This document shows, in pieces, positions 1 through 48,581 of a stretch of DNA of 48,581 nt (position 1 is the first letter of the stretch; each line of letters opens with the position of its first letter). A program made the position numbers and the translations under genes. Below the pieces are notes generated by a model. That model was given only the letters and a program-made list of their open reading frames with translations. It ran no database searches and was not told the origin of the DNA. The DNA is from Comamonadaceae bacterium (GTDB taxonomy: Bacteria; Pseudomonadota; Gammaproteobacteria; Burkholderiales; Burkholderiaceae_C): NCBI GenBank assembly GCA_947448885.1, contig CANFPJ010000009.1, positions 1 to 48,581 on the forward strand, written 5' to 3'.

Positions 1-1
1 C

Positions 2-733
2 ATTTTGTCGTTCATCGTGTGGGCGCACCACATGTACACGACGGGCATGCCCGTCACAGGTCAACTGTTCTTCATGTACGCAACCATGCTGATTTCGGTG
101 CCCACCGGCGTGAAGGTGTTCAACTGGATTGCCACCATGTGGAAAGGCTCAATGACCTTTGAAACCCCCATGTTGTTTGCGGTGGGCTTCATTTTCGTGT
201 TCACCATGGGTGGCTTCACTGGTTTGATTTTGGCCATGGCCCCCATTGACTTGCAATTGCAAGACGGCTACTACGTGGTGGCCCACTTCCACTACGTGTT
301 GGTGGCGGGTTCCTTGTTCACCATGTTCGCGGGCTACTACTACTGGTCGCCCAAATGGACCGGCGTGATGTACAACGAAACCCGCGGCAAGATCCATTTT
401 TGGTGGACGTTGATCTCTTTCAACGTGACCTTCTTCCCCATGCACTTCTTGGGTTTGGCGGGCATGCCCCGTCGCTATGCCGACTACCCGATGCAGTTTG
501 CTGACTTCAATGCGCTGGCCTCGGTGGGTGCGTTTGCTTTCGGTTTTGCCCAGGTCTACTTCTTCTTGTTTGTGGTGTTGCCCACCATGCGCGGCAAGGG
601 CGAGCCTGCTCCCCAGCGCCCTTGGGAAGCTGCGGAAGGCTTGGAGTGGGAAGTCCCCTCGCCGGCGCCTTTCCACACCTTTGAAACCCCGCCCAAGCTC
701 GATGCCACGGCCACCAAGGTGTTGGCGTTCTGA
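2..733 (+). CDS. ctaD: Cytochrome c oxidase subunit I (aa3 type), 3' part
   Basis: C-terminal 243 residues of the haem-copper oxidase catalytic subunit; the start lies left of the window. Seen: the Cu-B ligand pair in WAHHMYTTG at the very beginning, and VAHFHYVL with the haem a3 and haem a histidines at about residues 98-100. Alternating hydrophobic helices continue to about residue 200, followed by a polar C-terminal tail. In the family this subunit reduces O2 to water and pumps protons in the inner membrane. The genes that follow encode its assembly factors and subunit III, so this is the main aa3 oxidase operon. Subunit II should lie upstream but is outside the window. Reading is open from base 2 to the TGA at 731-733. 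Confidence 0.97.
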   Translation: MLSFIVWAHHMYTTGMPVTGQLFFMYATMLISVPTGVKVFNWIATMWKGSMTFETPMLFAVGFIFVFTMGGFTGLILAMAPIDLQLQDGYYVVAHFHYVLVAGSLFTMFAGYYYWSPKWTGVMYNETRGKIHFWWTLISFNVTFFPMHFLGLAGMPRRYADYPMQFADFNALASVGAFAFGFAQVYFFLFVVLPTMRGKGEPAPQRPWEAAEGLEWEVPSPAPFHTFETPPKLDATATKVLAF

Positions 734-741
734 GAATCGGC

Positions 742-858
742 ATGAGCCCGGACCAAAAAAAGCAAAACCTCAGGCTCGCCTTGATATTGGCGTCGGTGGC
801 TGTGGTTTTCTTTTTGGGGTTTCTGGCCAAGGTCATGTTGATGGGCCGCGCTGCTTAA
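742..858 (+). CDS. Cytochrome oxidase small assembly protein (38 aa)
   Basis: Short ORF between ctaD and ctaG, starting ATG eight bases after the ctaD stop and ending three bases before the ctaG start. The product has a charged N-terminus (MSPDQKKQNLRLA), one hydrophobic helix at about residues 12-30, and a short basic tail ending GRAA. Small single-span proteins at exactly this place are known in Burkholderiales and annotated as cytochrome oxidase small assembly proteins; I assign it by position and shape. Its precise role is not shown by the sequence. Tight spacing on both sides implies cotranscription with the oxidase genes. Confidence 0.82.
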   Translation: MSPDQKKQNLRLALILASVAVVFFLGFLAKVMLMGRAA

Positions 859-861
859 ACC

Positions 862-1458
862 ATGTCACACAACCTGCTTTTGTTGCGCAAGTTGGTGGTG
901 ATTGCCGTCGGCATGTTCGCCTTTGGTTATGCCTTGGTGCCCATGTACAAAGCGATTTGCGAATTCACTGGCGTCAATATTTTGGCCTTGGGTGAAAAAG
1001 AGGCCAAGGGCTCCAACAACGCCAGGGCCACGCTGACCAATACCCAGGTGGACACCAGTCGCACCATCACTGTTGAGTTCGACGCCAATGCCCGTGGCCC
1101 TTGGCAGTTCAAGCCGGCCCAGCGCTCGGTCCAGGTGCACCCCGGTGCCCTGACCACGGTGATGTATGAATTTGAAAACGTGCAAGACCGCACCATGTCG
1201 GCCCAAGCCATTCCCAGCTATGCACCGCGCCAAGCCGCAGCGCACTTCAACAAACTGGAATGTTTTTGCTTCAACCAATACACCTTGGCCCCGGGCGAGA
1301 AAAAACAGTGGCCGGTGGTGTTTGTGGTCGATGGCAAGCTGTCCAAAGATGTGAACACCATCACCTTGTCGTACACCTTTTTTGAGGTGGGTGCCAAAAC
1401 ACCTGCCGCGCCCGTCGCGACCTTGCCCCAGGCGGTCCATGTGGGAGGCGGCGCATGA
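862..1458 (+). CDS. ctaG: Cytochrome c oxidase assembly protein CtaG (Cox11 family)
   Basis: 198 residues, the usual Cox11 length. One N-terminal membrane span at about residues 10-28, then a periplasmic immunoglobulin-like domain. The copper-binding CFCF motif is present in LECFCFNQYTLAPGEK at about residues 132-147. Cox11 delivers Cu(I) to the Cu-B site of subunit I, whose Cu-B ligands are visible in the preceding ctaD. The gene lies three bases after the small assembly ORF, and its TGA overlaps the ATG of the DUF2970 gene (ATGA at 1455), suggesting translational coupling. Confidence 0.96.
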   Translation: MSHNLLLLRKLVVIAVGMFAFGYALVPMYKAICEFTGVNILALGEKEAKGSNNARATLTNTQVDTSRTITVEFDANARGPWQFKPAQRSVQVHPGALTTVMYEFENVQDRTMSAQAIPSYAPRQAAAHFNKLECFCFNQYTLAPGEKKQWPVVFVVDGKLSKDVNTITLSYTFFEVGAKTPAAPVATLPQAVHVGGGA

Positions 1459-1670
1459 GCGACGTGCTGCCAGTCAAACCCGTCAAAAATTCGTTCGGGC
1501 GAGCCATGTTGGCCGTGGCGTGGTCGTTTTTGGGCATCCGCAAAAAAAGCGGCTTTGAAGAGGACCTGGCTCGGGTGTCCCCCTTGCATGTGCTCTTGGT
1601 GGGCTTGCTGTCTGGTTTGTTGTTTGTGATCGGGTTGATCGTCTTGGTCAACTGGGTCGTTGCGAAATAA
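1455..1670 (+). CDS. DUF2970 family small membrane protein
   Basis: 71 residues. The N-terminal half is soluble and basic (SFLGIRKKSGFEEDLARV), followed by one strongly hydrophobic span at about residues 44-68. The pattern matches the DUF2970 family, usually found inside cytochrome oxidase operons of betaproteobacteria; molecular function is unknown. The start overlaps the ctaG stop (ATGA) and the stop lies 15 bases before ctaE, so it is cotranscribed and probably concerns oxidase biogenesis; that is inference from position. Confidence 0.88.
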   Translation: MSDVLPVKPVKNSFGRAMLAVAWSFLGIRKKSGFEEDLARVSPLHVLLVGLLSGLLFVIGLIVLVNWVVAK

Positions 1671-1685
1671 TTAGGAGTCGTTTCA

Positions 1686-2567
1686 ATGAGCGCCAATTCC
1701 CACGGTGGAACCCCTTACTACTTTGTACCCGGCCCATCGCGCCACCCGGCCATGGCTGCGTTGGGTTTGTTTTTTGTCATCTTGGGCGCCGGTCAATGGG
1801 TCAATGGATCCGATTGGGGCAAATATGCCCTGTTGTTTGGCTTGGTGTTTTGGTTGTTTGTGCTCTACCAATGGTTTGGAGAAGCCATCGCCGAAAGTGA
1901 AGGCGGCAGTTATGGCCACAAAGTGGAGCTGTCTTTCCGCTGGAGCATGAGCTGGTTCATCTTCTCTGAAGTGATGTTCTTCGGGGCGTTTTTCTCTGCC
2001 TTGTGGTGGGCGCGCGTGCACTCGGTGCCAATGTTGGGCAATTTGGAGAATGCGCTGTTGTGGCCCGACTTCAAAGCCGTTTGGCCCACCTTGGCCGCTG
2101 GTGCCACGGCTTCGCCAGGGGGGATCATCGAGCCCTTCCAGACCATGACCCCTTTTTGGTTGCCCACCATCAACACCGCCTTGTTGTTGTCCTCTGGCGT
2201 GACCTTGACCATCGCCCATCATGCGCTGCGTGAAAACCACCGCAGCCGCACCATTGCCTTCATGTGGTTGACGGTTTTGTTGGGCATCGTGTTCTTGTTT
2301 GTGCAGGGTTATGAGTACGCCCATGCCTACAGCGATATGAACCTGAAACTCACCTCGGGCGCCTATGGCTCCACCTTTTTCATGCTCACGGGCTTTCACG
2401 GCTTTCACGTGTTTTTGGGCATGTTGATGTTGCTGGTCATCACCTTGCGTTTGCAAAAAGGCCATTTCACGGCCGACAAGCATTTCGGCTTTGAGGGTGC
2501 TGCTTGGTATTGGCACTTTGTGGACGTGGTTTGGCTGGGCTTGTACATCCTGGTCTACTGGATGTGA
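1686..2567 (+). CDS. ctaE: Cytochrome c oxidase subunit III
   Basis: 293 residues with about seven membrane helices. Subunit III hallmarks include the HKVELSFRWSMSWFIFSEVM segment with the conserved Glu, and FFMLTGFHGFHVFLG near residue 235. Subunit III stabilises the catalytic core and protects it against turnover inactivation. A clear Shine-Dalgarno (AGGAG at 1672-1676) precedes the ATG. A strong intrinsic terminator follows at 2591-2614, closing the first part of the oxidase operon before the SURF1-ctaA-ctaB-SCO set. Confidence 0.97.
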   Translation: MSANSHGGTPYYFVPGPSRHPAMAALGLFFVILGAGQWVNGSDWGKYALLFGLVFWLFVLYQWFGEAIAESEGGSYGHKVELSFRWSMSWFIFSEVMFFGAFFSALWWARVHSVPMLGNLENALLWPDFKAVWPTLAAGATASPGGIIEPFQTMTPFWLPTINTALLLSSGVTLTIAHHALRENHRSRTIAFMWLTVLLGIVFLFVQGYEYAHAYSDMNLKLTSGAYGSTFFMLTGFHGFHVFLGMLMLLVITLRLQKGHFTADKHFGFEGAAWYWHFVDVVWLGLYILVYWM

Positions 2568-2590
2568 TGGTCGACCAGCCGTCCTGATGA

Positions 2591-2614
2591 AAGGCCGCAC
2601 CCAGCGGCCTTTTT
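2591..2614 (+). terminator. Intrinsic terminator after ctaE
   Basis: Perfect 8-bp stem AAGGCCGC/GCGGCCTT with loop ACCCA, running into five T residues. It lies 23 bases after the ctaE stop and fits rho-independent termination of the ctaD-ctaE transcript. Confidence 0.88.
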
Positions 2615-2676
2615 CTCACCCAGGCTTCAAGGCTTTTAAATCGCCCATCCACCGATGGTTTGCTGGGGGTGGAGGG

Positions 2677-2898
2677 TCAATGACCCGCGGGAATGCCCGA
2701 AGGTTGGATGTAGCCAAGTTTCCAAGCCAACAACACACACAGGAACAAGACGATGGAAAACCCCACCCGCATGGCCAGGGCCTTCATCATGTTGCTGGTT
2801 TTGGCTTGGCCATTGCGGCCGTCACGCATCATGAAAAACAAAGCAGTGCCCAAACTGCCAAGAATGGCCACAAAGCCCAGGGCGACAATCCATTTCAT
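2677..2898 (-). CDS. Twin transmembrane protein (DUF2909-like), 73 aa
   Basis: Reverse-strand gene inside the oxidase cluster. Two membrane spans, about residues 3-24 and 42-62, joined by a basic loop (RDGRNGQAK), fit the small DUF2909/twin-transmembrane family found beside SURF1 in betaproteobacteria. Function unknown. I chose the ATG at 2898-2896; an in-frame ATG three codons upstream (2907-2905) is also possible. It is head-to-head with SURF1 with only 27 bases between the two starts, so the two promoters must overlap or lie inside the opposing genes. Confidence 0.82.
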   Translation of the reverse strand: MKWIVALGFVAILGSLGTALFFMMRDGRNGQAKTSNMMKALAMRVGFSIVLFLCVLLAWKLGYIQPSGIPAGH

Positions 2899-2925
2899 GC
2901 GCACCATTATCCGCCCAGTCTTCAC

Positions 2926-3714
2926 ATGAGCCTGGCCCCATCTCCTCCAGCGCCCCAACCAGCTTGGCGCACGGTCCGGTGGTGGTTTGTCACGGCCGTG
3001 GCATTGGTCACAGTGGCCGTGACTGCAAGGTTGGGGGTTTGGCAATCCGACAGGGCGCAACACAAAGAAAGCTTGCACCAAATGCAACAGGCGCAAGCCC
3101 TGTTGCCGCCTTTGACCAATGCGGCGTTTGAGGCCCCGGTGGACGCGGCTCAGGGCCTGCATCGCCGCGTCAGCTTGCATGGTGTGTGGCAAGCAGAGCA
3201 CACGGTTTTTTTGCAAAACCGCAGCCAAAATGGGGCGCCGGGTTTTTGGATCCTCACCCCCTTGAAGTTGTCGCCCACCGCGATGGTCTTGGTGCAACGT
3301 GGATGGGCGCCGCGCGACCGGGTATCCAGCGAAGTTTTGCCGCCGATTGAAACACCCCCAGGATCGGTCACCATCGAGGGACGTTGGGTGGCACCTCCCT
3401 CGCGCATGGTCGAATTGGCCCGCGAAGCAGCGGTGCCAGCAATGGGGTCGGCGCCAAGGTCATCGGCCATCAGGCAAAATCTAGATGTGAGCGCATGGGC
3501 AACCGAGTTGAGTTTGCCCATCATGGCCACGGTGTTGCAGACCGGTGCCGCCTCTGAGGGTTTGGCGCGCGATTGGGCACCCGCCCTGTCGGGCGCCGAT
3601 AAAAACCGGGGCTATGCGTTTCAGTGGTTTGCTTTGTCTGGCCTGGTGGCCGTTTTGTTTGTTTGGTTTCAAATCTTTTTGGTCCTGCGCCATGCCCCCC
3701 CAACCCGTCCCTGA
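2926..3714 (+). CDS. SURF1 family cytochrome oxidase biogenesis protein
   Basis: 262 residues with the SURF1 plan: N-terminal span at about residues 18-38, a periplasmic domain, and a C-terminal span at about 235-255. Family motifs include LGVWQSDRAQHK, FLQNRSQNGAPGFWILTPL, VLVQRGW and YAFQWFAL before the last helix. SURF1 assists haem a insertion and early assembly of subunit I. The ATG at 2926 is the first in frame after the divergent twin-membrane gene. The 3' end overlaps the following gene by 23 bases in another frame. Confidence 0.93.
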   Translation: MSLAPSPPAPQPAWRTVRWWFVTAVALVTVAVTARLGVWQSDRAQHKESLHQMQQAQALLPPLTNAAFEAPVDAAQGLHRRVSLHGVWQAEHTVFLQNRSQNGAPGFWILTPLKLSPTAMVLVQRGWAPRDRVSSEVLPPIETPPGSVTIEGRWVAPPSRMVELAREAAVPAMGSAPRSSAIRQNLDVSAWATELSLPIMATVLQTGAASEGLARDWAPALSGADKNRGYAFQWFALSGLVAVLFVWFQIFLVLRHAPPTRP

Positions 3715-4384
3715 CAAACCCCAAGCCTTGGGCTTGACGGTGTACGACCTGCCCCAGCCAGAGGCTGTGGCGCAGGCGGACGGGAACCGCAATTGGTCAG
3801 GGCGCTGGCGCATGTTGGCCTTGCTGTTGGTGTGTGCGTCTCCGGTGATTGCCTCCTATGTCACCTACTACCTCATTCGGCCGGAGGCCCGCCGCAGTTA
3901 TGGCGAGTTGATCGAGCCGCAACGCGACCTGCCCGCCTTGGCCACCACCGATTTGGAGGGTCGAGTGGCTTCCCTCAACGATCTCAAGGGCCAATGGTTG
4001 CTGATCAGCGTGGCCCCGGCCGCTTGTGACGCTGACTGCGAGAAAAACCTGTATTTCCAGCGCCAAATCCATGCCGGCTTGGGCAAAGAGCGTGACAAGG
4101 TGGACCGGGTGTGGCTGATCACCGATGCCACCGAGGTATCCCCTGCTTTGCGCGCCTCGATTCCTGGCTTTTTGAACTTGCGCGTGGACCCGCAAGGTTT
4201 GGGGCAATGGCTGGCGCCGCAAGCGGGTCAGGACTTGTCCGCGCATTTGTACCTGGTCGATCCGATGGGCCGTTGGATGATGCGCTTTCCGCCCCGATTG
4301 GCGGCTGAGAACGCGCCCAAACTCAAGCGCGATTTGGACCGCTTGATCCGTGCTGCCACGTCATGGGACCTGCCCGGGCGTTGA
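3692..4384 (+). CDS. SCO-like thioredoxin-fold membrane protein
   Basis: 230 residues. Cytoplasmic N-terminal segment, one membrane span at about residues 33-52 (WRMLALLLVCASPVIASYVT), then a periplasmic thioredoxin-like domain. It has a CxxxC pair (AACDADCEKN, about residue 112) placed like the Cu site of SCO proteins, but lacks the following proline of CxxxCP, and a distal His ligand is not obvious. Its position between SURF1 and ctaA supports a role in oxidase or haem A biogenesis. I call it SCO-like rather than a proven copper chaperone. The start overlaps the SURF1 end, implying coupled translation. Confidence 0.8.
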   Translation: MPPQPVPDKPQALGLTVYDLPQPEAVAQADGNRNWSGRWRMLALLLVCASPVIASYVTYYLIRPEARRSYGELIEPQRDLPALATTDLEGRVASLNDLKGQWLLISVAPAACDADCEKNLYFQRQIHAGLGKERDKVDRVWLITDATEVSPALRASIPGFLNLRVDPQGLGQWLAPQAGQDLSAHLYLVDPMGRWMMRFPPRLAAENAPKLKRDLDRLIRAATSWDLPGR

Positions 4385-4396
4385 GCCCCCCATGCC

Positions 4397-5563
4397 ATGG
4401 ACGCCACACCTTTGTTTGACCTCAGCCCACTTGCGCAGATGTTGCTGCTCGCCGCTGTGCTGGCCCTGGGCCCGCTGGCTTGGGTGTGGTGGCGCGGTGG
4501 CCCCAAAACCTCGCTCCTTTCCAAACGGCACAGCCTCACGGTGTGGGTGTTGTTCCTGACCTTTGACTTGGTGGTCTTTGGCGCCTTCACCCGATTGACC
4601 GACTCGGGCCTGGGCTGTCCCGATTGGCCGGGTTGTTACGGGCAAGCCAGCCCTTGGGGCGCGCAACAGGCGATTCGCGCCGCTGAAGCTGCGCTGCCCA
4701 GCGGGGCGGTGACCTGGAGCAAGGCGTGGATTGAGATGATCCACCGCTATTTCGCCACAGCGGTGGGCGCCTTGGTGCTCTTTCTGGCTTGTGCGAGCAG
4801 CTGGCGCAGCAAGCCCTCAGGCGTTGGCACGGAGCGGCTGGGCATGGGCTGGGCATGGTTCACCTTGGCGTGGATCGTGTTGCAAGGTGCGTTTGGCGCT
4901 TTGACCGTCACCATGAAATTGTTTCCGCTGATCGTGACGTTGCATTTGATGGGCGGGCTGGTGTTGTTGGCTTTGCTGGCGTGGCAGGTGGGCATGCAGC
5001 GCTTTGCTTTGGGCCTGTCTCGCCCGGTGGAAATCGAGCGCAGCTGGCGCCGGGCCTTGTGGTGGTTGTTGCTGGTGCTGGTGGCGCAAGTGGCGCTGGG
5101 CGGATGGGTCAGCACCAATTACGCGGTTTTGGCTTGCGACACCTTTCCCAAGTGCCAAGCCAGTTGGTGGCCTGAAATGGACTTTGGCGCAGGCTTTGTG
5201 TTGTGGCGAGAACTGGGCATGTCTGCCGACGGAAGTTGGCTGCCCATGCCGGCTTTGGTCGCCATCCACTATGCGCATCGCTTGGGGGCTTATGTGCTGG
5301 CGGTGGCGGTGGCGGGCATGTGCTGGTTGTTGTGGCCGCGGCCCGCGTTGCGCGCTTGGGTCATGGCCTTGGGCGCCTTGTTGTTGTTGCAGGTCGCCAC
5401 GGGCTTGAGCAATGTGGTGTTGGGCTGGCCTTTGCTGGCGGCTTTGTTGCACACCGCTGGCTCGGCTGCCTTGCTCTTGACCTTGGTCGGGTTGTTGCGC
5501 TTGACCGTGCCGGCTGCAAGCGCGCGCGTGCCGTCGGCATCTGCTGCGGGGTGGGCCACATGA
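4397..5563 (+). CDS. ctaA: Haem A synthase (COX15/CtaA family)
   Basis: 388 residues and about eight membrane helices. The conserved haem-ligand histidines can be read in [35 protein letters not shown] and [11 protein letters not shown]. Cysteine pairs occur in [12 protein letters not shown] and LACDTFPKC, as in the Cys-containing CtaA class. The enzyme oxidises the C8 methyl of haem O to make haem A for the aa3 oxidase encoded upstream. The start lies 12 bases after the SCO-like gene. The TGA at 5561-5563 overlaps the ctaB ATG at 5560, indicating coupling with the enzyme that makes its substrate. Confidence 0.95.
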
Positions 5564-6450
5564 TGGCACCGGTCTTCACCTTTGGCCAGCGTTGGCGCCA
5601 GTTTCAGGCTTTGACCAAGCCGCGGGTGATCCAGTTGATTGTGTTTTGTGCCTTGATCGGCATGGTGCTGGCGGTGCCCGGCGTGCCAAGCTGGGACGAG
5701 GTGCGCTTGGGCGCGGTGGCCTGTTTGGGCATCTGGTTGGTGGCCGGTGCCGCAGCGGCGTTCAATTGCATCGTTGAGCAAAGCATCGATGCGCGCATGC
5801 GCCGCACCGCTTGGCGGCCCACGGCCAAAGGGGAGCTGAGCAACACCCAAACTCTGATCTTTTCAGCGGTCTTGTGCGCGGCGGGATCGTGGCTGCTGTG
5901 GGCGTACGTCAACCCCTTGACGATGTGGCTGACCTTTGCCACCTTTGTGGGCTATGCCGTGGTTTACACCGTGATCCTCAAGCCTTTGACGCCGCAAAAC
6001 ATTGTGATTGGCGGGGCTTCGGGCGCCATGCCGCCGGTGCTGGGCTGGGCCGCGATGACCGGGGACGTGGGCCCCGAGGCATTGATCCTCTTTCTCATCA
6101 TCTTTTTGTGGACGCCCCCGCACTTTTGGGCTTTGGCCTTGTACCGGGTGGAGGACTACCGCAAATCGGGCTTGCCCATGCTGCCCGTGACCCACGGCAA
6201 TGAATTCACCCGCTTGCAAATTTTGCTCTACACCTGGGTGTTGCTGGCCGCTTGTTTGATGCCGTTTGTGTACCGCATGAGCGGTTGGTTTTACTTGGTT
6301 TGTGCGGCCATATTGAGCGTGATGTTTTGCTATTACGGCCATGCCTTGTGGCGCCAGTACTCGGACGAGTTGGCGCGCAAGACGTTTAAATTTTCCCTCA
6401 TCCACCTGAGCTTGTTGTTTGCGGCTTTGTTGATTGACCACTATTTATAG
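5560..6450 (+). CDS. ctaB: Protohaem IX farnesyltransferase (haem O synthase)
   Basis: 296 residues, UbiA superfamily, about nine membrane helices. The prenyl-diphosphate/Mg motif NxxxDxxMxRT appears as [13 protein letters not shown] preceded by NCIVEQ at about residues 71-88; the second conserved loop is [19 protein letters not shown]. It farnesylates haem B to haem O, the substrate of CtaA. I place the start at the ATG overlapping the ctaA stop; the second codon is also ATG. The longer upstream reading frame would lie inside ctaA. The TAG at 6448-6450 is directly followed by the ribosome-binding site of the SCO gene. Confidence 0.95.
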
Positions 6451-6461
6451 GAGGCATGACC

Positions 6462-7061
6462 ATGACCCAGCCAACGAGGCGTTCTTTCATGGCGGGGGCG
6501 CTGCTTGCTGCGGGTGCCTTGAGCGCTTGTGCCCCGGCCAAGCCCAGCTTCAAATCGTTTGACCTCACAGGCGCAGACTACGCACTGGGCTTTGACCTGA
6601 CCGATCACCTGGGCCAGCGCCGCAGCCTGGCGGACTTCAAAGGGCGGGTGGTGCTGGTGTTTTTTGGTTACACCCAGTGCCCCGATGCTTGCCCCACGGC
6701 GATGTTTCAGTTGGCCGAACTCAAGCGCGAGCTGGGTGAGCAGGGCGCCTTGGTGCAAGGTGTTTTCGTCACCTTGGACCCAGAGCGCGACAGCGCTGAG
6801 ATGCTCAAGGCGTATGTGGGCAATTTCGACCCGAGTTTTGTGGCTTTGGTGCCCACGCTGCCAGAACTGGAAGCCGTGATCACGCACTACAAGGTGTACC
6901 GGAAAAAAGTCGCTGGTCCCACCCCCACCAGCTACACCATGGACCACCTCGCCGGCTTTTACATCTACGACCTGCAAGGGCGTTTGCGCTTGTTCAGCCG
7001 ACCCAATATGAGCACGGCGGATTTGCAATTGGACGTCGCCAGCTTGCTCGAAGGCCGTTGA
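6462..7061 (+). CDS. SCO1/SenC family copper chaperone, Tat-type lipoprotein
   Basis: 199 residues. The N-terminus reads TRRSFMAGALLAAGALSAC: a twin-arginine motif followed by a hydrophobic stretch and a lipobox Cys. The mature thioredoxin fold carries the SCO copper site YTQCPDACPT (CxxxCP) and the distal His in MDHLAGFYIYD. SCO proteins metallate Cu-A of subunit II or manage its cysteines. AGGAGG at 6449-6454 is 7 bases before the ATG at 6462 but abuts the earlier ATG at 6456, so 6462 is chosen. Last gene of the oxidase set; a strong hairpin follows at 7092. Confidence 0.93.
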   Translation: MTQPTRRSFMAGALLAAGALSACAPAKPSFKSFDLTGADYALGFDLTDHLGQRRSLADFKGRVVLVFFGYTQCPDACPTAMFQLAELKRELGEQGALVQGVFVTLDPERDSAEMLKAYVGNFDPSFVALVPTLPELEAVITHYKVYRKKVAGPTPTSYTMDHLAGFYIYDLQGRLRLFSRPNMSTADLQLDVASLLEGR

Positions 7062-7091
7062 AGGCATCGGCGCAGAACCTGGCCACCGCAA

Positions 7092-7115
7092 AAAAGCCGC
7101 CCGAAGGCGGCTTTT
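7092..7115. terminator. Bidirectional intrinsic terminator between SCO gene and rpoH
   Basis: Perfect stem AAAAGCCGCC/GGCGGCTTTT (7092-7101 and 7106-7115) with tetraloop CGAA. A and T tracts on both sides let it serve the convergent SCO gene (+) and rpoH (-). Confidence 0.88.
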
Positions 7116-7135
7116 GCGTTCGAGGCCGATGAAGC

Positions 7136-8068
7136 TCAGGCAAACTCGGCCAAGCTGGCTTTCATTTTCTTCATCGCCGCCACTTCGATTTGGCGAATGC
7201 GTTCAGCGCTCACACCATATTCGGCAGCCAGTTCGTGCAAGGTCATGCCGCCCGAACCGTCGTCATTGACTTTGAGCCAACGCTCTTCGACGATGCGCCG
7301 GCTGCGCGCGTCCAAACCCTCAAGCGCCATGGCCAGGCCATCGCTGGACAGCACATCGCGCTGATGCGCTTCCATCACCGCCGTGGGTTCGTGGCGCACA
7401 TCGGTGAGGTAGGCGATGGGGCCAAAGGCCTCTTCGCCATCGTCACCCGGGTTGGGGTCGAGCACCACATCGCCACCGGCCATGCGCGCCTCCATCTCCA
7501 GCACCTCTTCGGGCTTGACATGCAGGCTGTCGGCCACTTGGTTGACCTGTTCAGGGTTCAGGCTTTGGCGGTGTGCATTGGCATCGCTGACCTCTGCGCG
7601 CATGCCTTGCTTCATCGAGCGCAGGTTGAAAAACAGTTTGCGCTGCGCCTTGGTGGTGGCCACCTTGACCATGCGCCAGTTCTTCAAAATGTATTCATGG
7701 ATTTCGGCTTTGATCCAATGCAGGGCATAGCTCACCAAGCGTACCCCTTGCTCGGGGTCAAAGCGCTTGACCGCCTTCATCAGGCCCACATTGCCTTCTT
7801 GAATCAAGTCGGCATGTGGCAGGCCATAGCCCAAGTACTGGCGCGAGATGGACACCACCAAGCGCAGGTGCGAGAGCACCAGTTTGCCGGCAGCTTCCAT
7901 GTCTTGGTTGTCGCGCCATTGGCGGGCAAATTCTTGCTCCTGCTCCAAGGTGAGCATGGGCAAGCGGTTGGCCGCTGATATGTAGGCGTCCAGGTTGCCC
8001 AAAGGTGGAACCAGCGCCCAGGGATTGGCCACGCTGATGGGGCGGCTGCTCAGTGCAAGTTCTGTCAT
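7136..8068 (-). CDS. rpoH: RNA polymerase heat-shock sigma factor (sigma-32)
   Basis: 310 residues, typical RpoH. Region 2 reads LIQEGNVGLMKAVKRFDP; the RpoH-specific box QRKLFFNLRSMK follows; region 4.2 helix-turn-helix is LHELAAEYGVSAERIRQIE near the C-terminus. It directs transcription of chaperone and protease genes. I chose the ATG at 8068-8066, preceded by AGGAG, instead of a longer frame beginning inside the leader. The promoter is overlaid by a near-perfect CIRCE element (8104-8130), so HrcA, encoded at 25317-26330, probably represses rpoH. Confidence 0.97.
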   Translation of the reverse strand: MTELALSSRPISVANPWALVPPLGNLDAYISAANRLPMLTLEQEQEFARQWRDNQDMEAAGKLVLSHLRLVVSISRQYLGYGLPHADLIQEGNVGLMKAVKRFDPEQGVRLVSYALHWIKAEIHEYILKNWRMVKVATTKAQRKLFFNLRSMKQGMRAEVSDANAHRQSLNPEQVNQVADSLHVKPEEVLEMEARMAGGDVVLDPNPGDDGEEAFGPIAYLTDVRHEPTAVMEAHQRDVLSSDGLAMALEGLDARSRRIVEERWLKVNDDGSGGMTLHELAAEYGVSAERIRQIEVAAMKKMKASLAEFA

Positions 8069-8100
8069 GGCATTTCTCCTGAATGGATACTTAGGTGCGA

Positions 8101-8130
8101 ATGTTAGCACTCTGTGTTGCTGAGTGCCAA
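8101..8130 (-). promoter_or_regulatory. Predicted sigma-70 promoter of rpoH
   Basis: On the reverse strand TTGGCA (8130-8125) and TAACAT (8106-8101) are separated by 18 bases, reasonable -35 and -10 elements. The predicted start near 8094 gives a leader of about 26 bases containing the AGGAG site. Both elements are embedded in the CIRCE arms. Confidence 0.6.
8104..8130 (-). promoter_or_regulatory. CIRCE operator (HrcA-binding inverted repeat) of rpoH
   Basis: TTAGCACTC (8104-8112), nine-base spacer, GAGTGCCAA (8122-8130). The consensus is TTAGCACTC-N9-GAGTGCTAA, so 17 of 18 positions match. It lies 36 bases upstream of the rpoH start codon and covers the predicted promoter, the classical geometry for HrcA repression. 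Confidence 0.93.
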
Positions 8131-8286
8131 ACCTGTGGAGATTCTAGGGTTATCCCTTGATCTCAGTGGAGGTAAGCCTCGTTTTACTGATAAAAATCAA
8201 ACAGATAGGAGATATTGGTGGTTTTTGAGGCGGTGTTGATGTGACGCAGCCTCGTGCGTGCCAGTTGGGTTGGCGCTCAGCCGGCT

Positions 8287-9351
8287 TCAGCCCACAGCGC
8301 GGGCGTCTGCTGCGGCGCTGCCCAGCACGGCTTGAGAGAACTCTCGGGCCGAGAAGGTTTGCAGGTCTTCCAAGCTTTCGCCCACGCCAATGAAGTAAAC
8401 CGGCACGGTCGCACCATCGGTGCGTTGGCGCTCGCGCGACCACAAAGCGATGGCGGCCAGCACACCGCCCTTGGCCGTGCCATCGAGCTTGGTGACGATC
8501 AAGCCCGTCAGCCCCAGGGCTTGGTCAAAGGCCTGCACCTGGGCCAGGGCGTTTTGTCCGGTGTTGCCGTCGATGACCAGCAGCACTTCATGGGGGGCGC
8601 TGGGATCGGCCTTTTGCACCACCCGTTTGATCTTTTTCAACTCTTCCATCAAATGGGTTTGGGTCGGTAAGCGGCCTGCGGTATCAACGATGACCACGTC
8701 TTTGCCCCGGGCTTTGCCCGCTGTGACGGCATCAAAGGCCACGGCGGCGGGGTCTGCGCCCGCTTGGCTGATGATGTCAACCCGGCTGCGGTCGGCCCAG
8801 ACTTCCAGTTGTTCGCGCGCGGCCGCTCTGAACGTATCGGCAGCGGCCAGCAACACGCTGGCCCCGCTCTGGCTGAGGTGGCGCGTGAGTTTGCCAATGC
8901 TGGTGGTTTTGCCAGCCCCATTGACGCCAGTGACCATGATCACGCTGGGGTGGGCCTGGCCCAGTGTCAGTGGTTTTTCCAAGGGCAGCAGCAGCTCGCA
9001 CAACAGGTCTTCCAGCAGGGCTTGAACTTGTCTCGCTTCGGTGATGCCCTGGGACTTGACGGCAAGCTGCAATTGTTTCATCAGGTGGGTGGTGGCGGAC
9101 ACACCCGCATCGGCCATGAGCAAAGCCGACTCCAATGCCTCATACAACTCGGCATCAACGCGCGCACCAGTGAACACACTGGCCAAGCCTTGTCCCGTGC
9201 GCGCCAAACCCTTGCGCAAGCGCTGCAGCCAACCCCCTCGTTCAGGGGGGGCAGGGTTGGCCGAATCCGTGGTGATGGGCAATGCACTTGGCGCTGCGGA
9301 ATTGTCACCACCCCCATCATTGGCTTTGCTTTTTTTGAAAAAACTGAACAT
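8287..9351 (-). CDS. ftsY: Signal recognition particle receptor FtsY
   Basis: 354 residues, SRP-family GTPase. Short N-terminal linker (about 40 residues, with a long acidic A domain absent), helical N domain to about residue 125, then the G domain: G1 GVNGAGKTTSIGKL at about 142, DTAGR (G3), and TKLDGTAKGG (G4). It docks ribosome-nascent chains carrying SRP at the membrane. The start at MFSFFKKS is the usual membrane-targeting N-terminus; the longer open frame upstream runs antisense through the M16 gene and is rejected. Divergent from the M16 peptidase gene with 60 bases between starts, and upstream of rpoH on the same strand, separated by about 218 bases. Confidence 0.96.
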   Translation of the reverse strand: MFSFFKKSKANDGGGDNSAAPSALPITTDSANPAPPERGGWLQRLRKGLARTGQGLASVFTGARVDAELYEALESALLMADAGVSATTHLMKQLQLAVKSQGITEARQVQALLEDLLCELLLPLEKPLTLGQAHPSVIMVTGVNGAGKTTSIGKLTRHLSQSGASVLLAAADTFRAAAREQLEVWADRSRVDIISQAGADPAAVAFDAVTAGKARGKDVVIVDTAGRLPTQTHLMEELKKIKRVVQKADPSAPHEVLLVIDGNTGQNALAQVQAFDQALGLTGLIVTKLDGTAKGGVLAAIALWSRERQRTDGATVPVYFIGVGESLEDLQTFSAREFSQAVLGSAAADARAVG

Positions 9352-9411
9352 GCGGCAGGGTATATAGTTGTTGGATCGAGCAATGCTCAGTGTGTCTGTG
9401 GTTCTTATTCT

Positions 9412-10818
9412 ATGAAACAGTTCTTTGTGCGCTGCTTGGCCGCAGTCGCCGTGTGTTGGTCTCCCCTGGTGGGGGCGCAACCCACACCCCATCCCATCAG
9501 CACCTTCACCCTGCCCAACGGCATGACCTTGGTGGTCAAGCCCGATCGGCGCGCGCCCACGGCGGTGCACATGGTGTGGTTGCGGGTGGGCTCCATGGAC
9601 GAGGTGGACGGCGTCTCCGGCGTTGCCCATGTGCTCGAGCACATGCTCTTCAAAGGCACGCCCAGCGTCAAAGCTGGTGAGTTTTCGCGACGGGTGGCTG
9701 CTTTGGGCGGGCGCGAAAACGCCTTCACCAGCCAAGACTACACCGGATACTTTCAGCAAATACCGGCTCAGCGCTTGGCCGATGTGATGCAACTCGAGGC
9801 CGATCGGTTTGCCAACAACCAGTGGCCAGACGAAGAGTTTGTCAAAGAGTTGGAAGTGGTGAAAGAGGAGCGCCGCATGCGCACCGATGACACGCCACGG
9901 TCCTTGCTGTATGAAAAATTGTCGGCGGTTCAGTTCAGCGCATCCCCCTATCGCCGCCCCATCGTCGGTTGGATGGAAGATTTGGACGCCATGAAGCCCA
10001 ACGACGCCAGGGCTTTTTACCAGCAGTGGTACACCCCGGCCAATGCGGTGGTGGTGGTGGTGGGCGATGTGGTGGTCGATGAGGTACACCGTTTGGCCCT
10101 GACCCACTACGGCAACATACCGGCGCGGGCCTTGCCCGAGCGCAAACCGCGCACCGAACCAGCCCAGCGGGGTCTGCGTCGTTTGGATGTGAAAGCCCCC
10201 GCCGAGCAAGCTTATGTGGCTTTGTCGTTCAAGGTGCCGACCTTCACCGGTTTTGATGGCAGCGCCACCAACCAAGACGCCTTGGCGCTGACCGTCTTGG
10301 CCGCCGTGCTGGACGGCTACAGCAGCGCCCGGTTGGACCGGGCTTTGACCCAAGGCGCCGATCGATGGGCCGACAGCGTGGGCGCCCACAATGGTTTGAC
10401 TGGGCGCGGCCCACAAACGTTTGTTTTGGAAGGTGTGCCGGCGCCAGGCAAAAGCGCGCACGAACTCGAGCGCGCTTTGCGCGAGCAAGTGGCCATCGTG
10501 GCGCGCGACGGCGTCAGCGAGAGTGAGCTTCGGCGGGTGAAAAATCAGTGGGAGGCCTCGGCCGTTTACGGGCGCGACTCGCTGTTCAACCAAGCGCGTG
10601 AAATGGGCAGTTTTTGGGCCGAGGGCTTGCCGCTGGATACCAATGACCGCTTGATCGCCGCTTTGCAAGCGATCACCCCGGCCCAGGTGCAGTCGGTGGC
10701 AGCGCGGTATTTTGGTGATGACGAATTGACCGTGGCGCATTTGCTGCCGCAAGCCCGAGCGGCCGCAGGACAGCGCAAACCGTCGGTGCCTTTGCGGCAC
10801 GGTGGGGGTGAACGATGA
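9412..10818 (+). CDS. M16 family zinc metallopeptidase (active subunit)
   Basis: 468 residues. A signal peptide (about residues 1-22, ending VGAQ) indicates periplasmic location. The inverted zinc motif HxxEH is intact as HVLEH (residues 73-77), with downstream glutamates in LEVVKEERRMRTD giving the third ligand. Two M16 domains span about 30-200 and 215-440. Pitrilysin-like enzymes degrade short peptides. It overlaps by ATGA with a second M16 gene lacking the motif, so the pair probably forms an active/inactive heterodimer like the mitochondrial processing peptidase. Physiological substrate unknown. Confidence 0.92.
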   Translation: MKQFFVRCLAAVAVCWSPLVGAQPTPHPISTFTLPNGMTLVVKPDRRAPTAVHMVWLRVGSMDEVDGVSGVAHVLEHMLFKGTPSVKAGEFSRRVAALGGRENAFTSQDYTGYFQQIPAQRLADVMQLEADRFANNQWPDEEFVKELEVVKEERRMRTDDTPRSLLYEKLSAVQFSASPYRRPIVGWMEDLDAMKPNDARAFYQQWYTPANAVVVVVGDVVVDEVHRLALTHYGNIPARALPERKPRTEPAQRGLRRLDVKAPAEQAYVALSFKVPTFTGFDGSATNQDALALTVLAAVLDGYSSARLDRALTQGADRWADSVGAHNGLTGRGPQTFVLEGVPAPGKSAHELERALREQVAIVARDGVSESELRRVKNQWEASAVYGRDSLFNQAREMGSFWAEGLPLDTNDRLIAALQAITPAQVQSVAARYFGDDELTVAHLLPQARAAAGQRKPSVPLRHGGGER

Positions 10819-12140
10819 AGCGCTGGCTGGTGGGATGGATGGCGAGTCTGTGGTGCATGGGCTGGGTCCATGCGGGCATTCCCGTTGAGCACTGGACCCT
10901 GCCCAATGGGGCCCAGGTTTACCTGGTGTACAGCCCAGGCTTGCCCATGGTGGATGTGCAAATGGATTTCGATGCCGGGTCCAGGCGCGACCCGGCGGAG
11001 CGTTCCGGTTTGGCCAGTGCCACGGCATTGATGATAGGCAAGGGCTTGAAGGCGCGCGGCGCTTTGCCCGCCTTGGACGAAAACGCAGTGGGTGAGGCCT
11101 GGGCCGATGGGGGTGCTTTGTTCTCAGCTTCGGCCAGCAGCGACCGCATGAGCTTTACCCTGCGCAGCCTGACCCGACCCGAGGTGCTGGATGCGTCGAT
11201 GCGCTTGGCCGCTCGACACCTGGCAGACCCAGCTTTTGCCGCAGACATTTGGAACCGTGAACGCCAGCGCTGGAGTGCCAGTTTGCGTGAATCGCTCACC
11301 AAGCCTGGCACCGTGGCCGACCGCGCTTGGACGCCCGCTGTGTTTGGCACCCACCCTTATGGCCAGCAAACCACGCCTGAGACTTTGTTGGCTGTCTCGG
11401 TGGCTGACATGCAGGCCTTCCATGCACGGCACATCTTGCCGTGCCGAGCCAAGGTCAGTGTGGTGGGGGCGCTCAGCCGGGCCCAGGTGCAAGTGCGGGT
11501 GACCGAGTTGTTGGCGGCTTTGCCCCCAGGTGGCCCATGTGCCGCATTGCCGGTGGTGCCTGAAGTGACGCCGCTCACCCAAGCCAAAGAAATGTGGATC
11601 CCTTTTGAATCTGCGCAAGCCCATGTCAGCATGGGTCAGCCCGGTTTCAAACGCAACGACCCCGATTTTTTCGCCCTCACGGTGGGCAACTATGTGTTGG
11701 GTGGCGGTGGCTTTGTGTCGCGCTTGACCGAGCAAGTGCGTGAAAAACGCGGTTTGAGCTACAGCGTTTACAGCTACTTTTCACCTGGCTTGCATGCGGG
11801 TCCCTTTGCCATTGGTTTGCAAACGCGGCCTGACCAGGCGCGCCAGGCGGTGGAAGTGGCCCGCTCGGTGTTGAAGGAATTTGTGGAAAAAGGCCCCAGC
11901 GAGGCTGAGTTGCAAGCGGCCAAAGACAACCTGAATGGCGGTTTTGCCCTGCGCTTGGACAGCAATCGCAAATTGCTCGACAACTTGGCCAACATCGCCT
12001 GGCATCAACTGCCCTTGGACTACCTCGATACCTGGACGCAAAAGGTTCAGGCCCTGACGGTGCAAGACATCACCCAAGCTTTTGCACGCAAAGTGCAACC
12101 CGACCGCCAAGTGACGGTGGTGGTGGGCGGTGCCCCCTGA
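10815..12140 (+). CDS. M16 family peptidase-like protein (inactive partner)
   Basis: 441 residues, signal peptide to about residue 20 (GWVHAG). Same fold as the preceding gene, but the HxxEH position is replaced by SGLASATALMIG, so zinc cannot be bound there. The glycine-rich loop GNYVLGGGGFVSRL and the LREKRGLSYSV-like segment (VREKRGLSYSVYSYF) near residue 300 are intact; in M16 pairs these features of the non-catalytic chain hold substrate. The start is coupled to the upstream gene (ATGA at 10815). Likely works only with its partner. Confidence 0.9.
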   Translation: MKRWLVGWMASLWCMGWVHAGIPVEHWTLPNGAQVYLVYSPGLPMVDVQMDFDAGSRRDPAERSGLASATALMIGKGLKARGALPALDENAVGEAWADGGALFSASASSDRMSFTLRSLTRPEVLDASMRLAARHLADPAFAADIWNRERQRWSASLRESLTKPGTVADRAWTPAVFGTHPYGQQTTPETLLAVSVADMQAFHARHILPCRAKVSVVGALSRAQVQVRVTELLAALPPGGPCAALPVVPEVTPLTQAKEMWIPFESAQAHVSMGQPGFKRNDPDFFALTVGNYVLGGGGFVSRLTEQVREKRGLSYSVYSYFSPGLHAGPFAIGLQTRPDQARQAVEVARSVLKEFVEKGPSEAELQAAKDNLNGGFALRLDSNRKLLDNLANIAWHQLPLDYLDTWTQKVQALTVQDITQAFARKVQPDRQVTVVVGGAP

Positions 12141-12193
12141 AGCCCGCCCGCAAAACCCCTGCCGGGCCGCAGCGGGCCAAAGCCAAAGGTGAG

Positions 12194-12742
12194 GTGCGCA
12201 TCATCGGGGGGGTGTGGAAGCGCAGCAAACTCGCGGTGTTGGACCGCCCAGGCTTGCGCCCAACGCCCGACCGGGTGCGCGAGACCTTGTTCAATTGGTT
12301 GGGCCAGGACTTGCACGGTTGGCGTTGCCTGGATGCGTTTGCGGGCAGTGGGGCCCTGGCCTTTGAAGCCGCTTCCCGCGGCGCCAAAGAGGTGCTGGCG
12401 TGCGAAACCGATGGTGCTTTGGTCGAGCAACTGTTGACCAGCAAAGCCAAGCTGAAAGCCGATGGGGTGCTGATCCAGCGCGCCAATGGGCTGAATGCTT
12501 TGTTGGCCCAGGCCCCGGCCAGTTGGGACTTGGTGTTTTTGGATCCCCCATTTGACAGCCAATTATTGGCCCCGAGTTTGCAGGCCGCCCAAGCGGCGAT
12601 CAAGCCGGGTGGCCGGGTGTACTTGGAGGCCGGCGAAGCCTGGGGCGAGGCCGAATTGGCGCCACTGGGTTGGCAGCTCCAACGCCATTTGCGCGCCGGT
12701 GCGGTTCATGCCCATTTGCTGGGCCTGGCCACCAGCGGATAA
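12194..12742 (+). CDS. rsmD: 16S rRNA (guanine966-N2)-methyltransferase
   Basis: 182 residues from this GTG. Motif I is DAFAGSGALAFEAASRGA (about residue 52); catalytic motif IV is VFLDPPFD. RsmD methylates the N2 of G966 in 16S rRNA. The start is uncertain: the GTG has no separated Shine-Dalgarno, and the frame is open upstream through a basic stretch (KPARKTPAGPQRAKAKGE) to a CTG at 12137 that overlaps the M16 stop codon. Such basic N-terminal extensions are usual in related RsmD proteins, so translation may begin there. rsmD-coaD adjacency is conserved. Confidence 0.92.
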   Translation: MRIIGGVWKRSKLAVLDRPGLRPTPDRVRETLFNWLGQDLHGWRCLDAFAGSGALAFEAASRGAKEVLACETDGALVEQLLTSKAKLKADGVLIQRANGLNALLAQAPASWDLVFLDPPFDSQLLAPSLQAAQAAIKPGGRVYLEAGEAWGEAELAPLGWQLQRHLRAGAVHAHLLGLATSG

Positions 12743-12769
12743 TTCGCACGCTAATCAACAGGAGCCAGC

Positions 12770-13264
12770 ATGCGCCAACCCGTGATCGCGGTTTACCCCG
12801 GCACTTTTGACCCCATCACCTTGGGCCACTTGGACTTGGTGCGGCGCGCTGTTGCCTTGTTTGACCAAGTGGTGGTGGGGGTGGCCATGGCACACCACAA
12901 AAAAACCATGTTCACCTTGAGCGAGCGCTTAGAGATGGTGCAAGAGGCCACGGCCAGCCTGGGCGCGGTGCGGGTGGCGCCATTTGATGGCTTGGTCCGG
13001 GACTTTGTGCGCGCCCAAGGCGGCGTGGTCATGGTGCGCGGCGTGCGCTCGGTCAGCGACTTTGACTACGAGCACCAATTGGCTGGCATGAACCGCCACT
13101 TGATGCCCGAGGTGGAAACCATTTTCATGGCCCCGTCTGCCAGCCAACAACACACCTCCAGCACCTTGGTGCGTGAAATCACCCTGCTGGGTGGCGAAGT
13201 TGAACCTTGGGTCACCCCCGAGGTGCTGCGTCGGTTGATGGCCAAAAAACAAGCGGCGGCCTGA
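12770..13264 (+). CDS. coaD: Pantetheine-phosphate adenylyltransferase
   Basis: 164 residues, the standard CoaD length. Nucleotidyltransferase motif YPGTFDPITLGHLDL at residues 9-23 holds the TxGH signature; the second motif is SSTLVREI at about residue 128. It makes dephospho-CoA from phosphopantetheine and ATP. CAGGAG precedes the ATG by 6 bases. It is followed after three bases by a histidine phosphatase gene and then a ferredoxin, an operon arrangement often seen in related bacteria. Confidence 0.96.
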   Translation: MRQPVIAVYPGTFDPITLGHLDLVRRAVALFDQVVVGVAMAHHKKTMFTLSERLEMVQEATASLGAVRVAPFDGLVRDFVRAQGGVVMVRGVRSVSDFDYEHQLAGMNRHLMPEVETIFMAPSASQQHTSSTLVREITLLGGEVEPWVTPEVLRRLMAKKQAAA

Positions 13265-13267
13265 GCC

Positions 13268-14213
<946 letters not shown>

Positions 14214-14281
14214 CGACTCGCTGTGTTCGTGGTCTGGTCTGGTCTGTGAAGGCCTCGCCTGCCTGAGCGCTGGCGCTCGAG

Positions 14282-14935
14282 TCAACGGGGCGGCGTGTCC
14301 GTTGACGCTGGCTGGGCCGTGTCAACAGGCGCCTGTGGCGGGCGCGGCGGTTTGGGTCGGGGCGGTTTGCTGGTGTGGATGCGCTGGGTGGCGCGGGTGA
14401 AGTCGCCGCTGAGTAAGTCGTCCACCGCTGATAGGCTGCGCGACACGCAAGCGTGGATCAGTTCACGCTGTTCAGGGCTGGGTTTTTTCAGCACCCAGTG
14501 AATCACCTCTGACTTCACCCCCGGGTGGCCAATGCCCAGGCGCAAGCGCCAATAATTGTCCGTGCCCAATTTGGCGTGGATGTCACGCAAACCGTTGTGC
14601 CCCGCATGGCTGCCTCCCAGCTTGAGCTTGGCCTCGCCGGGCACCACGTCAAGCTCGTCGTGCACGACCAAGACTTGTTCGGGTTCAATTTTGTAAAAGC
14701 GCGCCAGGGCGGCCACCGAAGTGCCGGAGGCGTTCATAAAAGTTTGCGGCTCCAGCAGCCAAAGGGTTTGGCCGTTGAGTGGTGTGCGTGCCATCAGGCC
14801 CTGGTAGGCGCGCTCGTGTTGCAATTGCAGCTTGAGTTTTTGAGCGAGCGCATCAACCCACCAAAAACCGGCGTTGTGGCGGGTGTCTTGGTATTCGGCG
14901 CCAGGGTTGCCCAGGCCCACTATCAGTTTGATCAT
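14282..14935 (-). CDS. pth: Peptidyl-tRNA hydrolase
   Basis: 217 residues. Active-site residues are visible: Asn10 and His20 in [18 protein letters not shown] and the Asp of VVHDELDV. It releases peptides from tRNA that dropped off ribosomes. The start [10 protein letters not shown] is the family N-terminus; an upstream in-frame ATG would cross the rplY terminator and is rejected. A C-terminal extension of about 30 residues beyond the core is rich in Pro, Lys and Arg ([16 protein letters not shown]). It lies downstream of rplY, separated by a strong terminator. Confidence 0.95.
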
Positions 14936-14959
14936 GGTGACATTATCTGATGGCACAGA

Positions 14960-14992
14960 AAAACGGCCCACCGAGGTGGGCCGTTTTCGTGG
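14960..14992 (-). terminator. Intrinsic terminator of rplY
   Basis: Near-perfect long stem AAAACGGCCCACC/GGTGGGCCGTTTT (14960-14972 and 14975-14987); on the reverse strand the stem continues into a U-rich tract. It lies between the rplY stop and the pth start, so pth needs its own promoter or read-through. Confidence 0.88.
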
Positions 14993-15010
14993 GCAGAAGA
15001 AAAAAGTGGA

Positions 15011-15625
15011 TTACTTCTTGCCAGCAGGTGCTGCTGGTGCCGCAGCGGGGGCTGCGGCTTCTTCTGCGGCCACCGACACCACAGCCACCAGGACCGGGTT
15101 GTTTTTGCCGCGCACCACAGCGCTCACGCCTTGGGGCAGGGTGATGTCTTGCAAGTGCAGCGAGTGACCCTTTTTCAAGCCGCTGAGATCCACCGCGATG
15201 AACTCGGGCAGATCGGCAGGCAGACAGGACACTTCAATCTCGGTCAACACGTGGTTGATCAAGCAAGCGTCAGCCTTGACGGCGGGGGAGTTTTCTTGAC
15301 CGCTGTAGTGCAAGGGCACCTTCATGTGCAGCTTGGTGTGTGCATCCACGCGTTGAAAATCAATGTGCAGCACCAGCGGTTTGAAGGGGTGGAACTGCAC
15401 ATCGCGCAGCAACACCTGGGCGGCTTGTTGGTTCAGCTCCATCTCCAAAATGGTGGAGTGGAAAGCCTCTTTTTTCAAGGCGTGCCACAAAGCGTTGTGG
15501 TCGAGTTCGATCAGCTGGGGCTCGCCCTTACCGCCGTACACAATCCCTGGCGTGCGGCCAGTGATGCGCAGACGGCGGCTCGCACCCGTACCCTGCTTGC
15601 TTCGCTCAAATGCGACAAATTTCAT
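15011..15625 (-). CDS. rplY: 50S ribosomal protein L25 / Ctc-type
   Basis: 204 residues: N-terminal L25 domain binding 5S rRNA (starts [30 protein letters not shown]) plus the C-terminal beta domain of the long Ctc/TL5 form, ending in an Ala-rich tail ([17 protein letters not shown]). Located between prs and pth, a common order in betaproteobacteria. Own terminator downstream at 14960; the prs terminator lies upstream, so it is its own transcription unit. Confidence 0.96.
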
Positions 15626-15670
15626 GATGACTCCTGTGTGAATCCACCGCGACCAGTGGGATTCAGGGTT

Positions 15671-15691
15671 AAAAAAAGGCTGCGAACAGCC
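15671..15691 (-). terminator. Intrinsic terminator of prs
   Basis: On the reverse strand GGCTG-TTCG-CAGCC followed by seven T residues. It lies 30 bases after the prs stop and upstream of rplY. Short stem with a stable UUCG loop. Confidence 0.86.
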
Positions 15692-15721
15692 CGCTGTTGA
15701 GTTCCCCGGTGGCGCAATGGT

Positions 15722-16696
15722 TTAAAACAATTGCTCCTGATCGGAGAACAAACTCATCACCGACTCGCCTTTGGCAATGCGCTGGATCGTTTCGGCGATC
15801 AAGGCAGCCACCGAGAGTTGGCGGATTTTGGGGGATTGGGCAGCACTCATGGTCAAGGGGATGGTGTTGGTGATCACCACCTCATCCAAGGCGCTGCCTT
15901 GGTTGATGCGCTCAATGGCCGGGCCGGAAAAAATGGGGTGCGTGCAATAGGCATAGACCTTTTTGGCGCCACGCTCTTTGAGCACTTCGGCGGCTTTGAC
16001 CAAGGTGCCTGCGGTGTCGATCATGTCGTCCATGATGACGCAGTTGCGGCCTTCAATCTCGCCAATCACATGCATGACCTCGCTCACATTGGCGCGTGGG
16101 CGGCGTTTGTCAATGATGGCCAAGTCGCAGCCCAGTTGTTTGGCCAAGGCGCGCGCGCGCACCACACCGCCCACGTCGGGCGAGACCACGATCAGGTCTT
16201 CGTAGCCTTTTTGGCGCAAGTCGCCCAGCAGAACGGGCGAGGCGTAAATATTGTCCACCGGGATGTCAAAAAAGCCCTGGATTTGATCGGCATGCAAGTC
16301 CATGGTCAGGATCCGGGCCACACCCACGGTTTGGAGCAAGTTGGCCACCACTTTGGCCGAAATCGGCACCCGGGTGGAGCGCGGGCGGCGGTCTTGGCGG
16401 GCATATCCAAAATAGGGGATCACGGCGCTGATGCGCTCGGCCGACGCCCGCTTGAGGGCGTCCACCATGATCAGCAATTCCATCAGGTTTTCGTTGGTGG
16501 GCGCACAGGTGGGTTGAACCACAAACACATCGCGGGCGCGCACGTTTTGGTGCAATTCGACAGTGACTTCGCCGTCTGAGAAGCGACCCACCGTGGCAGC
16601 CCCCAGTTCGATGCCCAAGTTTTCAGCAATTTCTGCGGCCAGGCTCGGGTTGGCGTTGCCCGTGAAAACCATGAAGTCAGATAGAGGGGTCGACAT
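15722..16696 (-). CDS. prs: Ribose-phosphate pyrophosphokinase
   Basis: 324 residues. Signature motifs: [18 protein letters not shown] at the N-terminus, the flexible loop [15 protein letters not shown] (ATP site), and the PRPP-binding [13 protein letters not shown] near residue 225. It produces PRPP for nucleotide, His and Trp synthesis. It is the last gene of the reverse-strand lolB-ispE-tRNA-Gln-prs group. The leader contains a 9-bp hairpin at 16740-16763. A terminator follows at 15671. Confidence 0.97.
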
Positions 16697-16739
16697 GATG
16701 ATGTTGTTTGAAATACCGAATCGATGACCACCAACGCCA

Positions 16740-16763
16740 CAACACCGTGGGCCTACGGTGTTG
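16740..16763 (-). repeat. Inverted repeat in the tRNA-Gln/prs leader
   Basis: Perfect 9-bp arms CAACACCGT (16740-16748) and ACGGTGTTG (16755-16763) with a 6-base loop, 33 bases downstream of tRNA-Gln and 44 bases before the prs start. No T tract follows on the reverse strand, so it is not a simple terminator. Possible processing or regulatory hairpin. Confidence 0.65.
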
Positions 16764-16795
16764 ACCGTGACCCACGTGTGCCGCCATAAAAACTT

Positions 16796-16872
16796 TGGCA
16801 GGGGAGGAAGGACTCGAACCCTCGCATGCCGGAATCAAAATCCGGTGCCTTGACCAACTTGGCGACTCCCCT
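16796..16872 (-). tRNA. tRNA-Gln (anticodon TTG)
   Basis: 77 bases on the reverse strand including the encoded CCA. The acceptor stem AGGGGAG/CTCCCCT pairs perfectly, and the discriminator is G. The anticodon arm CCGGA-TTTTGAT-TCCGG gives TTG; the T arm reads GAGGG-TTCGAGT-CCTTC. It lies between ispE and prs, the usual betaproteobacterial location. Confidence 0.97.
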
Positions 16873-16877
16873 ACACG

Positions 16878-16901
16878 GGCAAAGGGCCAAAACCCTTTGC
16901 C
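16878..16901 (-). repeat. Hairpin between ispE stop and tRNA-Gln
   Basis: Perfect 9-bp inverted repeat GGCAAAGGG (16878-16886)/CCCTTTGCC (16893-16901) with a 6-base loop. It fills the gap between the ispE stop and the tRNA 5' end, leaving 5 bases before the mature tRNA. No T tract, so likely a processing hairpin rather than a terminator. Confidence 0.65.
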
Positions 16902-16903
16902 GA

Positions 16904-17749
16904 TCAATCTTGACCAAAAGCCCATGCTGCCAAGGGATGGGCTTTTAAATTGCGACACACTTGAATTTGCCAGCCTTGGGGTGTTTCAGGCCACTCCAGG
17001 TCGTGGGGCAGCAGGGCAAACACCGCACTGCCAGAACCGGTCATCCGAGCTTGCAACCCGAGCCGCGTGAGCCAATTCAGGGCCTGCGTGACTTCGGGGC
17101 ACCACTTTTGGGCCACCGGCTGCAAATCGTTTCGACCAAAGCCAAAGCCTTGTGCAGCAAAGCCGAAGATTGTAGCAGGATCTGTGTCGCGTTTGAGGTC
17201 CGGATCCTTGAAGATCAAGGCGGTGTCCAGGCCCGCAGCCGGTTTGACGATGACAAATTGCGCCTCTGGCAGGTCGATGGGGGTGATGCGCTCGCCCACG
17301 CCTTCCACCCAGGCCGATTGGCCATGCAAGAAAAAAGGCACATCCGCGCCCAGTTTCAAGGCAATGGGCAGCAAACGCTCCAGCGGCCAATGCAGTTGCC
17401 ACAAGCGGTTGAGCGCCATCAAGGTGCTGGCGGCATCGGAGGAACCACCGCCCAAGCCGGCCTGGGCGGGCAAGCGCTTGTCCAATGTGATGTGCGCGCC
17501 CATCGTGACGCCTGAAGCGGCTTGCAGGGCCGTTGCGGCTTGGACACACAGGTCGTTGGGGGGCATGGGTGGGCCCAGATCGAGGCGGGTGATGGTCGAT
17601 TTGACCGCGGTTTCAATGTGCAAGCGGTCGCACCAATCGACCAGCATGAAGACCGATTGCAAAGCATGGTATCCATTGGGCATGCGGCCCACCACATGCA
17701 AAAACAAATTGATTTTGGCCGGGGCGGCGATGTCGTAGAGGGCGCTCAT
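16904..17749 (-). CDS. ispE: 4-diphosphocytidyl-2-C-methyl-D-erythritol kinase
   Basis: 281 residues, GHMP kinase. Motif 1 is PAKINLFLHV near the N-terminus, the ATP loop is AQAGLGGGSSDAAS at about residue 96, and motif 3 is ARMTGSGSAVFAL near residue 250. It phosphorylates CDP-ME in the MEP isoprenoid pathway. The ATG at 17749-17747 overlaps the lolB stop (ATGA); an upstream longer frame would lie within lolB. tRNA-Gln and prs follow on the same strand. Confidence 0.95.
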   Translation of the reverse strand: MSALYDIAAPAKINLFLHVVGRMPNGYHALQSVFMLVDWCDRLHIETAVKSTITRLDLGPPMPPNDLCVQAATALQAASGVTMGAHITLDKRLPAQAGLGGGSSDAASTLMALNRLWQLHWPLERLLPIALKLGADVPFFLHGQSAWVEGVGERITPIDLPEAQFVIVKPAAGLDTALIFKDPDLKRDTDPATIFGFAAQGFGFGRNDLQPVAQKWCPEVTQALNWLTRLGLQARMTGSGSAVFALLPHDLEWPETPQGWQIQVCRNLKAHPLAAWAFGQD

Positions 17750-18216
17750 GGGGTGGGTGAAACCATCAAGGTCACGGCCGGTTCGGGTTGATGGCGCTTG
17801 GCGCTCCAGGGTCCCATTGGGCCTGTGCGTTCGATGGTCCAGCCCGGCACGGCCAGGTCGCGGCCTGCCAACCATTCAAACAAAGCGGTCAAGGGCAAAT
17901 CAGTGCCGGTGGCGGCTTGGGTCATTTCGGACAGGCTGGCAAAGTTGCGGGTTTGGCCGTTCTGCAGCCATTGGGCCAGCCCCGGCGACCAGCGCAACAC
18001 CAGGCTGGCATGGCCCAGGGGCGAGAACAGGGTCAATTCACCCTCGGTGGCATTGCCCTCCAGCTCAAAGGGTGCTGAAACATGTTGAACCGGGTTTTGA
18101 TGCACGGTCAGGCTCATGCGGCCTTGCCAAAAAGCGTCGCGTGGGGGTTGGCGGGTATTGGCGCAAGCACCCAGCAAAGACAGCACACACAGCCCCAGCA
18201 ACACTCGCCTGATCAA
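17746..18216 (-). CDS. lolB: Outer-membrane lipoprotein insertion protein LolB
   Basis: 156 residues. The lipoprotein signal [18 protein letters not shown] ends in a lipobox (LGAC). The domain FWQGRMSLTV...SAPFELEGN...GELTLFSPLGHASLVLRW fits the LolB half-barrel. LolB takes lipoproteins from LolA and inserts them in the outer membrane. The start is TTG at 18216-18214, overlapping the TPR gene stop (TTGA); the end overlaps the ispE start. Its place beside ispE is widely conserved and supports the call despite the low sequence conservation of the family. Confidence 0.92.
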   Translation of the reverse strand: MIRRVLLGLCVLSLLGACANTRQPPRDAFWQGRMSLTVHQNPVQHVSAPFELEGNATEGELTLFSPLGHASLVLRWSPGLAQWLQNGQTRNFASLSEMTQAATGTDLPLTALFEWLAGRDLAVPGWTIERTGPMGPWSAKRHQPEPAVTLMVSPTP

Positions 18217-19940
18217 AGATCGACCTTCAATCGGCGCAAAGTCTCGCGCAGGGTTTCAGTGTCGCCGCCTTTTTGAAGGCCTTCACGCCAAATTTTGATC
18301 GCCTCATCGCGCTGGTTGAGTTGCCACAGCACCTCGCCCAGGTGGGCAGAGACTTCGGGGTCGGGTTGGCTGGCGTAGGCTTTTTTCAACAACGCCAAGG
18401 CCACAGGCAAATTGCCCAAGCGAAACTCCACCCAAGCCAAGCTGTCGGTGATGGAGGGGTCTTCAGGGGCCAACTCCAAGGCGCGGGTGATGAGCTGCTT
18501 GGCTTCGGCCAAACGCATGTTTCGATCGGCCAAAGAGTAACCCAGGGCGTTGTAGGCATGGGGCTGATCCGGCAGGCGTCGGATCAGCTCACGCAATCGC
18601 TGCTCCATGTTGTCCAGTTGATTGAGCTTTTCGTCCAACATGGCCAGCTCATAAAGCATGTCGTTGTCTTGCGGGTCGCGCAAAACTGCCACGCTGAGCA
18701 AGCCGTGGGCGGTCGAAAATTGTTTGTTGTCGCGCAGCAGTTTGACTTCGGCCAACAGTTTGGCCCGGGCTTGGTTGGCGTTGTCAACAGGCAAGTTTTG
18801 AATCAGGCTGCGCGCCTCACCCAGCTTGCCCTGACGAGCCAGCGATTGGGCCCGGCGGCTTTGCGCTTGCAACACAAAGTCAGGGTGGTCAACTTTTTGC
18901 AACCATGCTTGCGCGGCGGGCTCATCCCCTTGTTTTTCGGCCACCTGGGCCAGCCCCAAGTGGGCTTGGGCCAGGCCGCGTTGCGATGGGTTGGGTTGGT
19001 CTTGCACCAAGCTCAAGTAACGTTTCAAAGCCCCCTGAGCCGCTTCTGGGCGGTTTTCATCCACATGCAACAAGCCCAGCATCAACCAAGCCTGCGGCAC
19101 CAGCGGTAGCGACTGCGTCATGTCCTGCAGTTGGGCCAATGCCGAGGCGTACTGCTTGTTTTCCAGTTGCCATTGGATCAGGCTCAAGCGCAGCTCAGGC
19201 TGCGTCACTTTGGCCAATGACAGGTTCAATAAGTCCATCGCCCCAGGGACATTTTTTTCCAACAGCTCTAGGGCCAACAAACCCGCGCCGATGGCGCTGG
19301 GCTCGGTTTGGTGGGCTTTTTGGGCCGCATCCAAAGCCCCGGTGGTGTCATTGGCGTTGAGGCGCACCCGCCCCACGCTGGTCCATGCGGCCGAGGCGGT
19401 GGCTGGGGCTTGCAGGTAGGGGGCAATGGCCTGCTCCAAAACAGAAACCGCTTTTTTCTTGTCGCTGACTTGTGCCAGGTGCCGGTGCAAGTTGGCCAGG
19501 GTGATGTTGCGCTCCTCGGCAGGGGCCAGATCGACTTCGGCGCGCAAAGGCTCTGTGGCGTCGCCCAAGCGGTTGAGTGCCAGCAAAATTTGCAAGATGT
19601 ACAGGTTGGCTTGGCGTGAGCTGGGGTTGGCACCCTTCCAGGCCCTGGCCGCTTGCAAGGCAGCATCGCCAGAGCGCGACTGCAAGGCCAAATCCACAGC
19701 CCTTTGGAACAGCCGCACATCGTTGACTTTGGTGGCCGCGTCCAGCAGCAAAGAAAACGCAGCCCCAGGGTTGCTTTGTCGGGCATTGAGTTCGCCCAAC
19801 AAAACCTCATAAAAGGCTTCGGCCATGAGGGCCGATTGCTGGCGGGTTTGGGCCGGGTTACGGGCTGCGGTGGTTTGACCCCATGCCGCAGTGGATCCAG
19901 CCAACACAAAGCACAAGGTCCAGCACGCTGATTTTTTCAT
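18213..19940 (-). CDS. Secreted tetratricopeptide repeat protein
   Basis: 575 residues: signal peptide to about residue 22 (STAAWGQ), then helical repeats throughout. TPR-like units are clearest toward the C-terminus ([60 protein letters not shown]). No enzymatic domain was seen. Located directly upstream of lolB with a TTGA overlap; related bacteria have this TPR gene in the same place, so a role in envelope or lipoprotein assembly is plausible but unproven. Divergent from mutM with 41 bases between the starts. Confidence 0.88.
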
Positions 19941-19981
19941 GCACAGATGATAATCGCAGCTTTGCATTTGCCGCGCCACAC

Positions 19982-20797
19982 ATGCCCGAATTACCCGAAG
20001 TTGAAGTCACCCGCATGGGCTTGACCGGCCCCTTGACCGGGGCTCGGATTGAAGCGGTTTACATGGGCAAACCCTTGCGTTGGCCCTTGCAGTGCCTGCC
20101 CCAAAGTTTGGTTGGCCGCACGATTTTGGGCGTGCGCCGCCGCGGCAAATACCTGTTGATGGACCTCAGCGAGGGCCTTTTGTTGTGGCATTTGGGCATG
20201 TCTGGCAGCTTGCGTGTGTGGCCGCGCCGTCCCGAACCCGGGCTGCATGACCACTTTGACTTGGTCACTTCAAACGGCTGTTTGCGGTTGAACGATCCGC
20301 GCCGTTTTGGCGCTGTGGTCTATGCGCCCAGCCAAGACAGCCCCCAAGCCCAACTTTTGCTGGGCCACTTGGGGGTGGAGCCGTTGGAGCCAGGCTTTGA
20401 ACCCCAAACCTTTTACCAAGCCTTGCACCAGCGGCGAACGGCCATCAAGCCTTTGCTGCTGGGGGGCGCCGTGGTGGTGGGGGTGGGGAATATCTATGCG
20501 TGCGAAGCTTTATTCATGGCTGGCATTCGCCCCACGTTGTCCGCCCAGCGCATCAGCCGGGTGCGGGCCAAGGCTTTGCATGCGGCCATTCAACAGGTGT
20601 TGTCCCGCGCCATTGCCATTGGTGGCAGCAGCTTGCGCGACTTCAGCGGTACCGAGGGTCAAAGCGGCTATTTCCAACTGGAAACCAAGGTCTATGACCG
20701 GGAAGGCCTGCCTTGCCGCGACTGCCAGGCCACCATCCGTCGCCGAGTTCAAGGGCAGCGCTCGACGTTTTATTGCCCTCAATGCCAGCGTGCCTGA
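19982..20797 (+). CDS. mutM: Formamidopyrimidine-DNA glycosylase (MutM/Fpg)
   Basis: 271 residues. Catalytic Pro at position 1 of the mature protein and Glu2 are in [13 protein letters not shown]; the H2TH region is [18 protein letters not shown]; the C-terminal zinc finger has [13 protein letters not shown] and FYCPQCQ. It removes 8-oxoG and ring-opened purines. mutY follows after three bases, so two GO-system enzymes are cotranscribed. A GATAAT hexamer at 19949-19954 could be its -10 element. Confidence 0.96.
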
Positions 20798-20800
20798 GCC

Positions 20801-21838
20801 ATGGCGGTTGACCTGGCGGGCTTTGCCCCACTGCTGATCAAATGGCAGCGGCAACATGGTCGCCATGACCTTCCCTGGCAAAAAAGCCTCGAGCCCTACC
20901 CGGTGTGGCTGTCGGAAATCATGTTGCAGCAAACCCAGGTCAGCACGGTCAAAGCCTATTACGAGCGGTTTTTAAGCCGTTGGCCTCGGGTGGAGGATTT
21001 GGCCGCAGCAGAACTCGACGAGGTCATGGGCCTGTGGAGTGGTCTGGGCTATTACAGCCGTGCCCGCATGCTGCACCGCTGTGCGCAAGCCGTGGTGCAA
21101 GAGCACGCTGGTGTCTTTCCGCGAGAAATGGCTGCTTTGCAAAAGCTGCCCGGCATTGGCCCATCCACCGCTGCGGCGATTGCGTCCTTGTGCTTTGGTC
21201 AAGCTGTCTCCATCATGGATGGCAATGTGCGTCGGGTGCTCACCCGGCTGCTGGCCTTTGATGAAGACCTGGCCTTGTCATCGGCGCAAAAAAACCTGAA
21301 CCAGCACGCCCATGCCTTGTTGCCCCAAGGGCGCTGGGTCAAATCCATGCACCAATACACCCAAGGTTTGATGGACTTGGGCGCCACGGTGTGCCACAGC
21401 CGCCAACCCGATTGCGAGCAATGCCCGGTGCGCGCCATTTGCCAAGGCCATGCCAGCGGGGCGCCCACGGCATTTCCGCGCAAAACCCGCAAATTGGTGC
21501 GCCGTTCACAGGCGTGGTGGTTGCTGCTGTTGCGCACGCCTGAGGGCGCCGTTTGGTTGCACAAACGACCTGCCACTGGCATTTGGGCCGGTTTGTATGG
21601 CCCGCCCGTGTTTGACAGTGAAGCACTGGCCAGGGCTGTCATTCCTGTGGCATGGCAAGAAAAGTTGGAGATCCCCGCGCCCTTTGTGCATGTGCTCACG
21701 CATCGCGATCTGCACCTGCATCCGCTGCGCTTGACCGTCCCGGCCTCGAGCACTTGGGGGGACGGGCGCTGGTTTGCGGCCGCGGAGTGGCCCCGCTTGG
21801 GCCTGCCAACCCCCTTGCGCCGCTTGTTGTCTGAGTGA
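20801..21838 (+). CDS. mutY: Adenine DNA glycosylase
   Basis: 345 residues. Catalytic Glu39 in VWLSEIMLQQTQV, helix-hairpin-helix LPGIGPSTAAAIA, catalytic Asp140 in SIMDGNVRRV, and the [4Fe-4S] cysteines C198-x6-C205-x2-C208-x5-C214. The C-terminal NUDIX-like domain (about residue 235 onward) recognises 8-oxoG. It removes A mispaired with 8-oxoG, complementing MutM encoded just upstream. The 3' end converges with rapZ, with a 3-base gap. Confidence 0.96.
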   Translation: MAVDLAGFAPLLIKWQRQHGRHDLPWQKSLEPYPVWLSEIMLQQTQVSTVKAYYERFLSRWPRVEDLAAAELDEVMGLWSGLGYYSRARMLHRCAQAVVQEHAGVFPREMAALQKLPGIGPSTAAAIASLCFGQAVSIMDGNVRRVLTRLLAFDEDLALSSAQKNLNQHAHALLPQGRWVKSMHQYTQGLMDLGATVCHSRQPDCEQCPVRAICQGHASGAPTAFPRKTRKLVRRSQAWWLLLLRTPEGAVWLHKRPATGIWAGLYGPPVFDSEALARAVIPVAWQEKLEIPAPFVHVLTHRDLHLHPLRLTVPASSTWGDGRWFAAAEWPRLGLPTPLRRLLSE

Positions 21839-21841
21839 GGG

Positions 21842-22729
21842 TCAGGCCTTGTCGGCTTGCTCGCGGTGCCGAAACAAGGTGACCCACTGCGATTGAAAGC
21901 GTTGGGCCAGTTGTTCCACCATGTACACCGATCGGTGTTGACCACCCGTACAGCCAATGGCCACGGTCACGTAGCTGCGGTGGTCTTGGGACAGTGAAGG
22001 CAGCCAATCGCGCAGAAAACGCTCGATGTCATCGGCCATGCGATCCACGGCCTCGTGTTGGCCCAGCCAATCCATCACAGCAGCATCGCTGCCAGTCAAA
22101 TCGCGCAGCCCGTTTTCGTAATGGGGGTTGGGCAGCATGCGCATGTCAAACACAAAGTCGGCGTGCATGGGGATGCCACGTTTGAAGGCGAACGACTCGA
22201 ACATCAAGGTCAGTTGAGCCGCTGGCGCAGAAATCAGCGATTTGACGTAGCTCTGCAACTTGGCGCTGCGCAGGTGGCTGGTGTCAATGATGTGGGCCTT
22301 GTCGCGCAAGTCCACCAGCAGCTGGCGTTCGAGCTCAATGGACTCGATCAGGTTGCGCTCCATGTCGGCGTCGATGCTGAGGGCATCGCTGCGTGACAGC
22401 GGGTGACGGCGGCGGGTTTCGGAATATCGTTGCACCAAGGTGTTGGTGTTGGCTTCCAAAAACAGCATGCGCACGTCCACGTCCTTTTGCCGCACCAAGT
22501 CCAACTCTTGGGGCAGCAAGGGCAGGGATGCAGCGCTGCGCACATCCATGGCAATGGCGATGCGCTTTTCCTTGCGTTTTTGCTCAAGCTGTACAAACGA
22601 GCGCAGCAGTTCGGGTGGCAAGTTGTCCACACACAAATAGCCCGCATCCTCCAAAGCGTGCAGCGCCACCGATTTGCCCGATCCAGACATGCCGGTGATG
22701 AGCACCAACTCTTGGCGAATTTTTTTCAT
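21842..22729 (-). CDS. rapZ: RNase adapter protein RapZ (YvcJ family)
   Basis: 295 residues. N-terminal P-loop [20 protein letters not shown] and the C-terminal domain with [18 protein letters not shown], which includes the HR metabolite/RNA-binding region. In E. coli RapZ targets GlmZ for RNase E; elsewhere family members bind nucleotide second messengers, so the exact role here is inferred. The start is ATGA-coupled to recN. In many gammaproteobacteria rapZ sits with PTS genes; here it follows recN instead. Confidence 0.93.
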
Positions 22730-24390
22730 GCGCCAGCGCTTTCACTCAAGTTTTGCAACATTTCTTGGGCGTGGGCCAAAGATGTGGCGGAGCGTTTGTC
22801 GCCGCCGAGCATGCGGGCAATCTCTTGCACCCGGTCGTTGTCGGTGACCGCTTGCAGCTGACTGAAGCTGCCACTTTTGTCGCTGCGCTTGGTGACCACC
22901 CAGTGGTGGTGGGCGCATGCAGCGACCTGCGGCAAATGGGTGACGGCCAGCACCTGGCGGTCGGCACCGAGTTGCTGCATGAGTCGGCCCACGGTTTCAG
23001 CCACCGCGCCACCAACCCCTGAATCCACCTCGTCAAAGATCAAGGTCTGGGCTTGCCCGAGTGCGCTGGTGGTCACCGCAATGGCCAAAGCGATGCGCGA
23101 CAACTCGCCCCCCGAGGCAACTTTGCCCACCGGCCTGGGGCTGCTGCCAGCGTGGCCGGCGACCAAAAAAACCACTTCTTCCAGGCCACTGGATTGGCCT
23201 TGAGGCGATTTGTTCAAGGCCACTTCAAAGCGCCCACCTTGCATCCCCAAACCCTGCATGGCTTGGGTGATGGCTTTGGCCAATTTGGGGGCGTTGCGCC
23301 CGCGCGCTTGAGACACCCGTTTGGCCTCTGCTTGGTAGGCTTGGGCCGCAGCTTGTTGGGCTTTTTCCAGCGTGGCCAGGTCGCTGGCCAACTCCAGTTT
23401 TTTTAATTCAGCACGCCAAGACAGCAGCAATGCAGCCAAATCAGCCGGCGCGCGTTTGTAGCGACGGGCCAAAGACATCCACAGGCCCACCCGCTCATCC
23501 AGGCTTTGCAAGCGTTGCGGGTCCAAGTCGGTGCGGCGCAACCAACTTTGCAAGGAGTGGGCGGCGTCTGAGGCTTGCGCCAAACTCGAGGCCAACACAT
23601 CGGCCAAATTGCCAAATTCGGGTTCAACCTGGGTTTGTTCGAGCAACAGGTTTTGCGCTTTGGACAGTTGGGCCAGGACGCCATGGTCGTCGCCATCCAA
23701 CTCACGCAAAGCCCGTTGTGCCGCGTCGAGCAGGTTTTGCGCGTGGCTCAGGCGCGTGTGGTCGGCGTTGAGGCTTTCCCATTCATCAGGCATGGGGTTG
23801 AGTTTGTCGAGCTCCGAAATTTGCCATTCCAGGCGTTCACGCTCTTGTGACAAGTTGTGCTGGGCCTGAACGGCTTGCTCCAAGGCCAGTTGGCTGGCCC
23901 GCCAGTCGTGCCAAAGGCTGCTCAAGGGTTTGGTGTCAATGCCGCCGTAGGCGTCGAGCAAGCCGCGAACCGCATCGGGGCGCGTGAGGCTTTGCCAAGC
24001 GTGTTGACCGTGAATGTCCACCAGCCATTCGCTGATTTCACGCAACTGGGTGGCGGTGGCGGCACTGCCATTGATCCAGGCCCGGCTTTTGCCCTGGGCA
24101 TCGATGGTTCGTTTGAGCAGCAAGCTGTCGCCGACTTCAAAACCGGCGGTTTGCAGCCATTGGGCCACCGGGGCCGTGGTGTCGAACTCGGCACTGATTT
24201 CACAGCGAGCCGCACCCTCGCGCACCACACTGGCGTCGGCCCGCTCACCCAATGCGAGTTGCAAGGCATCAATCAAAATGGATTTGCCCGCGCCCGTCTC
24301 ACCCGTGAGCACACTCAGGCCCGATGAAAACTCCAGGTCCAGGCTGCGCACAATCACAAAATCGCGCAAACCCATGGCGCGCAGGCTCAT
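22726..24390 (-). CDS. recN: DNA repair ATPase RecN
   Basis: 554 residues, SMC-like. N-terminal Walker [21 protein letters not shown], coiled-coil arms in the middle, signature [15 protein letters not shown] and Walker [13 protein letters not shown]. RecN acts on DNA ends during double-strand-break repair. I chose the ATG at 24390-24388, overlapping the nadK stop by ATGA; the stop overlaps rapZ likewise. The three genes form a tightly coupled reverse-strand operon. Confidence 0.96.
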
Positions 24391-25283
24391 GCTCCCCCCT
24401 CGTTCCAATGCAGTTTTTTCCGCAAGGTGTCAAAGTAACTCCAACCCTTGGGGTGCAAAAAAGTCACTTGGTGCTGTGAGCGCCGCACCGTGATGCGGTC
24501 ACCGTGCAGCAGTTTGGCCAGCGACTGCATGTCAAAGTTGGCGCTGGCGTCGCGCCCGGACACCAATTCGACCGCAATTTCACCCGGATCGGCCAGCACG
24601 ATGGGTCGGTTGGACAAGGTGTGTGGGGCGATGGGCACCAGCGCCCAGCCCGACAGCGCGGGGTGGAGCACCGGCCCGCCCGCCGACAAGGCGTAGGCGG
24701 TGGACCCTGTGGGTGAAGCAATGATCAAACCGTCTGCCCGCTGATTGGCCACAAAGTGGCCATCCACCTCCACCCGCAGCTCGACCATGCCCGAGGTGGC
24801 ACCGCGGTTGACCACCACATCGTTCATGGCCAAGGCGTCAAAAACGCAAACCCCGTCGCGCCACACCTTGGCGTGCATCAAGGGGCGCTGGTCTTCCTCG
24901 TACAAGCCCTCCAGCATGGGGGTCAAGGTGGCTTGGTAGCCATCCAGGGCGATGTCGGTGATGAAGCCCAGCCGGCCTTGGTTGATGCCAATCAAGGGCA
25001 CGCCCGCCGCGGCCAAGCGCCGGCCAAAGCTGAGCATGGTGCCGTCGCCACCCACCACCAAGGCCACATCGCAGTGCAGGGCAATGCCGTCCACATCCAG
25101 GGTGCGCAGGCCTTGCAAGCCGGTGTGGTTGGCGGTTTCTTGTTCCAGGCAAACGCTGCAACCCAGCTGGGTCAGAAAGTGGGCGATGTCTTGTAAAACA
25201 TCACGCACGCCGGACAGCTGGGTGGTGCTTTGGGGATTGGGGTATTTACCAATCAGGGCGATTTGTTGAAAGCGAATGGGCAT
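24387..25283 (-). CDS. nadK: NAD kinase
   Basis: 298 residues. Family motifs: [14 protein letters not shown] (diphosphate-binding GGDGT), GINQGRLGF and [15 protein letters not shown]. It phosphorylates NAD to NADP. The start [14 protein letters not shown] matches the family N-terminus. First gene of the nadK-recN-rapZ operon, divergent from hrcA with only 33 bases between starts, a widely conserved betaproteobacterial arrangement. Confidence 0.96.
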
Positions 25284-25316
25284 GGGGAAATTACATCACT
25301 AAAATCATTCGAAATC

Positions 25317-26330
25317 ATGACCATCCTAGACGATCGCGCCAAGTTATTGCTCAAAGCGTTGGTTGAACGCTATATCGCCGATGGCCAGCCGGTGGGATCG
25401 CGCACTTTGTCCAGGGCTTCTGGGCTGGAGCTGTCACCCGCCACCATTCGCAATGTGATGTCCGATTTGGAGGAGCTGGGCCTGATTGCCAGCCCCCACA
25501 CCTCGGCAGGTCGGGTGCCCACGGCCCGGGGTTACCGCTTGTTCGTCGACACCATGCTCACGGTGCAGCGCGAACAACTCCAAACCCCAGCCCTGGCGGC
25601 TGAGCAACCGCAAAAAGTCATTTTGAATGCGGCGCAGTTGCTGTCCAACTTGTCACACTTTGTGGGTGTGGTGATTGCACCCAGGCGCACATCGGTGTTT
25701 CGCCACATTGAATTTTTGCGCTTGTCGGAGCGCCGATTGCTGCTGATCATCGTCTCGCCAGAGGGTGATGTGCAAAACCGGGTGATCTTCACCGAGACCG
25801 ACTACTCCACCAGCCAACTGGTCGAGGCCGCCAATTTCCTCAACACCCATTTCGCCGGCATGGCCATTGAGCAGGTGCGTGAACGCCTCAAGTCCGAGGT
25901 GGACAAACTGCGCAGCGAAATCGCCACCTTGATGCAAACGGCGGTCGCGGCAGGCTCCGAGGCCATGAACGACACCACCGCAGAGGTGATCATCAGCGGC
26001 GAGCGCAATCTGTTGGCGGTGAGCGACTTCTCCAGCGACATGGGCCATTTGCGCCGGGCCTTTGAGTTGTTTGAACAAAAAGCCCAGCTCATGCGCTTGC
26101 TCGACGTGTCTTCCCAGGCCGAGGGCGTGAGCATTTTCATTGGCGGTGAGAGCCAAATCGTGCCCTTTGAAGAGCTCTCGGTGGTCAGCTCGCCGTACGA
26201 GGTCAATGGCCAGGTGGTGGGCACATTGGGGGTGATTGGCCCCACCCGCATGCCCTATGAGCGCATGATCCAAATCGTGGACATCACTTCACGGCTGGTC
26301 AGCAATGCCCTCAGCCACCAAAACAAATAA
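25317..26330 (+). CDS. hrcA: Heat-inducible transcriptional repressor HrcA
   Basis: 337 residues. N-terminal winged helix with [20 protein letters not shown] and [15 protein letters not shown], then the GAF-like dimerisation domain and the C-terminal [20 protein letters not shown] block. HrcA binds CIRCE and is kept active by GroEL. An obvious target is in this window: CIRCE over the rpoH promoter (8104-8130). I see no CIRCE in the 33-base nadK-hrcA gap, so direct autoregulation at the immediate promoter is not evident. Start ATG at 25317; the longer open frame upstream is antisense to nadK. Confidence 0.96.
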
Positions 26331-26336
26331 CCATTC

Positions 26337-27779
26337 ATGCGCTGGGCCCTGACGCTAGGCGCAGTGGCGCACCTGATCTTGGCCTGGGGCGTGGGCCTGT
26401 CGGTGGACGAGGCCCATTACGCCTTGTACGCCTACCACCTGGACTGGAGTTATTTTGACCACCCACCCTTGGTGGGCTGGTTGCAGTGGCCTGCGGTCGC
26501 TTTGGGTGGTTCAGATTGGGCTTTGCGCATCGTCCCTTTGGGCTGCGCCATGGCCTCAGCGTGGTTGCTGTGGCGCATCACCACCCAGTGGGTTTTGCGC
26601 CACGGCACACAGGCCGAAGCGCAAACTGCCGCCCAGGGCGTTTTATGGCTGTGGTTGAGTGCCCCCATGGTCCATTTGTTGGCCTTAGCCTTGGTGCCAG
26701 ACAGCCTGCTGATGCCGATTGCCTTGGCATTGCTGCTCGTGACTCTGCGCTTGGCGCACAAACCGCCAGTTGCCAATGGCCACGAGCCCTACCCCTGGCG
26801 CGATTGGTGTGCCCTGGGCCTGTGCCTGGGCTTGGCCGGTCTGACCAAATACACGGCGGTGCTGTTGGTGCCAGGCGTAGTGCTGGTGCTGAGCTTGTCG
26901 TTGGGCTGGCGTTGGTTGCGCGGCCCGGGCCCGTGGCTGGCGGCCTTGATCGCACTGCTGCTCATCAGCCCCGTGTTGTGGTGGAACCACCAGCATGGCT
27001 GGATTTCTTTTGCCTACCAATTGGGGCACGCTGGTGGGCGCGACACTTGGCAAGCCAAAAGCTTTTTTGGATTTGTGGTGCTGCAATGTTTGGTCTTTGG
27101 CCCCTTGTCCTGGTGGGCCATGGTGGTGGGTTGGCGCCGCATGGCTTGGCCGCGCTGGACGGCGTGGTTGGCCCTGGGCATGGCTTTGCCGGCCTTGCTG
27201 TTGACCTGGGTGCTGTCGGGCAATGGCTCGGCCCTGCCGCACTGGACCAGTTGGCCATGGCTGCTGTTGTTGCCTTTTTCGGCTTGGGCTTGGTACCCAA
27301 TGAAGCCCCAGCACCAAGCCTGGTGGCGGGGGGGCGTGGCCTTGCAAGCGCTGGCCAGCGTGGCTTTGTGCGTGGGGTTGATTTGGGGTCGGCCTGCCAA
27401 CCCATTTGCAGACGTACAGGGGTGGTCATCGGCCGCTGAACGTGCCACCCAAGTGGCGCAAGCCCATGGGCTGCGCACATTGACCGTGGTCAACTGGAGC
27501 CTGGCCAGCCGTTTGGCTTGGTATGCCCGCCCCATGCCCGTGATCGTGGCGCAAAGCCACCAAGATCAGTTCGATCTGTGGTTTGGCCAGTTCAAACCGG
27601 GCGACCATGCCTTGTGGGTCGATTGGTCGGTCAAACCCTATCCGGCACCCATCGCCAGCGCAGGTGAGGCAGGTTTTGCCCAATGTGACAAGGTGCAGAC
27701 GCATGAGAGCCAACACCTGGGGCAAGTGGTGGGCAGTTTTGCATTCCATCTGTGCCGAGATTGGAGGCCCGCTTCATGA
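26337..27779 (+). CDS. Glycosyltransferase family 39 (ArnT/PMT-like) membrane protein
   Basis: 480 residues with about ten membrane spans. The N-terminal periplasmic loop carries the acidic catalytic pair Asp24-Glu25 (LSVDEAHYALYAYHLDW) and the YFDHPPLVGW motif typical of the ArnT/dolichyl-phosphate-mannose transferase superfamily. Such enzymes transfer sugars from polyprenyl phosphate to lipid A or proteins. Donor and acceptor cannot be read here. The stop overlaps the start of a PAP2 phosphatase gene (ATGA at 27776), suggesting a joint role in lipid-linked sugar metabolism. Confidence 0.88.
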   Translation: MRWALTLGAVAHLILAWGVGLSVDEAHYALYAYHLDWSYFDHPPLVGWLQWPAVALGGSDWALRIVPLGCAMASAWLLWRITTQWVLRHGTQAEAQTAAQGVLWLWLSAPMVHLLALALVPDSLLMPIALALLLVTLRLAHKPPVANGHEPYPWRDWCALGLCLGLAGLTKYTAVLLVPGVVLVLSLSLGWRWLRGPGPWLAALIALLLISPVLWWNHQHGWISFAYQLGHAGGRDTWQAKSFFGFVVLQCLVFGPLSWWAMVVGWRRMAWPRWTAWLALGMALPALLLTWVLSGNGSALPHWTSWPWLLLLPFSAWAWYPMKPQHQAWWRGGVALQALASVALCVGLIWGRPANPFADVQGWSSAAERATQVAQAHGLRTLTVVNWSLASRLAWYARPMPVIVAQSHQDQFDLWFGQFKPGDHALWVDWSVKPYPAPIASAGEAGFAQCDKVQTHESQHLGQVVGSFAFHLCRDWRPAS

Positions 27780-28546
27780 AATGGCCCAAATCGTTGTGGT
27801 TCGCCATCGCGGTGCTGCTGGCGGCAGTGGCTTTGCAGGCCAACCCCATGAACAAAGACTTGTTTCTGGGTTTGAACAGTTGGTCCATGGTTTTGCCCGA
27901 TGCCATTTGGTCGTGTTGGACCCTTTTGGGCGACACCTGGATGGTGTTGACCGTTTTGGCCCTTTGTCTGTGGTGGCAACCGCAGGCCTTGCTGGGGTTT
28001 GCCTTGGCCGTTCCTTTGGGCGGTGCGGTGTCTCGCTTGACCAAAGTGCTGACCCAAATGCCGCGACCCGCTGGGGCGATGGAGCCCAGCCAGTTTCACA
28101 TCATTGGTCCGGTGCTGGAGTTTCATTCTTTTCCCTCGGGCCACACCTTGAGTGCTTTTGCGTTGCTGGCGGTGGTCATGGCCGGCCGCCGATGGGGCTT
28201 ATGGGCTTGGGTGGGTTTGATGCTGGCGATGGGTGTCGGGCTTTCGCGCATTGCGGTGGGCGCGCATTGGCCGGCCGATGTGCTTGCAGGTGCCGCTTTG
28301 GGTTGGGTGTGCGGAACATTCACCCGTGCTTGGGGTGACCAATGGCTGAAGCGCCAAAGCCCAGAGCAGCATGAGCGTACTTTGCAAGCCCTGGCCTGGG
28401 TCTGCATGGCATTGTGCGCCTGGGCTTACCGTGTGGACACCCTGTATCCCTTGGCCCGTGAATTTCAAATGATGTTGGCCTGTGCGGGTGTGCTGTCGTG
28501 TGCGCTTTGGTTGTGGCGCGGTCGTGCTGGGCATGCCCGCCATTAG
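27776..28546 (+). CDS. PAP2 superfamily membrane phosphatase
   Basis: 256 residues, about six membrane spans. All three phosphatase motifs are present: Lys90-x6-Arg97-Pro98 (KVLTQMPRP), PSGH at 120-123 (FPSGHTLSAF), and SR-x5-H-x3-D (SRIAVGAHWPAD, residues 157-168). PAP2 enzymes dephosphorylate lipid phosphates such as undecaprenyl diphosphate or phosphatidylglycerophosphate. Coupling to the upstream GT39 gene suggests recycling of the polyprenyl carrier (inference). I start at the overlapping ATG, not the earlier in-frame one. Confidence 0.92.
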   Translation: MKWPKSLWFAIAVLLAAVALQANPMNKDLFLGLNSWSMVLPDAIWSCWTLLGDTWMVLTVLALCLWWQPQALLGFALAVPLGGAVSRLTKVLTQMPRPAGAMEPSQFHIIGPVLEFHSFPSGHTLSAFALLAVVMAGRRWGLWAWVGLMLAMGVGLSRIAVGAHWPADVLAGAALGWVCGTFTRAWGDQWLKRQSPEQHERTLQALAWVCMALCAWAYRVDTLYPLAREFQMMLACAGVLSCALWLWRGRAGHARH

Positions 28547-28558
28547 AATCGTGCGTTC

Positions 28559-28635
28559 GGGCCTATAGCTCAGTTGGTTAGAGCAGAGGACTCATAATCC
28601 TTTGGTCCCTGGTTCGAGTCCAGGTGGGCCCACCA
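28559..28635 (+). tRNA. tRNA with CAT anticodon, probably tRNA-Ile2 (lysidine type)
   Basis: 77 bases including encoded CCA. Acceptor GGGCCTA pairs with TGGGCCC (one G-U), discriminator A. Anticodon stem AGGA/TCCT with loop CTCATAA gives CAT. Positions C4-G69 and C5-G68 match the known recognition pairs of the lysidine synthetase TilS, and the variable region resembles E. coli tRNA-Ile2, so I favour Ile2 over elongator Met; a plain Met label remains possible. Confidence 0.93.
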
Positions 28636-28645
28636 AAAGTAAAAA

Positions 28646-28673
28646 CCACTGATTTCGGTCAGTGGCTTTTTTT
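28646..28673 (+). terminator. Intrinsic terminator after tRNA(CAT)
   Basis: Perfect 7-bp stem CCACTGA/TCAGTGG with loop TTTCGG, followed by C and seven T residues. It lies 10 bases after the tRNA. Confidence 0.92.
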
Positions 28674-28728
28674 GTGGGACTCTGAAAAATTGATGGTGAC
28701 GCTGACACAGAAGCCCTCGGTGCGACAT

Positions 28729-28745
28729 CTTTTGGCGTCCAAAAG
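28729..28745. repeat. Inverted repeat upstream of the methyltransferase gene
   Basis: Perfect 7-bp arms CTTTTGG and CCAAAAG with a CGT centre, 44 bases before the start at 28789. No T tract follows on either strand. Candidate operator or leader hairpin; the rest of 28674-28788 shows nothing else recognisable. Confidence 0.5.
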
Positions 28746-28788
28746 AAAAAGCATCGTTTTACAGCTTCAGCCTTGTCTATGATGGCCC

Positions 28789-29916
28789 ATGCCATTTCTC
28801 ACCGACCTACCCCAGTTGCGCAGCGAGAGCGGGGTGCCAGTGCCGCGACAAGTTGTCATGGGGGACGACACCGTAGCGGCAGATGTTGCCTATCGGATGA
28901 TGTGCGAAGGGACCGGCATGTTGTGGCAGGGGGACTTTCACAATGCCCGTCAATTGCTGCAGGCTTTGTCACGCAGGACGCAAAAACGATCCTCCAAAAG
29001 ACCTTTGAAAAATCAAACTGCTGATATTTCACAGGCTTTTCACTTGCACCGTCAGGCGCTGGGTCAACGCGCCAGGGTGCTGGGTATGTTATTCATCCCC
29101 TTGGATGCCGACTACCGAATTCCCTTGCGTCGCGCCCCCGATGTGCGCGAGGCTTGTTGCCAAGCTTGGGGCCCATCGTCTGGCCAGGCCAGCATGGTTG
29201 CCTTGCGCGAATTGCTGGGGGTGGTGGGTGCGCATGAATGGCGAAAAAAAGGGGTGGAAATTTCTGCCTTGGGCGTTGCACCGAACAATCGCATCCATCC
29301 CCACTACGGTGTTTTCTCACCCGTGCGCGGGGAGTACATTGACTTGGTGGCAACAATGCCTATTGAGGATCACACCCTGGCCTTTGAAATTGGCGTGGGC
29401 ACGGGTGTGCTGTCCGCGTTGTTGGTCAAACGGGGGGTCGAGCGTGTCGTCGCTACCGACTGCGACAGCCGAGCGCTGGCTTGTGCCAAAGAGAACCTGG
29501 CGCGTCTTGGCTTTTCGGACAAGGTCGAGTTGGTCAACGCCGATCTATTCCCGGTGGGCTTGGCCCCATTGATCGTGTGCAATCCGCCTTGGGTCCCTGC
29601 ACGCCCCACATCGCCCATCGAACGTGCCGTTTATGACGAGAACAGCAGCATGCTGCGTGGCTTTTTATCGGGTCTGCGCGAGCACCTCACGCCAGCGGGA
29701 GAGGGTTGGTTGATCTTGTCTGACTTGGCCGAGCACTTGGGTCTTCGTTCACGTGAATCCTTGCTGCAGTGGATCGACGAGGGCGGACTTCATATCCTTG
29801 GGCGTCAAGACATACGCCCGCGACATGGCAAGGTTGAAGACAAGGACGACCCTTTGCATGGGGCCCGTGTGGCTGAGGTCACCTCTTTGTGGCGCCTAGG
29901 GGCCCAAAGAACTTAA
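28789..29916 (+). CDS. Class I SAM-dependent methyltransferase (NPPW type)
   Basis: 375 residues. The C-terminal Rossmann domain has motif I FEIGVGTGVLSALL (about 199-212), an acidic residue after beta-2 (VATDCDS), and the amino-methyltransferase motif NPPW at 265-268, as in PrmC/PrmB, MTS small-subunit and N6-adenine enzymes. The N-terminal 180 residues resemble no domain I can name. The target is probably a planar amide or amine (Gln, adenine or guanine) but is unknown. Stands alone after the tRNA terminator, with a 17-base inverted repeat upstream. Confidence 0.82.
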   Translation: MPFLTDLPQLRSESGVPVPRQVVMGDDTVAADVAYRMMCEGTGMLWQGDFHNARQLLQALSRRTQKRSSKRPLKNQTADISQAFHLHRQALGQRARVLGMLFIPLDADYRIPLRRAPDVREACCQAWGPSSGQASMVALRELLGVVGAHEWRKKGVEISALGVAPNNRIHPHYGVFSPVRGEYIDLVATMPIEDHTLAFEIGVGTGVLSALLVKRGVERVVATDCDSRALACAKENLARLGFSDKVELVNADLFPVGLAPLIVCNPPWVPARPTSPIERAVYDENSSMLRGFLSGLREHLTPAGEGWLILSDLAEHLGLRSRESLLQWIDEGGLHILGRQDIRPRHGKVEDKDDPLHGARVAEVTSLWRLGAQRT

Positions 29917-29997
29917 CTGTCAGGGTTTTTGTCTTCTCCGTGTGCAGCCAATTTGGTTGATATGCTTGCATTTATTTGATATCGGAAAGTACTGCAG

Positions 29998-30651
29998 ATG
30001 GAAATCAATGCCGACCACACCCAGAGGGTCGTGATCAATCACCATGATTTACCTTGGATTTCCAGCCCCGAATCGGGGGTGGAACGGCGCATGCTTGAGC
30101 GTCAAGGCGATGAGGTGGCAAAAGCCACATCCATCGTTCGCTATCTGCCAGGATCCAAGTTTCGAATGCACGCCCATGAGTGGGGTGAAGAGATATTCGT
30201 CTTGGATGGCACATTCAGTGATGAGGCGGGTGATTATTCAGCCGGCACCTACATCATGAACCCCCCAGGATCTGCCCATGCGCCTTTCAGTGAATCGGGC
30301 TGCACGCTGTTTGTGAAACTGCGACATCTTGGCCGTGAACAAATCGAGCGAGAAGTCGTCGATACCCAAACAGCCGCTTGGCACACAGGGATGGTGCCTG
30401 GCCTAACGGTCATGCCTTTGATGCAACAGGGGCATGGGTCCACGTTGGTTCGATGGGCTGCGCAAACGTATTTCAATGCGCACAGGCATTTCGGGGGGGA
30501 AGAAATCTTTGTGATCGATGGGGTTTTTGAAGATGAACATGGCCGTTATCCCCAGGGTTCTTGGATCAGAAGTCCGCACATGAGTTTGCACAAACCTTTC
30601 AGCACACAAGGGTGTACTATTTTTGTGAAAACGGGACACCTGCATAGTTAA
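29998..30651 (+). CDS. Bicupin protein (ChrR-like cupin domains)
   Basis: 217 residues made of two similar cupin halves. Half one has MHAHEWGEEIFVLDG (His58, His60, Glu64/65) and His94; half two has NAHRHFGGEEIFVIDG (His162, His164, Glu168/169) and His198, so both metal sites look intact. The repeats align along their whole length, implying internal duplication. The fold matches the ChrR cupin family used in oxidative-stress anti-sigma factors, but there is no anti-sigma domain or sigma gene nearby, so a metal-dependent enzyme or stress protein is possible. GGAAAG precedes the ATG by 8 bases. TTGATAT occurs twice (29957 and 29976) in the promoter region. Confidence 0.84.
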   Translation: MEINADHTQRVVINHHDLPWISSPESGVERRMLERQGDEVAKATSIVRYLPGSKFRMHAHEWGEEIFVLDGTFSDEAGDYSAGTYIMNPPGSAHAPFSESGCTLFVKLRHLGREQIEREVVDTQTAAWHTGMVPGLTVMPLMQQGHGSTLVRWAAQTYFNAHRHFGGEEIFVIDGVFEDEHGRYPQGSWIRSPHMSLHKPFSTQGCTIFVKTGHLHS

Positions 30652-30710
30652 ATGCGGATAAAAACCTCACCACGCAATTTTGGCTACAGTGAAAGCGCCA
30701 CCTGGTATCA

Positions 30711-31262
30711 ATGGACACGCATCGCAGAAAAATTCTCCACACCATCACCGTTGGCACGATCGGGTGGACCGGATTAGCCTGGGCCAAGGAAAGCACGATG
30801 GATTTCAGAATGGTGGAAGTCGTTCGATTCGGGCGAATCGTCAATGATGGTGTGATGGGCGGCGTATCGCAGTCGCGTTTGCGGCCCGATCCGGAGGGCA
30901 TGTTCTTTGAAGGTGTGGTGTCTCTGGCGAACAATGGTGGATTTGCGTCCATGCGCTTCCCCGCCAGTTTTCCCCAGCCAACCCACTCGTTGGCCTTGGC
31001 AGTTCAGGGTGATGGCCTGCGATATAAATTCACATTGCGAACGGAAAAAGCGCCTCAGGTTGTCTACGAGTCTGATTTCTTGGCGGCAGCGACTTGGCAG
31101 CTGCACCGTTTCAAAGCCGAAGAATTCAAGACAACATTTCGAGGTCGGCTGGTCCAGGCGCCACCCCTGTCTTTTTCTGACGTCAGCGAGGTTGGCATCC
31201 TGATCGCTGATCGACAAGAGGGCGATTTCCGTCTTCAGATCAGAACGCTGACAGCGTCTTAA
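30711..31262 (+). CDS. CIA30 family protein, probably exported
   Basis: 183 residues. The core motif IVNDGVMGGVSQSRL and the FEGVVSLANNGGFASMRF block are characteristic of the CIA30/CBM11-like beta-sandwich first known from complex I assembly. The N-terminus THRRKILHTITVGTIGW followed by TGLAWA resembles a twin-arginine signal peptide, suggesting a periplasmic product. No ligand is known. Its stop is two bases before the ATG of the amino-acid ABC permease, so it appears to be the first gene of that transporter operon. Confidence 0.85.
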   Translation: MDTHRRKILHTITVGTIGWTGLAWAKESTMDFRMVEVVRFGRIVNDGVMGGVSQSRLRPDPEGMFFEGVVSLANNGGFASMRFPASFPQPTHSLALAVQGDGLRYKFTLRTEKAPQVVYESDFLAAATWQLHRFKAEEFKTTFRGRLVQAPPLSFSDVSEVGILIADRQEGDFRLQIRTLTAS

Positions 31263-31264
31263 CC

Positions 31265-32095
31265 ATGAAGGAACCCGTTCCTGCGCGTCAACCACCCCCA
31301 TCACCGCCTGTGGCTTGGCATCGAAGGGCAGGGTGGGATGTGTTTCAGTTTGCTATTTTGGTGGTTCTTTTCATGGCATTGGCATTTCATGGTGCCACCC
31401 AAATGGGTTACCAGTGGAAATGGGACCGAGTACCACGCCACCTATGGCGTGTCATTGATGGCGAGTGGGTATGGGGACCTTTGCTCAAAGGCTTGTGGGT
31501 GACATTGGATTTGGCCTGGAAGAGCACCTTTTTGGCACTGGTCTTGGGCACCCTCGCCGCATGGATGCGCCAAGCCCCGTCGCACATGGGTCGGGCCATC
31601 GCGTGGTGCTATGTCGAATTGATTCGCAACACACCCTTGTTGGTGCAAATATTGGTCTGCTATTTCATTTTGGCCCCCACCTTGGACCTGGGCCGAGAGG
31701 TCACCGGCGTGGTTTGCTTGGCGCTGTATGAAGGGGCCTTCGCTGCAGAGATCATCCGAGGGGCTTTGCAAGCGGTTCCCAAAGGTCAAAGTGAGGCAGC
31801 GCTGAGCTTGGGAATGTCACCTCGCAACACCCAACAAGACATCATTTGGCCACAAGCGCTCCCCTTGATGCTTCCGCCCTTGGCGGGGGTGCTGGTGAAT
31901 TTGGTCAAGCACTCGGCCATTGTGAGCGTGATCGCCATATTTGACCTCACGACGCAAGCGCGGACCATCATTGCAGATACCTTCATGGCCTTTGAAATTT
32001 GGCTCACCACCGCCGCACTGTACTTGTGCATCACGCTTGGCTTGTCTTGGGGGGTGGGTCTTTTGGAAAAAAGATTCCAGCGCCCCAAATGGTGA
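31265..32095 (+). CDS. Polar amino-acid ABC transporter, permease
   Basis: 276 residues. HisM/GlnP-type permease with about five spans. The ATPase-docking EAA loop is QSEAALSLGMSPRNTQQDI, and the sequence GVLVNLVKHSAIVSVIAIFDLTTQ is typical of the family. It pairs with the second permease at 33021 and the ATPase at 33971 to import an amino acid delivered by the binding protein at 32169. Start ATG two bases after the CIA30 stop. Confidence 0.93.
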   Translation: MKEPVPARQPPPSPPVAWHRRAGWDVFQFAILVVLFMALAFHGATQMGYQWKWDRVPRHLWRVIDGEWVWGPLLKGLWVTLDLAWKSTFLALVLGTLAAWMRQAPSHMGRAIAWCYVELIRNTPLLVQILVCYFILAPTLDLGREVTGVVCLALYEGAFAAEIIRGALQAVPKGQSEAALSLGMSPRNTQQDIIWPQALPLMLPPLAGVLVNLVKHSAIVSVIAIFDLTTQARTIIADTFMAFEIWLTTAALYLCITLGLSWGVGLLEKRFQRPKW

Positions 32096-32117
32096 TAAAG
32101 TCAATTTCACCTCAACC

Positions 32118-32141
32118 GCATGCTCGATATATTTCGCATGC
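32118..32141 (+). promoter_or_regulatory. Paired GCATGC palindromes upstream of the binding-protein gene
   Basis: GCATGC at 32118-32123 and 32136-32141, 12 bases apart around an AT-rich core (GATATATTT), 27 bases before the start at 32169. It could be a hairpin between permease and binding protein, which often raises relative expression of the latter, or an operator with an internal promoter. Nothing further supports either. Confidence 0.35.
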
Positions 32142-32168
32142 AACTTTCATCAAAAAGTCAGAATAACA

Positions 32169-32981
32169 ATGCATTTCACCCGACAAATTTTGGCCTTGGC
32201 CTTGGCCATTTTCAGTTCCTTTGCCCTGTTGCCAACCGCAAACGCTCAGCCAGAAAACCTGATTGATACCATCAAAAAACGCGGCAAACTCCAAGTGGGT
32301 TTTGCCAGTTTTGTGCCATGGGCCATGCGGGACAAGCAGGGCACTTGGGTTGGATTTGAGATTGATGTTGCCAACAAGGTCGCACAAGATTTAGGCGTTC
32401 GACTTGAACTCATCCCGACCGCGTGGGATGCCATCATTCCTTCGCTCATCGCCGGTAAATTTGACGTCATCATTGGGGGTCTCACCATCACGCCCCAGCG
32501 CCAAGAGCAAGTTGATTTCACAACACCTTACTCGACATCTGGTCAAGGCGTCGCTGCATCCAAGCAACTCGCCGCCAATCTCAAATGGCCAGAAGGCTAC
32601 AACAGCCCCAACGTGACATTCACCTGCCGACGTGGCGTGGCTGGCTGTAAAACCGTGGAAGAGAAATGGCCCAAAGCCACCTTGCGACAATTTGATGATG
32701 ATGCCATTGCATTTCAGGAGGTGATCAATGGCAATGCCCATGCGGTGATCTCCAGTGAGCCCAAGCCATCTTTTTTTGCGATTCGCCATTCGGACAAACT
32801 GTTCAAACCCACCAACGAAAATATCGTGAACACGTTCGAAGGCTTTGGTCTGCGCAAGGGCAACCCTGCCGGTTTGGCTGGATTCAATGATTGGATCCAG
32901 AAAAACCAGGCGTGGCTCAAGCAGCGCCATCAATATTGGTTCCGCACCCAAGATTGGGCTGGGCTCGTTCCAGCCAATTGA
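32169..32981 (+). CDS. Amino-acid ABC transporter, periplasmic binding protein
   Basis: 270 residues. Signal peptide 1-26 (PTANA/QPEN). SBP family 3 motifs: GKLQVGF, WVGFEIDVANKVAQDLG, AWDAIIPSLIAGKFDVIIGG and TITPQRQEQVDFTTPY, forming the polar amino-acid pocket. Two cysteines (TCRRGVAGCK) lie close together and may form a disulphide. Ligand not determinable. Separated from permease 1 by 73 bases with a paired palindrome, and from permease 2 by about 40 bases. Confidence 0.93.
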   Translation: MHFTRQILALALAIFSSFALLPTANAQPENLIDTIKKRGKLQVGFASFVPWAMRDKQGTWVGFEIDVANKVAQDLGVRLELIPTAWDAIIPSLIAGKFDVIIGGLTITPQRQEQVDFTTPYSTSGQGVAASKQLAANLKWPEGYNSPNVTFTCRRGVAGCKTVEEKWPKATLRQFDDDAIAFQEVINGNAHAVISSEPKPSFFAIRHSDKLFKPTNENIVNTFEGFGLRKGNPAGLAGFNDWIQKNQAWLKQRHQYWFRTQDWAGLVPAN

Positions 32982-33020
32982 CTTTTGATCACGTCAGGGC
33001 GCATCAGTCCTGTCAAGGCC

Positions 33021-33962
33021 ATGCCAACAAAGGGTCGCCGCTTGGAAGTTGACAATGCCTTGATCCCAGCCCGTGCGGCCCCGCCATCCAGCCGTTTGGC
33101 CTGGAACCGCTGGGATCTTTGCTGGATCGTGGTGGTGGCCGCGCTCTTGTGTGCGGGCATGTTGAGATCGCAAGGTGCCTTCAGTTATCGCTGGGATTGG
33201 GGTTCGGTTTGGCCGTACTTTGTCAAAACAGACGTCCTCACCGGTCAATGGGCCCCTAATTTACTGCTTCAAGGTTTGATGACCACCCTGCGCTTGGCTT
33301 TGTGGGGCATGCTGATAGCGACGTTGGTGGGCTTGATCATGGGATGGATGCGCAATCACGCCCGATTGCTGTTGCGAATGGTGGCCAGTGCGTATGTGAT
33401 GACGGTGCGCAATATCCCGCCGGTTGTCTTCGTGTTTATTTTTGTTTACTTCATTTCCAATCAATTCATGCCGTTATTGGCATTGGATCAGCGTGTCAGT
33501 GCCTTGCCCTTGGCGGTTCAAGCGTTTCTGAGCGTTTTGTTTGGGCCCACGGAACTGATCAACAACTTTTTTCTAGGCTTGATTTGTTTGTCTGTTTTTT
33601 CAGGGGCCTATGTGACTGAAATCGTTCGGGCTGGGTTGAATGCCGTCCCGATGGGTCAAGCGGAAGCCGCACGCAGTTTGGGCATGACCCAGACCGATGT
33701 CATGATTCGGGTGGTTTGGCCTCAGGCCCTTCGAAACGTTTTGCCCTCACTCACTGGTCAATTTATACAGCTCATCAAAGATTCGTCCTTGGTGTCTCTG
33801 GTGTCGATACAAGAGTTATCTTTCATGGCACAAGATGTTCAAGTCTCGACACAGCGTGTTTTCGAAGTCTTTGTTTTGACCGCTGTGATTTATTTTTGCA
33901 TTTGCTTCAGTTTGTCTCAAGTCTTTGCGTATTTTGAGCGCCGCCACGGCAGAGAACACTGA
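33021..33962 (+). CDS. Polar amino-acid ABC transporter, second permease
   Basis: 313 residues from the ATG at 33021, which has AAGG upstream; a TTG start at 32985 adds 12 residues but lacks a ribosome-binding site. Basic N-terminal cytoplasmic region, then about seven spans. EAA loop: GQAEAARSLGMTQTDVMIRV; family motif FIQLIKDSSLVSLVSIQELS. It forms the membrane heterodimer with the permease at 31265. The ATPase gene follows after 8 bases. Confidence 0.92.
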   Translation: MPTKGRRLEVDNALIPARAAPPSSRLAWNRWDLCWIVVVAALLCAGMLRSQGAFSYRWDWGSVWPYFVKTDVLTGQWAPNLLLQGLMTTLRLALWGMLIATLVGLIMGWMRNHARLLLRMVASAYVMTVRNIPPVVFVFIFVYFISNQFMPLLALDQRVSALPLAVQAFLSVLFGPTELINNFFLGLICLSVFSGAYVTEIVRAGLNAVPMGQAEAARSLGMTQTDVMIRVVWPQALRNVLPSLTGQFIQLIKDSSLVSLVSIQELSFMAQDVQVSTQRVFEVFVLTAVIYFCICFSLSQVFAYFERRHGREH

Positions 33963-33970
33963 TTTTTCAC

Positions 33971-34720
33971 ATGCACACCTCATCCATGGCGACCCCTTTG
34001 ATTGATGTTCAAAACCTGAATAAGTGGTTTGGTCAACACCATGTGTTGCGCGACATCCACTTGAAAATCAATGCCGGTCAAAAGGTGGTCATTTGTGGCC
34101 CCTCAGGATCGGGCAAGTCAACCTTGATTCGATGTCTGAATCAGTTGGAGCACCATCAGGAAGGCCTGATTTATTTCGATGGTCGATTGATCGATCAACA
34201 TCAACCCCATCTCCAAGATATTCGCCGTGACATGGGCATGGTGTTTCAACAATTCAATTTGTTCGGGCACATGACAGTGCTTCAAAACTGTGTGATTCCT
34301 CAAATGCGCGTACTGGGTTTGACGGAACCAGCGGCACGTGAACGTGCCATGCAGTTGCTTGAACGCGTCCGAATCCCTGAACAAGCCAACAAATACCCTG
34401 CTCAGTTATCTGGCGGTCAGCAACAACGTGTTGCCATTGCAAGGTCTTTGTGCATGCAACCCAAAGTGATGTTGTTTGATGAACCCACCTCCGCGCTTGA
34501 TCCGGAAATGATCAAGGAAGTTCTTGACGTGATGACGGAGTTGGCCCAATCCGGAATGACCATGTTGTGTGTCACGCATGAGATGGCGTTTGCAAGGCGA
34601 ATTGCCGACACCATGGTCTTCATGGATCAAGGGTGTCTGGTCGAGCAGGCCAATCCGGTGGATTTCTTTGACCGGCCCCAATCGCCGAGAACCCGGGCTT
34701 TTCTTTCGCAAATCCTTTGA
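33971..34720 (+). CDS. Polar amino-acid ABC transporter, ATP-binding protein (GlnQ-like)
   Basis: 249 residues. Walker A GPSGSGKST (43-51), Q-loop MVFQQFNLFGHM, signature LSGGQQQR (146-153), Walker B VMLFDEPTSALD (166-177) and switch His in CVTHEM. It energises amino-acid import for the two permeases upstream. The possible start is 33971 or the ATG five codons in. No clear terminator follows; it converges with the TAXI gene 43 bases later. Confidence 0.95.
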   Translation: MHTSSMATPLIDVQNLNKWFGQHHVLRDIHLKINAGQKVVICGPSGSGKSTLIRCLNQLEHHQEGLIYFDGRLIDQHQPHLQDIRRDMGMVFQQFNLFGHMTVLQNCVIPQMRVLGLTEPAARERAMQLLERVRIPEQANKYPAQLSGGQQQRVAIARSLCMQPKVMLFDEPTSALDPEMIKEVLDVMTELAQSGMTMLCVTHEMAFARRIADTMVFMDQGCLVEQANPVDFFDRPQSPRTRAFLSQIL

Positions 34721-34763
34721 TCCCTTTCGATCGGGCATCAGGGCCTCATGGCGGTTCAAAGCG

Positions 34764-36182
34764 TCATGCATCCTTCACGGATTGCATCTTCTGGAGCAAT
34801 TGTTTCTCGATCTTGTCTTGCAGCATCCCAATGGTTTCTGACAAAGAGAAATACCGCGTTTCTTTACCCACCTTGACTTTTTCAATGGCCTTGGTTTGGT
34901 CGATCTGCTTGAGTCGTTTGAGGATGCTTTCCAAACCCTCTATGGATAAATTGGCGGTCGTGACTTGCCGATTGATGTCAATCAATTCCGCATAATGATC
35001 ATGTTCACGGATGACTGACCGAATTTTCTTGAGGTGCCCCGCCAGCTCTTTCACCGGGAACAAGACGGCGAAAACAGCGAGCAGCAGCACCGAGAATCGA
35101 TCGATCAAAGTGGCTGTCCAAAATGCAAAATAATTGAGCAATGCGGGAGGCCCGAAATCATAGAACCGTTTGGCCACAGGGCTGATTTCGATCAAAGGGT
35201 CCATGTAGGTTGGGAACTCATTCCTTTTGGCAAAAAAGAGGTTGTCACTGCCCCTTTCTGCATCTTTGACGGCCATCAGGATGGCCAACTGGACATCGGA
35301 GTCGGTGTCTTTTCTGACCGCCAAGCTGGTTGTGATGGCGATGAGCGAGACGGTTTGATGTGGAATGTGTGCAGCAATGTCAAATGATCCTGTGGGAACA
35401 ACGACTTTCTGCAAGAAGGGGATGTGCTTGGTGTAGGCATCTGCCTCGTCAAAATCGAACAGTTTGAAATCGGGGTTGAGTGCCAATTGGCGAACATTGG
35501 GATCATGGGCATGCCCTATGAAAATCAATGCATCTAATTTGCCGCTCTTGAAATCACCTATTTGGTTTCCCAATTTATCGGAAATAAACCGAGGATTGTT
35601 TTTGATTTCGACTTTGTTCAAGGAAAATATTTTTTCCGTTACCACGTATCTGCCGCTCAGTGTGGGTCCAACGCCCACTCTGTGTTTGGCCAGTTCTTGA
35701 AGGTTGGTCAGTTGACCAAGGCTTTTCCGGTAAAAAATCCAGATGGGCTCGTAATCTATGCTGCCCAAAGCGTAAAAAGATTTGTTGACTTCGGGGTCCA
35801 GTGCGCCAGGAATTAAAAAAGCAACATTCACACCGCTGCTGGGGTCGTTGAGCAGTTTTGCGTTTTCGAGGGTACCGCTGGAGGTGCGAATGGTGTATTT
35901 AAAACCGTTGGCCTCTACATACTTTCTGGTGTTTTCTGCAATCTGATGCCAACTCGTGCCTTTTTCGTCAGCGACCAAGACAATATCTTTTTTGGATAGA
36001 TGGCCAGCCAAGTAAAAAAATGAGATCAACCCTGCCAGCAAGATGGCGACCAGTAGTTTTTGCTCTAAAAAAACCTCTTTGATGCCCAGGAACTCGTATT
36101 TGATGGTGAGCCACAAATAATGGTGAGTTTTAATTCGAGAGGGATCTTTTTTGCTCATCACATGTTGTTTTTGAAAAGACAT
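34764..36182 (-). CDS. Membrane-anchored TAXI-family TRAP solute receptor
   Basis: 472 residues. Instead of a cleavable signal it has a 40-residue cytoplasmic N-terminus and a span at about 43-61. The periplasmic part (65-345) has TAXI features: GTSWHQIAENTRKYVEANG, SSGTLENAKLL, VGVGPTLSGRYVV and SDKLGNQIGDFKSGKLDAL. A second hydrophobic segment at about 350-380 precedes an 86-residue charged helical tail (SIEGLESILKRLKQIDQTK, LQDKIEKQLLQKM). No TRAP permease is nearby. Base composition is AT-rich (18 G+C in 35581-35640), unlike neighbours. It may act as a sensor rather than a transport component. Confidence 0.85.
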   Translation of the reverse strand: MSFQKQHVMSKKDPSRIKTHHYLWLTIKYEFLGIKEVFLEQKLLVAILLAGLISFFYLAGHLSKKDIVLVADEKGTSWHQIAENTRKYVEANGFKYTIRTSSGTLENAKLLNDPSSGVNVAFLIPGALDPEVNKSFYALGSIDYEPIWIFYRKSLGQLTNLQELAKHRVGVGPTLSGRYVVTEKIFSLNKVEIKNNPRFISDKLGNQIGDFKSGKLDALIFIGHAHDPNVRQLALNPDFKLFDFDEADAYTKHIPFLQKVVVPTGSFDIAAHIPHQTVSLIAITTSLAVRKDTDSDVQLAILMAVKDAERGSDNLFFAKRNEFPTYMDPLIEISPVAKRFYDFGPPALLNYFAFWTATLIDRFSVLLLAVFAVLFPVKELAGHLKKIRSVIREHDHYAELIDINRQVTTANLSIEGLESILKRLKQIDQTKAIEKVKVGKETRYFSLSETIGMLQDKIEKQLLQKMQSVKDA

Positions 36183-36324
36183 CTTGTATATTCTAATTTG
36201 GTATTGAGCGTGAATGAAAGCTGGGTGGAACTGGCGGGTGCAAGTTCAAGCCATTTTTCACTGGACACCGTTGGAAATAATCCGCGGGCCGCATGGATTA
36301 AAAACGCAAACCCAAGGAAACATT

Positions 36325-36654
36325 GTGGACATGTCCGGCATTCCGTTTGGCACCACCGATTGGTCCAGCATCGATCGAACCGAGCATCGGGGAGAACGTG
36401 GGGTTGCGCACTGGCGCACCCAACAGTTTGGCCATATCCGGGTGCGCATGGTTGAGTACTCAGCAGGCTACTTGGCAGACCATTGGTGCAGCAAGGGTCA
36501 CATCTTGCTGTGCCTGGCGGGTGAGCTGCACACAGAATTGGAAGATGGTCGAACATTTGTCCTCAAGCCCGGCATGAGCTACCAGGTGGCTGACCATGCA
36601 GAACCCCATCGATCCTCCACATCCATCCCCACGCGGTTGTTCATCGTGGATTGA
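36325..36654 (+). CDS. DHCW-motif cupin fold protein
   Basis: About 109 residues. The conserved block LADHWCSKGHILLCLAGEL and QVADHAEPHRSST are those of the small DHCW cupin family, with His residues suited to metal binding. Function unknown. AAGGA at 36314-36318 is 6 bases from the GTG at 36325 and 12 from the ATG at 36331, so GTG is preferred. A longer open frame from 36214 lacks support. Divergent from the TAXI gene with 142 bases between. Confidence 0.83.
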   Translation: MDMSGIPFGTTDWSSIDRTEHRGERGVAHWRTQQFGHIRVRMVEYSAGYLADHWCSKGHILLCLAGELHTELEDGRTFVLKPGMSYQVADHAEPHRSSTSIPTRLFIVD

Positions 36655-36694
36655 ACCGTTGCGCCAGGTACATGTGTCCGACTTCAAGACTTGG

Positions 36695-36708
36695 CACATG
36701 GGCATGTG
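36695..36708. repeat. CACATG-GG-CATGTG palindrome before the FKBP gene
   Basis: Six-base inverted repeat 36 bases upstream of the FKBP start; a further CATGTG lies at 36671-36676. Possible operator. The 36655-36743 gap shows no clear terminator. Confidence 0.4.
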
Positions 36709-36743
36709 AAAATGCAACCCATATATTCTCGGGAAATTTCCAC

Positions 36744-37190
36744 ATGAACTTTAAAAATCCGTTATTCGCGGCAATCGGCTTGTGCGCCTTTTCCATTTCG
36801 TCGGTTGGGGCGCAAAACGACTTTGCCCAAACGGCCGCCAAAGAGCCCGGTGCGAAAGTGACGGCTTCGGGTTTGGTGTATCGATCGCTCCAAGATGGTC
36901 AAGGCGCCAGCCCCATGGCCACTGACAAAGTCAAAGTGCATTACCGAGGCACTTTTCCCGATGGCAAGGAATTTGACAGTTCGTACAAACGCAACCAGCC
37001 GATTGACTTTCCCTTGAATGGGGTGATCGCTTGTTGGACCGAAGGGGTTCAATTGATGAAAGTGGGTGGCAAGGCCAAATTGACTTGCCCACCCGCCATT
37101 GCCTACGGTGCCCGAGGCGCTGGAGGCGTGATTCCCCCCAATGCAACCCTTCAATTTGAGGTTGAGTTGATCGCCATTGCGGGCAAGTGA
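36744..37190 (+). CDS. Periplasmic FKBP-type peptidyl-prolyl isomerase
   Basis: 148 residues. Signal peptide to about 23 (SISSVGA/QND). FKBP domain from about residue 45: VKVHYRGTFPDGKEFDSSY, PIDFPLNGVIACWTEGVQLM, and AIAYGARGAGGVIPPNATLQFEVELI, with the active-site aromatic and Asp residues present. It catalyses proline cis/trans isomerisation during folding of exported proteins. The single-domain form lacks the dimerisation domain of FkpA/Mip. Likely a monocistronic unit. Confidence 0.94.
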   Translation: MNFKNPLFAAIGLCAFSISSVGAQNDFAQTAAKEPGAKVTASGLVYRSLQDGQGASPMATDKVKVHYRGTFPDGKEFDSSYKRNQPIDFPLNGVIACWTEGVQLMKVGGKAKLTCPPAIAYGARGAGGVIPPNATLQFEVELIAIAGK

Positions 37191-37248
37191 AAAACCACAC
37201 ACGGGCCAACAATTTCACCCATTGATCCCCGCTTGATTCCGACCGAAT

Positions 37249-37470
37249 ATGCGCACCGTGCCACCGCCAAAAACCAAGGGTCCCGCATCGTATTTCCCTG
37301 CCATTGAAAAGAAATATGGCCAACCCATCACGCACTGGATCGATTTGGTTCAGGCGAAAAAAGGCATGAAGCACATGGAAATGGTGAATTGGTTAAAGGC
37401 CGCGCATGGTCTGGGCCATGGGCACGCCAATGCAATCGTTGCCCATTGCTTGGCGAACCTGTCTGGGTGA
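37249..37470 (+). CDS. DUF4287 domain protein
   Basis: 73 residues, soluble. The segment GPASYFPAIEKKYGQPITHW and the HMEMVNWLKAAHGLGHGHAN end correspond to the DUF4287 family, short helical proteins of unknown function. No partner gene is evident; the neighbouring FKBP gene ends 58 bases upstream and no shared function is apparent. No obvious ribosome-binding site, so the exact start (ATG 37249) is moderately sure. Confidence 0.8.
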   Translation: MRTVPPPKTKGPASYFPAIEKKYGQPITHWIDLVQAKKGMKHMEMVNWLKAAHGLGHGHANAIVAHCLANLSG

Positions 37471-37621
37471 TGGATCGCCCCAGCGCAACCCGGTTTGCTG
37501 GCGCATCAGTTCTCCTGATTGGATTTGAATTTGAGGGTAAATCCCCGTCTCACTGGTGATGGAAGCAACCAAAATGACTTTTTGGCTTGCATTGAATTCT
37601 CAACCGATCAAAGGACTCAAT

Positions 37622-38686
37622 ATGAAACGGATGTGGTTTGCCATTGGCACCTTGCTGCTCATTTCGGCGTGTGCGCACCATCACCCCGGAGGCGCCCACG
37701 GATCGCCGACGGATCATTTCGGTGTCAAGGAGGTGGGCAGTTTTCACATCGGTGGACGGCAAGTCACTTTGTCGGGTTTGCCCGAAAAAGAAATCGTTTT
37801 CACAGCGGGCGCCGCGCCCTTCAAGGTCAATCCGAATGGCGACTTTGAGGTCGAGCAAATGTATGTTCAATACGTTAAGTTGCATGAACACTTTCGCAAA
37901 GCCAAGTACCCATTGCTCATGTGGCACGGTGGTGGCTTGGCGGGCGTGACCTGGGAGACCAAGCCTGACGGCAAGCCGGGTTGGCAAAACTTTTTTCTCA
38001 AAGCTGGACACGATGTGTATGTCAGTGATGCCGTAGAGCGCGGCCGTGCCTCTTGGGCCCGCTACCCAGAGATTTTCAAAACCGAGCCCTTTTTCAGAAC
38101 CAAAAAGGAAGCTTGGGAATTGTTCCGTTTGGGTCCTGAGGGCTCGTACCAAACCGATCCTGCCAAACGCATCGCTTATCTGGAGGGGACGCAGTTCCCG
38201 GTAGAAGCTTTCGACCAGTTTGGCAAGCAAGGCATTCCCCGTTGGGCCACCAACGATTTGGCCACGCAAGCGGCCTACGACCAGTATGTTCAAAAAGTAT
38301 GTCCTTGCGTCATCATGGTTCACAGCCAAGGTGGCAACTTCACCTTCAGTGCCGCGCTCAAAGCACCAGGGATGGTCAAGGCAGTGATCGCGGTGGAACC
38401 CTCAGGCGTGCCTGGGGACAAGGTCGACATCACGGCCTTGAAGGGAATTCCGCATTTGTTTGTGTGGGGAGATTACTTGGACCGTTATCCCTTGTGGCAA
38501 AAAATTGCGCCCAATGTTGACCGGTTTGAACAGGCGTTGCGCCAACAAGGCACGGATGTCACCCGCATTGACCTGCCCAAAACAGGTGTGCGTGGAAATT
38601 CCCACATGCTGATGATGGATCGCAATTCAGATGCCATCGCTCAGCTGATTCAAGACTGGATGGTCAGCAAAAACTTGACCCGATGA
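37622..38686 (+). CDS. Alpha/beta hydrolase lipoprotein, esterase-713-like
   Basis: 354 residues. N-terminus MKRMWFAIGTLLLISAC is a lipoprotein signal with Cys17. The hydrolase domain has the oxyanion block LLMWHGGGLAGVTWETKPDG, nucleophile Ser235 in VHSQGG, probable acid Glu259 in AVEPSG, and His328 in NSHMLMMDRN. This order, including the unusual Glu acid, recalls esterase 713 of Alcaligenes. Substrate unknown. AAAGGA about 8 bases upstream supports the ATG at 37622 over the longer frame. 37471-37621 holds no other clear feature. Confidence 0.86.
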   Translation: MKRMWFAIGTLLLISACAHHHPGGAHGSPTDHFGVKEVGSFHIGGRQVTLSGLPEKEIVFTAGAAPFKVNPNGDFEVEQMYVQYVKLHEHFRKAKYPLLMWHGGGLAGVTWETKPDGKPGWQNFFLKAGHDVYVSDAVERGRASWARYPEIFKTEPFFRTKKEAWELFRLGPEGSYQTDPAKRIAYLEGTQFPVEAFDQFGKQGIPRWATNDLATQAAYDQYVQKVCPCVIMVHSQGGNFTFSAALKAPGMVKAVIAVEPSGVPGDKVDITALKGIPHLFVWGDYLDRYPLWQKIAPNVDRFEQALRQQGTDVTRIDLPKTGVRGNSHMLMMDRNSDAIAQLIQDWMVSKNLTR

Positions 38687-38759
38687 CCTTCCTTGGGTGG
38701 CGCGGCGCCGGTCCCCAAGGGGATGGCAACAGTCGTGCTAGAATATTTCTTTTTTGAAT

Positions 38760-38836
38760 GCGGCTGTAGCTCAGTTGGATAGAGTACTTGGCTACGAACC
38801 AAGGGGTCGTGGGTTCGATTCCTGCCAGCCGCACCA
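38760..38836 (+). tRNA. tRNA-Arg (anticodon ACG)
   Basis: 77 bases including encoded CCA. Acceptor GCGGCTG pairs with CAGCCGC, discriminator A. Anticodon arm CTTGG-CTACGAA-CCAAG gives ACG, which is edited to ICG and reads CGU/CGC/CGA. The T loop TTCGATT is normal. It closes the accessory-looking stretch that began after the CAT tRNA. Confidence 0.97.
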
Positions 38837-38843
38837 TTCTCAT

Positions 38844-38875
38844 AACCTGCTTTCTTCGGACAGCAGGTTTTTTTT
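38844..38875 (+). terminator. Intrinsic terminator between tRNA-Arg and greB
   Basis: Stem AACCTGCT/AGCAGGTT (38844-38851 and 38862-38869), 10-base loop, and a run of eight T ending at 38875. It ends the tRNA transcript but lies only 12 bases before the greB ATG, so it is also part of any greB leader. Confidence 0.88.
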
Positions 38876-38887
38876 CGGTCGATTCCC

Positions 38888-39454
38888 ATGAGCAAAGCCT
38901 TTACCCGCGAAAGCGATGGCGATGGCGAAGATGATGAGCCATATGGTTTACCACCGATTCCCGCCGGTGCGAAGAACTACATCACGCCCGCCGGTTATGC
39001 CCGCATCCGCGCCGAACTCCTTGAATTGATCGACCACGAGCGACCCAAGGTGGTTGAGGTGGTGCATTGGGCTGCCAGCAACGGCGACCGGTCTGAAAAC
39101 GGTGACTACATTTACGGCAAAAAGCGATTGCGTGAAATTGACCGCCGCATCCGGTTTTTGACCGGTCGCTTGGAGTTGGCCGAGGTGAGCGACCCCAGCA
39201 TCCACCATGGCAGTGATCAGGTTTTTTTTGGCGCTTGCGTCACCTATGCCACGCCCGATGGCCATGAAAAAACCATCACCATTTTGGGCATTGACGAAGC
39301 GGACAGCTTGCAAGGCCAGGTGAGCTGGGTCTCGCCTGTGGCGCGGAGTTTGTTGAAATCGCGTGTGGGCGACGAGGTTCGATTGACCACGCCTGCGGGT
39401 GTGCAGACCCTTGAAGTGTTGTCGGTGGTTTACCCCAAGCCCAATGGCGCTTAA
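38888..39454 (+). CDS. greB: Transcription elongation factor GreB
   Basis: 188 residues. The N-terminal coiled coil carries the acidic catalytic tip in SNGDRSENGDYIYGKKRLRE; the C-terminal FKBP-like domain begins near residue 110 (VFFGACVTYATPDG). GreB rescues backtracked RNA polymerase by stimulating transcript cleavage. An extra acidic N-terminal stretch of about 20 residues (SDGDGEDDEPYG) precedes the core. There is no good Shine-Dalgarno, and the ATG follows a terminator hairpin by 12 bases. Converges with spoT. Confidence 0.95.
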   Translation: MSKAFTRESDGDGEDDEPYGLPPIPAGAKNYITPAGYARIRAELLELIDHERPKVVEVVHWAASNGDRSENGDYIYGKKRLREIDRRIRFLTGRLELAEVSDPSIHHGSDQVFFGACVTYATPDGHEKTITILGIDEADSLQGQVSWVSPVARSLLKSRVGDEVRLTTPAGVQTLEVLSVVYPKPNGA

Positions 39455-39467
39455 GCCCTTGGCAAGG

Positions 39468-41726
39468 TCAATGGCCGCGGCCCGTTAAGGCGGGTGACGT
39501 CACCCGATGGGCCTGAACCACTGAGGGCGTTCGGCGCAAATTGCGCAACACCGTGTCCAGGTGACTGGTGTCGCGGACAGCGATCACAAAACGCAATTCA
39601 ATGGCCGCTTCACCGGTGGTTTCATCGGCCATGTTGACCCGGGTGATGTCCGCCTCGGCACTGGTCATGGCGGTGGCCACGCGGGCCAAAACCCCTTTGC
39701 CATTGTTGACGGTCACGACCAGTTCGGACTCAAACGTGCGCGCGGGCTCTTCTGACCATTCCACCCCCATGAAACGTTCGCGGTCCTTGTAGAGCAAGCG
39801 TTGTCCCACGCCGCAGTCGCTGGTGTGGATGATGAGCCCTTCGCCACGCCCCAAGTAGCCCAATATGGCGTCGCCTGGGATGGGGCGGCAGCAAGGCGCA
39901 AATTGCACCGACGCGTTTTCGCTGCCGTCGATCAGCACCGAACCCTGTGACACGGTTTCGTGGGCGGTGAAGCGCTCACGGCTGAGGAGCAAGGGGTCAG
40001 GTTTTTCGCCGATTTCGCTGAGCAAGCCCACCAAACGCTTGGCCACGATGTGCGCCACGCGCTTGCCCAGGCCGATGTCGGTGAGCAACTCATCACGGCT
40101 GCGGCTGCCGGTGAAACGCAGCAAGCGATCCCACAGCCCTGCGTGTGGCCCTTCGTGGTCGGGCAGGCCCTCAAAACCTTCGGCGCGCAGGGCTTGGAGT
40201 AGCATCTTTTGCCCCATTTGGGTGGATTCAACCTGGGCCAAGCCCTTGAGGTAGTGGCGTATTTTGGAGCGTGCTCGACCGGTGCGCACAAACCCCAGCC
40301 AGGCCGGGTTGGGCGCGGCCACGGGTGAGGTGATGATTTCCACCACATCGCCATTGCGCAGCTCGGTGCGCAACGGCACCGAATCCCCATTGATCTTGAC
40401 CGCCATGGTGCGGTCACCAATGTTGCTGTGCACCGCATAGGCAAAGTCGACGGCAGTGGCCCCGCGCGGCATGGCCATGATGCGGCTTTTCGGGGTGAAA
40501 ACGTATACCGCGTCGGGGAACAAATCGACTTTCACGTGGTCCCAAAACTCGGACGCGTCGTGGGTTTCGTCTTGAATGTCCAGCAATGATTGCAGCCATT
40601 TGGCGCCCAGGCGTTCGGCTTGTTCGGCACTTTGGCGGTCGTTTTTGTACAACCAATGGGCCGCCACGCCGGACTCGGCCACCACGTTCATGGCCTGGGT
40701 GCGCAATTGAAACTCCACATTGGTGCCAGACGGTCCGACCACTGTGGTGTGCAATGACTGGTAACCATTGAGTTTGGCAATCGCGATGTGGTCCTTGAAG
40801 CGCCCCGGCACCGGTTTGTAGAGTTGGTGCAGCAGCCCCAGCGCGGTGTAACACTCGGTGACACCGCCCAGGATCAAGCGAAAGCCATACAAATCATTGA
40901 CCTGGGCAAAGCTCAGGTTTTTGGTGTCCATTTTTTTATAAATCGAGTGCAGGGTTTTTTCGCGTCCGGTGATTTGCATGGCCAGACCGGTTTTTTGAAA
41001 AATGCCCTCGACTTCGTGCTGGACTTTTTTCATCACATCGCGACGGCGGTTGCGCGCACGGGTGATGGCTTTCTCCAGCACCTTGTAACGCCACGGCATC
41101 AGGTGCCGGAAGGACAAATCTTGCAGCTCGCGGTAGGTTTGGTTCAGGCCCAATCGGTTGGCGATGGGCACATAAATGTCCAAGGTTTCGCTGGCGATGC
41201 GCCGCCATTTCTCAACTGGCATGTCTGACAAGGTGCGCATGTTGTGGCTGCGGTCGGCCAGTTTGATCAAAATGACACGCACGTCGCGGGCCATGGCCAA
41301 GAGCATTTTTCGAAACGACTCGGCTTGGTTTTCTTCGCGGGTATCAAACTGCAATTTGTCCAGTTTGGTCAGGCCATCCACCAGCTCGGCCACGGTGGGG
41401 CCAAACTTTTCAATCAATTCGGTTTTGACAATGCCGCAGTCTTCCAGCACATCATGCAGCAAAGCCGCCATCAGGGCCTGGGCGTCCAGCTTCCACTGGG
41501 CACACTGGGCTGCCACGGCGATGGGGTGGGTGATGTAGGGTTCACCGCTGCTGCGCAATTGGCCCAGATGCGCTTCATCGGCCAAACGGTAAGCGCGCCG
41601 GACTTGCTCAACCTCGTCCGTGGAGAGGTAGTCCAGTTTGGCCATCAAGGCGGCGAAACTGGCCGCCGCCGCATTGGCCGCTGCGTGGGCGGGCTTGGCA
41701 GGTTGGGTCGGGCTGAGGGTGTTCAC
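39468..41726 (-). CDS. spoT: Bifunctional (p)ppGpp synthetase/hydrolase
   Basis: 752 residues from the GTG at 41726-41724. HD hydrolase motif intact (LLHDVLEDC), synthetase domain with GREKTLHSIYKKM, YGFRLILGG and PGRFKDHIAIAKLNGYQSLH (RxKD rather than ExDD), then TGS (SRIMAMPRGATAVDFAYAVH) and ACT (LVVTVNNGKGVLARVATAM) domains. It makes and degrades (p)ppGpp. A TTG start at 41765 is in frame but lies only 16 bases from the rpoZ terminator T tract. Downstream of rpoZ in the usual gmk-rpoZ-spoT order. Confidence 0.95.
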   Translation of the reverse strand: MNTLSPTQPAKPAHAAANAAAASFAALMAKLDYLSTDEVEQVRRAYRLADEAHLGQLRSSGEPYITHPIAVAAQCAQWKLDAQALMAALLHDVLEDCGIVKTELIEKFGPTVAELVDGLTKLDKLQFDTREENQAESFRKMLLAMARDVRVILIKLADRSHNMRTLSDMPVEKWRRIASETLDIYVPIANRLGLNQTYRELQDLSFRHLMPWRYKVLEKAITRARNRRRDVMKKVQHEVEGIFQKTGLAMQITGREKTLHSIYKKMDTKNLSFAQVNDLYGFRLILGGVTECYTALGLLHQLYKPVPGRFKDHIAIAKLNGYQSLHTTVVGPSGTNVEFQLRTQAMNVVAESGVAAHWLYKNDRQSAEQAERLGAKWLQSLLDIQDETHDASEFWDHVKVDLFPDAVYVFTPKSRIMAMPRGATAVDFAYAVHSNIGDRTMAVKINGDSVPLRTELRNGDVVEIITSPVAAPNPAWLGFVRTGRARSKIRHYLKGLAQVESTQMGQKMLLQALRAEGFEGLPDHEGPHAGLWDRLLRFTGSRSRDELLTDIGLGKRVAHIVAKRLVGLLSEIGEKPDPLLLSRERFTAHETVSQGSVLIDGSENASVQFAPCCRPIPGDAILGYLGRGEGLIIHTSDCGVGQRLLYKDRERFMGVEWSEEPARTFESELVVTVNNGKGVLARVATAMTSAEADITRVNMADETTGEAAIELRFVIAVRDTSHLDTVLRNLRRTPSVVQAHRVTSPALTGRGH

Positions 41727-41780
41727 AGCCTTGACTGTATCAATTTGTCGTTGGACCAGCCCCAACGCCGGTCAAAGGCG

Positions 41781-41808
41781 AAAAAAAACACCGCCTTGGC
41801 GGTGTTTT
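41781..41808 (-). terminator. Intrinsic terminator after rpoZ
   Basis: On the reverse strand AAAACACCGCC-AA-GGCGGTG followed by eight T residues; stem of 7 GC-rich pairs plus A-T pairs. It lies 18 bases after the rpoZ stop and before spoT, so spoT expression may need read-through or its own promoter. Confidence 0.9.
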
Positions 41809-41826
41809 GGGAAGCGTGGTGAGGCT

Positions 41827-42030
41827 TTAGCCGGGCACTTTTTTCAGCATTTCCAGACCGATTTTGCCAGCGGCGATTTCGCGCAGCGCTGTCACGCCGG
41901 GCTTGTTCTTGCTTTCAATTTTCGGGGTGTGGCCCTGGCTGATCATGCGCGCACGGTAGGTGGCGGCCAATACGAGTTGAAAGCGATTGGGAATGAATTC
42001 CAGGCAGTCTTCGACGGTGATGCGGGCCAT
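41827..42030 (-). CDS. rpoZ: RNA polymerase omega subunit
   Basis: 67 residues. [20 protein letters not shown] is the conserved omega N-terminus, with the ATYRARMI helix. Omega helps fold beta-prime and, with DksA, binds ppGpp. GGAG is 9 bases upstream of the ATG at 42030-42028; the longer frame starting further upstream is rejected. It lies 17 bases after gmk and is followed by a strong terminator, then spoT. Confidence 0.96.
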
Positions 42031-42047
42031 TGCTTTACTCCAGAGGG

Positions 42048-42668
42048 TCATTTCAATTTGAGGGCCTGAAAAATGTCAGCCCGAGCGCGTCGCAAGGCTT
42101 TGTATTTGAGCCGTTGCGAATGAACAATGGCCTTGAGGTCAAACAAAGCCCGTTCAAACAACTCATTGATTATAACGAAGTCAAATTTGGGGGCCTGAGA
42201 CATCTCATGGGCCGCGTTCTTGAGCCGCGTCTCGATCACGTCTGGGGTGTCTTCGCCCCGGTTTTGCAGCCGCGAGCGCAACTCATCCCAGCTTGGGGGC
42301 AAGATGAAGATGAGCACGGCATTGGCAAAAATCTTCTTGATTTGCAATGCACCTTGGTAATCGATTTCGAGCACCACATCGGCACCTTGGGCGATGCGTT
42401 GCTCGATGGACTCGCGCGAGGTGCCATAGCGGTGGCCATGCACCGTGGCCCATTCCAAAAAAGCTTCTTGTTGGATCAAGGCATCAAAGGCGTCATCGCT
42501 CACAAAGTGGTACTCGCGGCCGTCCTTTTCTTGCCCACGCGGTGGGCGGGTGGTGTGCGACACCGATGGCCGCACGGCCGCATCCAGCTCCATCAAAGCC
42601 TTGACCAGGCTCGATTTGCCTGCGCCACTGGGCGCTGCCACCACATACACATTGCCAGGGTAGTCCAT
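42048..42668 (-). CDS. gmk: Guanylate kinase
   Basis: 206 residues. P-loop [15 protein letters not shown] (about 11-25), the GMP-binding [19 protein letters not shown], and the [10 protein letters not shown] segment are all present. It phosphorylates GMP to GDP. Lies six bases after yicC and 17 bases before rpoZ on the reverse strand, a conserved gene order. Confidence 0.97.
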
Positions 42669-42674
42669 GGGTCT

Positions 42675-43592
42675 TTACTCCAGGTTTTGGACCTGTTCGC
42701 GCATTTGCTCGATCAGGACTTTCATGTCAACCCCAACGCGGGTCATCTCCAAGGCGGCTGATTTCGATCCCAGCGTGTTGGCTTCTCGGTGCAATTCTTG
42801 GATCAAAAAATCCAATCGCTTGCCAACCCCTTCTTTGGCCGGTGGGTGATTCAGGCATTGGGTGATTTCAGCCAGATGGGCGCCCAAACGCGTCAGCTCT
42901 TCGGCCACGTCGATGCGAATGGCAAAAGCAGTCGCTTCGCTCAAGGCCCGGTCTTGGGCCTGATCGGCATTGGCAGATTCCTGCCCCAGGCCCAAGGCTT
43001 CATGCCAGCGGTCCAAAAAACGTTGTCGTTGTTGGGCCACCAGGGTGGGCACCAAGGGCAAGGCCTTGGCCACCAAAGCCTGTAACTGGCCGACCTGCTC
43101 CAGCAAGTGCTGTCCCAAACGCTGACCTTCGCGGGAGCGGGCTTGCAGCAAGCTCGCCAGGGCATCCTGGGCCAATTGCAACAAGGCCGGCCCCAGATCT
43201 TGGGGGTTGGCCTGGGGCTGCACGGACCACTTGAGGATGTCAGCCACACTCAAACCCCGCGCCTGGGGCAAAACGGCTTGGACCTGTGTTTGCCATTGGG
43301 ACAATTGACCCAGCAAGGCGGCATCGGGCGGGGCCAAGCCTGCCTGCTGATCGGATTCGAGGTGTACCCGAACCTCCACTTTGCCGCGCTTGAGTTGGGC
43401 ACTGATCAGGTCGCGCAGCGCCGCCTCGTGCATGCGCAATTCATCGGGCATGCGAAAGCCGAGGTCCAAAAAGCGGCTGTTGACCGAGCGGATTTCCAAG
43501 CCCAGGCGAACCGGGGCTGAGGAAGACGGGGGTGAGGTGGACGCCAGCAGCACTTGGGTGCTGGCGTAACCAGTCATGCTGTAAATGGGCAC
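42675..43592 (-). CDS. YicC family endoribonuclease
   Basis: 305 residues. The N-terminus MPIYSMTGYASTQ and LEIRSVNSRFLDLGFRMPDE are family hallmarks; the C-terminus carries SKSAALEMTRVGVDMKVLIEQ, which forms part of the nuclease domain (DUF1732). YicC has been described as an endoribonuclease involved in small-RNA turnover. A 15-residue Ser/Pro insertion (STSPPSSSAPV) near residue 22 is unlike E. coli. First gene of the gmk-rpoZ group, divergent from rph. Confidence 0.93.
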   Translation of the reverse strand: MPIYSMTGYASTQVLLASTSPPSSSAPVRLGLEIRSVNSRFLDLGFRMPDELRMHEAALRDLISAQLKRGKVEVRVHLESDQQAGLAPPDAALLGQLSQWQTQVQAVLPQARGLSVADILKWSVQPQANPQDLGPALLQLAQDALASLLQARSREGQRLGQHLLEQVGQLQALVAKALPLVPTLVAQQRQRFLDRWHEALGLGQESANADQAQDRALSEATAFAIRIDVAEELTRLGAHLAEITQCLNHPPAKEGVGKRLDFLIQELHREANTLGSKSAALEMTRVGVDMKVLIEQMREQVQNLE

Positions 43593-43712
43593 GGTTGATC
43601 AGGGGCTGACAAAAAAGGATTATCTCAGGGACCAAGGCCTGGCCCTGGACCCGGGTGTGATATGCGGGACAATCGCGGCCTCAAATGATTGCCCAATTGG
43701 AAATTCACCCCC

Positions 43713-44438
43713 ATGACCTTGCCCGCCTCACGCCTGAACCGCGCCGTTGACCAGATGCGCCCCGTGCGCATCACCCGCCACTACACCATCCACGCCGAAG
43801 GCTCGGTGCTGATCGAGTTTGGCCAAACCAAGGTCTTGTGCACCGCCTCGGTGGAAGAAAAAGTCCCACCCCACAAGTGCGGGTCGGGGCAGGGTTGGGT
43901 CACCGCTGAGTACGGCATGCTGCCCCGCGCCACCCACACGCGCAGCGACCGCGAGGCGGCCAAAGGCAAACAAAGCGGGCGCACCCAAGAGATTCAACGC
44001 TTGATTGGCCGCTCTTTGCGGGCGGTGTTTGACTTGCAAGCCCTGGGTGAGCGCACGATTCAAATTGACTGCGATGTGTTGCAAGCCGATGGCGGCACCC
44101 GCACGGCCAGCATCACCGGCGCCTATGTCGCCGCCCAAGATGCCGTTCGCGGCTTGTTGGCCAGCGGCAAGATCAGCCAGTCGCCCATCACCCATTCGGT
44201 GGCCGCCATATCGGTGGGCATCCTCAAAGGCCTGCCATTGTTGGATTTGGAATACACCGAAGACTCCGCTTGCGACACCGACATGAATGTGGTGATGACG
44301 GGTGCTGGCCACTTCGTGGAGGTGCAAGGCACGGCTGAGGGCGCGGCCTTCACCCGCTTGGAAATGGACCAACTCTTGGTTTTGGCCGAAAAGGGCATCC
44401 AAGAATTGTTCGCTTTGCAACAACAAGCCCTGGGTTGA
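43713..44438 (+). CDS. rph: Ribonuclease PH
   Basis: 241 residues, the full family length. RNase PH motifs: [54 protein letters not shown], and [17 protein letters not shown]. It trims tRNA 3' ends phosphorolytically. I chose the ATG at 43713; an in-frame upstream TTG lacks support. The 120-base divergent gap to yicC has GGGACAAT near 43667-43674, a possible -10. The rdgB gene follows and would be coupled. Confidence 0.96.
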
Positions 44439-44449
44439 AGGCTGGGGTC

Positions 44450-45058
44450 ATGCGTCAATTGGTGTTGGCATCGAACAATGCAGGCAAGCTGGCCGAGCTG
44501 CGCATGCTCTTTGCGCCCTTGGGGTGGCAATTGCTGCCGCAATCTGACTTCAACATTCCGGAAGCCGAGGAGCCGTTTCACACCTTTGTGGAAAACGCGT
44601 TGGCCAAGGCCCGACATGCCGCCGCTCACACGGGCTTGCCAGCGGTGGCCGATGATGCGGGCTTGTGCGTGGACGCGTTTGACGGCTTGCCTGGGGTGCA
44701 AACCGCTTATTACGCCACTCAGTTTGGTTATGCCAAAGGCGATGAGAACAATGTGCGCGCCCTGCTCGAGCAACTTCAAGGGGTTGAGCAGCGCAGAGCG
44801 GCCTTGGTCAGCACCTTGGTGGCGGTCCGCACCCCGATGGACCCTGAGCCCTTGATCGCCGTGGGGCGTGCGGTTGGTGAGATCACCACCGCGCCCCGGG
44901 GCCCCAACGGTTTTGGTTTTGATCCGGTGATGTACCTGCCCGAGTTGGGGCAAACCTTCGCCGAACTCGACCCAGCGGTGAAAAACCAATACAGCCACCG
45001 CGGCCAAGCGGCCCGACAACTGGTGGCGCTGATGCAAGCGCAGTGGGCCAAGCCTTGA
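44450..45058 (+). CDS. rdgB: XTP/dITP pyrophosphatase (RdgB/HAM1)
   Basis: 202 residues. Signature motifs: LVLASNNAGKLAELRML at the N-terminus, VADDAGLCVDAFDGLPGV, and GFGFDPVMYLPELGQTFAEL. It hydrolyses inosine and xanthosine triphosphates to keep them out of DNA. GAAGG precedes the ATG at 44450 by 8 bases; a TTG overlapping the rph stop is the alternative start. The stop overlaps the beginning of hemW. Confidence 0.95.
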   Translation: MRQLVLASNNAGKLAELRMLFAPLGWQLLPQSDFNIPEAEEPFHTFVENALAKARHAAAHTGLPAVADDAGLCVDAFDGLPGVQTAYYATQFGYAKGDENNVRALLEQLQGVEQRRAALVSTLVAVRTPMDPEPLIAVGRAVGEITTAPRGPNGFGFDPVMYLPELGQTFAELDPAVKNQYSHRGQAARQLVALMQAQWAKP

Positions 45059-46347
45059 TCGCTGCTGCGGCCCCCTTGGATTTGGGTAAGTTGGGCGATG
45101 CCGCCCACTGGCTCAGGCCTGGCACCTTGCAACTGCCCGCTTTGCCGCCCTTGTCTTTGTATGTGCATCTGCCTTGGTGCCTGAAAAAATGCCCCTATTG
45201 CGACTTCAACTCTCACGCTTGGGGGCCTGGCATGGGCGAGTTGCCTCAAGCAGCCTATTTGCAGGCGTTGGTGGCCGATTTGCAGCAGTCCTTGCCCCTG
45301 GTGTGGGGGCGGCCAGTGCACAGCATCTTCATCGGTGGGGGCACGCCCAGCCTTTTTGAGCCCTGGGCGATTGAGCAATTGTTGGGGCACATCCGAGCTT
45401 TGTTGCCTTTGGTGCCCGATTGCGAAATCACCTTGGAGGCCAACCCCGGCACTTTTGAGACCGACCGCTTTCATGGCTACCGAGCGGCAGGCGTCACCCG
45501 CTTGTCGGTGGGGGTGCAAAGTTTTCACAACGACAGCTTGCGTTCCTTGGGCCGGGTGCACGATGCCGACCAAGCCATGGCCGCTGTGCGGGAGGCTGCC
45601 GAGGCTTTTGACACCTTCAACATCGACCTGATGTACGCCTTGCCTGGCCAAAGTCTGAGCGCCTTGCAGCACGATTTGGACACCGCGCTGGGCCTGGCCC
45701 CGCCGCACTTGTCGATCTACCACTTGACCATTGAGCCCAACACCTGGTTCGAGCGCCACCCGCCCAGCTTGCCCGAGGAGGACGAGGCCTTTGACATGCT
45801 TGACATCATCACCCAGGGCACCGCTGAGCAAGGCATGGCGCGGTATGAAGTGTCGGCATACGCCCAAAAAGGCCATGCGTGTTGGCACAACACCAATTAC
45901 TGGCAATTTGGTGACTATTTGGGCATTGGCGCTGGGGCGCACAGCAAAATCAGTTTCCCGCACCGGGTGTTGCGCTTGATTCGCTATCGCGAACCCGCCC
46001 TGTACCAAAAGCAAGCCATGTCAGGGCAAGCGGTGAGCCAAGGCCATGAAGTGGCCCGCAAAGACCTGGCGTTTGAGTTTGCCCTGAATGCGTTCCGCTT
46101 GAAAAATGGTTTTGCGTTGAGCGACTTCAGCGCCCGCACCGGCTTGCCATTGAGCGCGATCGAAGCCCCATTGGCCCAAGCCCAGAACAAAGGCTTGATC
46201 GAGCAAGTGGGACAGCGGGTCTTGCCCACGGAGCGGGGCTTTGACTTTTTAAATGACCTGGTGGCTTTGTTTTTGCCGCCAGAGGGAAAGACCGCAGTGA
46301 CCCCTGGGGCGACAGCTCAAGCGCTGGTGTTCAAACCGAATCAGTGA
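45043..46347 (+). CDS. hemW: Radical SAM haem chaperone HemW
   Basis: 434 residues from the GTG at 45043, or 430 from the TTG at 45055, which overlaps the rdgB stop. Radical SAM site [10 protein letters not shown] (CxxxCxxC) at about 46-55, followed by [10 protein letters not shown] and ANPGTFE. The C-terminal winged-helix HemW domain includes [18 protein letters not shown]. HemW was long misannotated as an oxygen-independent coproporphyrinogen oxidase; the single Cys cluster without the HemN-specific N-terminus favours HemW. It may serve the haem proteins encoded elsewhere in the window. The end overlaps convergent lspA by 7 bases. Confidence 0.95.
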
Positions 46348-46862
46348 GTTTTTCTCTTGCTCTGGCGCACCCGCCACAGCTCGTCGATGACCATGGTGAC
46401 GGCCCCGATGGAGATGGCGCTGTCGGCCACATTGAAGGCGGGGAAATGGCCGCCATGAAAAAGGGGTTCTAAAAACGCCCAATGGAAATCGGCAAAGTCG
46501 ACCACATGGCCATAAAAAATGCGGTCCAACACATTGCCCACCGCACCCCCCAAGATCAGCGAAATGGCCAAGCAAAATAATTTTTGTTGGGGGTGGTTGC
46601 GCAGCATCCACACCATGAACAGCGCCGCCGCACTGCCCAAGCCAATGAAAAACCAACGCTGCCAACCAGAGGCCGAGGCCAAAAAAGAAAAAGCAGCCCC
46701 GCTGTTGTGCACCCGCACCAGGTTGAAAAAATCAGTGATGGCCAGGCTTTCGCCCCACTGAAAATGGCCCACGATCAACACCTTGGTCAATTGGTCTAGC
46801 ACCAATACCAAGAGGGATAGCGACAACCACAGCTTGAGGGTGGGGGCGTTGCGCGTGGCCAT
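46341..46862 (-). CDS. lspA: Lipoprotein signal peptidase
   Basis: 173 residues with four membrane spans. All family blocks are present: [31 protein letters not shown] with catalytic Asp, and [11 protein letters not shown] with the second Asp. It removes signal peptides from prolipoproteins such as LolB and the SCO protein in this window. Downstream of ileS by 14 bases, the usual ileS-lspA pair. Its 3' end overlaps the convergent hemW stop. Confidence 0.97.
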
Positions 46863-46876
46863 GGTTGGGGCCCAGC

Positions 46877-48580
46877 TCAGGCGAAAGAACGGGTTTCACC
46901 TGCGCCGTGCAAATTGCTGTCGCAGCGCTGGCACAGGTGGGGGTGGGCCGCCACTTGGCCCACATCCACCCGGTAATGCCAACAGCGTTCGCACTTGGCA
47001 TGGGGCGAAGGGCTGACCAGCACCGTGAGCGTTTGCCCTGCCTCAAACTGCAGGGCAGAGGTGATGAACACAAAGCGCACATCCTCGCCCAGGCTTTGAA
47101 GCAAGGCATGGTCCGCAGCGCTCAATGTGAGCTGGACTTGGGCTTGCAAAGAAGAGCCCACTTGACCTTGGCTGCGCAGCACTTCAATTTCTTTGTTCAC
47201 GGCTTCGCGCAATTCGCGGATGCGCGCCCATTTGGCCAGCAAATCCGCATCGGGTTCGGACAGTTGCAAATAGGTGTTGGCGAAAATGCTTTTGCCGTTG
47301 CCCAGCACTGTCCAAGCCTCTTCTGCGGTGAAGCTGAGGAAAGGCGCCATCCAGCGCAGCATCGCTTGGGTGATGTGCCACAGCGCGGTTTGCGCACTGC
47401 GTCTGGCGTGGGAGTGCGCCGCGGTGGTGTAGAGCCGGTCTTTGAGCACGTCCAAATAAAACGCACCCAAGTCTTCGGAGCAAAAGATTTGCAGCTTGGC
47501 CACCACCGGGTGGAATTCGTACACCCCAAAGTGACCGCCTTCAAACACCTGTCGTGAAGCGTTGTAGTGGCCGACGATGTCGGCTTGCAGTTGGGCGGTG
47601 CGGCTCAGGGCGTAGCGGTCCACTTCCAGCAGATCGGCCAAGGGCACCGCGTCTTTGTTGATGTCAAAGTCGCTGGTGTTGGCGAGCAAAAACTTCAAGG
47701 TGTTGCGCACACGGCGGTAGGTGTCGACCACCCGCGCCAGAATTTTGTCGTCGATGTTCAAGTCACCCGAGTAATCGGTAGACGCCACCCACAGGCGCAC
47801 GATTTCTGCGCCCAGCTTGTCGGTGACTTCTTGCGGCACCACGGTGTTGCCCAAGCTTTTGCTCATCTTGCGCCCCTGACCGTCGGTGGCAAAGCCGTGG
47901 GTCAACAAACCTTTGTAGGGTGCGCGGTCGTACAGGGCGCAACCCAAGAGCAGGGAGCTGTGGAACCAACCCCGGTGTTGGTCATGGCCTTCCAAATACA
48001 GGTCGGCTTCGGGGCCACTTTCGTGAAACGGTGGCCGGTCGTAGGCGTATTTGTGGCTGCCGCGCAGCACGTGCTCGAAGGTGCTGCCAGAGTCGAACCA
48101 CACCTCCAAAATATCGGTGCTCTTGGTGTAGTGCTCGGGGTGGTCACCCGCTTGGTTCAAGATGTCTTCCACCGTGGCACGGCTCCAGGCCTCGATGCCG
48201 CCAAGCGCGACCATGTCAGCCGCTTGGTCCAAGATGGCCATGGTGCGGGGGTGCAGCTCGCCGCTGTCTTTGTGTAAAAAGAAAGGCACCGGCACGCCCC
48301 ACGAGCGCTGGCGCGAGATGCACCAGTCGGGACGGTTGGCAATCATGTCGCGCAAACGGGTTTTGCCGTTCTCGGGGTAAAACTGGGTGTGCTCAATCGC
48401 ATCCAACGCCAATTGGCGCAGCGTTTTGGGCGCTTTGTCGGTGGTGAACACACCCACACCTTCATCCATGCGAACAAACCACTGGGCTGCTGCGCGGTAG
48501 ATGACCGGTGTTTTGTGCCGCCAGCAATGCGGGTAGCTGTGGGTGATGGGGTGTGTGGCCATCAAACGGTTGGCATTTTT
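46877..48580 (-). CDS. ileS: Isoleucyl-tRNA synthetase, C-terminal part
   Basis: 567 residues visible; the N-terminal half lies beyond the right edge and the frame stays open to the end. Seen: [21 protein letters not shown] at the editing-domain border, the KMSKS loop as [12 protein letters not shown] (47855-47869), the anticodon-binding helical domain, and a C-terminal zinc finger with CERCWH and CQRC. It charges tRNA-Ile, including the probable Ile2 at 28559. lspA follows. Confidence 0.97.
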
Positions 48581-48581
48581 C

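Follow-up and report, generated by a model that had tools for sequence, protein, structure and literature searches.

A CIRCE element over the predicted rpoH promoter accompanies hrcA in Gammaproteobacteria and points to probable HrcA control of sigma-32 synthesis

Upstream of rpoH, which encodes the heat-shock sigma factor sigma-32, a Comamonadaceae bacterium carries a CIRCE inverted repeat that covers, by sequence, both the -35 and the -10 of this heat-shock gene promoter. We consider it very probable that the element is a functional operator for HrcA on the housekeeping promoter of rpoH, through which HrcA would repress rpoH and free GroEL would gate the synthesis of sigma-32. The anatomy of the site, the order of its parts, its conservation and its co-occurrence with hrcA were observed directly, and the repression of rpoH by HrcA, as first proposed in a sequence-only reading of this DNA, is supported by comparison of genomes.

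The stretch of DNA analyzed here (the window) is 48,581 nt long. CIRCE elements were sought with the inverted repeat TTAGCACTC-N9-GAGTGCTAA, in which 18 arm positions are scored and which matches the consensus given in the part of Rodionov et al. (PMC545781) available to us. At 8104-8130 the window reads TTAGCACTC-N9-GAGTGCCAA, in agreement with CIRCE at 17 of 18 positions (1 mismatch). The full element, TTAGCACTCTGTGTTGCTGAGTGCCAA, is a near-perfect palindrome and, as a putative HrcA site on the minus strand, becomes TTGGCACTC-N9-GAGTGCTAA when reading towards rpoH, whose start codon lies 35 bases from the end of the element. No other match at ≤3 mismatches occurs in the window, and 100 dinucleotide-preserving shuffles of the window yielded no CIRCE match; the 17-position agreement upstream of rpoH claimed by the sequence-only reading is thus borne out. 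The 3.35-Mb draft genome as a whole (88% complete) contains two CIRCE places at ≤3 mismatches, the one at rpoH and a perfect one (C3:69238) standing before groES-groEL, and the reversed pattern, used as a control, found no match across the same draft.

The rpoH gene (7136-8068, minus strand) encodes a protein of 310 aa recognized by TIGR02392 with 391.6 bits (cut-off 323.1). The window also carries hrcA, encoding the heat-inducible transcriptional repressor, at 25317-26330 on the plus strand (TIGR00331, 311.9 bits; cut-off 197.2). Its open reading frame extends over 25230-26330, with an ATG at 25317, exactly where the gene had been placed from sequence, and the TIGR00331 match spans 25329-26309.

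Read on the minus strand, the region upstream of rpoH presents, in order, TTGGCA (8130-8125), a spacer of 18 bases, TAACAT (8106-8101), AGGAG (8080-8076) and the ATG, whose first base is 8068; on this strand, the two hexamers and coordinates quoted in the earlier reading are correct. As a -35, TTGGCA (8125-8130) falls inside the left CIRCE arm, and the -10 (8101-8109, minus strand) takes up the right arm together with three further bases, being classed as extended because the TGC of the operator arm precedes TAACAT. From the position of the -10 we infer a transcription start near 8094, which would give rpoH a leader of 26 bases (8069-8094, minus strand) with AGGAG at 8080-8076 as its ribosome-binding site. 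Such a promoter would be of the housekeeping, sigma-70 type with an extended -10. Among the 186 rpoH CIRCE sites compared, TTAGCA or TTGGCA occupies the -35 in 153, and T is the sixth base of the -10 in 180, versus 4 of 28 groES sites.

The groES sites (29 of 34 groES matches were used) show a different promoter arrangement. CIRCE precedes groES in 28 of 28 genomes of the window's order that have hrcA and is missing in the one without it (G137). Using the established consensus words of sigma-70, sigma-32 and sigma-E for scoring, we found a sigma-32-type score of at least 11 of 13 within 60 bases of CIRCE at 20 of the 28 groES sites versus 2 of the 186 rpoH sites. The layout at groES is a sigma-32 promoter followed by CIRCE, and in the window's own genome CTTGAAA-N12-CCCTTAT (sigma-32 score 12) stands directly 5' of the operator. 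Judged by sequence, the housekeeping sigma factor would direct transcription of rpoH and sigma-32 that of groESL, with HrcA acting on both.

We examined how the rpoH site is distributed in relation to hrcA across the class, taken as Gammaproteobacteria in the GTDB sense with Burkholderiales included. A site was called at ≤4 of 18 mismatches to CIRCE, a threshold with about 1% false matches (2 of 222 reversed sequences matched at 4 mismatches and none at ≤3) on which two rpoH sites, those of G127 and G144, depend. Among class genomes checked for both features, CIRCE precedes rpoH in 180 of 183 with hrcA versus 2 of 43 without, counts that come from an uneven sample in which related genomes are non-independent. 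Conservation in close relatives, which the sequence-only reading had singled out as a check on its proposal, was found throughout the hrcA-bearing members of the window's family (39 of 39). The family sample comprised 43 of 120 genomes, namely the 30 whose loci scored best, 11 others picked by hand, mostly with low scores, and G000 and G114; 40 of 41 genomes (30 + 11 more) carry CIRCE upstream of rpoH, and hrcA was detected in 39 of these 41. The remaining two are incomplete and stand outside the class totals: G093 (55% complete), where neither site nor hrcA was found, and G045 (86% complete), where the rpoH site is present and no hrcA was found.

The order sample consisted of 100 genomes, all ≥95% complete except the window's own (88%), with rpoH above the cut-off in 99. 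The site was present in 88 of 88 genomes with hrcA and in none of the 11 in which hrcA is absent or decayed, the latter spanning six families (f4, f19, f34, f40, f41 and f44). From a class-wide draw of 87 genomes, nearly all from different families, the site was recovered in 53 of the 56 newly added hrcA-bearing genomes and in 2 of 21 without hrcA, and 11 further hrcA-less members of the class, obtained in a draw across the phylum, all lacked it. Genomes with no rpoH above the cut-off (G148 in the order; G232, G247, G273, G276, G278 and G291 in the class) were left out, as were second rpoH-like genes (G164b, with a site; G243b and G288b, without) and two genomes with a partial hrcA, both of which have the site (G269 and G289). 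In other classes of the phylum, no rpoH site was seen in 13 genomes with hrcA (best 6-9 mismatches), these being the ones with the best rpoH scores among 53 genomes outside the class and, at a guess, alphaproteobacteria. CIRCE was also present at rpoH in 52 of the best 80 of 591 named loci. In 30 chosen genomes of this named panel, which may overlap the other samples, the site accompanied hrcA in 16 of 18 and was absent from all 12 without hrcA, among them members of Pseudomonas, Haemophilus, Aeromonas, Dickeya and Idiomarina.

On a quick single-gene RpoH tree of 99 chosen rows, on which gain and loss are not distinguishable, hrcA changes at least 10 times and CIRCE at least 13 times. A presence/absence test on this tree gave 10 independent pairs on all branches and 3 on well-supported branches; none of these 3 goes the opposite way, and the sign test on them was not significant (median p 0.25). 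The case for joint presence rests on the counts, on the contrast between two genomes of genus g153 and on relics of the operator. In this genus, G191 combines hrcA with a perfect rpoH site, and G152 (99% complete) lacks hrcA and shows, close before rpoH, a relic at 5 mismatches across which GGAACTT-N16-TCATA is retained. In G277 and G275 (3 mismatches), the CIRCE arms at rpoH are damaged and a sigma-E-like pair is still there.

A few genomes depart from the rule. G227, G238 and G272 of the class sample have hrcA and no standard rpoH site, and G230 (1 mismatch) and the above-mentioned G275 retain a site without hrcA. The hrcA-bearing exceptions of the named panel are Thiohalocapsa halophila (no site) and Xanthomonas pisi (a degenerate variant). 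The genome of Thiohalocapsa halophila (G385, locus L349) contains five CIRCE-like sites at ≤3 mismatches, none of them found upstream of rpoH. In Lysobacteraceae NML93-0793 (L371), the rpoH operator reads TTAGCAGTC-N9-GACTGCTAA, both arms being altered symmetrically, and imperfect forms of this variant precede rpoH in Luteimonas terricola (L344) and Xanthomonas pisi (L337). A symmetric change of the arms fits recognition by a dimeric, dyad-binding repressor and not by promoter hexamers, and it suggests that the specificity of HrcA has shifted in the Lysobacteraceae/Luteimonas/Xanthomonas group.

In many relatives, a further promoter-like element runs through the operator. In E. coli, the rpoH promoter P3 is sigma-E-dependent, with a GAACTT-type -35 and a TC..A -10. 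We scored, out of 12, the corresponding element GGAACTT, 15-17 bases, TC[TA][GA]A, and obtained at least 10 at 101 of the 186 rpoH CIRCE sites versus none of the 28 groES sites, 11 of 918 shifted control windows of 24 bases reaching this value. In the upstream profile of these sites, GGAACTT stands some 16 bases ahead of the operator. At offsets -17/-16 it is present (≥6 of 7) in 42 of 86 order sites and 29 of 57 class sites versus 18 of 6484 background positions, and with a spacing of 16 bases the sigma-E -10 is made up of the last TC of the left CIRCE arm and the loop. In relatives (for example L296 and L313) the element occurs in two registers, -16 in most and -12 in the window's family, where 19 of 43 sites score at least 10 and most copies, where present, lie four bases closer, with the -10 within the CIRCE loop. 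The best copy in the window (8101-8150) reaches 8 of 12, control windows averaging about 7 and G080 of the same genus 9; it is too degenerate for a sigma-E promoter to be claimed in the window itself. The arrangement in relatives differs from P3 in that the sigma-E-type promoter runs through the operator in about half of those with CIRCE. Of 28 named loci that lack CIRCE, 25 also have P3-like -35 and -10 words within 250 bases before rpoH, a region longer than the 24-base controls. Among order and class genomes without hrcA, only 5 of 32 (G152, G218, G242, G275 and G277) score at least 10 within 300 bases, a count that tells against a sigma-E promoter outliving the operator.

The mechanism that we propose, from use of the rpoH promoter through HrcA binding and repression to the titration of GroEL, is predicted from sequence. 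HrcA, kept active by free GroEL, would bind both arms and exclude RNA polymerase from the rpoH promoter; upon titration of GroEL by unfolded protein, or unfolding of HrcA by heat, the promoter would open and more sigma-32 would be made. Because groESL appears to need sigma-32 and would also be blocked by HrcA, HrcA would act on groESL twice, directly and via sigma-32, in a coherent feed-forward loop, and newly made GroEL would restore HrcA, closing the loop by negative feedback. In relatives with the sigma-E-type promoter in the operator, the envelope-stress input to rpoH would also be under HrcA control.

Several other explanations of the element have to be weighed against control of rpoH by HrcA. 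Although unlikely, a minor role of the repressor keeps an appreciable probability: HrcA would bind, sigma-32 would be set as in E. coli by rpoH mRNA structure and by chaperone/FtsH control, and the operator would trim basal transcription. The motif QRKLFFNLR, which we take to be the RpoH box for chaperone-dependent control, is invariant in an alignment of 14 RpoH proteins including that of the window, so that chaperone-dependent control of sigma-32 probably persists. We also folded the rpoH leader, as a candidate RNA thermosensor of the E. coli type, from its predicted mRNA start, at three lengths (95, 195 and 245 bases) and five temperatures. From 25 to 45 degrees, pairing of the start codon fell from 0.83 to 0.60 in the 195-base fold and from 0.69 to 0.56 in the 245-base fold; the 95-base fold, however, showed no opening, pairing of the ribosome-binding site was nearly constant with temperature, and the folds were not unusually stable compared to mononucleotide shuffles (z 1.4, -1.4 and -0.8). 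Post-transcriptional control is compatible with the operator, and if sigma-32 is controlled mainly after transcription, the share of HrcA may be small, but the hrcA-linked conservation of the site argues for an appreciable effect.

It is very improbable that the element is mainly a promoter with an incidental palindrome, conserved on account of RNA polymerase and not of HrcA. In its favour, both hexamers lie inside the arms, and rpoH sites complete the -10. Against it, the arms vary no more outside the hexamers than within them (partly a built-in result, the sites having been chosen by CIRCE similarity), genomes without hrcA nearly always lack the palindrome, the relics of G152 and G277 keep the sigma-E-type promoter words while the operator arms decay, and the symmetric arm substitution of one Lysobacteraceae genome speaks against it as well. 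Inverted repeats can also work as hairpins in transcripts, and the repeat might serve transcript stability or as a thermosensor rather than as an operator. We regard this as very improbable too: the -35 and -10 inside the element put it upstream of the predicted start, where it would be untranscribed from this promoter, and a hairpin does not predict co-occurrence with hrcA. Autoregulation of rpoH by sigma-32, with CIRCE secondary, has a precedent in the positive autoregulation of rpoH in Caulobacter, and in the window the best sigma-32-type score in the 560 bases upstream of rpoH, 10 of 13, belongs to CCTCAAA..CCTATCT, which lies roughly 100 bases 5' of CIRCE. Its probability is nevertheless very small, and the scarcity of sigma-32-type scores within 60 bases of the rpoH sites compared to groES leaves it unsupported beside CIRCE.

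Taken together, the site is kept or lost mostly with hrcA, which suggests that HrcA acts as one chaperone-controlled repressor above the whole heat-shock response. We tentatively extend this view, in a form slightly more apt to fail than to hold, to hrcA-bearing Gammaproteobacteria in general, where HrcA would be the transcriptional gatekeeper of sigma-32. A single operator would cover the sigma-70 promoter and, in about half the genomes, a sigma-E promoter as well, so that cytosolic folding capacity, in the form of free GroEL, would veto both housekeeping and envelope-stress input; rpoH control of the E. coli/Pseudomonas type would be derived, having followed the loss of hrcA, and some such lineages would have retained the sigma-E promoter. 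The teaching of proteobacterial heat-shock regulation usually starts from E. coli, a species not known to have hrcA. The sequence-only reading had described the circuit as different from that of E. coli, which is right and understates the matter, the arrangement being the usual one in sampled class genomes wherever hrcA exists. If HrcA does occupy the rpoH promoter in nearly all hrcA-bearing members of the class, control by repressor and by sigma factor would form a single hierarchy and not two systems side by side, and the mode seen in E. coli may be the remnant of a loss; the joint absence of hrcA and operator, with relics, makes this testable by comparing sister species. Sites for sigma-70, sigma-E and HrcA within about 50 bases would also make a compact case of three signals on one promoter.

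The closest known case is Geobacter sulfurreducens, for which Rodionov et al. (2004; PMC545781) predicted a perfect CIRCE upstream of rpoH, at -51 relative to the start of the gene, so that the earlier reading was apt in claiming no priority. Like the genomes described here, it has hrcA and CIRCE at both groESL and rpoH (PMC545781); unlike them, it is a deltaproteobacterium with CIRCE also at hrcA-grpE-dnaK-dnaJ, and the part of PMC545781 available to us does not describe, for this organism, promoter overlap, a class-wide rule or loss with hrcA. The same paper cites a 2003 survey by Permina and Gelfand of HrcA/CIRCE and sigma-32 regulons in beta-, gamma- and epsilon-proteobacteria, in which CIRCE at some of the rpoH genes of these groups may already have been noted. 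The HrcA-GroEL switch, with chaperonin feedback on HrcA, is covered for Bacillus subtilis, Chlamydia and Helicobacter pylori in the accessible portion of PMC6032397, and the release of HrcA upon GroEL titration is proposed here as described there for these other bacteria. Repressor family and operator type are the same there as here. The HrcA targets given there for Helicobacter pylori are the groESL and hrcA-grpE-dnaK operons, to which the heat-shock sigma gene would be added here. In the literature searched, mainly titles and abstracts with subscription journals sparsely represented, we found no report that HrcA controls rpoH in beta- or gammaproteobacteria, and none of a sigma-E promoter inside CIRCE or of a class-wide rule linking hrcA to an rpoH CIRCE.

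We also inspected the region upstream of hrcA itself in the window and in nine order genomes. None of these 10 upstream stretches contains CIRCE before hrcA (best 7-9 mismatches), and the best sigma-32-type scores are 8-10 of 13. A hexamer of TAAAAT, TACAAT or TAGAAT type is located near the hrcA ATG in 8 of the 10 (window 25230-25330; L225-L233), in the window as a -10-like TAAAAT shortly 5' of the ATG, which suggests that hrcA is read from a housekeeping promoter. Because this type of hexamer lies so near the ATG, the hrcA transcript may be nearly leaderless. Beyond the rpoH operator comes ftsY, upstream of rpoH and in the same orientation. Its open frame (913 aa, 8287-11028, minus strand) is over-long, the FtsY match beginning at residue 625, and the true start is more likely at MFSFFKKSK.
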